Shown piece after piece: positions 1-64,000 of a DNA stretch of 64,000 nucleotides. The position numbers were made by a program, and so were the translations under genes. Below the pieces are notes generated by a model. The model was not told where the DNA came from. It saw only the letters and a list, made by a program, of their open reading frames with translations, and did no database searches. Position 1 is the stretch's first letter. Every line of letters begins with the position of its first letter. The DNA is from Tricholomella constricta (Eukaryota > Basidiomycota > Agaricomycetes > Agaricales > Lyophyllaceae): NCBI GenBank assembly GCA_013368375.1, contig JAACJP010000052.1, positions 62,001-126,000 on the forward strand, read 5' to 3'.

Positions 1-1
1 T

Positions 2-3000
2 AGCTCATTTGGAGGAGGTCCATCTACGAACGCGTTCGGCGGCGGCGGCGCATTTGGATCATCATCGACGAACAACGCTTTCGGAGGTGGTGCCTTTGGT
101 GCACTTTCTACCGACTCGAGCACTAAGAATGCGTTTGGACAAGCGAGCTTTGGATTTGGGAGTTCAGCGCCGAGTTCTGCCGCTGCGCCTGTGCCCGACA
201 TGACACGCGAAGCATCTATGTCAGACTCTACGCCTTCTCTCAGCGGAATGGGTCTTGGAGAGCCGAACGACCCCTCTAAGCCGATGAAATCTGGAGGTAT
301 ATTCGGGTCCTCACCGTCTACATCGATGTCTACAACCACTACGCCCTCATTCGGTGGAGGTCCGATTAAGCCTGCCTCTGGGTTTGGAGCGTTCAATAAT
401 TTACCTTCTGCTCAAGCAGCTACGCCGACCACAAGTGAGCAGAAGCCGGTGAACCGTCAGCCCGAAACTCCTGCGTTCAGCACGGCGTCCAAGCCTGCTT
501 CTGCGTTCGGCCAATCGGCTTTTGGAGCGTCATCGTTTGGTCAGCCTGCTTTTGGCCAATCTGCCTTTGTGAAACCTGCAGTCCCTGCGTCAACGACGAA
601 TCCCGTCAGCGGTGGCTTTGGGGCGTTTGCTGCCACGCCTACGCCGTTTTCAGGTGCAGCCGCACAACAAGGCGCCAGCACAGGCTCTGCATTTGGTTCC
701 GCCACGAAGGCCACGTCTCCTTCTACTGGTGGTTTTGGCGCGTTTGCATCGTCTGCCCCTTCTGCCTTTGGCTCCGCAGCGGCAACTCAAACTTCTTCGA
801 CATCACCTGCACCAGCGACAGGGTTTGAGACATTCGCACAGAAAAGCCCCTCACCATTTGGAAATGCCTCGCCGCAAGGAGCACCTGCGACGTCGCCGTT
901 TATGGCCGGCGCTCCTCAGTCTAAATCACCTTTCGGGTCAGGCGGGAGTACAGATTCTGCTTTTGGAACTACCGGATTTGGAGTGTCTCCATTTGGCCCC
1001 CAGCCAGGCGCTCGTGCGATCTCACCATTTGAGAAAGAACAGTCTGCCTTTAAAACACCGGTGAAGCCTGCTGCACTCGCTGGCTCTCCGTCCTCCTCAC
1101 CTGAATCCACGCCTCGACTTGGGAAAGCCACAATTGTCTCTGATAACGATAGCCCACCCGCACCAGCTGTGCACAAGGCACCAGCCACTCCTACTTCTTC
1201 CTCTCCTTTTGGAAGTCTCATTGCCCCGAGTTCAGGTGCCTTTGGCAATATTCAAACATCTCCTTCCGTGTTCAAGCCTGCCAGTGGCTTCGGTGCATTC
1301 GGCAGTGACAACGCTCCGGCCTCTTCACCGTTCTTCAAAACGCCTGCAGAGCCCAAGTCTCCTCCCATCTCAGCTTTCCCGACGGCATTGGCGCAATCAC
1401 CGAGTGCCAAGACGACGACAACCACTCCGACTTCCCTGGCATTCGGAGCATCGTCGCCTCTAGGAGGTGTCCGCTCGGCTTTCACGCCAGCGACGGCACC
1501 GCCGCCTCCGGCCAAGGCACCTGCCACAGGAGGATTTGGAGCATTTAGTGGGTCGTCCACAGGATTTGGAGCATTTTCGGGGCCGAAAAAATCGTTTGGG
1601 GAGCTGTTGAAGGTGGGCGATAATGATACGACCGATCCGGTCAAGCCGAAGACGGGAACAGCGTCGGAGCCGCCGAAACCAGTTTCGGCGTTCCCGCCCA
1701 TTGCCAAAGGCGCACCTGTTTCTGTGTTTTCGCCGCCTGCTCCTAAACAAGAGGGAGCTGAGAAGAAGAGAGAGGAGCCCTCTGCAGGTGGTGAGTGTTT
1801 TTTGCGCCTCGTCAATTTTCTTTCTCACTGCTTCATCTTCAGGTTCACGCGAAGAGAAGGGCAAGGAAGTGGAAAGGCATGATAAATTGTCTGAGAATGC
1901 GTCCTTTGGTAATCTTTCACTCTTGTCCGACGCAAGTTCGTTTGCCGAAGTTGAACATGAAGAATCGGATGAAAACGATCTCCCGTCTGGAAGTGAAGAT
2001 GCAGAAGGGGAGGCGCATGTTGATTATGACGAAGAAGGATCTTTCTTGTCCGATGAAAGTGAAGAGGAAGGGGAATTGACGTCTGAGAGCGAGGAGTCGT
2101 CTCAGCTCTCTGATGTACCCGAAGAGGAGGAAGAGCTAGAGGAAGGAGAGGGTCCTGGAGTTACAGCCACAGATCCAACTGTGGTGCCACTTCCTGAATC
2201 CCGATCTACGTCGGCGACTCCACAACCCGAGGTTCCAAAAATCAAAGTCACTCCCTCACCGCCACCCGAGCCAGTGTTGGAGAAGATCAAGGAAGAAAGT
2301 ACAACCCCTCCTGGGACACCAACGAAAGAACCTTCTCCGCCATTGACTCGACCATCGTCAACCCCAGCACCTGCTCCTACTACCTCCTTTGGTTTAGGCT
2401 TAGGCAGACCAAGCACTCGTCCGACACGTAGTTCGCCATTGGCGAGCGTCCCTGTGTCTCTTGCAGATGACGACGAAGCCCCTCCTTCACCTGCAAAACC
2501 TCCAGCCTCGCCCAAGCCGGGTTACTCGCCCCTTCCTATGGAGGTTCCCTTGAGACCTGAATCCGAAGATGATAAAGCATCCAGCCCGAAACCTCCCAGG
2601 CCTCAGACTCCGCCCCTGCTCTCCGCATTTGGTCCACAGAAGTCAGATGCAGTCCCCGCTATTCCAGCGACCCCACCGACTCCCTCTACTCCCGCACAGC
2701 CTGTTTCGACGACGCCCGCCACTCCTCCCTTCAGTCTCTTCGGAAAATTCAAGCCTCCTACAACTGGAACGCCATCCGATACAGAAACAGCGACGTCTCC
2801 ACCGGAAAAGGCTCCTGCCGCCCCTCAAAACATCTTTGGCAGCTCTATGAAGCCCCTCGCGAATGCAACTCTCCCAAAGCCTGTTACGGCACCCGTGCCC
2901 GCCCCTCCACCGACAGGCTTTGGCCTCTTTGGCAGCCTCCCGCAACCGTCAACTGGCGTCACTAAGCCAGCAGTCCCACCTACCGGCCAGCCAGCTCCTT

Positions 3001-4894
3001 TCAATCTCGGAGGCTTCAGCCTGAAAGGAAAAGCTCCCGAGGTCGACTCGCCCTTGTCCCCACCACCCATGTCATCAACAAAGCCACCGACGCCGGCCAT
3101 CTTCGGTAGTGGGCCTGCCGCATCTCCCTTTACTCTCGCAGGAAAAGGCAAAGAAACTTCCATGCCGCCGCCTAGTTTGTTTCCGTCCACCACAACAAGT
3201 ACAGCCGCAACAGCTACCACCTCACCACCCTTCGATCTAAGCGGGTTCGGTCAAAAAGGAAAAGCCTTCACAACGCCTGCTCCTGCCCATCAAGCTCCTG
3301 GTACACCACCACCCTTTGATCTCTCCGGCTTCAGTCTCAAGGGCAAACAGCCGGCAGCAGCGGGTGCTGCCACTCCATCTCAGACTGCGGCTGTCCAAGG
3401 TCCGACAGAGGCAGGAATGCAGCGGGAATGTATGCTTGTGGCGAATTCGGTGAACGAGGATCTGGCAAGTGTAAGTTTTTGGCCTCTTACAAATTTAAAC
3501 ATGATGTTAATAGTGGGGAATAACTAGCTTGGCCGATTGGCAGAACAGCGGAAGAAGCAATTGCAGATCATCAAAACGCGGTTAGGAGGACGCCAGCGGG
3601 CGGATTTGTTTGATGCGAAGAAGTGGTCGCCAGCGGGCGCGGTGATGTTCGGGGAGGTGCTGGTGCAGTTTGAGAAGGACTTTGATGAGCTGAGGGATAT
3701 AAGGGATGCACAGAGGCAGATGATTCGGGAATTGCAGAGCAGCATGTTGAAGGGTAGGTTTTTTTTTGCGTTGTTCGAAGTATTTGCCATTTGGCTGACG
3801 CATGTTGGGCGCCTGTAGCGAACACGAGAAAGGAGGAGATAAACAGGTTTAACAAGGCGAAGAGTGACAAGGAGTTCGCGAGGATGTTGAAGGCGAGAAC
3901 GCTTGGGCCGGAGCATCTCGAGACGCAGACGCAACTGCGACGGAATATCAGGGTTTGGCTTTTTTTGCTGTGATGAATTGGTCCTGCTGGCTAACTTCGC
4001 ATTGTAGGCGATGCGTGATCGTGTCCAGAAGCTTGAGGATCATTTGAAGGCATCGAAAAAGAAGCTGATGCAGGTGAAGACAGGGCAGCCCGGACTGAGG
4101 TATCGTATTGTTATGCTTCGTGGAGATTCAAAACGCTAACCTCTACAACCAGAGCACCTTCTCTGGATACAATCAACCGCACATACCGCAACATTGACCT
4201 CGCCATCCAGCAACAGTCCGCAGACGTTGCACTCCTCAAAAGACGCATCTCAAAGCTCCACCTTTCCACGCCGTCCAAATCTCTGTCTCCCGGGTCATCA
4301 TCCCGTTCGTCGACACCCGCCCGCGATGCGCGTCTCCCGGATCCCGCCGCGCGCCCATACAACGTCACCCCCAACGTCGCCATCACCACCGCCGCCGCAC
4401 TCAACGCCGAACGCGCCGCCCACAAGCTCAAGCGCGCGCTCCTCGCTGTGCGTAAAGAGCCCCTCCTTAACACTCGAGCCGCCAGTGCATCCCCTGCCCC
4501 ACTCTCCTTCGGTACGCCCCAGAAATCGTCCCCGTCCCCTCCGCCCACGACAGACTTCTTCAAGTTCCCGCCCTCGACGCCGCTGTTCCCCACCACGCCC
4601 ACACCCACGGAAGGACCCCCTCCACCAGCATGGAATGTCCCCCCGGACGACAGCAGCTTCTCGCCATCGTCGTCGCCGCCGGCGGGCCGGAGGGGTGCTA
4701 CGGCGGGCATGAAGAAGCATAATATCATCCCGCTGAAGAAGAACGCGGGTGGGGCGACCCCGCCGCCGCCGCCGTCAACGTTCAGCTGGGGCCCACTGCC
4801 CACATTCGATTTCGATAGCAAGGGCGAGTCGTTTACGATGGTTGAGGCGGTGAAGTTGACGTCGCCGGGAAAGGGCTTCGGGAGTAAACCTTAG
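2..4894 (+). CDS. FG-repeat nucleoporin, Nup159-like (5' end outside window)
   Basis: A protein of the nuclear pore central channel and cytoplasmic face, whose FG repeats bind transport receptors. The frame is already open at base 2, so the start and any beta-propeller domain lie to the left. Exons: 2-1790, 1843-3470, 3528-3753, 3819-3952, 4008-4099, 4153-4894; all introns are GT-AG, 52-65 bp, and keep phase. Order: dense GAFG/AFG/SFG repeats (to about 1600), an acidic Ser/Glu stretch (about 1900-2150), a Pro/Thr-rich part with spaced FG and recurring DLSGF/SLKGK motifs (2160-3420), then a charged helical C-terminus likely to form coiled coil (3528-4250), then a Ser/Pro tail. FG repeats followed by a C-terminal coiled coil fit fungal Nup159, which binds Nup82 and Nsp1. 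Another FG nucleoporin is possible because the N-terminus is unseen. Confidence 0.8.
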
Positions 4895-5047
4895 CCCCGT
4901 GTGCAATATCATTGTTGGGGTGTATACTACTGTAACTTCGGCCTCTACACGTACGTACATACATTTGTCTCGCTCTGTAGGCACTGCGCGGTCCATCGAT
5001 TTGCGGTCGTGACTGCAGGTTGAGCCTCTTCTGCATCTGCCTGCTTT

Positions 5048-5075
5048 TCCTCTTCTTCTTCTTCTTCTTCTTCTC
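5048..5075. repeat. TTC/GAA simple repeat
   Basis: A short run of CTT/TTC triplets between the two convergent host genes. On the minus strand it would encode the poly-Glu stretch of the possible alternative pICln C-terminus. Confidence 0.8.
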
Positions 5076-5256
5076 TGTCATCCTCGTCCTCACTCCCATC
5101 AATGCCATTCGCCTGCGATGTCAGATCGTGGGGATAATCGATGATCGATTCGAGATGCGCGAGAGCCGCCTGCAGGGAGTGTCGGTATCGGAAGCAGACA
5201 TCAAGGAAACAAGGAAGGAAGCATGCATGCAAGAAAGAAGAGGGGGCTGCGTTGGT

Positions 5257-5998
5257 CTAGTACGGCGCATAGCGGGAATCGTTGAGGAAATCGCTGCGCA
5301 CCCTCCCGACTTCACTGAGCTCTTGCGCCTCGTCACCCGTGAACGTGTCAAAGTTTGAGGCGTCGATGAACGCGTCATCGTCTCCGTCTAACCCCTCGCC
5401 GTCGTTGTTCTTGTCGGGGTGCAGCGCGGCGCACATCGAGAGCGCTTCGAAGATCGGCTCCACTGCATCAGACAATTATTATTTTTTGCATGTTGATTTA
5501 TTTTTATGGTGGCGAGCAACGTACGTGCGGCAGCGCCGTTCTGCTGTGGCAGGATGCTGAGCTCGCGAAGCTCGGTGTCCTCCTCGTCGTCGTCGGCTCC
5601 GGGCGCGGAAGGATCGCTCTCGTCGAGCTGGCAGTATATCGACGGCCCGTTCTCTCCGCGGGAGATCGCGTGCAGTGTGATCGCGGGGTACTCGATCTGG
5701 AATCCGCGCCCTGTGCTCGACATGAAGACGAGGACGCTGCGTCGCGAACTTAGACAGATTTGGGAGTGTAAAGAGAAAAAGAGAAATACCTTGTGAGAAC
5801 GTAGAGAGTTCCCTGGGCAGCGTCTTGGTCGGTGAAGCCGTCCACTGCGGGATCGAGTCGGACGGTTACATTTAATTCTTGGTGCTTGCAGACGGGTGGA
5901 ATGCTGCTGAAGGACGCGGGAGTTGAGCTGATGATTTGGCGGTGCTCCTCTGGGGACGCGAAGGTGGGGAGAGCGGTGATCAGGGTCACTGCGGGCAT
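5257..5998 (-). CDS. pICln-like protein (methylosome subunit / volume regulation)
   Basis: pICln proteins chaperone Sm proteins to the PRMT5 methylosome during snRNP assembly and have also been linked to cell-volume chloride currents. Three exons on the minus strand (5998-5790, 5736-5525, 5462-5257) with 53 and 62 bp GT-AG introns give about 208 residues. The PH-like core is recognisable: GTLYVLT is followed by VLVFMSSTGRGFQIEYP and ITLHAISR, matching the GTLY...GFSLEYPTISLHALSR core of the animal protein. An acidic loop (DDDEEDTEL) follows, then the helix LEPIFEALSMCAALHPD and an acidic tail. This size is typical of the family. The frame used here ends at 5257; an alternative splice gives a longer acidic C-terminus (see findings). 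It lies tail to tail with the nucleoporin gene. Confidence 0.82.
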
Positions 5999-6331
5999 CG
6001 TCGTCGATGGGAGTACAGATGAGACTTGGAATTTTCGGCAAAATCAATTGATCATGTCCCACGGTGTTGAATCTGCATCAGAGAAAAAGCACGTCTGATA
6101 TCTGGGACTACATGGCCATGGGTTTCAATAAATATGAGATTTGCGGGAGAAGGTTGATCGTTACATAGATGCCAAAGAATACGACGGAATTTATAGATGT
6201 AGTCATCCGCAATATCACTGGCAGGATTCATGCATAGCCATGTATGAAAACTCTCCGATGCATCAAGTTCAAACAAGGTATAGCATTCCATCTGGCAAGC
6301 TTGAGATATCAATTCCGTTGTATTTAAGGTC

Positions 6332-6453
6332 ATGGATAGCTGTACCAGCATCGACTCCGATGGATAGCAGTACCAGCATCGAACTCCGATGGATAGCTGT
6401 ACCAGCATCGAATTCTGATGGATAGCTGTACCAGCATCGAACTCCGATGGATA
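6332..6453. repeat. 29-bp tandem repeat, four copies
   Basis: Four near-identical 29-bp units of the form ATGGATAGCTGTACCAGCAT plus CGAACTCCG, starting at 6332, 6360, 6389 and 6418 (the first is 1 bp shorter), followed by a partial fifth. It lies in the otherwise empty spacer between the pICln gene and the DUF6698 gene (5999-6624), where I see no coding signal. Confidence 0.85.
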
Positions 6454-6624
6454 CTTATCTCAGTGATTGCTAGGTATCTCTCGAAACGATTCATATGCAG
6501 ACGTGGTATAAATAACAAAGTTCATGCATTATCGGTATGTTAGTCAGTCCGAGGTACAGGCAGAGAATATCAAGTACACGAGAAGAAGCAGCTGCAACGA
6601 GTAAATACCTATAGGCCATCGAGT

Positions 6625-8440
6625 TTATCGCCTATTCCCTCCTCTCTTTCTGGTAGCTGGAACCGGCTTTTTCTTCACCTTCTTCGCAGGTGGGGAGGGC
6701 TCCTCTTCGCTAAGCTCGCTTTCGGACTCGGGCCCAGAGCGTTTATTAGGCAGGTTGAATCCACTGCTCTCTTGCAATGGAGCGCGTCCAGTGGACGTGG
6801 TCTGCGTCGCAGGTGTAGCTGAAGGTGGCTGAGTCAACATAGCGTTCGGTATCGTAGGCAGGGGGTGAGTTTCCACTGGAGGAGGGATGGACGAGCTCCG
6901 GGGGGGTGTAGGAAGACGAGGCTCAGTGGGCCGGGGTGCCGGACGTTGAGCCGCAGTTGTAGAAGGGAGAGGTGGTACTGGCGAGGAGGTCCTTGAAGGT
7001 ACTGGCGAGGAGGTCCTTGAAGGTATCTGTTGATGGGTGTGGGGAATTGTGTTTAAATACGGTACGAACTGAAACACACCTGAGTGGTAGACATTGCTCT
7101 CGGTTCCTCTTCATTCGGGTTGCGTTGTTGGTCTCCCAGCTCCAATTCCCCTCCGCAATCTCCTCCTTGCAACTGAGCCTGCTTGGGGAGAGCAGCGTTA
7201 CCGCTATCACTGCTCGCTGCGCGTCCTTCGGCTGCTGCCGCCTGTGCCAGAATCCGGGAAACTGGATCCCCAAGGCCATCGTCGGAGTCGTCATCCACAA
7301 GCTCCTTCGATTTTGAGTTCTTCTTGGAGCGAACGAGGCTGACTTGTCTTGACATAAAGGTAAGTATATTTAATTTATTAACAAGAAAAAAACATACGAG
7401 TTCCACCAAGCGAGTGTTTCCTTTGCCCAAACACTATCGGGCTCCCGCAGAAACATGTTTGCGACATTGTCGAAAAACGTTTCATTATTGAAAAATCCAT
7501 CGAGTAGCGTCCATCCCAGCCCAGAGAGTGCCTAGCACAAGTGAAGGTATATCACGGCGAAAATAAATGATCCGACGAACCATGCGTGCGTGAACGGCTG
7601 CATACGCGATTGCCCTCGGCTCTACTGTAGTCATCCCATGCTTCTCGGCCTGTGAGGGTTTGTTGCCTCGCTTGTCTCTGTTGAACGCTGCCAGAGGGCC
7701 ACAGAAAATACAAAGAAAAGCCTGAAAAACAAGTATCAATTTAAACCTCGCCCAAAAAGACCCAGAACACTTACACGAAGAAGCAACGGACCACGCATGA
7801 GACCATCAAACTCATTGCCCATGATATACTCTGTCCCTTCTGGGTATAAAAACGAAGGGAATTCCTTTGCCTTGATCTTGATTTCGCCATTTTGGACCTT
7901 CTGCATAAAAGTACTGTTTGAAAAAATGCGTCATCGGGAAGACATCCAATTCATCCACAAAATGGTAGAAAAATAGACACACGTACATAGGGTCTTCAAA
8001 GAATGTGGACAGGAGCCTGAGAGGCGTCAGTAGGAGACTACACTGCTCGTCGTCCCATCCTCGCTGCGTTTCGGGATCGAGAGGATGCCAGGGCTTCTTG
8101 AGAAGAAGGTGGAGGCGTTTGGAGGGCAGAATGTAACTGGCGATCTGGCTCTTCATTGTTGCTGTGTCGTTTGTTCGGGACCGCGTGGCTGCTGTCGCAA
8201 GCTACCTCCATGGAGTAAGAAGATGTCAGGATGCATATATGCATGTTTCCGCACCTCCTTGATGAACAATTCAAACATGCTTGCATCTTCGATGCAAGCA
8301 GATAAAACCTTGGCATATGATGGGATAAGTTTGATGATGATTCCGTAGGTGGCTATCTCGGACTCGGTGTAGCTTCAGAAATGGTATTGAGATAAATAAA
8401 GGCGCATATATCTTTAAAAAAATTACTTACTCATCCTCGC
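6625..8440 (-). CDS. DUF6698-family protein, 3' part (exons 2b-9), split by a hAT element
   Basis: This is the larger part of a gene whose start lies at 20582; the break is the hAT insertion at 8441. Exons: ..8431, 8372-8255, 8201-7983, 7900-7775, 7721-7581, 7531-7398, 7347-7080, 7026-6625. All introns are GT-AG, 49-82 bp, and phases agree throughout. DUF6698 hallmarks are in order: a helical lead (ATYGIIIKLIP), NDTATMKSQIASYIL, FPSFLYPEG, GLMRGPLLLRAF, AYAAVHARMALSGLGW and LAWWNSQV. A Ser/Pro-rich disordered tail ends in a basic patch (PPAKKVKKKP), possibly a nuclear localisation signal. The biochemical function of DUF6698 is unknown to me; the family is common in Agaricomycetes. Without the insertion the product would be about 541 residues and has no internal stop, so the disruption is recent. 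Confidence 0.75.
8433..8440. repeat. Target-site duplication, left copy, hAT element
   Basis: ATCCTCGC directly abuts the element end at 8441 and recurs at 20313-20320. Eight bases is the standard hAT footprint. Confidence 0.92.
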
Positions 8441-8699
8441 TAGTGATGCCGAAGTCCGGTTCAGTCCGGTTCTTGTGAAATTTTTGCGAACTCTGGACTG
8501 GACTTGAGGTTTGGTCCAGAGAATATGTTGAACTTTGGACCGAACTATAGGTTCAGGTCCAGAAAGGTTCGGTTCAGGTTCACGAAAGTTCGAACAAAAT
8601 ATAATTGGTCAATTTCATTTTGAGTTCATCGTGTGCGAGATATAAGTACATTAGGTACAATGAAAAGGCATCTAAAGAGGCAAACCACCAAGCAACATG

Positions 8700-9244
8700 T
8701 CAAAGTAAATCAGAATGTCCATCTGTGCAATCCCACAAGGTCTCGAGGTGTTTCTCAGCCTCAGATCCCGCGTCGATGTGTCCATTTCGGTATGCGCTCT
8801 TGAGCAGTTGGAGGGCCTCAAAGGCCTCGACAGTGAGACGGTTGCGAAGCGCAACTCCGGTAAGACCGCCACTGGAAAATGCGCGTTCCGATGGTGTTGC
8901 CGAGCCTTGGATGGCAAGGTAGTCGCGAGCAAGACGAGCAAGCGTAGGGTAATGAGATGGACCGGAGTGTTTCTGTGGGAACAATAATGAGTGGTAGTCA
9001 AAGATACCTGTATTACGACGTACCCCCCAATAACCAATAACATCCTCGACCTTCTCCAGCGGGCTCTCCAGATAGCGTTTGAGTTCATCGCGAGGGCTGG
9101 CCTGAGTGTGCTCGGCGTCTACACGTGCTCGGACAGCATTTCGGATCCAAGAATAGCCATATTGACCATTGGACTTGTCAGGGACCACTGGGTGGGACGT
9201 GAGAGAAGTGAAAGGAAGTCGGAGACGAGAAAACATACCGGCAG
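8700..9244 (-). CDS. hAT transposase, C-terminal dimerisation part
   Basis: This continues the transposase from 16823 across the nested element. The exon from 9187 reads VVPDKSNGQYGYSWIRNAVR, and an intron follows GYWG. The hAT C-terminal dimerisation motif is clear: HYPTLARLARDYLAIQGSAT, then PSERAFSSGG and LTVEAFEALQLLKSAYRNG. Stop at 8702-8700. Joining 9244 to 16831 with one copy of ACCGGCAG restores the exon and the phase of the next intron (GTATGT donor at 9238), so the transposase was intact before the inner insertion. Confidence 0.85.
9237..9244. repeat. Target-site duplication, left copy, RecQ/DUF6589 element
   Basis: ACCGGCAG next to the element end TAGTCT at 9245; identical copy at 16823-16830. 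Confidence 0.82.
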
Positions 9245-9477
9245 TAGTCTCCCAAAGGCAGTTGTAGATACTCCTTGAACCTGCAGGCTTAGGATATCCG
9301 TATCTGACGTCTGCTACCCCCTGGGCCCTGTTGTTGGGAGGGTATTTGCCGAAAGTTGGCCGAGCTCGGCAAGTCACATGATTATCAATTCTCGCTGCTT
9401 TTGCAGTCGCGTCTCGCCAAAGCGAGTCCAGTTCCTGTCGCTCGACACTATAATCTTTATGCCTCGTTTAATCTGAA

Positions 9478-12400
9478 ATGTCTACTCCATCTACAAGGCC
9501 CAATGCATCCAGCAGCTGGATCTCTGAACTGGGTCAGTTGCACCTCACCAATCTCGTGAGAACGAGGCTGGATTACACTCTGTAAGGGTTGTGACTGGGT
9601 GACACTGGAGTATATCATGCCGGATACTTATTCCCACGGGCTCTAGTTTTTACCATTGCTTTACTTTCACTACGCCTGTGTTGCTCGCTCTTCTCACTAT
9701 AGAATTGGATCAAACACACTTGTGACTGAAGCTAGGACCTCAAGACTCAACAATCTTACACTTTTTTGTGTTTCCCAGCCTCTCTGGGGCTATAGTGGAG
9801 AGACCTGCTGGCACAGCACCCACAGCTTTCTGAGCTGTTCTCTGGACGACTATCCACCTTTCTAGGCTTCTCTGGGCAGTGATTCAGTTCGCTTTCCAGT
9901 CCTACTGGTTGCTGGAAGGATTGGGTGGAGAGTGGTAGAGGTTTGGGACTGGGCCTGGTGGGGTGGTGATGATGTGGCAGGAAGTTTGGGTCATATCTTT
10001 GGAACAAAGGCGCGTATCTCTTGGGCCAATACTGCGTGGATGCGGCCCTCGCTGTTGCGCACATTTCGACCCCTGGATCATCCATTTCTGCCAACTCCTT
10101 CCCCCTCACCATCGCTTTTCATGTTTTGACATTGTCTGGCTGATATCTCGCGACCTACTGCGCCGATTCCTTCGATTCTAAGTTCGCTGCGTAGCCCTTG
10201 GCTGCCGCTTTCCGTCGATACCTGGGTCTACAGCTATCCGCGCCACGGTTCGCATCCTGCACCCGTTCTGGTGCTTTTATCCCCATCCCTGCTACCCCAA
10301 CCATCTCCCACCACCTTGGGTTGGTTCTGGGCTCATTCTCTTCGCATTTTGGGCCTCTTTCACCTCCCCATACCCTCCTACCATCATTCATATTGGTTGC
10401 TCCGAAATCTGGTCATCATCCTCTGCAGTGCCTTTGCTACTCACCCCTTGGTGCTTTATTGCATGGGACCTTGAAGTATCCGCATTTTCCTCCATGCATA
10501 GGCTGGAGATGTACTCTGAGGTATATCCTCTAGGTATTCCACGGTGTTTCCGTCCCCAATCCACCATCGTCCATCACTCTCGTTGACACCGAGCAGCGGT
10601 CGTTACATATGCGCCCTATCTCTGGTTCTTTCGTTGAGAGGCCTTGGGAGCATCTACCATTGGTTCCCTCCGCGCCTCCTCTGATTCCCTCGTCAGCCCC
10701 AGGCCACGCTTGGGGGTGGGGTCTTTGTGGTAATTCCTCCGACACGCTCTCGCTCACCCCGGGTACTGGACCACCTCCTTTCTACCGGTTGTCCATCACC
10801 CTGTCGACGCGACTATCATTCGTTCCATATGAGCCCTATCTTTGGTTCTTTCGTTGAGAGGCCTTGGGAGCATCTAACATCGGTTCCCTCCGTGCCTCCT
10901 CTGATTCCCTCGTCAGCCCCAGGTCATGCTTGGGGGTGGGGCCTTTGGAGTAATTACTCCGACATGTTTTCACTCAACTGGACGATGGACGACCCCCTTT
11001 TTCATTTGGTTACCTGATGGACTCTTTAGGTAGTGTTTTACCAGGTACAACCATTTTTTTTTCCTTTTTTCATCACCCTTTCCCTTCCACCATCTTTTCT
11101 TCAGATAGAGTCATCCTTGGGGCTGATTCTAGAGGGGGAGAATGTAAGGGTTGTGACTGGGTGACACTGGAGTATATCATGCCGGATACTTATTCCCACG
11201 GGCTCTAGTTTTTACCATTGCTTTACTTTCACTACGCCTGTGTTGCTCGCTCTTCTCACTATAGAATTGGATCAAACACACTTGTGACTGAAGCTAGGAC
11301 CTCAAGACTCAACAATCTTACACACTCCTTATGATTATCAACTCTATGCTGCGGGATGCATTTTAAATGGGCTGGATGTCATGTGCATCAATGCGACTGG
11401 AGGGGGAAAATCGGGTCTGATTTACATACCAGCCATTGCACGGAAGGACATGATCATCCTGGTGATTGAACCTACAAATTTTCTCGAGCATGACATGGTG
11501 AGTTATCAAAAATCATCAAAGAGCACTTCTGAAGCTTGATACAGGCTCGAAATCTGGGCGCTAAAGGAGTCACTGCCATTGCAATTAATGCAGAGGCCCA
11601 AGAAACAGCCCTCCGTGCAGGACGAAACCTCTGGGCAGAAGCGCAGGACTGTCGCTACCAAGTCATTACTATCTCCCCCGAGTCCTTGCGATCATCCGAG
11701 TTCGATAAGCTCCTTGCTGACCCGACCTTCTATAAGCGTTGGGGTTTGCTTGTTGTTGACGAAGTCCATCTCATTGATGAATGGGGACGAGACTTTCGAC
11801 CCCTTTATCAGGACATCTGGTCGGTACGCTCCCGTGGCCCTGATGGGCTCGTTGTTGTTGCACTCTCGGCTACCGTTGAACCTGGGCACCAAACCGATGC
11901 CATTATCCGACACTTGGGCTTTCGAAAGGGCAAATATTTTCTGGACCGACGTGACTGTGAACGCCACAACATCGACTTCATATTCCGGGATATTGAGTTC
12001 TCTTTCACAGGGCAGACATTTCGGGACCTTGACTGGCTCATTCCTCCTGGATTGAAAAAGGCATCTGATGTTCCGAAGTGCCTAGTTTACTGCGAGACCA
12101 TCGAGATGGGACATCGTATGGTAACTTATCTCCGATCACTTCTTCCTCCTCCCCTGAAGCAACACGCCCACACCGTCATCCGCCACATGCATTCTCTGAA
12201 CTGCCCAGACTGTAAATCTGAAGGCCTTGCAGCTCTGTATGAATCCGGGGATGCGAGGACCACGGCGCTGTTTGTTACGACAGCTATTTTAGAAGTTGGA
12301 ATCGATGTACCAGACATTGAGTCTGTCGTGATGTTCCCTGCTCCTCTCAGCGCATCTTCCCTCGTGCAGCGAAGTGGCCGTCCCGCCCGTGGCAGAGGGA

Positions 12401-13730
12401 TGCATGGGAAGGCCATTATTCACGTGAAGAAGACCGAGCTCGAGCTGGCTCGGAATTATGTCGAAATGAATCCTGCAGATCCACGCCTCCTCCAGAGCGA
12501 GAACAGCACTTCCACACCAACCATCCCTACTCCTGCTCCCGTCGACGCTCCCTTGCCTGCTCCCTCACCTGGTGTTCCCACTCAATCTCTCACTGTCTCT
12601 TCTCCGTTATCTAAGGCTGTTTCCACGAGCAAGATACACAGACCAGCTGCGAAAAAGAATCCTCCTAAATCCAGCGCTTCACGTCAGCCATGTTCTGCTC
12701 TGCTGCTTGTTATAGGTGCACACCTCCGCGGGTTATGTATCACGCTGCAGATCAACATGATCTACCACAACCCAAATACATCGCACAACTGTGGTCGATG
12801 CAGCTCTTGTATACCACAACCCCGTCCTCGGGCTCGAGTTTCTTCCACCTCGTCATCAGTGTCGTCTCAGGTACCCATCATGCTCCAAAGACCTGCATTT
12901 CTCCCGGCACCTACCACCAATGACAGTACTGATTCAATAAAAGCCAAGCTGCCTGGCCATCGAAAACTGACACAGAAGGACTCGGAAGAGATTTCTAATC
13001 GCCTTATCAAAGCTGCTCACCGAATCCTCTACTCAAGTATGTCCAGCGCTCCCTATACTTTATTCATATCACCGAAATGCTTCCTTCCTCCTCATTTCAT
13101 CAAAGCCATCACCACCGATCTGTATCTTATCACAACCGAAGCCATTCTCAAGGATCGTCTCGAGGGCTGGAGATACTGGGATACATGCGGACAGGCATTA
13201 TGGACCGCTCTTTCCACGATCACCTTCGAGATTGCGGCACTTCAAGATAAGCGACATGCTATTTCTTTGAGCAAGCGACGCGCTGTGACTCAGCTCAAGG
13301 TTGAGGAGCGTGTCCGTGCTCAGAACATTGCAAATGGATTGGGACACATCAAACGAGTCAAGCTTGTTCTTTCTGGCCCTTCCGAAGCCACGTTGTTAGA
13401 GCCTCGAGCCGTCGAAACTCACGCCATGCCACCAGACCGTACTCAACCCACCCACGCAGCATTGCCTCACCCAACTATCAATTTCCCTCACAAGAAGCGA
13501 ACTCTTTTGTCTGCCTCATCCCGCAATACTGCCCCTCCCAAAGTACGGCGCCAGACAAATAGTGACACTGTGCGTTTTTACTTCTATCATGATTGGCGAT
13601 GACTTATATAATGTTCTTAAAGGCTCCTTCAGTTGCTCGATCTCTGGGGAAGGAAAATTACCCAGGGCCCGGTCAATCAGATGCGTTACAACAAGGCGAG
13701 CTTCTAAAGCAAAACTTGAAACAGTTTTAA
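9478..13730 (+). CDS. RecQ-like DEAH/DEVH helicase, split by an LTR element
   Basis: An SF2 helicase that would unwind DNA with ATP. ATG at 9478. Exon 1 is 9478-9580 plus 11328-11497, separated by the LTR element 9581-11322 and one target duplication; exon 2 is 11545-13569; exon 3 is 13623-13730. Joined length is about 801 residues, in phase. Motifs: YTPYDYQLYAAGCILNGLD (Q-like motif), TGGGKS (Walker A, about 11410), DEVHLIDEWGRDFRP (motif II in the RecQ DEAH-xxSxWGHDFRP pattern, about 11760), LSATVEP (motif III), ILEVGIDVPDIE and QRSGRPARGRG (motifs V-VI). A Cys cluster ends in CGRCSSC (about 12790), like the RecQ zinc-binding subdomain. The C-terminal third is unlike known RecQ proteins. 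The LTR insertion probably inactivates this copy. Confidence 0.82.
9581..9760 (+). repeat. 5' LTR of the small LTR element
   Basis: 180 bp, TGTAAG...CTTACA; by eye identical to 11143-11322. Confidence 0.92.
10600..10985. repeat. Internal tandem duplication in the small LTR element
   Basis: A block beginning around CATATG...GGTTCTTTCGTTGAGAGGCC is present twice, at about 10605-10755 and about 10826-10985 (offset about 220 bp). Differences are scattered, for example ACCATTGG against ACATCGG. No function seen. Confidence 0.75.
11143..11322 (+). repeat. 3' LTR of the small LTR element
   Basis: 180 bp, by eye identical to 9581-9760, which implies very recent insertion. Confidence 0.92.
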
Positions 13731-13754
13731 TTCTATAGATCAACTTAATCTATT

Positions 13755-16684
13755 TTACTCGGTGTCTGAGTCGCTCTCACTGTCTGTGTCCGAATCACCT
13801 ACCACATCTCCCAATACCAGCCTTCCATCAACCATCATGCTGGGGACAAACCGAGCAGCCTCGTCACCTTCGTCGTGCCCGTCCCTACCCTCACCTTCAT
13901 TCCCATTCCCATCGTTGGCCCTGTTCCCGTCATCACTGTGAATAGCGCCAGCATCGCGAAGTGTCCGTTCAATAAATTCCTGAATTTTTTTCCCATCGCT
14001 GAACTTAAGGTATCCGACCTCAAAATCGTCACGGGCAGCATGTCCACGATGACGACCAGCACAGAATTTATGAAGGCCTTGGTCCTCCATGTTCCTTGTC
14101 AACTCCTTCAGTGCTGCCGCCCTCTTCCGTTGACGATGTACTCCACCCTTCGCCGAAATTTTGACGGACGTGTTCATGGCAGAAATTGCATTCAAGTAAT
14201 GTCGGATGTTGATGGCAATGACTTCGCGGAAGAACTTCCCGCCAAATGTCATGTCACGATGCTGCGACATTTTTTTGAGCTGTTTAATGTTCTTTTCCTG
14301 TAGAAGATCCATCGGAAACCAGCAGCCTTCAATTCCTGAAAGGTTACAGAGCCAGTTGTTCTTCACGGCGGTTTGTAGTGCCTCGCAGTATTCAAATTCA
14401 AAGTTGCATGCCAGCTCGAGCAACTCATTGGAGTACTTTGATTTGCCAGCTCCCGGGAACGTAAATGTCCAGAACTTCAAAAAGAGCGATAATAAGTAAG
14501 TATCTTGTTCACAAAGACATTCCAGGGTCCAAGTGACTTACCGACATTACGTTCAGAGCACGGCCGATGTCTCCATCCGCAATTGCGCACTGAAACTCGT
14601 AGTGCAGGACACTATCCCGCATTCGCAAAATCGTATTCGCAAGGACCTGGTCACCTTCAAATTTATCCTCCTTCCTTTCTATCCCGGAGTGACCAGGACC
14701 GACACTGGCTGTGTTCCAAGGGTCACCGATGTTAAAGAAGCTCTCAGCAAGATCACCACCTGCAAGCGCGCGACTGTATCCCTCCGTCGTCATATAGCGG
14801 TGTTGGATCTGACCAGATATTTCCAGCAGAACCTCGATTGGCATATCCTTGTTGGCGTCCTCACGGAAATATTCTGACAGATTTGAAGTCTTGAGATGTG
14901 TTCTGCAGTTTGGTCATTTCAGTCGACATTTGAGGTAGACGTAAGTCAATGCACTTACTTCCAACAATCCAAAATATCTGCCCGCAGCACATCGTATACG
15001 AGGTGTTGGGCTGGGTAATAATCAGGCCGCTTGATGTCCTTCACCTTTCGTCCGAGAAGGACATTTGTAGAGCAGAAAGAGGAAAGGTCGTCAGTCTGAG
15101 TAGATCCCCAATGTGTGTTGATGATGCGCTCGAGATCTGCCCAACCCATGTGCCACAGTTGGATGAGAGGAAGAACCCATCCGTATTGAGTATAGCCATG
15201 CGGGCACGAAGCGAGAAACTTCTTCAGAGTACGTAGCTTCTCCACCGTTGACTGATCCCCGCCGACGATGACCAGGAGCTTCTCGACCTCTTCTTTGGGC
15301 ATATTCAGCTGATTTACGAGAAGGTCGTAGAGGACCTTCGCATTCTCGGCTGTATTTCCTTCATTGAAATCGGAAGTCGCAAGAGGGTGGATGGTGGTTT
15401 TGCGCCCACGCCGCATTCGGTGGACGGCCATGGTGGTACGAAAACGGAGCTTGACAAAGTCTCGATGATGTGCCAGTTCGGGGACCTCCTCAAGCAGGAA
15501 GTCTAAGCAATGAAGGGCCATGATTGCATTGAATTTATTCCAGTCAATGCGCTTGTACAGCACCTCAAGATTAAGCCCCTTCCGCCGTTCCTCTTCCTGC
15601 GCTTTTCGAAGCTTGTCAACATCAAAAGCCAATTCAACATCACAATCCTCCAATAGAACGAACGTTGCGGCAGTCCCATTCAGTATGGTGTCGCGTTGTC
15701 CCAAGTCCGGTGTCCATGCACGAGCCATGCGATTGATGTTGTCGTAGATAAGCAAGAAGGCGCGGTGTTGTGCTTCCTCACGAATGATGGTCAATGCCGA
15801 GGTCGAAAGAGCCTTAAGAAGCTCGAGAACTGTGGAATATGCTGTTGAGAGACCGATGCGATTCAATATTGAATAAACGCCATGCGGGGATGTGTGAGCA
15901 AACAACCAGACACCGACGATCTTCTGGAATGCCGTAAATTGAAGATTTCGAGCGTTCATAAGCATGAGGTAGGCAACGAGAACAATCTGAAATGTAATGA
16001 GTAAAGCAGCATGTACAGACTATGGGCTGTACTTACAATGAGTGGGTTCCGACGGTTTTGGCCCTTTCCTGATGGTGGAGTTGTCCCGAGATGTTCAGCA
16101 TAAGAAATCGAAGAAAGCGATTGACGGATTGATCTTGGGATGGCAGTGGAAATCAAAAGACGCAAAATGGTCGGACCTTTTTTTTCAAATGTAACTAGTA
16201 CATTCTGCATCGAGAAATTCAGAATAAAGTCCCATGACGCCTCGTCGTTCGCTACATGGAACTCTTCTGATGAGACGCTATCCGCTTCCTTGTCAAGCTG
16301 ATTCTCGACCTTTTCGATAGCCCACTGATCAAGGCAGTAGCGTGCCCTGAGCTCCTTAGCACGACGAGTGGCTTGGGCAGCCTCTGCAGAACGGTTCGGG
16401 GAGTTCCTCGCAGTGACCGGGGCGCTAAAACGATGCGAATGCATCATCTCGACGATATGATGAGCGCGTACTGAAGTTGTCCCATTGAGGAATGCGGCGA
16501 CCATCTGAATCCGTGTCTGTGATAGTGTTCCGGGATGGTTGTCAAAGAGAAGTTGAAGAAAATCCCCGATGGTCCAGCCGTGCCGTTTTATCAAGCACAG
16601 AATCTCGTCGATGTGGGCTGAAGAAGTAGAGTCCAGGGTGCGGGGGTTAGTCGACGGCGCAGAGTAAGGCTGAGCGACCGGCAT
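13755..16684 (-). CDS. DUF6589-family protein, possible RNase H-fold nuclease/transposase
   Basis: Four exons (16684-16037, 15986-14959, 14902-14542, 14474-13755), GT-AG introns, about 918 residues, no stops. DUF6589 is known to me only as an uncharacterised Agaricomycete family. Visible order: a helical N-terminal region, then HRAFLLIYDNINRMAR and RDTILNGTAATFVLL, then KLLVIVGGDQSTVEKLR, a WVLPLIQLWHMGWADL helix, a TH-W-G motif (NTHWGS), then IADGDIGRALNVM, FPGAGKSKYSNELLELACNF and a very acidic C-terminus. A hydrophobic strand ending in Asp (LIYD), a second strand ending in Asp (IVGGD) and a later Glu-bearing helix (NELLELA) resemble a DDE layout; this is inference. It pairs with the helicase in one element, so it is the candidate for strand cleavage and transfer. 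Confidence 0.72.
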
Positions 16685-16822
16685 GCAGGGCTCACGAACG
16701 TTATCTCTTGATCTTTTTGCGACAAGGCATTCACAACTCCGCTACAATCTACACTGCCAACCTTAAAGCTCCGACTGAAAAACCTGACCTCTCGACAAGG
16801 GGCCCTCGGGGAATGCAGACTA

Positions 16823-16830
16823 ACCGGCAG
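16823..16830. repeat. Target-site duplication, right copy, RecQ/DUF6589 element
   Basis: ACCGGCAG directly after AGACTA (ending at 16822); identical to 9237-9244. Confidence 0.82.
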
Positions 16831-19804
16831 TTGCTTTCTGGCTCATGGTGGACTCGGAGGGGGTTGGTGTAATGTAGTAGCTGTCGAACTGGGAGGGGTG
16901 AGCTCAGACTACAGACGAGGTGACATGTGGCACTTACAACTTCGCCGAGACGCTCCATGCCAGCCTCATGGAATTCGGGTTTCCACTTTTCCTCTGTGTA
17001 TGCTGTTTTGATGTTGGGATCCAGTACTAGGATAGAATAAGGACAGAAAATAGATGAAATTTAGAGAGCGAGACGCACCCAGACAAATGAAGTAAGCATC
17101 GACATCTGTTACCTTCCGATACCACTTCTCCAAATTTGCCAGTCCCTTGCGTAATGCTTCTTCGACCTCGTAGAACCTTGGCAGGTCAGCCATATTCTCC
17201 CAGGTCTCTTGAAGGAACTCGAGCACCGGGACAGTGCGGAAGACGGTGGGCTCTTGGGAGCTCGAAAAGGTCTGCTTGGCGCTAGCAGGTTCCTATATAG
17301 TAATTAGATTATGTAAAGTCATGATGAACATAGGACGTACCTTCAAGACCTCATGCATTAGCTCTAATTTGTTCCAATCCTGCTTGCCAAGGCGGAAGTC
17401 ACTGTACGACTTTCCGCGAAGTGTGGGAACTTCGTCGCTGTCATCGGCGAGTTGAACAAAATGATTTATAGCCTGCATGAAGGCTGTTAGCTATAGTCAA
17501 GATATCTTAACAAAAAAGCTGTACTTACCTTGCGAACCGTAAGCATGCGGTCCAAAAATGAATACATCGATGCCCATCGAGTGCGAATCCAGAGGAGAAG
17601 TTGAAGTGTCGGGACGTCGTTCTGCTGACAAGACTTCTTGAAGAAAGCACGAGCTTGAGGGGAAGCACGGATCTAGAGGCACGAGGTGTGAGGAGGCATA
17701 GATGTAGAATATTTACATGATTTAGTTAGTCACTTACTTGTTTTACCAAGGCTAGTGCTTTGCCAACTGAGTCCGCAAAACTTAATAGAGTAGCTACCTC
17801 ATCGGGATCATCTTCATCGTCGTCTTCATCATCACCAGTGTCGTCAATGCTTGCCAGGCTTTCGTTGATTGCATTGAGGTCCAGGCCTTCGTCTTCCAAA
17901 TTCATGTTGGCATTCTTGAATGCCGTCCTGATTTTCTTGACGACCTTACGTGTTGAAGGCGAGATAGTTTCTACAAAATGGCGGGCCGAAAGGTCAACGG
18001 CATGCTCCATACATCTGAAGGACTGTGAAAATTTATTGTGTACAGATCGGATAAGTACTCACCTTATATAACGCTGTGCAGGCTCCCATTTCTCTGTCAG
18101 GCCCGGTGTACTATTGATGTCAATGGCTGCGGTACGAATTCCAGTAAAATTGTTGGGCGCGTTGTCCGCCGTAGCCCAGCCCAACTTATTGTTGAAGAAA
18201 TTAGCAAGTTATAACCGTGTACTTTAAATAGAACTTACCTTTCGCCGAAGGTTGTAACGATCGAAGGTGCGTACAAGAACATTCCCAACATTTGAGCCGG
18301 AATGGTTCCCTTCGAGGTGTGTGAAGGCGAGTTGGTCAGTTTTCAATGACCAGTCCATTGGGTGGCTCTCTGGGGCCCAGATGTAATGTCCCGTGACAGA
18401 CAAGAAAGGATCACCTGCGTCAGAGGTCCATGTATCGAATGTGAACGACACCTTGCCAGAGATGTCTTTAAGTCGGTCACGAACACGCTGTTCAACATCG
18501 TGAGCACGACGGATGATTTCTTGGCGGAGCTTGGTGCGGTGAGGAATGTCCTTCTCTTGAAGCGAAGGTCGCATAAACTTGAGGAGCCGGCGGAAAGACC
18601 CCCTGTCGATTAACTGCAAAGCCTGATAGATATCGCAATGAGTACAGTATATAATGGAACAGACTACTCAACGTACCTCATCTTCGCGAACAATGAGCTC
18701 GATTACATAGTCGAGCATGCCTGCCGATGTAAAAGCTGGCATGCGCGGCTGACGGCTGACAATGCCATCCAACGTGCCCTGTAGCATCCTAAAGAGACTC
18801 AGTAAGTGTGAAGTACCCGAAGCGAAGCACGGAACACACCCATCAATTGAAGAGGCACTCTCAGACCTAGCGACGGCACGGCTGTTCAAAGCGAGACCCA
18901 ACTTTTGGCACCAGTCAATGTAAATCTTGATGTGGTCGGGGTTCCTGATTAGACATGCGTAAAATCGAAGCCCTGCAGTTGATATATGGGCATACCTTGA
19001 GATATGAGTTTGTAGTGTCGACATGCTGCCCTTGAAGAAGCAATTCTTCTCGATAACACCTGCAGCCCTGTAGTCAAAGTGAGTATAGAACAATTAAGCA
19101 GAAAAAATCGATCACACACCTGCACAGTTTACACAAGTGACCATCCTCGGTCTCGTTTGTCGCAGGATTAATGCGTTGCTGCTTCGTGAAGATTGTTCGA
19201 ACATCGGCAGTTCGGTCCTCCTTGCGACCAGCCGTAAGAGCGAGGGCCTTTTGAACAGTAAGTAGAAGAAGAGTAAGAGAATTAAAAGGAAGATTACTTC
19301 TCTGTTGCTGTCAGCCATAGCCTTCACGCAAGCAAACCGATCCTCCAGGCCAGTGTCCTCTTCGTCCTCCTCATCTACACCTTCATCCTGTCCCTCCTCT
19401 TCTGTATCGCCACCAGTTCCATTTTCGACATCCTGAAACTCGTCGCTGGAGTCATCGGAGTCAGTAACCTTTCTGCGAGTTGACGGAGAAGAGACGGAGT
19501 TTGATGCAGCGCGCTTCAGTGCAGAGGTACCACGCGCAGGAGGTTCGTTGTTGTCAGGATCCCGGAGGCGAATAGAAGGTCGGAGGGCGCGTCCAGAACG
19601 ACGAGAGCTAGCGACAGATACAGCCGGGGCCTCACCACCATTGAAAAACGGGTGAACAGGTGGGGCTGGACTGAAGTTCAAAGTGGGAGGGAGAGGGACT
19701 TCATCATCAGGATCGTTGTAAAACACGATGTCAGATGCGTCGAGCAAGGATCCATCAGCGGCAAGCGCACATTGTTCAGCAGAGGTAGAGTTTGTGTTAG
19801 CCAT
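16823..19804 (-). CDS. hAT transposase, N-terminal and central part
   Basis: Cut-and-paste transposase with an RNase H-like core. ATG at 19804 (MANTNSTSAEQ); an upstream in-frame GTG is less likely. An acidic disordered N-terminus is followed by a BED-type zinc finger: CKLC near 19130, then HISR and NPDHIKIY about 30-45 residues later, across introns. The catalytic core follows, with GKVSFTFDTWTSDAG (first Asp) near 18440, LGWATADNAPNN near 18170 (second Asp), and the acidic insertion LDLNAINES near 17870. Next come TLQLLLWIRTRWASMYSFLD near 17550 and VLDPNIKTAYTEEKW near 17010. Short GT-AG introns break it up. The last exon (YYITPTPSESTMSQKATA) stops at the nested element junction 16823-16830 and resumes at 9244. 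Confidence 0.85.
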
Positions 19805-20312
19805 GAATGCGAGATTGGGGTGATGTAGAGAGGCACAACTCACCTAATTTATACCAATCCCTTGAGCCTCTCTCCTTGTGACCACGGTATCGAGTAGGTG
19901 AGACGTCGGCCCCACATTGTGCTTTGTCGCGCCTTGTGAAGCTCTCGAAGTTGCCTCCAACGTGCTTGACGAGAGGGAAAATATGATTGCAAACAAGTCC
20001 ACACACAGGCGGCCCGACCACCAACCAAGCCAAATTCTCCCAAATTTAGGCCTCGTCATGACAGAAGAATCCATACAGACCCGGATGAACGAAGAAGAAT
20101 AAAATGACCATGCATGTTTTGAATTTTAAAAGGTGAAAAAACATCGGTTCGAACAAGTTCGGGCAAGTTCATACATATTTACTGCTTCTCGAACAGTGAA
20201 CTGGACATCAGGTTCAGTTCGCTCACTATTGCGAACCTTGGACTGGACCTTGGTCCAGTTCGCAAAAGTTCAGGTCCGAACATCGGTTCTGAACTGAACT
20301 GCGGCATCACTA

Positions 20313-20320
20313 ATCCTCGC
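20313..20320. repeat. Target-site duplication, right copy, hAT element
   Basis: ATCCTCGC directly follows the element end at 20312 and is identical to 8433-8440. Confidence 0.92.
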
Positions 20321-20582
20321 GCGTGCCATCTTCTGAGGAGATAGCTTCAGGAACTCCAGCAAAGAAAACACGCTCCAAGTTAATGAAGGGGTCCACCCTC
20401 AATGGAATCATTCTTGCGGCCTCAATATAACCGCGAAGGGCCGGCGCCCTGCAACGATCATGATCGTGTAAGATGTCTGATGGCATTGACAACAATACTC
20501 ACTTGGGCTTTCCATTTTGTAAGGCTTTGAAGATCGCCGCAATGTGTTCCTCATGTGCAGTTTCAGAGGAGTCAGCCGGCAT
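20313..20582 (-). CDS. DUF6698-family protein, 5' part (exons 1-2a)
   Basis: ATG at 20582, exon 1 20582-20503, a 54-bp GT-AG intron, and exon 2 from 20448 to the target-site copy at 20313-20320. The exon then resumes 11.9 kb away at 8440. Exon 2 crosses the junction in phase when the hAT element and one copy of ATCCTCGC are left out. The N-terminus is short and soluble, with no signal peptide. The start codon lies 129 bp from that of the divergent Plavaka transposase at 20712, so both genes probably share one bidirectional promoter region. Confidence 0.7.
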
Positions 20583-20711
20583 GGTGGAGGTAGCAATTCA
20601 AGATGGACCGACGAACTTGGAGAATCCTAACCGTGACTCTAAAAATAGACTATACGCTTTGACCTTTTGACCGTCCCGGACTCCCAACTGCCCACTTTTC
20701 AACCGTTACAA

Positions 20712-23700
20712 ATGGCTTGCTTCAAATGTCCTGGCTGTCCTCGAATATTCGACAATGGCCGCGGTTACGCAAACCACAAAAGAAGATGCAAATCTAAAAT
20801 CCAAGCTGCTGCAGCCGCCCGACTTGATCTCCGAATGCAAAATGTCGAGAAAACACGGCAGCGACGGCAGGAGGCTGCTTCGGAAATATTACCAGAGATA
20901 CAGGAACAGGAGATGGAGTTGGAGATGGAGATGGAGATGGAGCCAGATTGCAACGATCCAGTATATTATCACCCCTTTTTTTCCTCTGAAAGAAATTCAC
21001 TTTTATTGAAATTTCTAAAGCCGGCCATTGTACAAGCGGTACCGTTGGTTCGGCCATCAGGTCGCCCATATCGAAAGATTCGCATGCCGCGTCGCTTCCG
21101 TGATGAGGAACCCCCGGTACCGGTGGTGGTCGTGAATCATGATGACCCTGACACCGAAGACATACTAGTACCGGATCAGAACACGGAAGTGGATGCACAC
21201 CCGCATACCGCGAGGGAATTATTCTGCACTGAGCCAGATGGTTATGGCATTGTTCGCAGATATGCATATGGCAAGCCGGTATTCACACCTGATGAACTTT
21301 ACACCATTTCCGACGTTGTCAACTCTCCAAATATCGCCGTAAAATCACCCTCCTCATCTCGTGCATGGTTCTCACCATTCGGATCATCACTACAAGATAT
21401 CGAGGCCGCAGTCACTTTATCATATGCTCCGTTTCCCAACATCTCGATCTTTCGCCTCATGAGTTGGTACTATAATGCGTCCAATACCAAATCCCTCGGA
21501 GAACTCAACAAACTCGTCAACGAGGTCATACTCGCCAAGGATTTTCAACCTGACCACTTCGTCGGATTTAACGCCACTAAGGAATCTAAACGACTTGGCG
21601 CTGAGCAATCAATGCCGAAAACGACAACATCTCGACCATTTTCCCCGAAAGATGGATGGATTGAAGCCTCCGTTTTCATTTCCTGCCCTTGCGATGGTGT
21701 TACTCATACCTCCGAAGCAGAGGCACCGAAATTTGAAGTTAAAGGCCTTTTTTACCGTCGACCGTTGGAGGTTCTCAAAGCCGCATTTTCCGAGCCCGGA
21801 GCCGAAAAGTTCCACACGACGCCTTTCAAATCCTACTGGAAACCATCTTCGAATGAGCCGGAGGAGCGCATCTATTCGGAAAGCTATACCGGTGATGTCT
21901 TCAATGATGAATATGAAAAAATACGTGCGAAGCTGCCTCCAGGAAAGCCGGAACCCGTTGTTGCCGGGATAATCTCCTATTCAGATTCAACCCATCTCAC
22001 GAGCTTCGGATCAGCGTCACTTTGGCCGCTTTATTTTTTTATTGGGAACCAATCCAAGTATCCTCGTGGCAAACCAAGTTCATTTGCGGCTCATCATGTC
22101 GCGTACATCCCCAAAGTGAGTTCATAGATTTTCAGTGGATACATGCGCTAACAGACCTATCAGCTTGGAGATGATATTCAAGAATTTTATCTAAACACGT
22201 TCGGAAAACTCGCCACTGGAGCAACCCTGACCCATTTGCGTCGAGAGTTGATGCAAGCGGTGTGGCTTCTTCTGCTCGATGACGAATTTATTCATGCCTA
22301 TGTTCATGGGTTTGAAATGGAACTTTTTAATGAACTGTTAAGTTTTCTTTTCCCTCGTTTTTTGGCACACTCCGCCGATTACCCCGAAAAGTCAGTTTTT
22401 GGATGATGTATTTTTGCGTTTTACTGATGGAAATGCAGGGTTCTCATGTCGTGCATCCGATACTTATCGGATTGTCCTTGTCCCCGTTGCGCGACTCTCG
22501 CGTGGAACATCTCACAGCTGGGAACAATCCGGGACCTTGCCAATCGGGATCAATTGATGAGATTTGACAATGAGCCACAGCAATTCGACATCAAGATGGT
22601 CCGAGAATGGTTATATGTGAAGGGCATGAATATTAGCAGCGTCTTTGTTGACCGCGTGCTTGGTCCAAAATCGCTGATTCCAACACGAGTGTGTTTCCCC
22701 TTTCTTTTCATCACAGTTTGGCATTGAGCAACTGTAGAATGCATTCTCAACCCGCCTCTTCAAATATGGGTTCAATTTCTATCGTCTTTTCGCCCCCGAC
22801 TTGCTCCATGAATTTGAACTCGGAGTATGGAAGGCCACTTTCATCCATTTATTACGGATGGCTCACGCTCAAGGTGGCGACACAATTCTGAACCTCAATG
22901 CTCGGTAGGATTTTTTATGGCCGTTTATGCACGCTCTAATAATTTTGTCTTCTTTGCAGATTTCGAGAAGTGCCGACATTTGGTCGGGATACAATCCGGC
23001 GGTTCACGAGCAATGTCTCTGGACTAAAGAAGCTGGCTGCGCGAGACTTTGAGGACATTCTCCAGGTATGTCTTAAACGCTTTAGGTCTATATTCATTAA
23101 TTAACACCAGATAATTTCCTGCTGGCAGTGCTCGATACCAGTTTTTGAGGGTCTATTCCCCAAAGAACATGATCGCATCATCCGACGGCTCCTTTTTGAG
23201 CTTGCAACATGGCATGGCCTCGCAAAACTCCGGCTGCATACTGAAACAACACTTCACGATCTCGAAAACTCAACCACACGACTTGGAACTATCCTACGAA
23301 AATTTCAGTCAGACGTCTGCCCAGCATACGAAACAAGGGACCTTCCTTCAGAAGAAACTGCCCGTCGTCGCCGCCAAGCCAGGAAAGTGAAAGCCCCAAC
23401 CCCCAAAAAGGTGCCACCACAACAAAAGTTCAATGCGACAAAACCTGAAAAGAAAAAGGAGAAGACGACACGCCGAGATTTAAATATGGCTACGTACAAA
23501 CTGCATTCGCTTGGAGATTATGTTCGCTCCATCCGTGAACATGGAACGACGGACAATACCAGCTCACAAACAGTATTTAGTTTCATCTTCACTTCAAACT
23601 CTTCTAATTGTAGTCCGTGTTTTAGGGCGAACTAGAACATCGTCGCATCAAGAGGTTTTACCCACGAGTTCACAAGGGAAAACATGTAGCAGGGATTGCC

Positions 23701-23865
23701 ACGCAAGTCCACCACGAACGTCACTTACACAACCTCAATGAGCAGAACAACAAGGCTCAAGCTCGAGCGAATGAAGCCTTGCCTCCCACTCCACCTGAGC
23801 AGCACCACCACATCTCTGAAGAAACACGACACAAGGTCCCAATTGCGGGTTGGATAGGGGGTATC
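20712..23865 (+). CDS. Plavaka-type transposase, N-terminal and central part
   Basis: A transposase of the Plavaka group (CACTA-related elements abundant in Agaricomycetes). ATG at 20712; an in-frame GTG-free upstream extension to 20667 has no good start. A C2H2-like finger opens the protein (CPGCPRIFDNGRGYANHKRRC). Family hallmarks follow: LGELNKLVNEVILAKDF, DGWIEASVFI, GLFYRRPLEVLKAAFSEP, FHTTPFKSYWKP, YTGDVFNDEYEKI, ISYSDSTHLTSFGSASLWPL and HHVAYIPK. After short introns (first donor 22116) come LTHLRRELMQAVW, CPCPRCA and PDLLHEFELGVWKATF, and the basic region RRRRQARKVKAPTPKK. The coding frame runs into the gypsy element at 23866 and resumes at 42731. Element ends were not found. Confidence 0.82.
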
Positions 23866-24399
23866 TGTCAGGGGAACTCCCGTTCACGCCCTCCGACGCT
23901 CTCTGGTCGTCCCCCGACTGCGCACGATCGCTCTCGTCCCGATCCCGATCGCATCCCCGACGCTCCGCCCCCAGCGTTGTGTTCATACTCCTACATACCC
24001 ATACACTCATTTAATCACCAACCGTCCCCTGACTGCGATCACGTGACCATCCGATTCTTCGGATGAGCACGTGACCGATCACTCCTCAGATGATCACGCG
24101 CCCAACCTCGTGCCTGCACCCTGAGTCACGAGGGTCGGACAGCGCCGGGGACATGTACATACACGCGCCACTGACCCTTCCCTGTCATTACATGTACAGT
24201 ATACCTTAGAGGACCTGCCCTCACGTACATACGTCGTATATAGTCGTTCCCCTGACATCTGGGAATCCTTTAGTCTATTCTCTTCGGATTCCCCCTTGTC
24301 AGGTAGGCCTGCCTTTACTACATTCCTTACTGTACATAATATAACTTCGGATTCCCCCTTGTCAGTGTGATAGCGCTCCACTGTAAGGTTGCCCTAACA
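23866..24399 (+). repeat. 5' LTR, outer gypsy element
   Basis: 534 bp. It contains two CACGTG boxes (24040-24045 and 24068-24073), a TATA box (TATATA, 24237-24242), and a 21-bp direct repeat CTTCGGATTCCCCC... at about 24284 and 24352. Transcription probably starts about 30 bp after the TATA box, near 24270. Confidence 0.93.
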
Positions 24400-24401
24400 G
24401 C

Positions 24402-24413
24402 AGAATAGACTAA
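24402..24413 (+). promoter_or_regulatory. Putative self-priming primer-binding site
   Basis: AGAATAGACTAA, 2 bp after the 5' LTR, is the exact complement of TTAGTCTATTCT at 24270-24281. That segment lies where the element's transcript should begin (about 30 bp after the TATA box). Tf1 of fission yeast primes reverse transcription with the first bases of its own RNA in just this layout. No tRNA-type TGG primer site is present. Confidence 0.7.
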
Positions 24414-24528
24414 TCCCAGAGACCCGACAAGGTTGACGAGTCAAGCCCTCGCGCCGAAACACGTGTTCGCCGCGCGCAGCATTGTCAGACGCCCGTTCGC
24501 TTCGACCGTCGCTAAGTCCCGTCTCGAG

Positions 24529-27500
24529 ATGTCGGATCGTGGAACTACAACACTCTCATCGCAAGCTCCCGTGCTCACGCCGGAGCAGCGACTAGAGGGT
24601 CTGGAAACCATGGTATCGGCTCTCACCACCCACCACACCTCCAACTCGGCTAGTATGGACCATCTGTTCGTTCTTTTCGAATCACTCCTCACACGGAACC
24701 CACCCGCTGCCTCTATAGCAGCAAACGGCTCGTCGGAGTCGCAGTTGGGGGTAACCCCGACACCCGACGAACACCGATCGACGTCGCGCGACGTAGCGGC
24801 GTCGCCCCCGATGTCGCTCCCGCCCATTTTCGATGGATCTCGGTCGGGCGGTCGCGCGTTCCTCAACGCGTGCAAACTGTACATGCTCCTGTGCCCGAGA
24901 CACTTTCCCAATGAGCATGCCCGCGTTGCCTGGGTGCTTTCGTTCATGCAGCATGGTCGTGCTGCTGACTTCGTGGAGCGGGTTTTCCAATGCGCCACAA
25001 TCCAGGAAGCCTTCCCGACCTGGGACGACTTCCAGGCGACCTTCACCACCGAGTTCTGCCCAATGAACGAGGTCGCCAACGCCGCACTTGCGCTCGAGTC
25101 ATCGGCCTATTTTCAGAATGGTCGGACCATCGATGAGTACATCGATTCGTTCCGTTCCCTGCGCCACAAGGCTCGGTACCCCGACGGGCGACACCTCGTC
25201 ATGAAGTTTCGTCGTGGAATGGACCCCCAGCTCTGTCAACGCCTGGGCACCATCACTACTGGGCGACCTCATGATGAGAAGATCGAGGAGTGGCTAGCAA
25301 TGGCGCGCTCGCAGGACTTCATCATGCGAACAGAGGAGGAGTTCCTCGGTTATGCCGACCCCGCACCGACTCCACCGACGGAGGTTTCGGTCAGAGCGCC
25401 AACCGCCGACGACACTTGTCGCCACTTGGAGCAGACTTTGGATCGGTTAATCATGCACCGACAGGTCCGCCAGGAGATGACCACGGCTGACACGACACCG
25501 ACCCCCGTCGTACTGCCCGTTCCGACCTTGCCTAGCACCATCGCACCGCAGCCCATGCTGTCGGTCGGATCGCAGACCAGTCGCCCACTCCCCACGACCA
25601 GTCGGAACCGTTTCGCCCCCCTCTCTGTCGAACCCATGGACGTTCTGGAGGAGACAGCAGCCCCACAGACTCCGTCGGTCGACCCAACGCCCGACCCGAT
25701 CATTAGGTCGCGCCGTGGGCTACCACGCTGGGAGAAGCGCCTACCACGTCGCCTTGTGGTCGCCGCCATCCCTTGCCCCAGATCCCTGTGGTTGGACGTC
25801 AAATTGGAGACCACCGACACTCAGGAGTCGCACGCGATCACTGCACTAGTGGATAGCGGGGCGACCGGCAGCTTCATCAATGCGGCCTTTGTTGAAAAGC
25901 ATAAGCTCACAACGAAGGCGCTCAGTCGGTCGTCCCCGGTGTACAATGTCGACGGAACCCTCAACGAGGCTGGCTCTGTCTCGTGTATTGTGGAGGCAGT
26001 GCTACGGTACGACGGTCACACCGAGCGCGCTATCTTCGGGGTCACCCAGTTAGGCAAACAAGACATGATCCTCGGGTTCAATTGGCTTAAAAACCACAAC
26101 CCCGAGATCGACTGGGCGACCAAGGAGGTAAAGATGAGCCGCTGTCCGACACACTGCGACACCTGCAAGGACGAGGTCAAGGCTGATCGACGCGCACGCA
26201 CCAAGGTGCGCGCAGCAATTCACGCTTGTCGGGCCGACGGCATTCCGACAGTTGAGCCCGACCTGCGTGCCCCGACCAGTCCCTACGTCGAGGACGACTC
26301 GGATGGCGACGAGTTCCTCCCCTACACTCCGATCCTGGAGGAACCCGACCCAGAGTCCGACGACTTCCTGGTGGAAACCTTCCTGAACGGCGATCGCATC
26401 TTTGCGACCGCGATCCACCCGACCCCGACCGCTGAACATATTCGGGCCAGCCAAACGACATCGCAGCGACTTGCGGAAGCGCACGCTGCTAACTCCGTGC
26501 CCAAAACGTTCCGCGACGCCGTACCGACCCACCTCCATGACTTTGAAGATGTCTTCTCCAAAGTCGCGTTCGACGAGCTCCCAGAGCGCAAGCAATGGGA
26601 CCACGCCATCGAACTGGAGCCGGGCGCGTCGCCAACCGGCACGAAGGTCTACCCGCTGTCACCGGCAGAACAGGTCGAACTCGACGCGTTCCTTAAAGAG
26701 AACCTCGAGACAGGTCGCATCCGACCGTCCAAGTCGCCCATGGCGTCGCCGGTCTTCTTCATCAAGAAGAAGGACGGGTCGCTCCGACTGGTACAGGACT
26801 ATCGGACGCTCAACGCGCTTACGGTGAAGAATCGGTACCCGCTGCCCCTCATTAGCGAACTGGTGAACAACCTTCGCGGCGCGCGGTACTTCACCAAGCT
26901 AGACGTCCGATGGGGGTACAACAACGTTCGGATCAAGGAAGGCGACGAGTGGAAGGCAGCGTTTCGGACGAACCGCGGTCTCTTTGAGCCGCTTGTCATG
27001 TTCTTCGGCCTCACGAACAGCCCAGCGACATTCCAGACCATGATGAACGACATCTTCCGCGATCTGATCGCCGAGGGTGTTGTTTGCGTGTACCTCGACG
27101 ATATCTTGATTTACACCAAGACTCTCGAGGAGCACCGTCGGGTCGCGCGACTCGTATTGGACCGACTCCGCGAACATCAGTTGTTCTTAAAACCCGAGAA
27201 ATGCGAGTTCGAACAGACCAAGATCGAGTATCTTGGGCTAATCATCTCGCACGGGCAAGCGGAAATGGACCCAGTCAAGGTCGCTGGAGTGTCGGAATGG
27301 CCGGCGCCGAGGAACAAGAAAGAGGTGCAAGCGTTCTTAGGCTTCACCAATTTCTACCGACGGTTCATCCAGGACTTCTCGCACCACGCCCGACCCCTGT
27401 TCGATCTGACAGGCAAGGACGTCGCCTGGCGCTGGGAAGAGTCGGAGCAGTCGGCTTTCCAACTCCTGAAGGAGGCGATCACGTCGGGGCCAGTCCTCAT

Positions 27501-28865
27501 GTTCCCCGACGACGACCGACAGTATCGCATCGAAGCCGACTCGTCCGACTTCGCAACGGGCGCGGTCCTCTCGCAGGAGTCGCCGACCGACGGCAAGTGG
27601 CACCCGGTCGCGTTCTACTCGAAGAGTTTGAATGCGGTCGAGCGGAACTACGAGATCCACGACAAGGAGATGCTGGCGATCATTCGGTCTCTAGAGGAGT
27701 GGCGACATGTCGTAGAAGGTGCGAAGCACAAGGTGGAGATCTGGACCGACCACAAAAACCTCGAGTACTTCCTCACCGCGAAGAAACTCAATCGGCGTCA
27801 AGCTCGGTGGTCGCTCTATCTCGCCAACTTCGACTTCGCTCTCCACCATCGCCCTGGTCGCAGCATGGGCAAACCCGACGCCTTGTCGCGTCGAGCCGAC
27901 CACGGCGACGGGAGTGCCGACAATGCCGACATTGTGCTGCTCAAGCCCGAGTTCTTCGCGGTTCGCGCGACTGAAGGTCTCGTACTGGTCGGAGAAGAGG
28001 ATGACGTACTGAAGGCAATTCGCAAGGGCAACCGTGACGGTGCACAGGAGGATGCGGTCGCGAAAGCGGCGCAACTGGTCAAGGCATCCAAGATCGCCGG
28101 TCGCTCTCTTCGCTTCGGCGAGTGGGGAGAGGAAGGCGGTCTGCTCACGTTCCGTGGACGGATCTACGTCCCGAACGTTCCTGACCTCCGCCGACGCATC
28201 GTGGAGCACCACCACGACTCCAAGGTCGCTGGTCACCCAGGTCGCTGGAAGACGTTAGAGCTGGTGTCGCGCAACTACTGGTGGCCCCAGATGTCGCGTT
28301 TCATCGGGTCCTACACCAGCACCTGTGACATGTGCTTGCGCACGAAACCCCGCCGCCAACTCCCTGTTGGACAGCTGCAGTCGCTCCCAATCCCTGAAGG
28401 CCGATGGAACGTCGTGTCGGTCGACTTCATCACCGAACTCCCCGAGTCCAATGGCCACGACGCGATCATGAACATCGTGGATTCGGTCGGAAAGCGCGCG
28501 CACTTCATCGCGTCGCACACGACTTGTTCGGCTTTGGGGGCTGCGAACCTCTACCGTCGCCACGTCTGGAAGCTCCACGGTCTCCCAGACGCCTTCATCT
28601 CCGATCGAGGTCCACAGTTCGTCGCCGAATTCACGCGCGAACTGTACCGACTCCTGGGTATCAAGCTGTCGGCTTCGACGGCGTACCACCCGCAGACCGA
28701 TGGACAGACCGAGCGCGTGAATCAGGAGCTGGAACAGTTCTTGCGGGTCTTCTGCAACGAGCGCCAGAACGACTGGGAGGATCTCCTGCCCGACGCCGAA
28801 TTCAGTTACAACAACCACGTACATTCGGCGACGCAGCAGACCCCCTTCCTGCTCGACACTGGTCG
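24529..28865 (+). CDS. Outer gypsy gag-pol, N-terminal part (through most of integrase)
   Basis: One open frame; first ATG at 24529 (MSDRGTTTLSSQAP), with the open frame extending upstream to 24433 without ATG. Order by residue: capsid-like gag (about 90-260), with no CCHC knuckle; aspartic protease LVDSGATGS (about 440); reverse transcriptase with KKDGSLRLVQDYRTLN and YLDDILIYT (about 855); RNase H (EADSSDFATGAVLSQ, about 1000); integrase HHCC zinc domain (HHHDSKVAGHPG ... CDMC, about 1225); and the DDE core (DFITELPE about 1300, SDRGPQFVAEF about 1355). The frame is cut at 28865 by the inner gypsy. After removal it continues in phase at 41501, for a total of 1675 residues. Confidence 0.93.
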
Positions 28866-29400
28866 TGTGATACCGGTCGTGAAACTTCTCGTGAGGAGAA
28901 GCCCTGCGGGCTCCCGGGTCGCAACTCTCTTGAGGAAGCGGTATCCGGGAGCTGTAGAGAGTGAGATAGGAAGATCTCCCGGGTCGCAGCTCTCTTGTAG
29001 AAGCGTTATCCGGGAGATCGAGAGGGAAGAAAGGAGGGTGGGAGAGAGAGTCGTCTCACTCCCACCCGGGAGTTCCCGAGCCGTGTGACCCTGGGCATAG
29101 GGAGGTTTGACCCTGCCTCGGGGCTCTGTAGACCTGAGCAAGGTACGCTGTCACCCAGCGTGGGGTCCTAAGCCTAGGACATGGCGAGCGCCTTAGTCGC
29201 ACTTCTGTATGGCGAGCAAGGCAAGGAGATGATAGTATATTCGATAGCGTGTCTCTATGGACACGCTCCAAGTTACAGTAGTGTTTGTCAGTATGTACAT
29301 ATGTATAAAGTAAAGGGACCCGGGTACAACTGATGCCGGTCGCGCACGCGCCCAAGTGGCGCGCACGCCCAAGTGCCCAAGTGGCATACTCGTCGTCACA
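28866..29400 (-). repeat. 3' LTR, inner gypsy element
   Basis: 535 bp. On the minus strand it is preceded by a G-run (GCGGGGGGGGCAC, 29401-29413) that serves as the polypurine-tract candidate. Confidence 0.92.
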
Positions 29401-29443
29401 GTGCCCCCCCGCGTGCAAGATCAAATCGTCCCCGTTGAGATCG

Positions 29444-32400
29444 TCAACCTCGGTGATTCTCCCGGTCCCTCCATTTTTTGCCCGGCCTCCGCGACCTCTT
29501 GAGACGCCGACCGAAGTAACGCTGCCCTATTTCTCCCTCCTCAAGGTCCTCCTCGCCGAGTCGGTCTATCAACGAGACCGGGTTCGAGAGTCGAGCTTCC
29601 AGAGGCTGATGTCGCGGGGGCTCGGTGAGTCGCTCTCCCAGCGGCCGTGAAGAGGGGCCCGCGACTGGTCGTGAAGATGGCCTCGTGACCGGGCGGGAAG
29701 ACGGCCCCGCGACGGATCGTGCAGATCGGTCACCCAGCGTTCGGGAAACGGTGTTCTCCTGGCAAAACGCTGTAGGCCGGACCACCGGTTGAGACGGCGG
29801 GACTGGCGCGTCCGCCGGACCGCTGGCACTTCCTGCTACTGGTGCGGAGAACGGCGGGGCTCCAGCCACGAAGCCCATCCGAGCCATAACCTCCAAGACT
29901 GTCTGACTGGTGAGTTGGACAATCAAGGCCGGGTCCATCGCTAACGTGGGCGGCGGCACGGCTGCCACGGGCGTCTCTCTAGGAGGAGTAGCTCGTCGTT
30001 CCAGGCTGGGGAGTACTTCCCGCCGTTTTCCCCGAGACTTGCTGCTGGCCCGTTCAAGGCTCCTCGACTGTTCTCGTCTGTAAGCAGCGTCGCGGGGCGG
30101 GGAGGGGGAACGTCGAGGTCGAGGGGGATGGTTCCACTGAGAGCCGTCTCGTCGCGGGGAAGGCGAGCGTCGAGATGGCGGGGAGCGGTTCCACTGAGAA
30201 TCGTTGCGTCTATTCGGCGAACGGTATGGCGATCGTCCTCGCCGCCGATGCTCAAGTTCCGGTCTCGTACGAGTGTACGGAGTGAGCGACCGTCGCCGTA
30301 TCTTCCCAGGTTGGCCCTCATAATCCCGTCGCGAAGGGGCACCGCTTGTCGAGGGGGTTGGTTCCTTGTTGGCACCCGTGGCATGGGAAGGAGGGGCGAC
30401 GAGGCTCGCTTGAGAGAAATCCTCTTCCGTAGCTCTCAGTAACGAGACTCGAGCGTTTGGAGGCGTGGTGGGTAGAGGGTAAGTATCCCGAAGAACCGCA
30501 GCACCCTCAGGAGTAGCGACAGCGATCCAAAGAGTCCGCCGGAACGTGGTCGAAGTTCCGCGTACGTCTAGAATCTGAACCTCCGGCGTTTCTCTAGCTG
30601 CAGCTCGTACGGATTCCTCGACGACTTTTAGCGGCGTGGAAAGAGGGAAGGCCGTCGAACGAAGGTATGGCGGGTCAAGACAGACAGGACCGGCGACCTC
30701 GAGTTCGTCGGCCGTCATAGGCACCTCATTCGCAATTGCCGGCACGGGGTCAAGGTCCATGGGGGAATGTGCCCGCGAGGTCTCAGATCCTAACGAGATC
30801 GGGGAGTCTTCGTCGTCTACTCTTTGCGGCTTGACGATACTCGACAGGAAGGCAAGGATCTCTTCAGCTGTGCGAAGAGTCTTGTCGCCTTCCTCCTCGA
30901 CTCGCATTCCCGACGCTTCGTCTTCGGACCGAACAATAGGAGGGTCGTTCGCGGGAGGGGGACGGTCGTCGGTGGCCGCGAGAGGAGTGACCTCGGTGAC
31001 GGGGCCCGGTGCCGCTACCTGTTCACCCGTCTTTTCGACGGCGCGCGCAGGCAGCTGTTCCGCTCTGGGAGGCTCCGCTACTCTTCCTACGTCCGAACGC
31101 TTAGGATCTCGTGTGAAGTACACCCATCGTGAGGATTTCAGCTGGTGCTCGCTGTTCACCGTCCAGTATTCCACGTTCGGGGCGGGTAGGCCAAAGACCT
31201 TCACGTCCGTCGTCAGGCCCTCGGGAACGGGGAGCTCAGAGTCGGTAGATAACTCTCGCCGGAATTCCCGATCGTAATAGGTATACTCGAAGTCGGTGTC
31301 TTTGTTCTTCCCAACCTGGACCCAACAGCCCTCCGAATCCTCTTCCCACTTGGTCCATTTACCCGCTAGTCCCTGCGCACTTTTTACCGGGGGTGGTTTT
31401 AACCAGGCGCCTCGGTTGTCGAAGAGTTCGACGAAGTCGGGTGGTGGCGCTAAGAATTTAGGGTTGGATGGAACCCGTCGTTTGATTCTCGTTTCTTCGG
31501 GGATTTCATCAGAGGCAGCTCTGGGCGAGAAGGGGCGCGGGGACTCGGGGCGGAACGTCCATAGTCCTGTTCGTTCTCCCGGCCATCCCTGTCGTGTAGC
31601 CGATGACTCTTCTCGATGTTCTTTCCGGACTAGCGGGGCGGGGTGCCGATACGGCGTTCGATACAGACACCGGGGGCTCCCATTGCGGATGGCGACGTGA
31701 TCGTAAGGATTCACAGTTTCGGAGAGAACCCGTACGTCAGTGCCGCTCGTCCAGCTATCCCGGATGTCCGACGCGATTCCCGTAGTCCATCGGTCTAAAG
31801 GGTCGAGGCGATGAGCTATGAAACAGGGAACACCTTGGCTAAGGAGCCAGAGCGAATCTTGTTCTCGATTGCCGTTGATCCAGGCGCCCAGGAGGTCGTC
31901 GTTCGCGGCGGGGATCCCGTTTTCTCTCACAGCTGTAATGGAATCGCTCCAACTTCGAGCGACGAGTCGTCGAGCGAATTCCGTCCAAGCCGCCTTGTCC
32001 TTCAAATTCCGCTGGACCTCGACGCCCACATCAACTGCTTCTTCCCATGTCGTGATTCGGGCCAAGCTATCGATCTCACTTTTCAATGGACGAACGGGTC
32101 GGATAGTCCAGTAATTGGTGTAGGTGTTCTCCATCCTCGAGTAACTCCGCACAATCGCGTCGAGGGCATCGAGTCGTTTTCGTAGACGCGCGATGTACTC
32201 GGGCTTGACGTAGCCGGTGTTAGGCCCATCGCTATCCCACTGCCAGCATAGGATTTCGTACTCCGGGCAGTTTTCCCGTCTCTGGTATCCCGCTTGTGGC
32301 CGAGGGATGAAGCCCCGCCAGACTTGACCGTTCACCATTTGGGGTGAGACGGTGAAGTCATATCTCCCGAGATGTCCATCGAAGCGTCGTTGCGTACGAT

Positions 32401-32629
32401 CCCTAAGGACGGCGTTCGCGAAGTCCTTGGGGACAACTCCGGGTAGGAAAGGGGTCTGAAAAGAGTTGGGGGACCAGGCTTCGACGTCTGGCTTCACCAA
32501 CCGTCCGCACAATTGATTGATAGCGGGGAGTCGGAAAGCGAGGGAATCGTCTATGACGGGAGGTTCCTCGTAGCCCGAATCGCTTGGGACTCGCGGGGTC
32601 CCGAAGGATCGGCTGTCGTATCCCATCAC
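29444..32629 (-). CDS. Inner gypsy second ORF (1061 aa) of unknown function, in env position
   Basis: One intact frame between pol and the 3' LTR, start MMGYDSRSFGTPR. The N-terminal half is globular and Trp-rich (EYEILCWQWDSDGP, LLSQGVPCFIAHRLDPLDRW, FVELFDNRGAWLKPP, EYWTVNSEHQLKSSRWVYF). The C-terminal half is low complexity with an Arg/Ser-rich zone (RRSPSPRRDGS, SRSLERASSKSRGKRRE) like RNA-binding tails, and a short helix near the end (IVQLTSQTVLEVMARMGF). No signal peptide, membrane segment or Cys pattern of an envelope protein is seen. I recognise it only as resembling hypothetical proteins of Agaricomycetes. Its preserved frame implies selection or very recent origin. Confidence 0.75.
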   Translation of the reverse strand: MMGYDSRSFGTPRVPSDSGYEEPPVIDDSLAFRLPAINQLCGRLVKPDVEAWSPNSFQTPFLPGVVPKDFANAVLRDRTQRRFDGHLGRYDFTVSPQMVNGQVWRGFIPRPQAGYQRRENCPEYEILCWQWDSDGPNTGYVKPEYIARLRKRLDALDAIVRSYSRMENTYTNYWTIRPVRPLKSEIDSLARITTWEEAVDVGVEVQRNLKDKAAWTEFARRLVARSWSDSITAVRENGIPAANDDLLGAWINGNREQDSLWLLSQGVPCFIAHRLDPLDRWTTGIASDIRDSWTSGTDVRVLSETVNPYDHVAIRNGSPRCLYRTPYRHPAPLVRKEHREESSATRQGWPGERTGLWTFRPESPRPFSPRAASDEIPEETRIKRRVPSNPKFLAPPPDFVELFDNRGAWLKPPPVKSAQGLAGKWTKWEEDSEGCWVQVGKNKDTDFEYTYYDREFRRELSTDSELPVPEGLTTDVKVFGLPAPNVEYWTVNSEHQLKSSRWVYFTRDPKRSDVGRVAEPPRAEQLPARAVEKTGEQVAAPGPVTEVTPLAATDDRPPPANDPPIVRSEDEASGMRVEEEGDKTLRTAEEILAFLSSIVKPQRVDDEDSPISLGSETSRAHSPMDLDPVPAIANEVPMTADELEVAGPVCLDPPYLRSTAFPLSTPLKVVEESVRAAARETPEVQILDVRGTSTTFRRTLWIAVATPEGAAVLRDTYPLPTTPPNARVSLLRATEEDFSQASLVAPPSHATGANKEPTPSTSGAPSRRDYEGQPGKIRRRSLTPYTRTRPELEHRRRGRSPYRSPNRRNDSQWNRSPPSRRSPSPRRDGSQWNHPPRPRRSPSPPRDAAYRREQSRSLERASSKSRGKRREVLPSLERRATPPRETPVAAVPPPTLAMDPALIVQLTSQTVLEVMARMGFVAGAPPFSAPVAGSASGPADAPVPPSQPVVRPTAFCQENTVSRTLGDRSARSVAGPSSRPVTRPSSRPVAGPSSRPLGERLTEPPRHQPLEARLSNPVSLIDRLGEEDLEEGEIGQRYFGRRLKRSRRPGKKWRDRENHRG

Positions 32630-32984
32630 GGCAAGAGGAATAAAAGGTCGGGAGGGGGATTCGGTTTCGGTTAAGACGCGTAGTCTCGGCTCTCGATGCT
32701 CAGAAAGGCTACCTTCTGTCGATTCACAGACACCTCAGTGCTGGCTCAGAATTCAGAAGTAGCCCGGCGAGGGACGCGACGGAGTAGGGCTCGAAGTTTG
32801 TTGTTTGATCAGCAAGAACGCAACTCTAAACGCTACTGTGGCGCAGGTACGGTTCAAGTGATCGTTGGTGATGGGACGTAATGGTACCGGTATGATTGGA
32901 TGGTGTCAAAGCAAAAGTGAGGGACGCAAGGGAGAAGTAAAAGATTTTGATGGCGCGTTTGAAAACTTCTCAGGGGTTCTCAGA

Positions 32985-35900
32985 TTACTTAAGCTTTCTC
33001 ATCACGTGATACTCGCGTTTGAGAGCGGGCGCGTTGCGTAAAGCGTATTCGGAGACCCAGCTGTCGTCGGCAGGTTCGAATCCCTTCCAGCGGATCAAAT
33101 ACATTCGTCGGTTTCCGTCCTTGCGGTTGGTGAGCTTATGTCCCAGGATGGCCTCAACTTCATACTCCTCTGAGGCCATGAAGTCGCGTGTAGGCGGTAA
33201 GGTGGTTCGCTCTCCGAATCGAGCATCCGAAGGAGTGTATTTTCGAAGGTGTTCCAGGTTGAAGATCGGGTGCATGGGATAAGAGTCGGGGAGTCTAAGG
33301 CGATATACCATAGGATTGACCTTCTCCATAACTTCGAAGGGCCCAATGCTACGTTGTATTAATTTTCTTCCCGTCCCTTCGACGTCTACGAGCTCCAAAG
33401 AATGAGGATTCACCAGCGCGTAATCCCCTTCCTTGAGTTCTTCTACTGGGCGGCGTCCTTTGTTGTAGGCCTTAGCTTGTCTCTCCTGAGCTAAGATAAC
33501 CGCATCACGGGCGTTCTTTCTGTGGAGCTCTAGCTCTTCCAAGAATCCTTCGCTCTTCTGACTCGCCAAAAACGGTCTCCGTACGGGGTCCGTCGCGGGT
33601 ACTACGACGCCGGCGGTCGTTTGCGGCTTGTAACCCATGAGTAAGAAGTTGGGAGAATAGGTAGTGGTAGAATGTACAGCGGAGTTGTAGGCGTGCGCAA
33701 GGGCAGACAACCACCTAGCCCAGGAGGTTCTGTCGTTAGCCACGTAGGCTCGCAGCATTTGCTCTAAGGTCGCGTTAAGGATTTCTGTTTGTCCGTCGGT
33801 CTGCGGATGATGGGCCGACGATAGAGCCATTACGCCGCCGTAGCTTTCTACTACGGATCTCCAGAAAGCGGTGGACCATCGTCGATCCCGGTCAGCGATG
33901 ATTCGTTCGGGCAAACCGTAAACGTTCGCTATTTTCTCTACAAATATCCGGGCGAATCCTTCTTGTGACAACGTCTCATGAGTGGGTATGAATAGGCCGT
34001 ATTTCGTGAGCTTATCAACGATAACTAGCACCGCGGTGTATTTCTGCTCTCCGGAGGGGGGAAGACCCGTGATAAGGTCGAGGGATACGGTCGCAAAGGG
34101 ACGTGCAGGTACGTGCGCGGGTCTAAGTCCTCCCATTTTCTTCAGCCTACTGGTCTTAATCTTCTGACAGACATCGCATGAAGAGACGAAGTCGTGGGCG
34201 TCTTTAGCCATCGTAGACCAGAAGAATAGTTCTTTTAATCGGAGTAATAGTCTTCTCGTCCCTTCGTGCGCGCCTTCGAAAGGGGATTCGTGTATCCATT
34301 TCAAGATAAATCCGATTTCACTCCTTGGTACACATAGTCTAGTGTTCCAATCAGCGTCGATGAAGTAAAGGAGCCCGTTGCTTCCTCGCTGAAATCGGGA
34401 AGGGGTGAGGACCTTTTGGGCGTTAGGAACTTCCTCAGGATATTTACTTGCGAGGTGAGAGTCTTCAGGGTAAGCTTTACGGAACCGCTCGACGAGGTCA
34501 GGGTGCATTGAGACTAGGAGATGAGATTTCTTGCTCCAGCTATCATCCAGAGTCTCTAGAGGCACTTTGACTCCAGCTGGGTAAGTCCAGTGATCCCCGT
34601 TAGAGAAGGGGAGACCCTCGCGGACGGATTCATGGCCTTCCACCAGCTCGCTCTGCCGGTTAGCTGTCGCGTCACCGTCGCAGAGGTCATTCTCCCGCAG
34701 GTTTGCTTCAGCTGTAGCTTTAGCGACACCGTTACGGGTTCGGGTAGAGTAAGCCTCTTTATCTACAACGTCTTCCCACCACCAGACCACGAAGGCTGCT
34801 TTCCTCGCAGGGGCGAACGTTCCTGCGTCTTCCGCCGTTTGGGCAGCTGCTTGTGCGGCTTCGTCCGGGGTGATAGGGGGAATATCGTCGCGTGTAGGAG
34901 AGTTGTGCGGTGGTGTTCTAGGTAACCTGGATAGGGGATCGACATTCGAATGCGTGCGACCCGGTCGATGAACAATTTTCAGTCCGGGGTAAGCAGCGTA
35001 CACCGCCCCCCACGCCGCCAACCTCCTATTCGCGTTTTCATACACGCGCGCCCACTGCAGAGCAGCATGATCCGTCACCAGAATGACCGTTTCTCCTTCA
35101 ATGAACGGTTGGAATTTAACTAAGGCTTCCTTGGCCCCGAGAGCCTCGCGTTCCGTCGCGCTGTAGTTCCGCTCCGCGGGGGTTAGAGTTCGACTCCAGT
35201 AGCAGATGACTCGCTCGACGCGGACTACTGTGGCGTCCAGGGTCGCCCCCCACTCCACAGGTCCTAATCCCTCATCCACGTCTTTAGTGAGCACCGGTAC
35301 TAACGAGGGGACTGGGACCTCCGAATCCCAGGCTCGAGACAATCGGTCGTACATCGGCGTGCCTTTCAAATCCGCTACCACTAGGGTTTGGACTTGTTGC
35401 AGGCTCGCGCCGAGGGCGAAGTCGGAGGCGTCGGTGTAAAGACGATACGGCTTTCCACGCTCCGGATGACCGAGGACTGGTGCTTGTGAAAGAGCGCGTT
35501 TAATCTGCCGGAACGCGAGTTCGTGCTCAGCCGTCCATGACCATTTAACCCCCTTTTTGAGTAGCGTGAATAGGGGGGTAGCCATGAAGGAATAGTGAGG
35601 AACGTAAGCGGAGAAGTAAATGACCATTCCGAGGAACTTTTGTAGGTCGGCTATGCATCGGGGACTAGCTAACTCCATGATAGCGCTCACTTTCTCCTGG
35701 TGCGTGGATAGCCCCAAACGAGAGACTTTCTGACCCAGGAGGAGGATGGAAGCGTAACCAACGAAACATTTCGGAGGGGACAAAGTAATCCCCGCGGCGG
35801 AAATCGCTCCCAGCACTTTATCCAGGTGGACCAAGTGGTCGTCCCAGTTTTCCGAGTACACGACGATATCGTCAATGTAGACTAGTGAAAATAGCCACAA

Positions 35901-38900
35901 GAAAGGGGCAAGTACTCCTTGCATAATCCTCTGGAATATGGAAGGACCGTTCCGCAGGCCGAAAGGCATTCGTTTGAATTGGAATAATCCGAGATGGCAG
36001 CGGAAGGCAGTCCTTTCTTTCGCTTCGTCAGCCATTTCTAACTGGGTGAAACCAGCTAGGGCGTCAAAGGACGAGAGAACTTGAGATCCCGACAGCGCTT
36101 GAATTATCTCAGACTGTCTCGGTATTGGGAATTCATCCGGAATAGTCTTTGCGTTCAACTTCCTGTAATCCACTACGAGGCGGGGCTTCCCATTACGGTA
36201 GACAACTACCACAGGGAAACCCCAAGGGCTCCGTGACGGCTCAATCACGTCCGCCTCGAACCAAGCAGCGATTTGCTTGTCTATGACTTCTCTCTTCGCT
36301 GGCGAAGCTCCGTACATGGGGACCGAAATAGGCTGGGTACCCGGATGCAGGGGAACGTCCACTCTAGCGTCTACTTTCCCAAGGCGACCCTCGAGCCCGA
36401 ATGCCAAATGGTTCCGGCGGAGCACCTCGAACAAGCGAGGCTTTACCTCCTCCGGGATATCAGGGCCCAGGTTCACCAGGTTGGTTATGTCCCCGTGCGC
36501 GGGCTCGTCGGGCAGAGCAGTAGTTTTTGGTCCCCAGTTGTTATCAGTTTCCAGTTTATCTTCCTTGTCAGAGGTATTAGCTGGTCGCGCGTTCGCTAGA
36601 TCTTGAGCGCGCAGCGTCCCTTCTATGACAGTTCTCAAAGCTTCAGCGGAGGCCGCGTACTTCCGTCGTTCTTCTGGATTCGGTGGCACGTCCGCGAAAG
36701 TCGCTGGGTCCTTTAAGTATCCTACGATATCGCCTTTGCGTATGTACCATGGGTTATTGGACGGGTTAGCGATAGGGAGGTACGGGTCGTTTCTATTGAT
36801 CCAGGTCGTAGGCGCAGCCATAATACTGACTTCCGGGCTGCCAATTATAACCTTCTCGACTATCCAATCGTTGCGATCGCCGAAGGTAGCGGTGACGGGG
36901 ACGTTGTGTACTGTGCCAGCGCCTATCAGCCTGTCTTCAGAGGCTAGGACGGGCGGGTCGGTCAACCCAAATTCTCTGTCCCGCGCTCTTCCTCGCCTCA
37001 CGGCTTTAGAGCGGACAAATGACTGTACTTGAAAAGCCTTTCTGATTTCGAATCCGAGATCGACCGAGAGCGCAGAAGACGCGGGTATGATCAAGTCGGA
37101 ATCGCCTACGATCACTTCGCAATGGCCAGTTACGTGTCGAACTAGACCTAATTCGTAGGTAGTCTGGAAGTCTTCTCCCAGTAGTAGAGGTACCTTCATG
37201 TCTCTTACTACATAAGCTTCCAGGTCGAAGCTCACCATTCGGTGATCTGCAGTCTCCGTGAACAACTTGGTCTGGATATAACCTAAGACTTTAGCTTGTC
37301 CGGTCAGATGGTACAATTTCACTCGTAAGCCATCTTTAGGAGCTGTGGCGTCGGGCAGCGACTTCCAGTAATCTTCCGATATTAAGGTTATGTCCGCGCC
37401 GGAGTCCAATCGACCTTGGATCGGGTCAGCTTCCGTCGTTCCTACGTGCGCTTTAATGTGTAGCGCTCGGGATCCCAGTGACCCAAAGCCATTAGGAAGC
37501 GACCTGGCTTTGCGAGCAACGACTATCTCTACGGAAGGCGGGGGTGTACTCTTCGCTGCATTCTCCTCATGTAGTTCGCTGCGATCTCGATTTAGTTGAG
37601 CGCGGTGCTTTTCCTTTCGTCGTTCAGCGAACATCACTCGACGCCGGTAATTCCGGTTTTCACCGTAAAATGTACTCGGGATGTCAGATAGGTATACACT
37701 CGGAGCGTCTGACCCCGCTTCTTCCTCATCGGTCTCAGGGTAAACGGCAGAAGTAGACTTGGATTCCGCAAGCATGGCTACATAATCTCTATCGTCATTG
37801 CTTATTAATTCCTGGTCCACCTCGACTATGATGAGATTAGCAGTTCGCAAGACGTCCCACCGACCGTAGTGAGGACAGTCTCTAGCGAAATGCATGGGAC
37901 TTGTACAGATATAGCAAGATCCGTTAGGGCGACGATCGCTGGTGACGCTGTCGTCTCTGGTGAAGGCGTATCCTTTCACTGTTTTCCCTTCCGGCCAAGG
38001 CGGTTTCTTGGAGTTCTGAGGTCTGGAGTTCGAGAACTTCCGATTAACAGAGAGGACGTCTTTGTCCTCGTCTTCTGTAGTAAGGATTTCCTCCTCTTTC
38101 TCCATAGTCTTATCCGCTTCGGCCTCAACTACGTTGGCGTTTCGTCGATTAGAATTCTTGAAGTAAGTTCGCGGGTTCCGAATCTTCTCCGCGAGACTCC
38201 AAGCGCCAACCAAACTCTCCGCCATTCGTGTAGCTGTGGCCATGAGTATCAGGATGGAGGGGCAGGAGTTCTCGTTAAGAATATTATCCCATTCCGTGGG
38301 TTTAGTGCGGAGTACTCGCGCAACCACAGTGGGACCGTCTCTATTCTCCGGGAATAAGAAGGAGTGGTAGCGAATACGTCTTTGCAAGAAGTCGATGGGC
38401 ATTTCCTTGTCGTGGTTGACTTGCCTGAACCTCATCTCCTCGAATTCGAAGGTGCGCGCTCGTACCCAATTGTCGTCGAGGAATTGGTAGCGGAGAGCCA
38501 GCAGCATTACGGTCCAATCTTGGGATAGATCGGCGCGAACTTCAGTAGGAAGCGCGTCCCACCAGTCCAACACACGTCCAGTCCAGTTGGAGGGAGCGAG
38601 TTTAGCTAGTCCGATGCGCATCTTGTTGCTTAAATCGGACAACTTCGCCATCGCACTAATGTACGTGAGAGCGGAGTCCCCCATGCCATCCCAAGATGGT
38701 ATAATCGTGGTATTCAGCCTCGAGTTAAGTTGCCATTCCTCGATGACATCAGAGGGGTCATTTCCGTCGTGAACTCCGGAACTATTTCCACCTCCGGGGT
38801 TTCCACCTCCTCCTCCAGGGTTCCCGCCTGAAGGATCCTGAGGCCCTCCGTTGCCGTTATTCCCATCTTTGCCAGAGGTTACGCTGGTAGGATTTACGCC

Positions 38901-40646
38901 GCTTGGTTTAGCACCGGGCGGACCACCTCCTCCTCCTCCCGTGGTCGGGAGGCTGGGAGCTACGTAAGGGGCATTCTGATAGACATGACTCGTCCAGGCA
39001 ATCGGCGGGGGAATACGAGAGGGCGGTACGGCGTAGGCTGACGTTCCGCCCCCATGCCCCCCACTCTTCACTGGGGGAGCCACCGACGCTGCCGTAGTAA
39101 CGGATCCCATTCTCTCGTAATTGGAGAGAGTTCCTACTCCAGGCAGTGAGGATACCGTGTGACTCTTAGCGATATTGGAGATCGACTCAGGGAGTTCGAA
39201 GCGCAAATTTCGTCCGGATAACGCCGTCGAGATGGATGAGATGGGCTCCTTCCTTGAAGCGTACGTTGCGTCCCCATTCGTCACTCTTTCGCGCTTATGA
39301 TAGTAAGCGTTCTCCGCTTTAGTTTCTTCATCTCGTATCAAGTTCATTTGCGCAGAGTAAAGGGAATGATTGCCATCGAGCTGGTAGTCAGGTCGAGCAA
39401 CTAATTTACGTAGCTCCGTCCGCGGAGAATGCAGCCCGTACGCGGAACGTAAGGAGGTGCGCGTAGAGTTGTGGGAGCTGACTGAGTCGATATCATCGGG
39501 GCGGTTAAAAATACGATCAAAGCTCTTGAAGAAGTTCCGGATATGTAAAGCCGCCGTCTCGGTTCGCCTCTGGAAGAGGGTCACCGTCAACAAGACGTCC
39601 TTCCGATGGGGGTTCCACCCAAGAGATCGTAACAACTTGAAATCCGGATCGAGTTTGAAACGGTTTTTCAACCCTAAGCAGAGGAATTCCGCAAAGGCGT
39701 GCAGAATTTGGTGAACAGCTAGTAGAATCTGAGCAATCTCCTCTAGCCTCGGTTTATTGAGCGAATACATCCGGGAGGCGCCGTCTCCGTACTGCACGAG
39801 TTCGTCGGTAGATAATCGAAGCTTCTGAAAATCCCGTATAGCGGTGCTGAGGTCTACCCATAGCAAGTCGTTATGGGGAGCGGTCCATCTGATTATCAGG
39901 TCTCGGACTATATCCGATTCCTTCTGCTCGCGACCTGGTAGCCGGCCATCTACTCCTCCAAACTGAGTGATGGGGTCGTAGTCCTCATCGGGATTGAAGT
40001 CCGGATGGTACCGATAGTTGGAGCACGATAAGGGCTCGTCTCGAATAACTAAGTCTTGGAGAACCGGTAACCCGCCGAAGACAAGCGGGTGCGTATCGTA
40101 CCCAGCGGGTTTCTGGGGTCGCTCGGTGGCATCGGAATCCGTCTCATCGTCTTTCTCGGACGACGTTCGAAGCGATGGACTTGGGGACGGATTAACCAGG
40201 TCTCCCAAAGAAGGCACGGAGGACGCGGAACGTCCGTCTTCTGAATATTGGTTGGCGGAAAGGGCGGAGTCACCTCGCAAGCTCTGCGCGTCGTCTGGAA
40301 GGTGGGGAGGGGAGTCTCGGTTTCCATGGCGGGATCCATCGCTGAACTGGGATTCTAAATCCAGCAGTGGTCCCCTGCCGGTGGGTAAGGTGGGCCCTTT
40401 GGGTCGACCCTCCGAGTCCGGCTCGTCTTCGATGGTCGGAGATAGATCGCGTGGTTCCCGAGGGCTAACCTCCCTCGTCTCGGCTTCATCGAGAGGAGGG
40501 ACAGGGTTTACAGTCACCTTCTTGGAAGCCACTGGGCTACGAGGAGGCCCGGGAGCTAGTCGAGAAGAGGCGCGCTTAGCGCCGGCGGTAGCAGCGACTC
40601 CTCGAGTGGGAGCCGCCGTAGTTCCAGCAGAACGTTTCGGGGGCAT
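32985..40646 (-). CDS. Inner gypsy gag-pol polyprotein with chromodomain
   Basis: A 2553-residue frame from ATG at 40646 (MPPKRSAGTTAAP). The first 600 residues are disordered and Gly/Pro-rich in parts, followed by a gag capsid-like region (LNTTIIPSWDGMGDSALTY onwards). Then come a CCHC knuckle (CYICTSPMHFARDC, about 915), the protease (GRLDSGADITLIS, about 1085), reverse transcriptase (RLVVDYRKLN; LVYIDDIVVYS about 1595), RNase H (YRLYTDASDFALGA, about 1740) and the integrase zinc domain (HEGTRRLLLRLKELF ... CDVCQK, about 2130). The catalytic core follows (SLDLITGLPP; HHPQTDGQTEILNATLEQ), and a C-terminal chromodomain (YEVEAILGHK ... YLIRWKGFEPADDSWVSE, about 2500). The long N-terminus is unusual. 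No frameshift is seen. Confidence 0.94.
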   Translation of the reverse strand: MPPKRSAGTTAAPTRGVAATAGAKRASSRLAPGPPRSPVASKKVTVNPVPPLDEAETREVSPREPRDLSPTIEDEPDSEGRPKGPTLPTGRGPLLDLESQFSDGSRHGNRDSPPHLPDDAQSLRGDSALSANQYSEDGRSASSVPSLGDLVNPSPSPSLRTSSEKDDETDSDATERPQKPAGYDTHPLVFGGLPVLQDLVIRDEPLSCSNYRYHPDFNPDEDYDPITQFGGVDGRLPGREQKESDIVRDLIIRWTAPHNDLLWVDLSTAIRDFQKLRLSTDELVQYGDGASRMYSLNKPRLEEIAQILLAVHQILHAFAEFLCLGLKNRFKLDPDFKLLRSLGWNPHRKDVLLTVTLFQRRTETAALHIRNFFKSFDRIFNRPDDIDSVSSHNSTRTSLRSAYGLHSPRTELRKLVARPDYQLDGNHSLYSAQMNLIRDEETKAENAYYHKRERVTNGDATYASRKEPISSISTALSGRNLRFELPESISNIAKSHTVSSLPGVGTLSNYERMGSVTTAASVAPPVKSGGHGGGTSAYAVPPSRIPPPIAWTSHVYQNAPYVAPSLPTTGGGGGGPPGAKPSGVNPTSVTSGKDGNNGNGGPQDPSGGNPGGGGGNPGGGNSSGVHDGNDPSDVIEEWQLNSRLNTTIIPSWDGMGDSALTYISAMAKLSDLSNKMRIGLAKLAPSNWTGRVLDWWDALPTEVRADLSQDWTVMLLALRYQFLDDNWVRARTFEFEEMRFRQVNHDKEMPIDFLQRRIRYHSFLFPENRDGPTVVARVLRTKPTEWDNILNENSCPSILILMATATRMAESLVGAWSLAEKIRNPRTYFKNSNRRNANVVEAEADKTMEKEEEILTTEDEDKDVLSVNRKFSNSRPQNSKKPPWPEGKTVKGYAFTRDDSVTSDRRPNGSCYICTSPMHFARDCPHYGRWDVLRTANLIIVEVDQELISNDDRDYVAMLAESKSTSAVYPETDEEEAGSDAPSVYLSDIPSTFYGENRNYRRRVMFAERRKEKHRAQLNRDRSELHEENAAKSTPPPSVEIVVARKARSLPNGFGSLGSRALHIKAHVGTTEADPIQGRLDSGADITLISEDYWKSLPDATAPKDGLRVKLYHLTGQAKVLGYIQTKLFTETADHRMVSFDLEAYVVRDMKVPLLLGEDFQTTYELGLVRHVTGHCEVIVGDSDLIIPASSALSVDLGFEIRKAFQVQSFVRSKAVRRGRARDREFGLTDPPVLASEDRLIGAGTVHNVPVTATFGDRNDWIVEKVIIGSPEVSIMAAPTTWINRNDPYLPIANPSNNPWYIRKGDIVGYLKDPATFADVPPNPEERRKYAASAEALRTVIEGTLRAQDLANARPANTSDKEDKLETDNNWGPKTTALPDEPAHGDITNLVNLGPDIPEEVKPRLFEVLRRNHLAFGLEGRLGKVDARVDVPLHPGTQPISVPMYGASPAKREVIDKQIAAWFEADVIEPSRSPWGFPVVVVYRNGKPRLVVDYRKLNAKTIPDEFPIPRQSEIIQALSGSQVLSSFDALAGFTQLEMADEAKERTAFRCHLGLFQFKRMPFGLRNGPSIFQRIMQGVLAPFLWLFSLVYIDDIVVYSENWDDHLVHLDKVLGAISAAGITLSPPKCFVGYASILLLGQKVSRLGLSTHQEKVSAIMELASPRCIADLQKFLGMVIYFSAYVPHYSFMATPLFTLLKKGVKWSWTAEHELAFRQIKRALSQAPVLGHPERGKPYRLYTDASDFALGASLQQVQTLVVADLKGTPMYDRLSRAWDSEVPVPSLVPVLTKDVDEGLGPVEWGATLDATVVRVERVICYWSRTLTPAERNYSATEREALGAKEALVKFQPFIEGETVILVTDHAALQWARVYENANRRLAAWGAVYAAYPGLKIVHRPGRTHSNVDPLSRLPRTPPHNSPTRDDIPPITPDEAAQAAAQTAEDAGTFAPARKAAFVVWWWEDVVDKEAYSTRTRNGVAKATAEANLRENDLCDGDATANRQSELVEGHESVREGLPFSNGDHWTYPAGVKVPLETLDDSWSKKSHLLVSMHPDLVERFRKAYPEDSHLASKYPEEVPNAQKVLTPSRFQRGSNGLLYFIDADWNTRLCVPRSEIGFILKWIHESPFEGAHEGTRRLLLRLKELFFWSTMAKDAHDFVSSCDVCQKIKTSRLKKMGGLRPAHVPARPFATVSLDLITGLPPSGEQKYTAVLVIVDKLTKYGLFIPTHETLSQEGFARIFVEKIANVYGLPERIIADRDRRWSTAFWRSVVESYGGVMALSSAHHPQTDGQTEILNATLEQMLRAYVANDRTSWARWLSALAHAYNSAVHSTTTYSPNFLLMGYKPQTTAGVVVPATDPVRRPFLASQKSEGFLEELELHRKNARDAVILAQERQAKAYNKGRRPVEELKEGDYALVNPHSLELVDVEGTGRKLIQRSIGPFEVMEKVNPMVYRLRLPDSYPMHPIFNLEHLRKYTPSDARFGERTTLPPTRDFMASEEYEVEAILGHKLTNRKDGNRRMYLIRWKGFEPADDSWVSEYALRNAPALKREYHVMRKLK

Positions 40647-40941
40647 AGGTGGCAGTTGTCAATGAGTTCAACGAAGGATATTCGGCGACCCTTATAGCGG
40701 ATTCGTCGAGTAGGTAACTCAGGAGGTAAGGGGATCCGGGGTGCATAAATTTTCATTTTGAAGGTTTAGGCGTGCCAAGGGAGTCGAATAAAAGCGATCG
40801 GGGGAGAGCGTAAGCAGACTGAATAGAATTTGCAAAGGTGTAGACGTAGTCGGCCGATCCATGGCGCGACAGGGGTACATTGGTTCGCTCAAGGAGAGCG
40901 AACGGTTTTACGGGGCAGGACTTCACTTCACTTGGATGAAG

Positions 40942-40959
40942 TCCGCGGTGCCCCCACCA
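40942..40959 (-). promoter_or_regulatory. Primer-binding site, inner gypsy element
   Basis: TGGTGGGGGCACCGCGGA, one base after the 5' LTR on the minus strand. It begins with TGG, the complement of a tRNA CCA end, and would pair with a tRNA 3' end reading ...TGCCCCCACCA. I cannot assign the tRNA species without a search. Confidence 0.7.
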
Positions 40960-40960
40960 T

Positions 40961-41495
40961 TGTGATACCGGTCGTGAAACTTCTCGTGAGGAGAAGCCCT
41001 GCGGGCTCCCGGGTCGCAACTCTCTTGAGGAAGCGGTATCCGGGAGCTGTAGAGAGTGAGATAGGAAGATCTCCCGGGTCGCAGCTCTCTTGTAGAAGCG
41101 TTATCCGGGAGATCGAGAGGGAAGAAAGGAGGGTGGGAGAGAGAGTCGTCTCACTCCCACCCGGGAGTTCCCGAGCCGTGTGACCCTGGGCATAGGGAGG
41201 TTTGACCCTGCCTCGGGGCTCTGTAGACCTGAGCAAGGTACGCTGTCACCCAGCGTGGGGTCCTAAGCCTAGGACATGGCGAGCGCCTTAGTCGCACTTC
41301 TGTATGGCGAGCAAGGCAAGGAGATGATAGTATATTCGATAGCGTGTCTCTATGGACACGCTCCAAGTTACAGTAGTGTTTGTCAGTATGTACATATGTA
41401 TAAAGTAAAGGGACCCGGGTACAACTGATGCCGGTCGCGCACGCGCCCAAGTGGCGCGCACGCCCAAGTGCCCAAGTGGCATACTCGTCGTCACA
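40961..41495 (-). repeat. 5' LTR, inner gypsy element
   Basis: 535 bp, identical by eye to 28866-29400. A TATA-like TTTATACATA lies on the minus strand near 41402. Confidence 0.92.
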
Positions 41496-41500
41496 GGTCG

Positions 41501-42191
41501 GCATCCGCGCATGGGCTTCGAGCCGCGTCGGGGCGCTTCCAAGAACGAGTCGGCCGACGAGTTCGTGGAGCGCATGAAGGAAGCACAGGAGGAAGCCAAG
41601 GCGGCGCTTTCAAAGGCGAAAGACGACATGGAACGGTATTACAACCAGCGACATGCCCCAGCGCCCGACTACCAGCCCGGCGACAAGGTGTACTTGGATG
41701 CGACCGACATTTCTACGACCCGACCGTCCAAGAAATTGTCGCATCGCTACCTTGGTCCGTTCGTCGTGCAAAGGCGAGTCGGCCCGCTCGCATATCGTCT
41801 TCTGCTGCCTCAGTCCATGAAGCGCATCCACCCGGTCTTCCACGTCGTGAAGCTCGTCCCCGCCGTTGCCGACCCGATCCAAGGTCGGCGAGCCGATCCA
41901 CCACCGCCCCCCGACATCATCGACGATGAACCCCATTACGAGGTTGACAAAATCCTCGACAGCCGTATCTTCCGCAAGAAACTTCAGTACAAAGTTCTGT
42001 GGAAAGGATACGGCTATGAGGAAGCCTCCTGGGAGCCTCGCGAACATGTCTCCGCCCCCGACCTGGTACGCAAGTTCCATCGCGACCACCCCGACGCCGC
42101 ACGCCACATTCGCGGAATCTTCACGTTGTCCCCTGCTGTCTTCGCCAGCATCACCCCGCACCGAGTCGTTGCGATTCAAAAGGGGGGGTGA
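41501..42191 (+). CDS. Outer gypsy gag-pol, C-terminal part with chromodomain
   Basis: The frame resumes as RHPRMGFEP after the GGTCG duplication. It contains the integrase C-terminal GPY/F-like region (LSHRYLGPFVVQRRVGPLAY) and then a chromodomain (YEVDKILDSR ... LQYKVLWKGYGYEEASWEP, 41938-42040). Chromodomains of this class are thought to steer integration to marked chromatin. Stop at 42189-42191, overlapping the polypurine tract and touching the 3' LTR. Confidence 0.93.
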
Positions 42192-42725
42192 TGTCAGGGG
42201 AACTCCCGTTCACGCCCTCCGACGCTCTCTGGTCGTCCCCCGACTGCGCACGATCGCTCTCGTCCCGATCCCGATCGCATCCCCGACGCTCCGCCCCCAG
42301 CGTTGTGTTCATACTCCTACATACCCATACACTCATTTAATCACCAACCGTCCCCTGACTGCGATCACGTGACCATCCGATTCTTCGGATGAGCACGTGA
42401 CCGATCACTCCTCAGATGATCACGCGCCCAACCTCGTGCCTGCACCCTGAGTCACGAGGGTCGGACAGCGCCGGGGACATGTACATACACGCGCCACTGA
42501 CCCTTCCCTGTCATTACATGTACAGTATACCTTAGAGGACCTGCCCTCACGTACATACGTCGTATATAGTCGTTCCCCTGACATCTGGGAATCCTTTAGT
42601 CTATTCTCTTCGGATTCCCCCTTGTCAGGTAGGCCTGCCTTTACTACATTCCTTACTGTACATAATATAACTTCGGATTCCCCCTTGTCAGTGTGATAGC
42701 GCTCCACTGTAAGGTTGCCCTAACA
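42192..42725 (+). repeat. 3' LTR, outer gypsy element
   Basis: 534 bp, identical by eye to 23866-24399. Preceded by the polypurine tract AAAAGGGGGGGTGA (42178-42191). Confidence 0.93.
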
Positions 42726-42730
42726 GTATC

Positions 42731-43901
42731 GAAGAGGATCCAGCTTTTAAGGTGTGTAAGCCTCGCTTTTATGACCCCTACGTATTACTGAAATCCGATG
42801 CAGGACTTCCTCCCACGCCTCAAAGATCATCTTCTCGGTCGCCTTTTGGGTAATCCCGATGCTGGCGACGAACCGGAATATACACCAGCAGACCGTGCAA
42901 CTATCATCATCAACAAAAACCGAATCTTTCGCCACCACGTCATGCGTATTAACTACACTACCTACGACCTTCGGCGGGATCAAGACTCCATCAACCCGCG
43001 AACTCACCCTGATATCATGGTTTTGTCTGGGGAAACCGACGCAAACACCGGCGACCCGCATCCCTATTGGTACGCAAGGGTGATTGGAATTTTTCATGCC
43101 CAGGTCCTCCATCTCGGCCCTCAGTCGAAATCGTCAGGGCTTCAGTCCATGGAGTTTCTTTTTGTACGCTGGTTCGGTCGCGATCTGGATTATTCTGCAG
43201 GCTGGAAGGCAAAGAAAATGCATCGGATAGGCTTCATGGGTGAAGGTAACAACCCTTTTGGCTTTTTGGATCCACAGCACATCGTCCGAGGGGTTCATCT
43301 TATCCCTGCTTTCGCTCACGGGAAAACACATGACATCCTGGGTCCTTCAAAGATTGCACGGCCATTCAGTCAGACAGACGATGACTGGCTCTATTTTTAT
43401 GTTAATATGTAAGGTTTCTTATTACTGGCAATGTTGCAATTCATCTGCTGACGAGAGACTCGGAGTAGGTTTGTTGACCGTGATATGGTCATGAGATTCC
43501 GTGGCGGTGGTGTCGGTCACAAGTCAACTCGAGAGGCGACCGACTTGTTCAAGAATGATCGCGATCCACTCGACATCAAGCGTCGTGGATGGAAACGGCC
43601 CAACAATCCTGCGGAGCAACAACCTGAGGCAGAGGACGACGATGACAACACCTTGGCACCGGAAGCGCTCGATAACCCTCCAGACATCGAGGATGATAGC
43701 GATGGGGACGACACATTCGGCGATGATGACGATGAGGCAGGCGAAGAGAGTTCGGATGAAATCGGCGATGATGATGACAAAGAAGGCGATAAGGGGGACG
43801 AGGATGACTGGGAGGAAGAGGAGATCGATCCCGACCGTGATGAGGAAGAGAGAGACGGTCCCATGGGTGATATGGAGATCCTTGGGTATGCAGAACTTTG
43901 A
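42731..43901 (+). CDS. Plavaka-type transposase, C-terminal part
   Basis: This continues the transposase after the gypsy insertion. With one GTATC copy kept, the frame crosses the junction as GWIGGIEEDPAFK. A GTGTGT intron follows (42751-42798) and the next exon starts DFLPRLKDHLLGRLL. The region includes RVIGIFHAQVLHLGP, FLFVRWFGRDLDYSAGWK and RIGFMGEGNNPFGFLDP, typical of the C-terminal domain of this group. A further intron after YFYVNM leads to a strongly acidic tail (43620-43890). Stop at 43899-43901. The whole protein was apparently intact before the insertion. Confidence 0.8.
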
Positions 43902-46254
43902 CGAGGTCTGGATTTTTCGAGACACCTCTGTACCATCCATGCATCTTAATACTGCTTCGTCGTGGACTCTCCTGTGTCGTGAGCCCGTGTATGACCTTTA
44001 CAATAGTGAGACAGCATTTAGAAAATAGGCAAATAAGAACGTACTATGTTGACAATGATAAACATCCCAGCGTCTTTGTACCGTGGCGGCCCTGCCCACC
44101 ATCATACTACATTTACCGCTCGCCCACCATCTCGCCCCTCTGCGACGGCATCGCAAATTCGGCCTCCCTCGTGCCCACCCCCCCTCATGCTCTCGCTTTT
44201 GAGGATGAGCGATGAGACAAGTGACGGGGACACCCTCCTGGACTCAGACTCAGATTCGCTGGTCCCGTCACTCTGCGGCGGAGCGCGCTGACACTTATTC
44301 ATACACTTCTTCAGGTCCCCCATCTCCCTATCAAAATCCGTCCAGAGGCCTGACGCTTCCCGCCCCAGATGCTGAGGAGGAGAACCATGCCTGCCGTCGA
44401 GGATCGTGCTCCGAGGGCAGATTTGCCACACACAAGAGCCTTCTCATGTGAAGGGCACAAATGCCACTGTCTTAAACACGAGGGGAGAGGAGAGTTGAAC
44501 GTTTGAGCAGGTGCTTCCGGTAAACCTGTCATGCTCTTAATTCAGTAAAAACAGATACTAGATGACGGCTTGTACACACCGTAATTCTCTAAAGCCATTG
44601 GCATATACAAGTTATAAATCAATGCCAACACACAGACATTCTGCACTCTCATTCACCCATATTGGGCTGCAAAGTTTGTGCATCTTTGAGTTCTGCATTC
44701 ACCTTTATAAGGCTGCAACAAGAACACAAAGGTCGAGCGTGTGTTGGGAAAACGTTACGTGCCCTAAAAAATTTGTTTTAAACCAATTACATAATCGTTT
44801 TATTGCGTGACCTGGCGTGACGTATAGTCTAGAGTCCCACGTCAACTTTGAACCAAGTGAGCTCGGACTCGTTGCTTAGTTTACAAGACCCACTACCTAA
44901 AGGTAGCGGGAATACTGATATTTTTTGTCTTATAAATCCCCAATCCCTCCTATGCATGGTCTATAAATACGAAGTCCTCTTCATGCATACTCGATAGATA
45001 TTCTACTTCTGGATACAAGATTTTGACGTCGTTGCATCGGTAACAATGGCCGCTATAGGACATGGATAAGGACTGAATTTATTATCTTGACATACACGCG
45101 CAATGAATTTTCTTTACAACCATATATGACCGGTAAAATTCTGCCCAGGATATTCATCGAGGGAAAATATATGGATGCTCGACGCCTCTCGGAAATCGAA
45201 CATGCCTCGCAATATAAGGAGATAAAACATACCTGTCACGTTACATCCGACCAAATTCTATGGATCAAATGAGCCTTTTTGCTGATGTGCTACATCAAAC
45301 TTGCCTTTTCCCCGCTAGTTTTCTCTCAGTTTCTCCAGATCGCTGGCGCAGTCTTATACTTTAGATTGGCCCAATGGGACTGGCTGGCACTTAGCTTGAG
45401 ATCTGCCTCGGCCTATCTACGCCTTGGAACACACTTCTTTTCGAAATTCTAGACACCATCTTCGAGGCGCTGTCTCAGGGCTTGATGAACTTTCTTTACT
45501 GAACGATAATCTGAGGATGCCCCATTCTGTTCTCAAATCACGATTCACATGTTGAAGGGCGCCCTGAACTAGCAGGACATAGTCTAGGAGCAGGCTTGGG
45601 ACTAGCTTGAACTCTCGTGTTTCCGGTGTGAGCTTGGACTTCCTGGCCGCCGCTGTTCTATCTATGTATCTTGGAACACATTTCTGCCCCGGTTTCGAGA
45701 TAGCCGCCATCAAGGCACTGCGGAGCACAGCTGTCATCATGTCCTGGTCTCTGTGTGTGTTATAAATCGACTACAAAGCCGTGTGGATTTCAACCCCTTG
45801 TGCCATCATCTATATGGAAGGTTAATACACTCGTCATTTCAAGGCGATGGCGTCTCAGTACTCTTCCCTCCACCTGGACGAAGCTAGGGGGCGTGTTTTC
45901 TAGGAACTTGGTCGCTATAATGTAAATGCTCTGCTTCTCCAGACGCAGAACTCGTCACTTCTGTCCAAAATATCAAAAGCGCAATTCCGCTAGTCTGAGC
46001 AGCGTCGCGAGCTTTTTTTCTCGTTTTCTGGTAACCTAATCCATGAAAGGTGTGTGTATTTCCCGGTGAAGCCGTCGCTACAGCATTCGTGGTCTTCTTC
46101 AGAGTGGCCTCGAGCGAGAAAGGCCCTCTTCACATATTTATGACACTCGGCATGGGCTAACTGTCAGGAAGACAAGACTAGAATTGTCAAAAATGTATCA
46201 CTTTCAAGCATGCTATGTTATTTATACACCCGTTCAGACCCCGCGACAACATAG
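43902..46254. other. Intergenic stretch without supported genes
   Basis: Short ORFs only, on both strands, with no recognisable domain. There is a TATA-like CTATAAATA near 44961, and imperfect copies of a CTATCTA...CTTGGAACACA... motif at about 45410 and 45657. The right end of the Plavaka element should lie in the first part, but I could not define it. Confidence 0.5.
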
Positions 46255-46982
46255 TTATGCCGGCAACATTGCCTGGGCCTTGCACGCGGGACTGCAGAAA
46301 TGGTCGTTTGCAGATTGTGGCTGCTTCAAGCACATGATGCAGTTGTCCACCGGACCAGCCTTCAGCGCCTCGCTGTAACCACTTCGTCAGCATCGGCATT
46401 GAACGGAAGACCGTATCCACGTACTCTCGGTGCTTCTTCGAACAATACTTTGTCTTTGTCCCATTCGCTTCGACAAATACTGGCTTTCCACAACTTTTAA
46501 AAGCGCATCCCGAATTGCTGGTGGGTGGCGGAGCGTTACTGAGGGACTATAGTTGAGTGGAGAACATCAAGCTCAAGGAAAGGACCGGTATACTTGGCTG
46601 GAGGCGCTTGGGCTTGAGGGCTCCGACCTAACGCAGCACACTTCTTGCCACAAAAGTCATGGCCCTGGAACTTAGGCTTCTGATGACATTGCTGTAATCG
46701 ATAGGTGAGTTGCTCGTCAAGGGATGGAGAACTTGGAAGGACTAACTATGCACATATTGCTTGGGGGGCTGCTATTCGTGCCGCTGTTCGCGCCGGCATT
46801 TGTTTTCGCCTGTCCTGCCTGAGTTGCGCATGTCTTGGAACAGTAGCGGTGGTTTGAAAACACGGGTCTCGTCTTGCAGTGCTATGAGGGAGTAAGGAGG
46901 TCGTCATCCACTGTTATAGGATACAAAAGGGTGGAACTCGTACATCGCACAGCTGGCCAGATTGGACTCCAGGAGCTGACAT
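46255..46982 (-). CDS. Cys-rich zinc-finger protein without PARP domain (copy E)
   Basis: ATG at 46982; exon 1 46982-46944 ends LCD before a GTACGA donor. Repeated zinc-finger modules follow: TRPVFSNHRYCSKTCATQAG, then QKPKFQGHDFCGKKCAAL, then SCGKPVFVEANGTKTKYCSK, then NCIMCLKQPQSANDHFCSPA. The pattern (C-x2-C or LCxxRP, then H/Y-x-(Y/F)-C-S/G-x2-C) matches the N-terminal modules of the PARP genes at 58898 and 52849. Intron boundaries in the middle are uncertain. The frame stops after MLPA at 46255, where the PARP genes continue, so this may be a truncated relative. It is a paralogue of 55525-56593. Confidence 0.55.
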
Positions 46983-48088
46983 GGTTCTTACATAGATAGG
47001 TCGCAGATCATCAGGACTTTAAGTATTCATCCACAAGCGCCGTACTCTACTGCAAAATGGCTGCGCACATCAGCAAAATGACACCGTCTTGGGCTTTCGG
47101 ATTTCATCACTTTGGCTTTTGGGGCTAGCTTTGTCTTTGACTTTGGCTGTCTTCATGTCTTTGACTTCGACTTTTGAAGCTCTGGCTTTTTCATCGGTCT
47201 TGGGCTTTGGTTTATCCAACTCTATGCTCTTACGCTTAGTTCTAGCTCCGAAAAACTTTCGGGGCACGATCAAATATATTTTCTACTACTGTAAGCGCCA
47301 GGGTGTGAGTAAGCTAGCGCAACTTGTATGTAAACATCCAGCCCTACGCTTAAATGGCACTGGCATTGCCACATGGATTTATTGACGCTCGCCGGCCTAG
47401 GTCTGCACCTCGCAGTACTCTGCCCTTCATAATTGCAACATTTGACTCACCCACCACCTAAGATCCAGTTGGGCTAAGACGTGGTAGTGAATTCTGGCAG
47501 GCTGAAGGGTAAGGCTGAGACGACATGGCAGGGCAGTGTGCTTGAACACGGCAGCAAGGGATTGGCATCTGTGGATGAAGGTGTGCTCTTTAAATGAATA
47601 AGATTGGGTTTAACTTACAAGGTTTTTCAGGCTGCTTCCCTCCGAGTCGGAGGTCAAGGCCCACAACTTAGAGGAGTTAAAAGTAAGTGAAGGGGGCAGC
47701 AAAGAACGATGAATGACACAGCTGAACTTGTTCGTGGCACTCAGAAAACCCGAGCCCCTCCTAGTAGTTTCAGCATCGTGGACGTTGAACTTGACAAGTT
47801 AATTCTCGCAGGTTCACATGATGTTTGGCGACCACTTCTAAAGCAAACCCTCGCTTATCGCTTCCGAGGTCTGCCGATTCCCCCTCTGACTCCTGCCCGA
47901 GTCTGCCGTCCTTCTCCCTGCCCAGCCTCTATATCTTGCGCTGTTTCTATGCCTTGGACCTGTATATTGGAACACATTTGAAAGACGTAGATGACTAGAG
48001 ATTCTAGATTTCCCTCTCCTCTGTGCGTAGCTTCATTGCTTCATTCTCAATGCTTCATTTTCAGCACTGACCACGTCGCAGGTATCAA
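46983..48088. other. Intergenic stretch, low-complexity Lys-rich ORF only
   Basis: A minus-strand ORF (47273-47070) encodes a short Lys/Ala-rich repeat-like peptide, probably low complexity rather than a gene. A plus ORF at 47709-47981 has no recognisable domain. Nothing else is supported. Confidence 0.45.
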
Positions 48089-49828
48089 GTGGATTCGTAC
48101 GCGAAGTTCCGCCGCCTACTTTCCAAGGGCTCCCCGGATCTAAGTGAAGATGACCAGCTCCAGCTTCTGATCTGTGGTCACGGCGGCGCCGTCGACGATC
48201 CGGATGCGAGCATCGTCTATGACCAGGTCATGCAGTTCATCAACTCAGATGACTACGTCGAGTTCGCGAAGGACATTGTCATCATGAGGCTGCCTCCCAG
48301 CGACCAAGTTTCTCGTTCTCGACGCTCCTGATACCTCAAGCATAGCGCAATCATAATCGATGATGCATCGTACGCCATCCTCAGTACGCACTCTTCCACT
48401 CCAATGTTTGTCTACACGCCTCGTCGTTCCTCAACACACTCGACACAAGAGCAATGCATCTCCAGCCCGCCGTTCCCCTCCATCCGTCGAGCATGCAAGG
48501 CATGCTCTATTCTTTTACTGTTGACACCACAACCACGGCCTTTCCTTACTCGTCCGCTCACCTGCTGCCTTCGAAACAATACGCTTCAGCGCGGCTTACG
48601 GGATCCCCCGTTCGTTCACTTCTAATTGTTTTGTCTGCCCTAGTCCTCATCAACTTTCGAACACATACAGCTTCATTGACGAGCATCTCGGTTTCCTGTC
48701 ACGTCTCCACCTCATTTCGACCCCTCGAAGATGCAAGGTGAGTTTGGAACTATCGTCCTTTTTGTTTGGCTTGTACTGACGCGTCAAGCCCTAGTGCGAT
48801 CACAATCGATGCATCGTACGCTATCATCCTCATCATCACTCTCGTTGGACTAACTACATGCGCCGATCCCTTGCCACATAGCCACATGCTCGCCGGCGGT
48901 ATACCAGTCGTCTCAGCTTCACGCCACCTCTCTTGCCGCCCCACCAATGCTCAAGGTGAGCTATCTGATACTGTTCCCATTTTCTATCGACTTACATGTC
49001 GCGATCCATCCCTCGTCGCACAGCCACATACCCGCCAACGTCATACATAGCCTTCTCTTATGCTTTAGCTCGAGTGCAAGAGTTTCAATAGGGAGAAGAG
49101 ATTGACAGGCGGTTGAAGGCGCTCCCGACGCGCATGGTACAGCGCTCAAAGGTGTGCTGTATGTACAGCCCTACATTGGATGGCACTGACATTTTCGAAC
49201 ACAACAACATAGCGCCCAACTTCACCTGCACAGAGTCTCGCGCAGCCTGACTTACCTTGTGTGTAATGCAATTTCGAATATTCAGTTTTTCGATTTCTTT
49301 TCCCACCCGCCTGCGTCGTCAAGTTGCTATGGTATCTACTGGCAGCGTACGTCGCGCGTAATTTATACATCCCAAGATAGATACTGACAGTGCCGCGTAG
49401 TCCTCAACGCCTTGATGGCCCATGCGCGCATGGCGCTCCAGCTCTCCACCCGTGAGGGATTCGAGGTCAAGGTCTCCGAGGCCGTACACGCCGGCATCCC
49501 GATCATCGCGTGTCAGACAGGCGGCATCCCCCTACAGATTGAGCACGGCAAGTCCGGATACCTCACCACGCCTGGCGACAACAACGCGATCGCACAGCAC
49601 TTGTATGATCTTCATACCGACGAGCCGCTCCACCGCCGCATCAGCAAGTACGCCAAGACGCACGTTTGCGACGAGGTTGGTACCATCGGCAATGCCCCTG
49701 CGTGGTTGTACCTTGCTGTCAAGTATACTCGTGGCGAGAAGATCAAGCCCAAGGGCGCGTGGTTGAATGATATGTTGAGGGAGGAGACGGGCGAGCTGTT
49801 TCAGGCGGGGGGCAATTGCCCACTCTGA
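48089..49828 (+). pseudogene. Trehalose phosphorylase C-terminal fragment, interrupted
   Basis: The intact enzyme (GT4 family) interconverts trehalose plus phosphate with glucose and glucose 1-phosphate. Two collinear blocks match its C-terminal part: 48089-48307 (VDSYAKFRRLL, LLICGHGGAVDDPDASIVYD, DIVIMRLPPSDQ) and 49403-49828 (LNALMAHARMALQLSTREGF, VKVSEAVHAGIPIIACQTGG, GKSGYLTTPGDNNAIAQHLY, DEVGTIGNAPAWLYLAVKY). About 220 of roughly 730 residues are present; the N-terminal substrate-binding half is missing upstream. The 1,095 bp between the blocks shows no family sequence and is far longer than other introns here. The catalytic Glu-rich loop (STREGFEVKVSEA) is retained, but the gene cannot be functional as it stands. 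Confidence 0.75.
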
Positions 49829-51680
49829 GCGGAAAGACCCGCAGGTTGAAGCGGTGAGTACATTTTTGAAGCATATCAAGAGTTGCAGGATTTTCAGTGA
49901 AAGGATATCAGGGTGGCGGCACTTATCATTCGAGAGAAGAGAGGATTGTCGCTGAAAGTGGTGCCGGATCTGATGGTGCTGAGGAGTCCGAGGAGGATGT
50001 CGATGAACTTTCTGACCTCCTGCTACGACGCCTCCGCCCCGGAAGATACTCAGTATGGCTGTGGGCGCCGAGTTGGACAACCGATGGTCCAATACTACGG
50101 TATGATAATTATGGCATCATTGACTGTAGGACTGCAGCATTCAATAAATTATATCACCTTTTTTTCGTGATTGTGCACATAACTTGCCCCAAGCCCTCGA
50201 GGTTGCTTCTGTAAAGTTACTTGTACTATTGAAAGCATGTTTTAACTTGACAAAGTCGTGTGGCCTTTTAAAAGACATGAACCAAGTATAATTTGTCTTT
50301 GCCAAGAAACCCGACTAGGATTTGAAAAGACAGATTGACTTCGCGTCTTTACCCGCTTATCTGTCTTACCGTCTTTCCCAAGCCATCAAAGCCATCAAAA
50401 AAGTGCATGTCATTTTGCTGATTGGCAAGGTAATCCGCAACCGACTCCACGGATTCGGTTGTCTTTATCAGCGTCTTGGATTGTGAGTACACGTTTCCAG
50501 AAGGCGGCACAGAACCTGACATGTGTATGGTCACCTGTGTAAACCAGTTCACGTCGCACCCCACATCTAGACGATCGATGGGATGAGCCGTGCTCATTGT
50601 CGTGAAGTAAGGGACAAGGTTTAATGTGGAGTGCGTTGAAGATCTTGAGCGCCTGTTGTGATTTCACCTATCGCGATGGATGCACCCTTTCCAGAATCCT
50701 TCCAATCGCGCACATCAGTTGACATTTCGTGAGACGGAGATCGCTGTTCGACAAGTTGTGAGCGGCCGTTCGTTCCTCCGATCTTTAGCTCCAAGGCCAA
50801 TAATGTCCATATTCGTTGTAGTTCAGCGGCATTCTGGAATTTACACCATGTGATGTACATTCGCAAGCAATGTTTCGCTTTTGTCGTAAATGTATTTGAG
50901 CGTCCTCACAACCAAGCCTTCCGCGAGTGAAGACTACTAGCGCCAGGAACCTGAGAATGGAACTCAATATCAGCAGAGATAGATTCCTTTGACATCCGAA
51001 TCAGTATGTTGACCAGAGACCAGGCGTTTATGCCATTTTCGCTCTCCAGATTCCTTTCTGCATTATTTATCGAGACTTGACAAAAAGGACTCCGTGATGT
51101 TGGAACTTCCGATGAAGACGGACTTAGAACGCCGAAACGTGACTGTCACCTGTCACTCCGATTCTGCCTCGTTTCAACCTCATTCCAAACCCTTTCGTTC
51201 GCAACTAGAGTTCCTGGCTAACTTCACAAGCAGCGGCAAATGCCCGATGGACTCTGATATGCGAAGCATCGACACGCGGCGGTGCAAAATCTTGATCCAT
51301 CGAACTATCTCTGCTCTTGTCGAAATGACTTTTTTGATCGGCTCACACTGCGGCCATCTCTTTGGGATACTATACATCTGCATGCTGGTGTCTTAGTGAT
51401 AATCGTCATCCTTGCTCTTCTGAAAATACGCTGTAGATATCAAAATTTCAGGCGACATATTCCTTTTTATATGGCACTTGGCAACTGATCTATGGCAAGG
51501 CATGGTTCAAGAGACTCATGTGTCAAGCCGAAGTCTCTTGGAGAACACTCAGCTCACGGATCAACCCAGTATGCACTTCCAAAGTGATCACCAGAAATCC
51601 TAGAATTTTCTGGCGTATGAAGTGACAGTGTCGCCTTCCAGTGTCAATACAGCAGCGGTAGTTTACTCCAAATAACCCCG
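49829..51680. other. Intergenic stretch with a possible hypothetical exon
   Basis: Mostly short ORFs. A minus-strand frame (50597-50349, MSTAHPIDRLDVGCDVNWFT...) has exon-like composition but no domain I recognise and no clear partner exons. No other signal is seen. Confidence 0.35.
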
Positions 51681-52849
51681 TCATTTCCCATAAAAGCCAG
51701 ACGCAGAGGAATAGCTTTCCTTGCGGTATACAAGTATGCACAGTGGAACTATGGCGTCCGCAGTTGGCACGAAGACGGAGACACTTTCTGTGCCCTGTGA
51801 AGACGGGTCAATATAGGCCTACCAAATCATTCGTGCTTAAATCTCCTACCGCATTACTTCCGACCGCCCCGGGTTGGACGGTTACGTTGCATCTGATGGA
51901 CACGCGATACGGAGAAGTTGTACAGGAAGTTGCAAAATGGTCGGCAAGAGCTGAGTTTCGGTAGGAATATACCCCCTCTCCAAACCTAGACCTGAATTCA
52001 GCATTGACACGCATAAATCAAGGTTCAGATCTCACCGTCCATTGTTGTACGGCTCGCCGAATGCGAAGGAGTTGAACGACGCTTTTACAGCGCAGCATAT
52101 TCCGCATGACTTATAGGTACACAGCATCGACGCTGCACCAGCGCCGAAATTGCAGATGCATTGGGAGCTGTGATAGGTGGGGACCTCGACCGCAGACGAA
52201 GATGCTGTACTGATTGAAACATGTTTATCAGGTCGGATAGTACCAGGGTATCAGTTAACACCCACCGGTAGGCGCTTTGTCTATATCGAACATCTCGAGG
52301 AATATCGATTTCGAAGACTTTCTCTACCGTGACTGTAGGTGCATGTTCAGATGATTTCCAATTGTTCATGAAATGATCTCGATCTGCGATCAGGTAAACA
52401 ATGAGCGGTTCAACCTTCTCATTTGCTGAAATAACATACAGTTTTTGAATTTTCTGTCACTTGCAGACAGCTCCCTGACAGTGGACTGTTTGCCATTGGC
52501 TTGATTACGCGGATGACGATCACATGCAATGCACAATGCGCCAACAGTACGTGGTAAGGTGGCGCAATCCTCACATGCCTCCACGATTCTTTGCGAAACG
52601 CCTTGCCTGCAATCCGTTACCGATGGCGCAAAGCGTTGGAGTGCAACGAAAGCTCACTTTGCGTGTGCCTCCGTACAGAAGTTGGCGAATACTTGTTTTC
52701 CGGTTGCGTTACATCCGCGAAGTTTACAGCGGTTGGGGATTGGTCCCTGGACAAGGCGTGCGCATCCTCTACTGCAGTATTGGTGTTTGAACCCATTTTC
52801 GATGTATTTCGGTCTTGCGCGACAGACCTAGGAGGTCTATCAGCAACAT
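51681..52849 (-). pseudogene. Zinc-finger/PARP-like gene, decayed (copy G)
   Basis: The same architecture as 58898-60492 but damaged. Zinc modules: VCRARPKYIENGFKHQYCSR (about 52820-52760), then RCKLRGCNATGKQVFANFCT. The pre-catalytic segment NNWKSSEHAPTVTVEKVFEI lies at about 52360-52300. The expected RxxHGT motif region near 52140 shows RRW followed by a frame change and a stop, so the NAD-binding His appears lost. Downstream are CGICCAVKASFNSFAFG, SRFGEGVYSYRNSALADHFA, and, after a 55-bp intron, ESVSVFVPTADAIVPLCIL, keeping the Tyr and the Glu positions. Stop at 51683-51681. Confidence 0.6.
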
Positions 52850-53876
52850 CACAGACGTAGGATGTCCCTCACCTCGCAGAGTTCTACTTGAGCAGTTTTG
52901 GTGCCTCCCCATGAGAAGAAGCTCCCGAACATGTTGGAGATTGAGCGTAAGAATTAGGGTAGGCGAGGTAAAGGGTGTATCTGGATGGCAGAGACACAGA
53001 AGAGATATTTTTGCAACGTGCACTCAACGTGCACGACCACCTGGCTGCGGCCTCATTGCTCTTGTACAAACCACAGCATGACTTACAGACTAGGTTTGTT
53101 TGCATAGATGAGAGATCTCGTCCGGAACTTCTTGAACACCTAAAGATACACGTGTTCAGTGCGAGGTAACGCTCGCCATCGATCGAACTCAACTGGAGGA
53201 TAGCACCTTTCAGAATATAGCTCCAGAATCCAACCGTTCTAGCGCCTTTCCATAAGAATTTGGCATCATCTTCATTGCATCTTTTTAAGACATCACCATG
53301 CATTCTCCATGCAACATTGCTCACTTATTCAGGCTGAATTGACTAAGGAATGGAGGGAGGAAAACACCATACCAGATAGTGATGGGCTTGCAATTATGGT
53401 TAAAGACATGGATAGTGGGAATAGAGGTAGATCTGACATAGCTACATCATTTACCCAGGCCTTACAGCCCAGAGATAAAAGACTCAGACAGCAATAAGCA
53501 ATAATAATAAGTGTTTATGTACTGAGGAACATGAGAACACGGCCTCGAGTGCGCTGACGCCCAAGCTGGCCCAATTTGGGATTGCCGTGACGCCGTGAGT
53601 TGACAGCGGCATCAGCCGTGCTCTCATCAATTCCCCACACGCCGACGGCCGTCATCATCATTTCAGCGATTGCGCATTTGAACCCCCCGGGATAGGCTCT
53701 GCATTCCAATGCCCCAAACAAGGTACGTCTACTACTATAACCCTGCTCATCCATCTATCCATCACGTAGTTCCTCAATCGATCGACCTCCTCGAACGGAC
53801 ACCTTATAAGTACAAGCGTCTCTGTACTGCTGAAATTGACCCTATATCTATATCTTCCCGTATTCTGACTCTTGAA

Positions 53877-55050
53877 ATGACTCACAGACACCATACCAGT
53901 CTGCCTCACAATTCTTACTTCAGTCTTGAACGCTCCGGCCACAATTCACATGGAACGACTCGCCTTGTCGTTCTCGGCGACAACGATCCCTACTACCGAC
54001 TGGGTGCGCTATTGCTCTTGTCATCTCCTACTTTATGATGTTACGAGGCTGAGCTGTGACCATAGTGAAGGAAAAATTCGACCGTAACTGGCAAGACCCT
54101 GACAAGCCCAAGCCGTCGGTATATGCCATCCTCAAGATTTTGACCCCAGAACGCAGCCTTAATGCCTACCAAGCATACAAGTCATTCCGTTTCTCCCCAT
54201 TTCTCAAAACCCTCCATTTTCTGATCAAATAATTGATTTCCAGAGCACGAGTGGCGGCAGAAATCAACGAACATTCCGGAAACCAAGGAAACGAAGAGCT
54301 CCTCTTTCACGGCACAAAGCGACGTTGCAGGATCGGAGAAAATCCATTACGACTTCAAGTTTGTCACCTTTCCCACTGTCGGCTGTGCTGCATTATTCGC
54401 CACTCTTTTGAGGTCAATAATTCTGGTACGTAATGGATGATTGGCCTGGAGCATGATGCTGTAGTGATCTTATGCATATTCAAGGCGACGAGCATAGCTT
54501 TAGGAGGTACGTAACCTATCAATACTATCTGTGCTGTTAACTTATATCTCTGTAATGAGATTTGGCAAAGGCATATATACCTCGTCATGTTCGTCAAGTC
54601 AGTGAGCCTTTCATAATTGTTCTCCATGCGTCTCATTCCCTATCAAAGAGGCCGATGGTTATTCTTACACCGGCGCCGTTAGACATGAGATGCGGGTAAT
54701 GCTGGCATGTCGCACAGTGGTTGGCAAGCCCTTATATAGGCAACGCGATGCCCCAGAGCTGACCAAGGCTCCTTCTGGTTATCATTCTGAAAGCTCTTTC
54801 AATTTTTTTGCTTGAGTACCGAAGATTAATCCTTTAACAGGTTGTCGGAATGCCTGGTGAAAGGCTCAATTACCCCGAGACCGTTGTCTACGACAATGAT
54901 GCCATTCGTCCCGCTTTCCTCGTAATGTACCAACACTCCGATCGGGTTGGTCACGGAAGACTCAGTCGCCCCCTTGATCCGCAAATGTCGATATCAGAAA
55001 CAATGGCTGAAACGCAGGGATGGTACAACCCCCTTCGAAACATCACATAA
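53877..55050 (+). CDS. PARP catalytic-domain protein (copy A)
   Basis: Predicted ADP-ribosyltransferase using NAD+. Seven exons: 53877-54003, 54066-54180, 54244-54425, 54485-54506, 54560-54597, 54649-54788, 54841-55050; about 277 residues. Motifs: KFDRNWQDPDKPKPSVYAIL leads in; EELLFHGTKRRCRIGE carries the His of the H-Y-E triad; CHLSHCRLCCIIRHSF is a Cys cluster inside the domain; RFGKGIYTSSCSSKADGYS carries the Tyr; LNYPETVVYDNDAIRPAFLV carries the Glu (E-x-V-V-Y, like E-Y-I-V-Y of PARP1). No N-terminal zinc modules are seen, unlike copy B. The intron before exon 7 lacks a GT donor at the position that fits the family (TCT|GAAAGC); see findings. Confidence 0.75.
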
Positions 55051-55524
55051 GTTTATTCGGTATGGTTATGCCAATTGTAAACCTAGATCCAGTCTGATTT
55101 AGCAGAAGTTCTCCATAGGTCAGACCAAAGAAACACTGAACCGGTATACAGACTGGCGCAAGGTTGATGCGAGGGTGGGTTATACTTACCGTCGCCTTCC
55201 TGTATCAGGATCGACGGTGAGGCTAATCTGAACCTGACGAAGATATATCCCCAGAATAATATACATCTGTGAACTCCAGCATATGTCTGGCGTGAATAAA
55301 ACATCATCGAGATTGAATTTGTCACTAATGGACATATTTGTTTAGTTTTGGAAAGCCTTAGCCTTTCTCCTTTATACATACTTGCACCTTGCATTCCCCC
55401 ACGAATAATCAAACCAATCCAAACGTCGAATTTGTGGCTCACTGATTACTGACAGGCATCTTGTGCTAAGTATCTTGCTCATTGAGGGCTTCGTTCTGAG
55501 TTGTTGACCCCCCTGCTTCCACAA

Positions 55525-56593
55525 TTACTTGGGCGCCTCGGCCTTCTCCCTACACGCACGGCTACAGAAATGATCCACCTCAGACTGTGGCTTTTTCCTG
55601 CACATTATGCAATTGGCCACAAGCCCAGAATATACCGCTTCCCTGGGACTACCCCGTCAACAATCCCATCCAAAGTGGACATTGAATGGAGAATTAACCA
55701 CGTACTGGCGATGTGCCTGCGAACAGTATTTCGTCTCGATCCCATTTGCGTCGACGTAGACAGGCTTTCCGCAGCCTGAAATTCGACACTCGGCATTGCT
55801 GGCAGCCTTTTTGACGCTAAACGGGGCTGGAAATGAGTCGCAAACGGCATAGTCTAGGTAACATTAGATATACCTCGTGGGAAACGCGATGGGCATCTGA
55901 GCCTGAAGGAGAGATTTGCCCTGCGGCGTGATGTCCTGGGGCGTGGTTATCTGTGGCATGATGGCTTGCGGCGTGGTGGTCTGCCGCGTGGTGGCCAGTT
56001 CAGCGGCCGAGGACGGGGGCTTTGCGCCCTGGAGCGCAGTCGCAGAGTTGAAGCCTGCTAGAAAAGCCTGTTCGGCGACTGATTCTGTCACCAATAGTTC
56101 AGCGGCAGGCCATCTATTGTGTGAAGAATCAAGGCGTACGGATGATCTGCATTGGATCGAAGGTGATTTGGTTACTACTGGCGGTGCCTTGTGAATGAGG
56201 TTGTCCGCTCCCTCTACCCTGACGCGCTTGGGTGTTAGCTAGACCAGCGCATCTCTTGCCGCAGAAGTCATGACCCTGGAATTTAGGCTTCTGATTACAA
56301 TGCTGTAAAAGTCGAGTGAGCTGCTGGTCCACGTACAGGGACGTGAGGCGGACTGACGATGCACATGTTCTTCAAGTTCGTGCCGTTGTTCCTGCTCGCC
56401 GACCCCGCCTGGCTTGCGCATGTCTTGGAACAGTATCGGTAGTTCGCGAATCTGGGTCTCTGGTCACAGTACTATGAAGAACCGGAATGGGAAGATGAAG
56501 ACGTCGTCACCCTGGGAAGACACGAAGGCACTAGATGACTCGTACATCGCACAATTGGCTAACTGGCCCGGGTTTGGCTACAGGGGTCGACAT
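55525..56593 (-). CDS. Cys-rich zinc-finger protein without PARP domain (copy D)
   Basis: ATG at 56593 (MSTPVAKPGPVSQLCD), exon 1 ends 56546, exon 2 56459-56358, exon 3 from 56302. Zinc modules in order: LCD-RPRFANYRYCSKTCAS; HCNQKPKFQGHDFCGKRCAG; after a Gln/Thr/Pro-rich linker (TTPQAIMPQITTPQDITPQ, about 55990-55930), CRISGCGKPVYVDANGIETK with YCSQAHR; then NCIMCRKKPQSEVDHFCSRA. The frame ends EAPK-stop at 55525. It is a close paralogue of copy E. Exon boundaries around the linker are not certain. It could be a zinc-finger-only member of the PARP-linked family or a truncated one. Confidence 0.55.
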
Positions 56594-56756
56594 GGCCTAG
56601 CAATGATGGTCAGATTGATCATCCCTGGTTCAGAGCAGAGCTTTAATACCAAATTAATCGCCACTGGGGCCGGGCGTTGTCGAAACAAAGTTCCGTAAAA
56701 GTAATTCACAGAATCCCCATTCAAGCAATCACATCGAAACATTGGCAAAATGAGGA

Positions 56757-56868
56757 CACATGCTTAGTACGCAGCGCGGGGTGCACGAAGCTTATCGCGA
56801 ATCAATGCCGAATGGGTACACATGCTTAGCACGCACACGCAGCGCGCGGTGCATGAAGCTTACCGCGC
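56757..56868. repeat. Direct duplication, about 50 bp, two copies
   Basis: ACACATGCTTAG(T/C)ACGCA... followed by GCAGCGCG...GGTGCA(C/T)GAAGCTTA appears at about 56757-56800 and 56818-56868. The spacer is 17 bp. No coding role seen. Confidence 0.7.
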
Positions 56869-56987
56869 AGCCTTATGAACGCCTTTCCTAGCTCTCATTA
56901 CGGCCCTTTTCGTCAGCGCCAACGCCCCAGAATGCGTCTTTATCAGAACCCTGCTGTGATACACCAGTATGCAACGTGAAACGCGAG

Positions 56988-57603
56988 TCAAACCTCGATG
57001 AGTTCGTCGTCTTCAGTGGCGAGCAGTTCTTTCTTCGATCCCTCGTGTTGCTTGAACTTGTGGACCAGCTTTATATACATCTTCGATGTACGATGGTTCA
57101 GCGCATTTCTGACAAGACTGTCGACAGTGTGACGTGCCTTCGCAATGTTTACCTTCTTCCAATTAGGCTCACTTCCGGTTGAAAGCGACGCCTCTGGGAG
57201 GGCAACACTTGACCTTTCCAAACAGGTTCGAACGTGCCCTGCAATGTTGGGACGGTGCCTCTGGAAAGGTCCGCAAGTTGTTTACAGATAGCGGACCAAG
57301 AAGATTAATCGAGACAAACCTTGAAGTACTGGAAAAGATTCTCGTTCGTCGGAGATACCTTACCGTCGTATTCCACAGATGGTCAGAGAATTCGTGAACC
57401 CGTAATGTCGTTCATGCTTGTGATAGAAAAGAAGTTCATTTCGCTAGCGCGGACCAGTTCTCTTGAAGTGAATATTTCAGCGACAAATGATTTCGGAGAT
57501 GCGATGCGGGTACGAGCTATAGAAGGATCCTTCTGGATTCTAGAGCGTGTCGCTTTAAGCCACGCGAGTAAGCTGCTATCCTCCTTCGACGACTCTTGAG
57601 CGA
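56988..57603 (-). CDS. Hypothetical protein, C-terminal exons
   Basis: Minus-strand exons with gene-like composition: QESSKEDSSLLAWLKATRSR onwards (57597-57390), SVEYDGKVSPTNENLFQYFK (about 57380-57321), a GTTTGT...TCCAG intron, and RHRPNIAGHVRTCLERSSVA onwards to IKLVHKFKQHEGSKKELLAT and stop at 56988. The junction between the first two exons is unclear. No domain recognised. The start lies upstream or has been lost. Confidence 0.4.
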
Positions 57604-57690
57604 GTTTAGCGGGGGAAGATCACCTTCATCTTAGGAACAACGGTGGGGAAAGGGCACCATAATAAGGCCGCTTCGGTGTTTCTCGTATCA

Positions 57691-57739
57691 CCAGCGGCAA
57701 TCTCCCAGAAATTGGATGTTTCTGGGAGATTGCCGCTGG
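57691..57739. repeat. Perfect 21-bp inverted repeat (hairpin)
   Basis: CCAGCGGCAATCTCCCAGAAA (57691-57711), a 7-nt loop TTGGATG, then the exact complement (57719-57739). It is isolated, with no clear gene end or flanking duplication. Confidence 0.9.
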
Positions 57740-58897
57740 CGAAAAATAAAATTTGAATCCGAATTGAAGTTCATCACGAGCGTTTAGCAGATCTATGAAA
57801 GGACCCCTCGCGAAAAGTAGGGTTAAGCAGTAGACCGGTGAGGCCCTGTTTTTACGGCATCACTGTCAGGTGATGAAAACATAGCCTATCCACACTGAGA
57901 TACTTCCTGGTAAGCGCCGGGCGTATAACAGAATGAGCGTGCCATGATACATACCTTAGGGATCATTCTGATGTAAGCTTTCCTGAGTCCACATTCGAGC
58001 AGCAATATTTCGGATGCAATCTTGATAAGAAAAGTTGCACCTTGCAGGACTGCCTCGATGTTCCATCCCACAAGTCAAATGAACGTCACGGCTGTCATTT
58101 TGACTGTCTATAACTCCAGGCCTCAAGTCTTTCTGGTTCAGTGTTCCAAGGATTGGTCACTTTCCGCCTCGAGCCAGCTCGAACTTTGATACCGGATAGC
58201 CGCCGTGGTGGAAGGAGTGTCTGAGAGGACGCCATTGGAGGCTCTTGGAATGCGGGAGAATAACGGTGCCTAAATGAGTTAGAAAGTAGCTACAATTTCG
58301 CGCCGATATCGACGTGATCAAGTAGCGGGAGGTGCGCATCTTGACTTCTCATCTTTGCAGGTGTTGTGTGCACACAAAACACAAACAAGTACATACCAAC
58401 AACGGCTACATGAAGGTGATCAATTACTCTCAAGTCATTACAAGCACATTCTCGTTGACCGCGCTCCGTCGATACGGCGGGAAACACCGTAGTGGGTTTT
58501 TTTCCTATCAACATCTACTTTAATAAAGGCGTGCAATGTGATACTAGGATCACACGCGTGCTGTCGTAAAACAAGTTTAGCACCTCTATGCACTGGTAGC
58601 ACCGCAGATCGATATAGTTCGGGTGCCGGTGTTGTACATTCGCAGTCCCGTTTTTGGCGTGCCTGCAGAAAGTCATGCATTCCAAATGCCCAGACTCTTC
58701 TGATCGACAAATGCGGATACATGTCATCGTGCGTTTCACGTACACGACTTATGCCTCAAGGCCTGTAGGTTGTTGCTTCAGAGTCCTCTGCCGGTGGATT
58801 TAACTAGCTTATTTCACCTCAGTACCCACTTTAGACCCTTTACCTGATATTAAGCTTATAGTATTGTGTTACCTCGAACAGTCTTCCCCATCCCACC
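57740..58897. other. Intergenic stretch without supported genes
   Basis: Short ORFs only. A Cys/His-bearing minus-strand frame near 58745-58560 (GHLECMTFCRHAKNGT...) does not fit the local zinc-finger pattern. This is the presumed promoter region of the PARP gene at 58898. Confidence 0.4.
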
Positions 58898-60492
58898 ATG
58901 ATGAAACGACTTTTACAGCCATCAACCGCATTATGCCAGGTAAAAACTCTGACGTGAAAATGGTCAAGCTGCACTTGACTGATATCAATCTCAGCATTGT
59001 CACCAGCGGCCTGTGTACTCCGATGGCGTCAAAACTCACTCCTACTGCGGCAAGACCTGCGCTAACAAGGCAGAGTTTTCGCAGAATGGATCAACGGCGC
59101 AGCTTTCGTCGTCCAACATGTGTGAGGTAGGTCCTTCCCGTATTCACATCTATTTGGGTAGTTCAGGCATCACAAATAGGTCTGTCAAGTACGGCCCAAA
59201 TATCAAGAACCGGGAAAGACTCATCCCTACTGCTCCAAAACTTGTGCGCGCAGTAGAGCTGGAAATATTTCTACCAACCCCAAAGCAGTTGGACCTCCGC
59301 CGAGTCGAACTCTCGGGATGTGCCATGTTGCCGGTTGTCCCAAGCAAGCCTTTAGGGACCGTGATGGCTCATTTGCAGACTTTTGTAGCAAGACCCATAG
59401 AAAGTGCGCCACTCCCCTCCCTATGCCCACTCGGACATAACCGAAGGTACACTTGGTTTTTTAACCTTCAGGCTTGGAGAAACAATCTGCCTCATGTGCC
59501 GCGCCGCACCCAAACTGGGAGAAACAAATTTCTGCGGTAAGACGTGCATGGACAACGCATACGCGAAGGGGCCGATGCTCCTCGAGGTCCTCAAGGGACA
59601 TGTGGCATTCAAGAGCGGTGCGTTCTTTCTTCTTTTTCTCCCATTTGCTTTCCTTTAATGATGTTATGGAACGACAGTGGCCGATCAATTCAAAGTTTCA
59701 TGGCGGCATCAAGACAAACGATGTCCCCCCGTGCGGCACGTGTACAAGGTCATCATGTCGCAGGTCTCCATGGAAGCTTACGAAGCCTACCGGTGAGCGA
59801 TCAGTGCTACCCTCTTTTTCTTTTTTGAGTGACCATGCATTCAGCGCAGAGGTTGAGGCGCGAGGGAAATTCACCGCGCAGAATCTGACCGAGGGTAATG
59901 AAAAAAGGCGTTGGCATGGTACAAAACGTAATTGCACTATCGGAGACAACGGTCGCACGACGCTTTGCAATGCGCGTCCCAAGGATTGCCCGATGTGCTC
60001 TATTATCCGGACCTCATTCACTCTGGATGCGTACGCATCGAATACATCCTGGGGAAGGCGAGTGTTTTCTTGGATGCAGGACGTGCTGCACAGTCTGACG
60101 ATTTGTATACAGGTTTGGACGGGGTATATATGCGTCCTCGACATCGTCGAAGTAAGTGGAATTCAAAGCGCAACCTAGGTCTCAAGTGACAATGTGAATT
60201 TTGCAGGTCCGACGACTACACAACGACCCTATGCTCTTCTAAGCTGACGGCGATATTTCTGAGCAAGGTTGTTGTCGGGAGAGGCCGCAAAATGAGCCGG
60301 GATGCGCCCAAACTGACCGACGCACCTCCTAATTATGATTCGGTGCGCATCTTTTCCCTTTACGTCCAATTTGCGTGTCGAACTCTGCGTTAGGTGCTCG
60401 CTGAGACGGGTGGAAGTCTCAACCACGACGAGTTGATTGTGTACACAAATGACGCTATCAGGCCCTCATTCCTTGTGATGTATGAGAAGTAG
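58898..60492 (+). CDS. Zinc-finger/PARP catalytic-domain protein (copy B)
   Basis: Predicted ADP-ribosyltransferase with N-terminal zinc modules, about 377 residues. Start ATGATG at 58898 in a good CACCATG context. Exons: 58898-58939, 59007-59126, 59180-59403, 59472-59617, 59678-59792, 59845-60057, 60113-60151, 60207-60342, 60394-60492; all in phase. Modules: RPVYSDGVKTHSYCGKTCA; VCQVRPKYQEPGKTHPYCSK; CHVAGCPKQAFRDRDGSFAD with FCSKTHRK; ICLMCRAAPKLGETNFCGKT. Catalytic part: KRRWHGTKRNCTIGD (His), CPMCSIIRTSFTL, RFGRGIYASSTSSKSDDYT (Tyr), LNHDELIVYTNDAIRPSFLV (Glu). The intron at 60058 uses a GC donor. This is the most complete member of the local family and probably reflects the ancestral layout. 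Confidence 0.75.
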
Positions 60493-61405
60493 TTTTTCCA
60501 TGTGTCAGATTTACATTTGTGTCTTCTCCATTCAACCGGGCTTAACGCACGTCTGACAGAAATTCTCCTTAGCCTCCCAGCCAATTCATACAAAGAACCA
60601 TACGTGGTGTGAGTAATCAAACCGACGACTTCTACTTCTAGAGTTGGACAAGCCCCTAACTCCTTTCAAATGTATGAATTGATACTCCTCGGATGTCACG
60701 TCTTGACATGCAACGTGCTTTATCTCAATTCTGGCAACTTGTAATACTAGTCTGCGCTGTGACTGTGGTCTTATTCTAATACAGATTCCGATCTGTCCTG
60801 CCAGGACAGAACTTGTAACCTCTTGTTACTAGGCTGATGCGTACGCGGATGAGCGTATACGCTCTTGTTGAACACATTTCGACCTCGTGCGATTCAAGGG
60901 CGGTGACACTAGAGTGGAAGTGACAGTCATACTAGTCAAAGACGTCCAGTTCAAAGTAAGGGTCGAACCACCGATCGGAACCTGATAGTATGCTCGTTCC
61001 TCGTGAAACGCGACCGTTCCCCGGGCCGGATGTTCAACTTCAAGTGGATGCGCTAAGCTAGCGTCCATAATCATTCAATCGACTGTCTTCAAAATCGTCT
61101 TTTTGGTTTGACAACGAGGTCTGAAGCAGGCTACAATTACCCCTAAGTAATTGACCATGTCAATCCTCAAAGAGCCCTGGAACCCACACTGCAGATCAAC
61201 GCCATCACCATCAAAGCGTGGAAAGGTCGTGCTCAAATGCTGCATCGAAGCTGTCATCAATAAGCACCTCGCTCATGGTTTGCGTCCCTGGATCGAATTA
61301 ATTTTCTTGGTCTCGAGCAGACAACAAGTTGACTTTATAAGGACTTTGAACCTTTGGACGGCGCTCTAACATAACCTGCAGTCTCCCCTTATCTCATCAC
61401 TTGAG
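60493..61405. other. Intergenic stretch without supported genes
   Basis: Short ORFs with no recognisable domain; nothing else seen apart from the presumed upstream region of the PARP gene at 61406. Confidence 0.4.
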
Positions 61406-62659
61406 ATGACTAGTACTTGTGGACAACACGCTGAACTTCAAGCGCACGATTATTATTTCAGTTTTGAACACTCTGGTCAGAATTTATATGACAGAGCTCG
61501 GCTTGTCGTTCTCCATGACCATGATCCATACTACCGACTCGGTGCGTCGTTTTTTAAATGTCTCTCACATACTAAGCTGTAAACTTGTGTAGTTAAAGAA
61601 AATTTCGAATGTACCTGGCAACACGCTAACAAGCCTAAGCCACCCGTATACGCCGTTCTCAAGATTTTGACTCCAGAATCCAGCCTCGCTGCCTACAGTG
61701 CATACAGGTCATTTTATTCCGAACTTTGTTACGAAGACCTCCATCTCCTAACTGCGGAATTATTTGCAGAGCAAGGGTGGCAGAAGACATCAACGACCCT
61801 TATACCCCAAATCAAGGAAACGAGGAGCTCCTCTTCCACGGCACGGATCGATTTTGTAGGATTGGGGAAAGTACCTCCCACCTTTGTCTTTGCGATCTTT
61901 CCCAGTGTCGACTGTGCTCCATTATTCGCCACTCCTTTAATCTCAAGGCCTCTGGTAAGTATCAAATTTACCAGAAACTTGATGCTGGGTTTGTCTTACA
62001 CATGTTCAAGGCGAGAAACATCCCTTCAGCAGGTGTGTGACTTTTCCGTCTGATTTGGGCTCTTGGCTCATACTTTTGTCGCGAGGTTTGGAAAGGGAAT
62101 ATACACCTCGTCGTGTTCGTCAAGTAAGTGAGCCTTTCATCTATCTCCTTCACACCTCTCACTCCCTGTGGAAGAAGCCGATGATTATTCTTGTACCACT
62201 ACCGCCCAAGGAGACGAGTTGGGGGTAATGCTAGTGTGCCGTGTGGTGGTCGGCAGGGCTTGGGTCAGAGAACACGACGCCCCAGAATTGACCGAGGCGC
62301 CATCAGGCTACCATTCTGAAAGTCCTTTCACTCCGTGATTTATGATGAGCCATGCTTATTTTCCACAGGTTATTGGAGTGCCCGGTAACAGGCTCAATTA
62401 CCCTGAGACTATTGTCTATGACGATGATGCTATTCGTCCTGCCTTTCTCGTTATGTATCGCCCTTTTGAGCAAGCTCGAGGCTCCGCAATTTCCCAACCC
62501 TTTCCTTTCCTTTCCCTTCCCCCTCCTTCTTCTCTCCTGCTCGATGAAACGCTTTCGGAGATAATGGCGAAAACCAAGGTGGTGTTTCGACAGGGAGTGA
62601 GAGAGGGGTTGAGAAGCCTGCCGTTGGAGGTGCGCTCCCACTTCTCCAGATTTCGTTGA
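61406..62659 (+). CDS. PARP catalytic-domain protein (copy C)
   Basis: Seven exons: 61406-61541, 61593-61707, 61770-61954, 62011-62032, 62086-62123, 62175-62317, 62369-62659; about 309 residues. It is collinear with copy A exon by exon: FSFEHSGQNLYDRARLVVLH, FECTWQHANKPKPPVYAVLK, EELLFHGTDRFCRIGES (His), CDLSQCRLCSIIRHSFNL, RFGKGIYTSSCSSKADDYS (Tyr), LNYPETIVYDDDAIRPAFLV (Glu). The C-terminal tail differs from copy A and is Pro/Ser-rich. As in copy A, the last intron seems to lack a GT donor (TCT|GAAAGT). A and C look like a recent duplication, with B in between as a more distant relative. Confidence 0.73.
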
Positions 62660-63909
62660 TTGAAACGGCGCTACTTTTACCGGAATTCCAAACTTTCTCG
62701 TCTTTCTGAGCTGTACGGATTGTTTTATTTTCCGTTCTATTGCGGTGCTTCCCTGCCAGTTCGTTATGGTCGCAGTCTCTGGTACATAGCCCCATCGCGC
62801 CTTAAGTACCTTGTATATTTCTGACAATCCCATGTCGACCATAAGGAATACTTCTGCGATATGATTCAACACTATTAACCCTGGTATGGTGCCCGCCTTA
62901 TGACATCTGTGCCCATGACCCTCAATTCTTCTGTTGCGTCCTTCAATCCTAAGCCAGATATCGGAGCGCTTTGCGTAGATGTGCTGGAGAATCTGCAGAG
63001 AGCTCGGTCTGTTTCGTCATCCGACCCTTAGCGAGTTGTGCAAAGTTTCATGAATACGTTTATGACCTCCACTCTTAAAAGTGTTGATCGGCCCCGCGTA
63101 CGTGCACGCGCTGCATCGGCCGCTTGGATTGCCTGTGCATGCTCCTTTCCCGGGACCATTCCGCAGAGTCCAAGGTTGGCTCCGCGGTTTGGAATGGGGT
63201 ATTTACCCTGTTTAACGTTCCTCATTCACCTCCCCAATCTTTATCGAGCAAAGATTATTATTACAGAGTTCAGGGTTGGCTCCGCGCATAGGCATAGGGG
63301 GCAGCAGGTGTGTCGTAAGCCAGGAGCTCAGGTAAACATTAGTACAAAGAGCGGGCGGCATGGTTATGAAGTGGGACGGGAGTGGCGGCCAGCGGCGGGA
63401 GAAGACGTGATCATATAGGCGGCCCGCGATGGAGTTGAGGGGAAGGCGAGGTGCGCCAGTGGATAGTCGTATGTATACATCCAGAGAACTGAAAATGAGA
63501 AATGAATGTGTGATGGTAGGTGATAGTGAACACGGAGCCAAGTCCAGTAGCCGGCAACTCCCGCCCCCGACCGATCGGGGCGTTCAAGTTCAAAACGTTC
63601 CGAGGAACGTCAGGAATCATTTATGTGCTGAGGCACACAAACTACCGCAATACTTAGTTTTGGGTCACTTTGCCATATAGGAGCTCTGGCCATTCCCTCA
63701 ATGAAACGTCCCGCAAGGCGACCTGGTTCATCGATGACACGAGGTGATCTGTATCAACTTCTCAGCCTCATTGTTTTCTGCCGTAGATACTATTATGCCC
63801 GCAGTGCATGATCTTCATACTTACCGGTTTCCAGATCGGTCGAGTTTAGCGCTGAAGCCCTACATGCACACCATGTCGGATTGACATATTTCGTACCTCT
63901 GGTTCGCTG
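62660..63909. other. Intergenic stretch without supported genes
   Basis: No domain-bearing ORF. A short motif GGTTGGCTCCGCG occurs at about 63174 and 63275. It ends in the promoter at 63910. Confidence 0.4.
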
Positions 63910-63917
63910 TATATAAA
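63910..63917 (+). promoter_or_regulatory. TATA box of a gene beyond the right edge
   Basis: TATATAAA, followed by pyrimidine-rich and TCAAGCTCAATCAACATCAA sequence to the window end. This resembles a basidiomycete core promoter and 5' leader on the plus strand. The gene itself is outside. Confidence 0.5.
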
Positions 63918-64000
63918 CGGTGCGCATTCCCTCGGTTACTTTATCGACACCCCTCGTACCTCGTACCTGATATCAAGCTCAATCAACATCAAGTCAGCCA

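Follow-up and report, generated by a model that had tools for sequence, protein, structure and literature searches.

Introduction

AcademH DNA transposons are reportedly the subject of Kojima 2020, Mob DNA 11:15. Helitrons, to our knowledge, make no target duplication, and the duplications of P elements are 8 bp long. Why some cut-and-paste transposons encode their own helicase is, as far as we know, an open question. In the passages drawn on here, AcademH elements are described as helicase-encoding transposons with target duplications of 9 or 10 bp (PMC10045372), and as low-copy elements of three fungal phyla (PMC10799480). Excerpts of further sources describe staggered cuts of 17 nt in P elements (PMC7776569), end-joined excision footprints composed of the overhang and the duplications (PMC3878927), and 8-bp duplications in Zisupton/KDZ elements (PMC12730594).

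The window analysed here is a stretch of 64,000 nucleotides, C52:62001-126000, from a genome of 44.1 Mb in 118 contigs (designated Cn). The spliced genes mark the host as a eukaryote. It contains an element with a helicase gene and a DUF6589 gene, assigned to family A, and its insertion into a host exon is delimited by the following features.

9245..16822, no strand: whole family A element, 7578 bp including an LTR insertion, recognized from its ends, 8-bp duplication, second copy and empty paralogous sites
9237..9244, no strand: target-site duplication ACCGGCAG, left copy
16823..16830, no strand: target-site duplication ACCGGCAG, right copy
8700..9236, minus strand: host hAT transposase exon, portion left of the insertion, recognized from Dimer_Tnp_hAT and empty paralogues

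The insertion in the window

The element begins with TAGTCT at 9245 and ends with AGACTA at 16822, and ACCGGCAG flanks it on both sides. The hAT flanks, joined with one ACCGGCAG, form a single minus-strand hAT frame of 205 aa, and the element-free junction is found at C1:2309093-2309332 (100%), C14:112956-113195 (98%), and C45:44246-44480 (81%). The initial annotation had proposed TAGTCT inverted ends, 8-bp duplications, and an insertion inside a hAT exon, and the restored frame with its three uninterrupted genome copies bears this out. A second family A copy of 5831 bp lies at C2:528606-534436, differs from the window copy by 7 bases in 5830 compared positions, and is flanked by a different 8-bp duplication, GCTACTTA. 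A chance origin of the window duplication is ruled out by the three empty hAT sites and the other duplication of the C2 copy. A 9-bp duplication in the window (ACCGGCAGT) is likewise ruled out, since the C2 copy permits 8 bp only. That the window element is a transposon is close to certain.

Genes of the element

The coding part of the element comprises two genes and a second, smaller insertion.

9478..13730, plus strand: RecQ-like helicase gene in pieces 9478-9580, 11328-11497, 11545-13569, and 13623-13730, mapped from the C2 model
9581..11322, no strand: short LTR element inside a helicase exon, with LTRs at 9581-9760 and 11143-11322 and CACTC at 9576-9580 and 11323-11327
13755..16684, minus strand: DUF6589 gene, probable DDE-type transposase, with four exons that encode 918 aa on C2; PF20231; conserved D298, D460, and E739

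The two genes had been read as intact and convergent with their stops 24 bp apart. The layout and the spacing agree with the gene models built on the C2 copy. Intactness holds for DUF6589, all exons of which are open in the window, but not for the helicase: its first exon is interrupted by an element of 1742 bp that has a pair of identical LTRs, 180 bp each, and a 5-bp CACTC duplication. The site of this LTR insertion is unoccupied in the C2 copy. The helicase of the window copy is therefore broken, and the identity of the two LTRs suggests that the insertion is recent. The earlier reading had overlooked this insertion as well as the terminal unit and the scars considered below.

On the C2 copy, the helicase has 801 aa and is closest to RecQ helicases. 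The element encodes a superfamily II helicase (Helicase_C at 39.7 bits, above the cut-off), and the match to TIGR00614 (recQ_fam) reaches 81.3 bits with an E value of 6e-23, below the cut-off of 219.8. Judged by these profiles, the protein is RecQ-like and not a curated RecQ. DUF6589, correctly identified at the outset, is matched by Pfam PF20231 in three exons, and the only other Pfam match in its exons is a sub-threshold one to DUF2786. D298 and D460 are conserved in all nine DUF6589 sequences compared, and E739 in all eight that have data at this position. The three residues look like a DDE triad, and their conservation suggests that DUF6589 may be a DDE enzyme. The single-sequence structure model of the 336-aa DUF6589 exon is poor (pLDDT 43), and searches of solved structures gave no relative of DUF6589. 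The exon showed no relatives in viral or prokaryotic contigs, phages, or plasmids, an Rfam search gave no match, and a literature search on DUF6589 found nothing. From the sequence comparison, DUF6589 probably cuts and joins the DNA of the element.

Related families in the genome

At least 18 DUF6589 loci and at least 16 helicase loci are present in the genome, and 15 of the 16 helicase loci adjoin DUF6589. Among the matches listed, the helicase locus without DUF6589 is C7:1278k only, and the DUF6589 loci without a helicase match are C7:612k, C2:2058k, and C2:2072k. Thirteen of the 15 shared loci are convergent and two are divergent; the divergent pairs lie at C6:935172-940354 and C13:467919-469024.

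Thirteen copies were examined on both sides: family A at C52 and C2; family B at C35, C61, and C19; family C at C21, C5, C7, C9 (a short copy), and C1; family D at C10 and C6; and family F at C38. Clean target duplications were found in nine of them. Family A has duplications of 8 bp in its two copies, family B of 10 bp in two copies (GTTGCGTGGT and GGTAATGAGT), family C of 9 bp in four copies (GTGTTGGGC, ATAAAGACT, TGTCAAAAG, and GTTCAAAGG), and family F of 9 bp in one copy (TCCCGTTCC). The family C copy on C5 has both ends and no duplication, the family B copy on C19 is truncated at one end and lacks a clean duplication, and neither family D copy (C10, C6) has a clean duplication. In the D copy on C6, 8 shared bases, TTACATGC, sit 4 bases off the element end. 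Within this one genome, the refuting check named in the initial annotation did not overturn its proposal: the genes are paired at 15 of 16 helicase loci, and 9 of 13 copies have clean duplications. Its main proposal, a self-contained mobile element, is supported by the pairing, ends, duplications, and empty sites, and the conserved acidic triad agrees with its suggestion that DUF6589 does the cutting and joining.

Several copies show structural peculiarities. The inverted repeats of family D are about 130 bp long with a hairpin inside, and the C6 copy has about 2 kb inserted within one repeat. In the family B copy at C61:75435-84899, roughly 9 kb, apparently an internal insertion, separate the helicase gene from its end, and the duplication is intact. 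Inspected by eye, the pair at C11:51-56k (L017 1-190, L065) seems to be bounded on both sides by a long inverted repeat of near-identical sequence.

The terminal unit and its lone copies

At one end of the element, a short terminal unit lies outside the inverted repeat. The corresponding features in the window are as follows.

9245..9308, plus strand: terminal unit of 62-64 bp, situated outboard of the inverted repeat and recurring by itself at 11 further sites
9309..9341, plus strand: helicase-end inner inverted repeat, GTCTGCTACCCCC..., where the best local alignment with the opposite end begins, at position 65
16788..16820, minus strand: DUF6589-end inverted repeat, TA followed by GTCTGCATTCCCC..., placed by the same alignment

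When the two ends of each family are aligned, the match begins at 65 in family A, 53 in family C, and 61 in family F. The alignment score of A (24 vs a best of 27 in 500 shuffles) is within the shuffle range and by itself does not establish a repeat, and the scores of C (66 vs a best of 28) and F (62 vs a best of 26) are far above it. The terminal inverted repeats measure 44-48 bp in C and about 60 bp in F, and are also present in B. In A, C, and F, the inner boundary of the unit coincides to within 1-2 bp with the start of the inverted repeat. The end bearing the unit is the helicase end in A and F and the DUF6589 end in C. Family B has hairpin units at both ends; its two-end alignment runs from the first base, so these units do not lie beyond the repeat as those of A, C, and F do.

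Thirty-six isolated terminal units, each about 40-64 bp long, are present in the genome: 11 of family A, 14 independent ones of family C, and 11 of family F, always from the unit-bearing end. The search with the helicase end of A gave 13 matches, comprising the two full copies and 11 lone units of the outermost 62-64 bp (one of 46). The search with the DUF6589 end of C gave 26 matches, namely nine ends of longer copies, the helicase end of the C1 copy, and 16 lone units; three of these (L077-L079) share their flanks and were counted once, which reduces 16 loci to 14. Family F was searched after the pattern had been seen in A and C, with lone units expected beforehand, and they were found: its helicase end gave 13 matches, two longer copies and 11 lone units, and its other end and duplication were located later. 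Family D yielded no lone units among the best matches listed. In family B, two lone pieces, L089 (C37:56625) and L090 (C30:219464), consist of 33 bp of the helicase end and 27 bp of the DUF6589 end. They have an ambiguous duplication and are not counted among the 36; they share the right flank and differ in the left one, and thus seem to lie within a larger repeat.

Perfect duplications of the length typical of the family surround 16 of the 36 lone units (5 of 11 in A, 6 of 14 in C, 5 of 11 in F). A further seven have duplications with one mismatch (A 1, C 4, F 2), and 13 have none within one mismatch. In a control with swapped flanks, perfect duplications were found in 0/110 combinations for A, 0/182 for C, and 0/90 for F (10 of its 11 loci), and one-mismatch duplications in 2/110, 1/182, and 0/90, respectively. 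Mapped on the parent ends, the longest lone units reach position 64 in A, 52 in C, and 61 in F, and GTCTG follows immediately in all three families. Lone units surrounded by duplications of family length would reveal that such elements, rare in themselves, were once active. An origin as introns, an idea suggested by their size, was set aside, as the units are without the usual splice ends.

Origin of the lone units

Since the unit ends where the inverted repeat starts, the excising cut seems to fall at the repeat, with the unit remaining in place. On the evidence of their boundaries and flanks, the lone units are likely scars of such excision. The shortened units (40-50 in C, 55-60 in F), one extra base at L086, and duplications that by eye are partly lost at L101 and L107 fit end joining and trimming. 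In this genome, no site was observed both full and scarred.

The same units could instead be independent, MITE-like micro-elements mobilized by the same transposase. Duplications of family length and the nearly fixed ends of the family A units would suit micro-elements, but the inner ends are variable, at 40-52 in C and 55-61 in F, and have no inverted end motif in common. Moreover, among the best matches listed, the opposite end in A and C does not occur by itself in the way that the unit does: the DUF6589 end of A has no lone copies apart from a tandem pair on C60. We regard this origin as highly improbable. The members of the C60 pair (L048 at 59029, L049 at 61256) are about 2.2 kb apart, and each matches 75 bp of the DUF6589 end of A at 84-85%. 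The other end of C has a single 38-bp match, C9:105560-105597, among the best matches listed.

A further reading arises from the folding of the ends. The element might be excised cleanly and the gap repaired from a sister copy, with the new strand of the copied end forming a hairpin, dropping off, and being joined across as a tail. The unit ends of B (z -4.50 and -2.63), C (-2.81), and F (-3.13) fold better than shuffles, the opposite ends of A (0.61) and C (1.08) fold no better, and many lone units of C and F take in just a few bases of the second arm of the hairpin, all of which would be expected from aborted repair. Family A is at odds with it: shuffled sequences fold as well as its unit end (z 0.15), yet its lone units are the most uniform, mostly 62 or 64 bp, and this z value also speaks against the hairpin as a general cause of scars. 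In addition, if the stops were random, they should not fall in three families at the point where the inverted repeat begins. Interrupted repair is rated as improbable, and excision at the inverted repeat is retained as the likely source of the lone units.

A proposed model of staggered excision

In the proposed mechanism, insertion would take place via the outer edge of the unit, while excision would cleave immediately ahead of GTCT at the inverted repeat, leaving the unit and the target duplications as a scar. Of the two strands, the transferred one would be cleaved at the outer edge and its partner 50-64 nt further in, and the donor and the transposon would each retain one strand of the unit. 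The helicase would separate the strands of the unit, aided by the hairpin where one is present, and the donor tail would then be trimmed and end-joined. A staggered cut reconciles the outer-edge insertion of full copies with units that end at the inverted repeat. With a stagger of 50-64 nt, the strands would need active separation, which is a plausible task for the encoded helicase.

If both strands were instead cut flush at the inverted repeat, the scars would be identical, and they therefore do not by themselves establish the stagger. A rival view holds that the element has two alternative ends, in which the outer TAGTCTC moves the whole element and a flush cut at the inner repeat releases the core and leaves the unit, the helicase being otherwise employed. 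Such an arrangement makes a long stagger unnecessary and agrees with the GTCT common to the outer edge and the inner repeat, a motif that directly follows the longest lone units. Occasional reinsertion would, however, be expected of a released core that has inverted repeats, so that copies without the unit are predicted. Among the best matches listed, no A, C, or F copy begins at the inner repeat without the unit, against 36 lone units, and the sole match starting at 53 in the C search is the helicase end of the C1 copy; this counts mildly against alternative ends, which we consider unlikely.

The ends, duplications, gene pairing, and lone units with their boundaries are read directly from the sequence; the excision origin of the units, the stagger, and the task of the helicase are deduced from them. 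A staggered cut with the participation of the helicase is put forward tentatively, at somewhat less than even chances. Slightly more doubtful is the strongest form of the proposal, in which the stagger is extreme, the element's own RecQ-like helicase unzips the unit, and this task would be the reason why such transposons carry a helicase. The account as a whole, that of a low-copy cut-and-paste transposon with AcademH-type coding content, a DDE-like DUF6589 protein, a RecQ-like helicase, and scar-leaving staggered excision, is judged about evenly balanced between right and wrong.

If excision leaves the unit of 50-64 bases together with the duplications, every scar marks an earlier excision and serves as a dated record of it. 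Should the model be true, the cut site could be read from genomes, the helicase would gain a testable role in parting the two strands of the unit, and the long staggered cut, given as 17 nt for P elements in the excerpt cited (PMC7776569), would be extended to three times that length.

Comparison with known transposons

Helitrons resemble the present element in encoding a helicase and differ from it in that target duplications are present here; no Helitron domain is among the Pfam matches. Zisupton/KDZ elements share the 8-bp duplications with family A, and the profile search gave no Pfam match to a KDZ transposase (Zisupton, Kyakuja, Dileera). The P element is comparable in its excision, since a staggered cut inside the end, 17 nt in the passages of PMC7776569 used here, would leave end sequence in the footprint. 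In contrast, the cut proposed here would span 50-64 nt, would affect one end only, and would occur in an element that encodes a helicase. The profile search gave no Pfam match to a P-type transposase, and the domain exons of the gene give DUF6589 only. Among the titles and abstract openings listed, the literature on one-sided or hairpin-linked excision footprints contained nothing similar.

In its coding content, the element is of the AcademH type. The initial annotation had called the element undescribed, which is probably wrong, as the consulted part of PMC10045372 describes AcademH with a helicase and duplications of 9-10 bp. The element is probably of this known kind, a likeness drawn from published descriptions of coding content and duplications. 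Both combine a transposase and a helicase in one element and have terminal inverted repeats, and duplications of 9 bp (C, F) or 10 bp (B) occur here. Family A in the window differs, as it makes duplications of 8 bp (two copies). This value is outside the 9 or 10 bp quoted in the excerpt for AcademH (PMC10045372), which would favor a separate, DUF6589-based superfamily. Against such a separation, the joint presence of transposase and helicase and the 9-10 bp duplications of B, C, and F match AcademH as portrayed in the available parts of its descriptions (PMC10045372, PMC10799480), and a superfamily apart from AcademH is considered rather unlikely. Relative to AcademH, as far as the accessible portions of its descriptions extend, the element is set apart by the unit outside the inverted repeat and by the scars, which are absent from those portions; the terminal unit and its scars form the new part.
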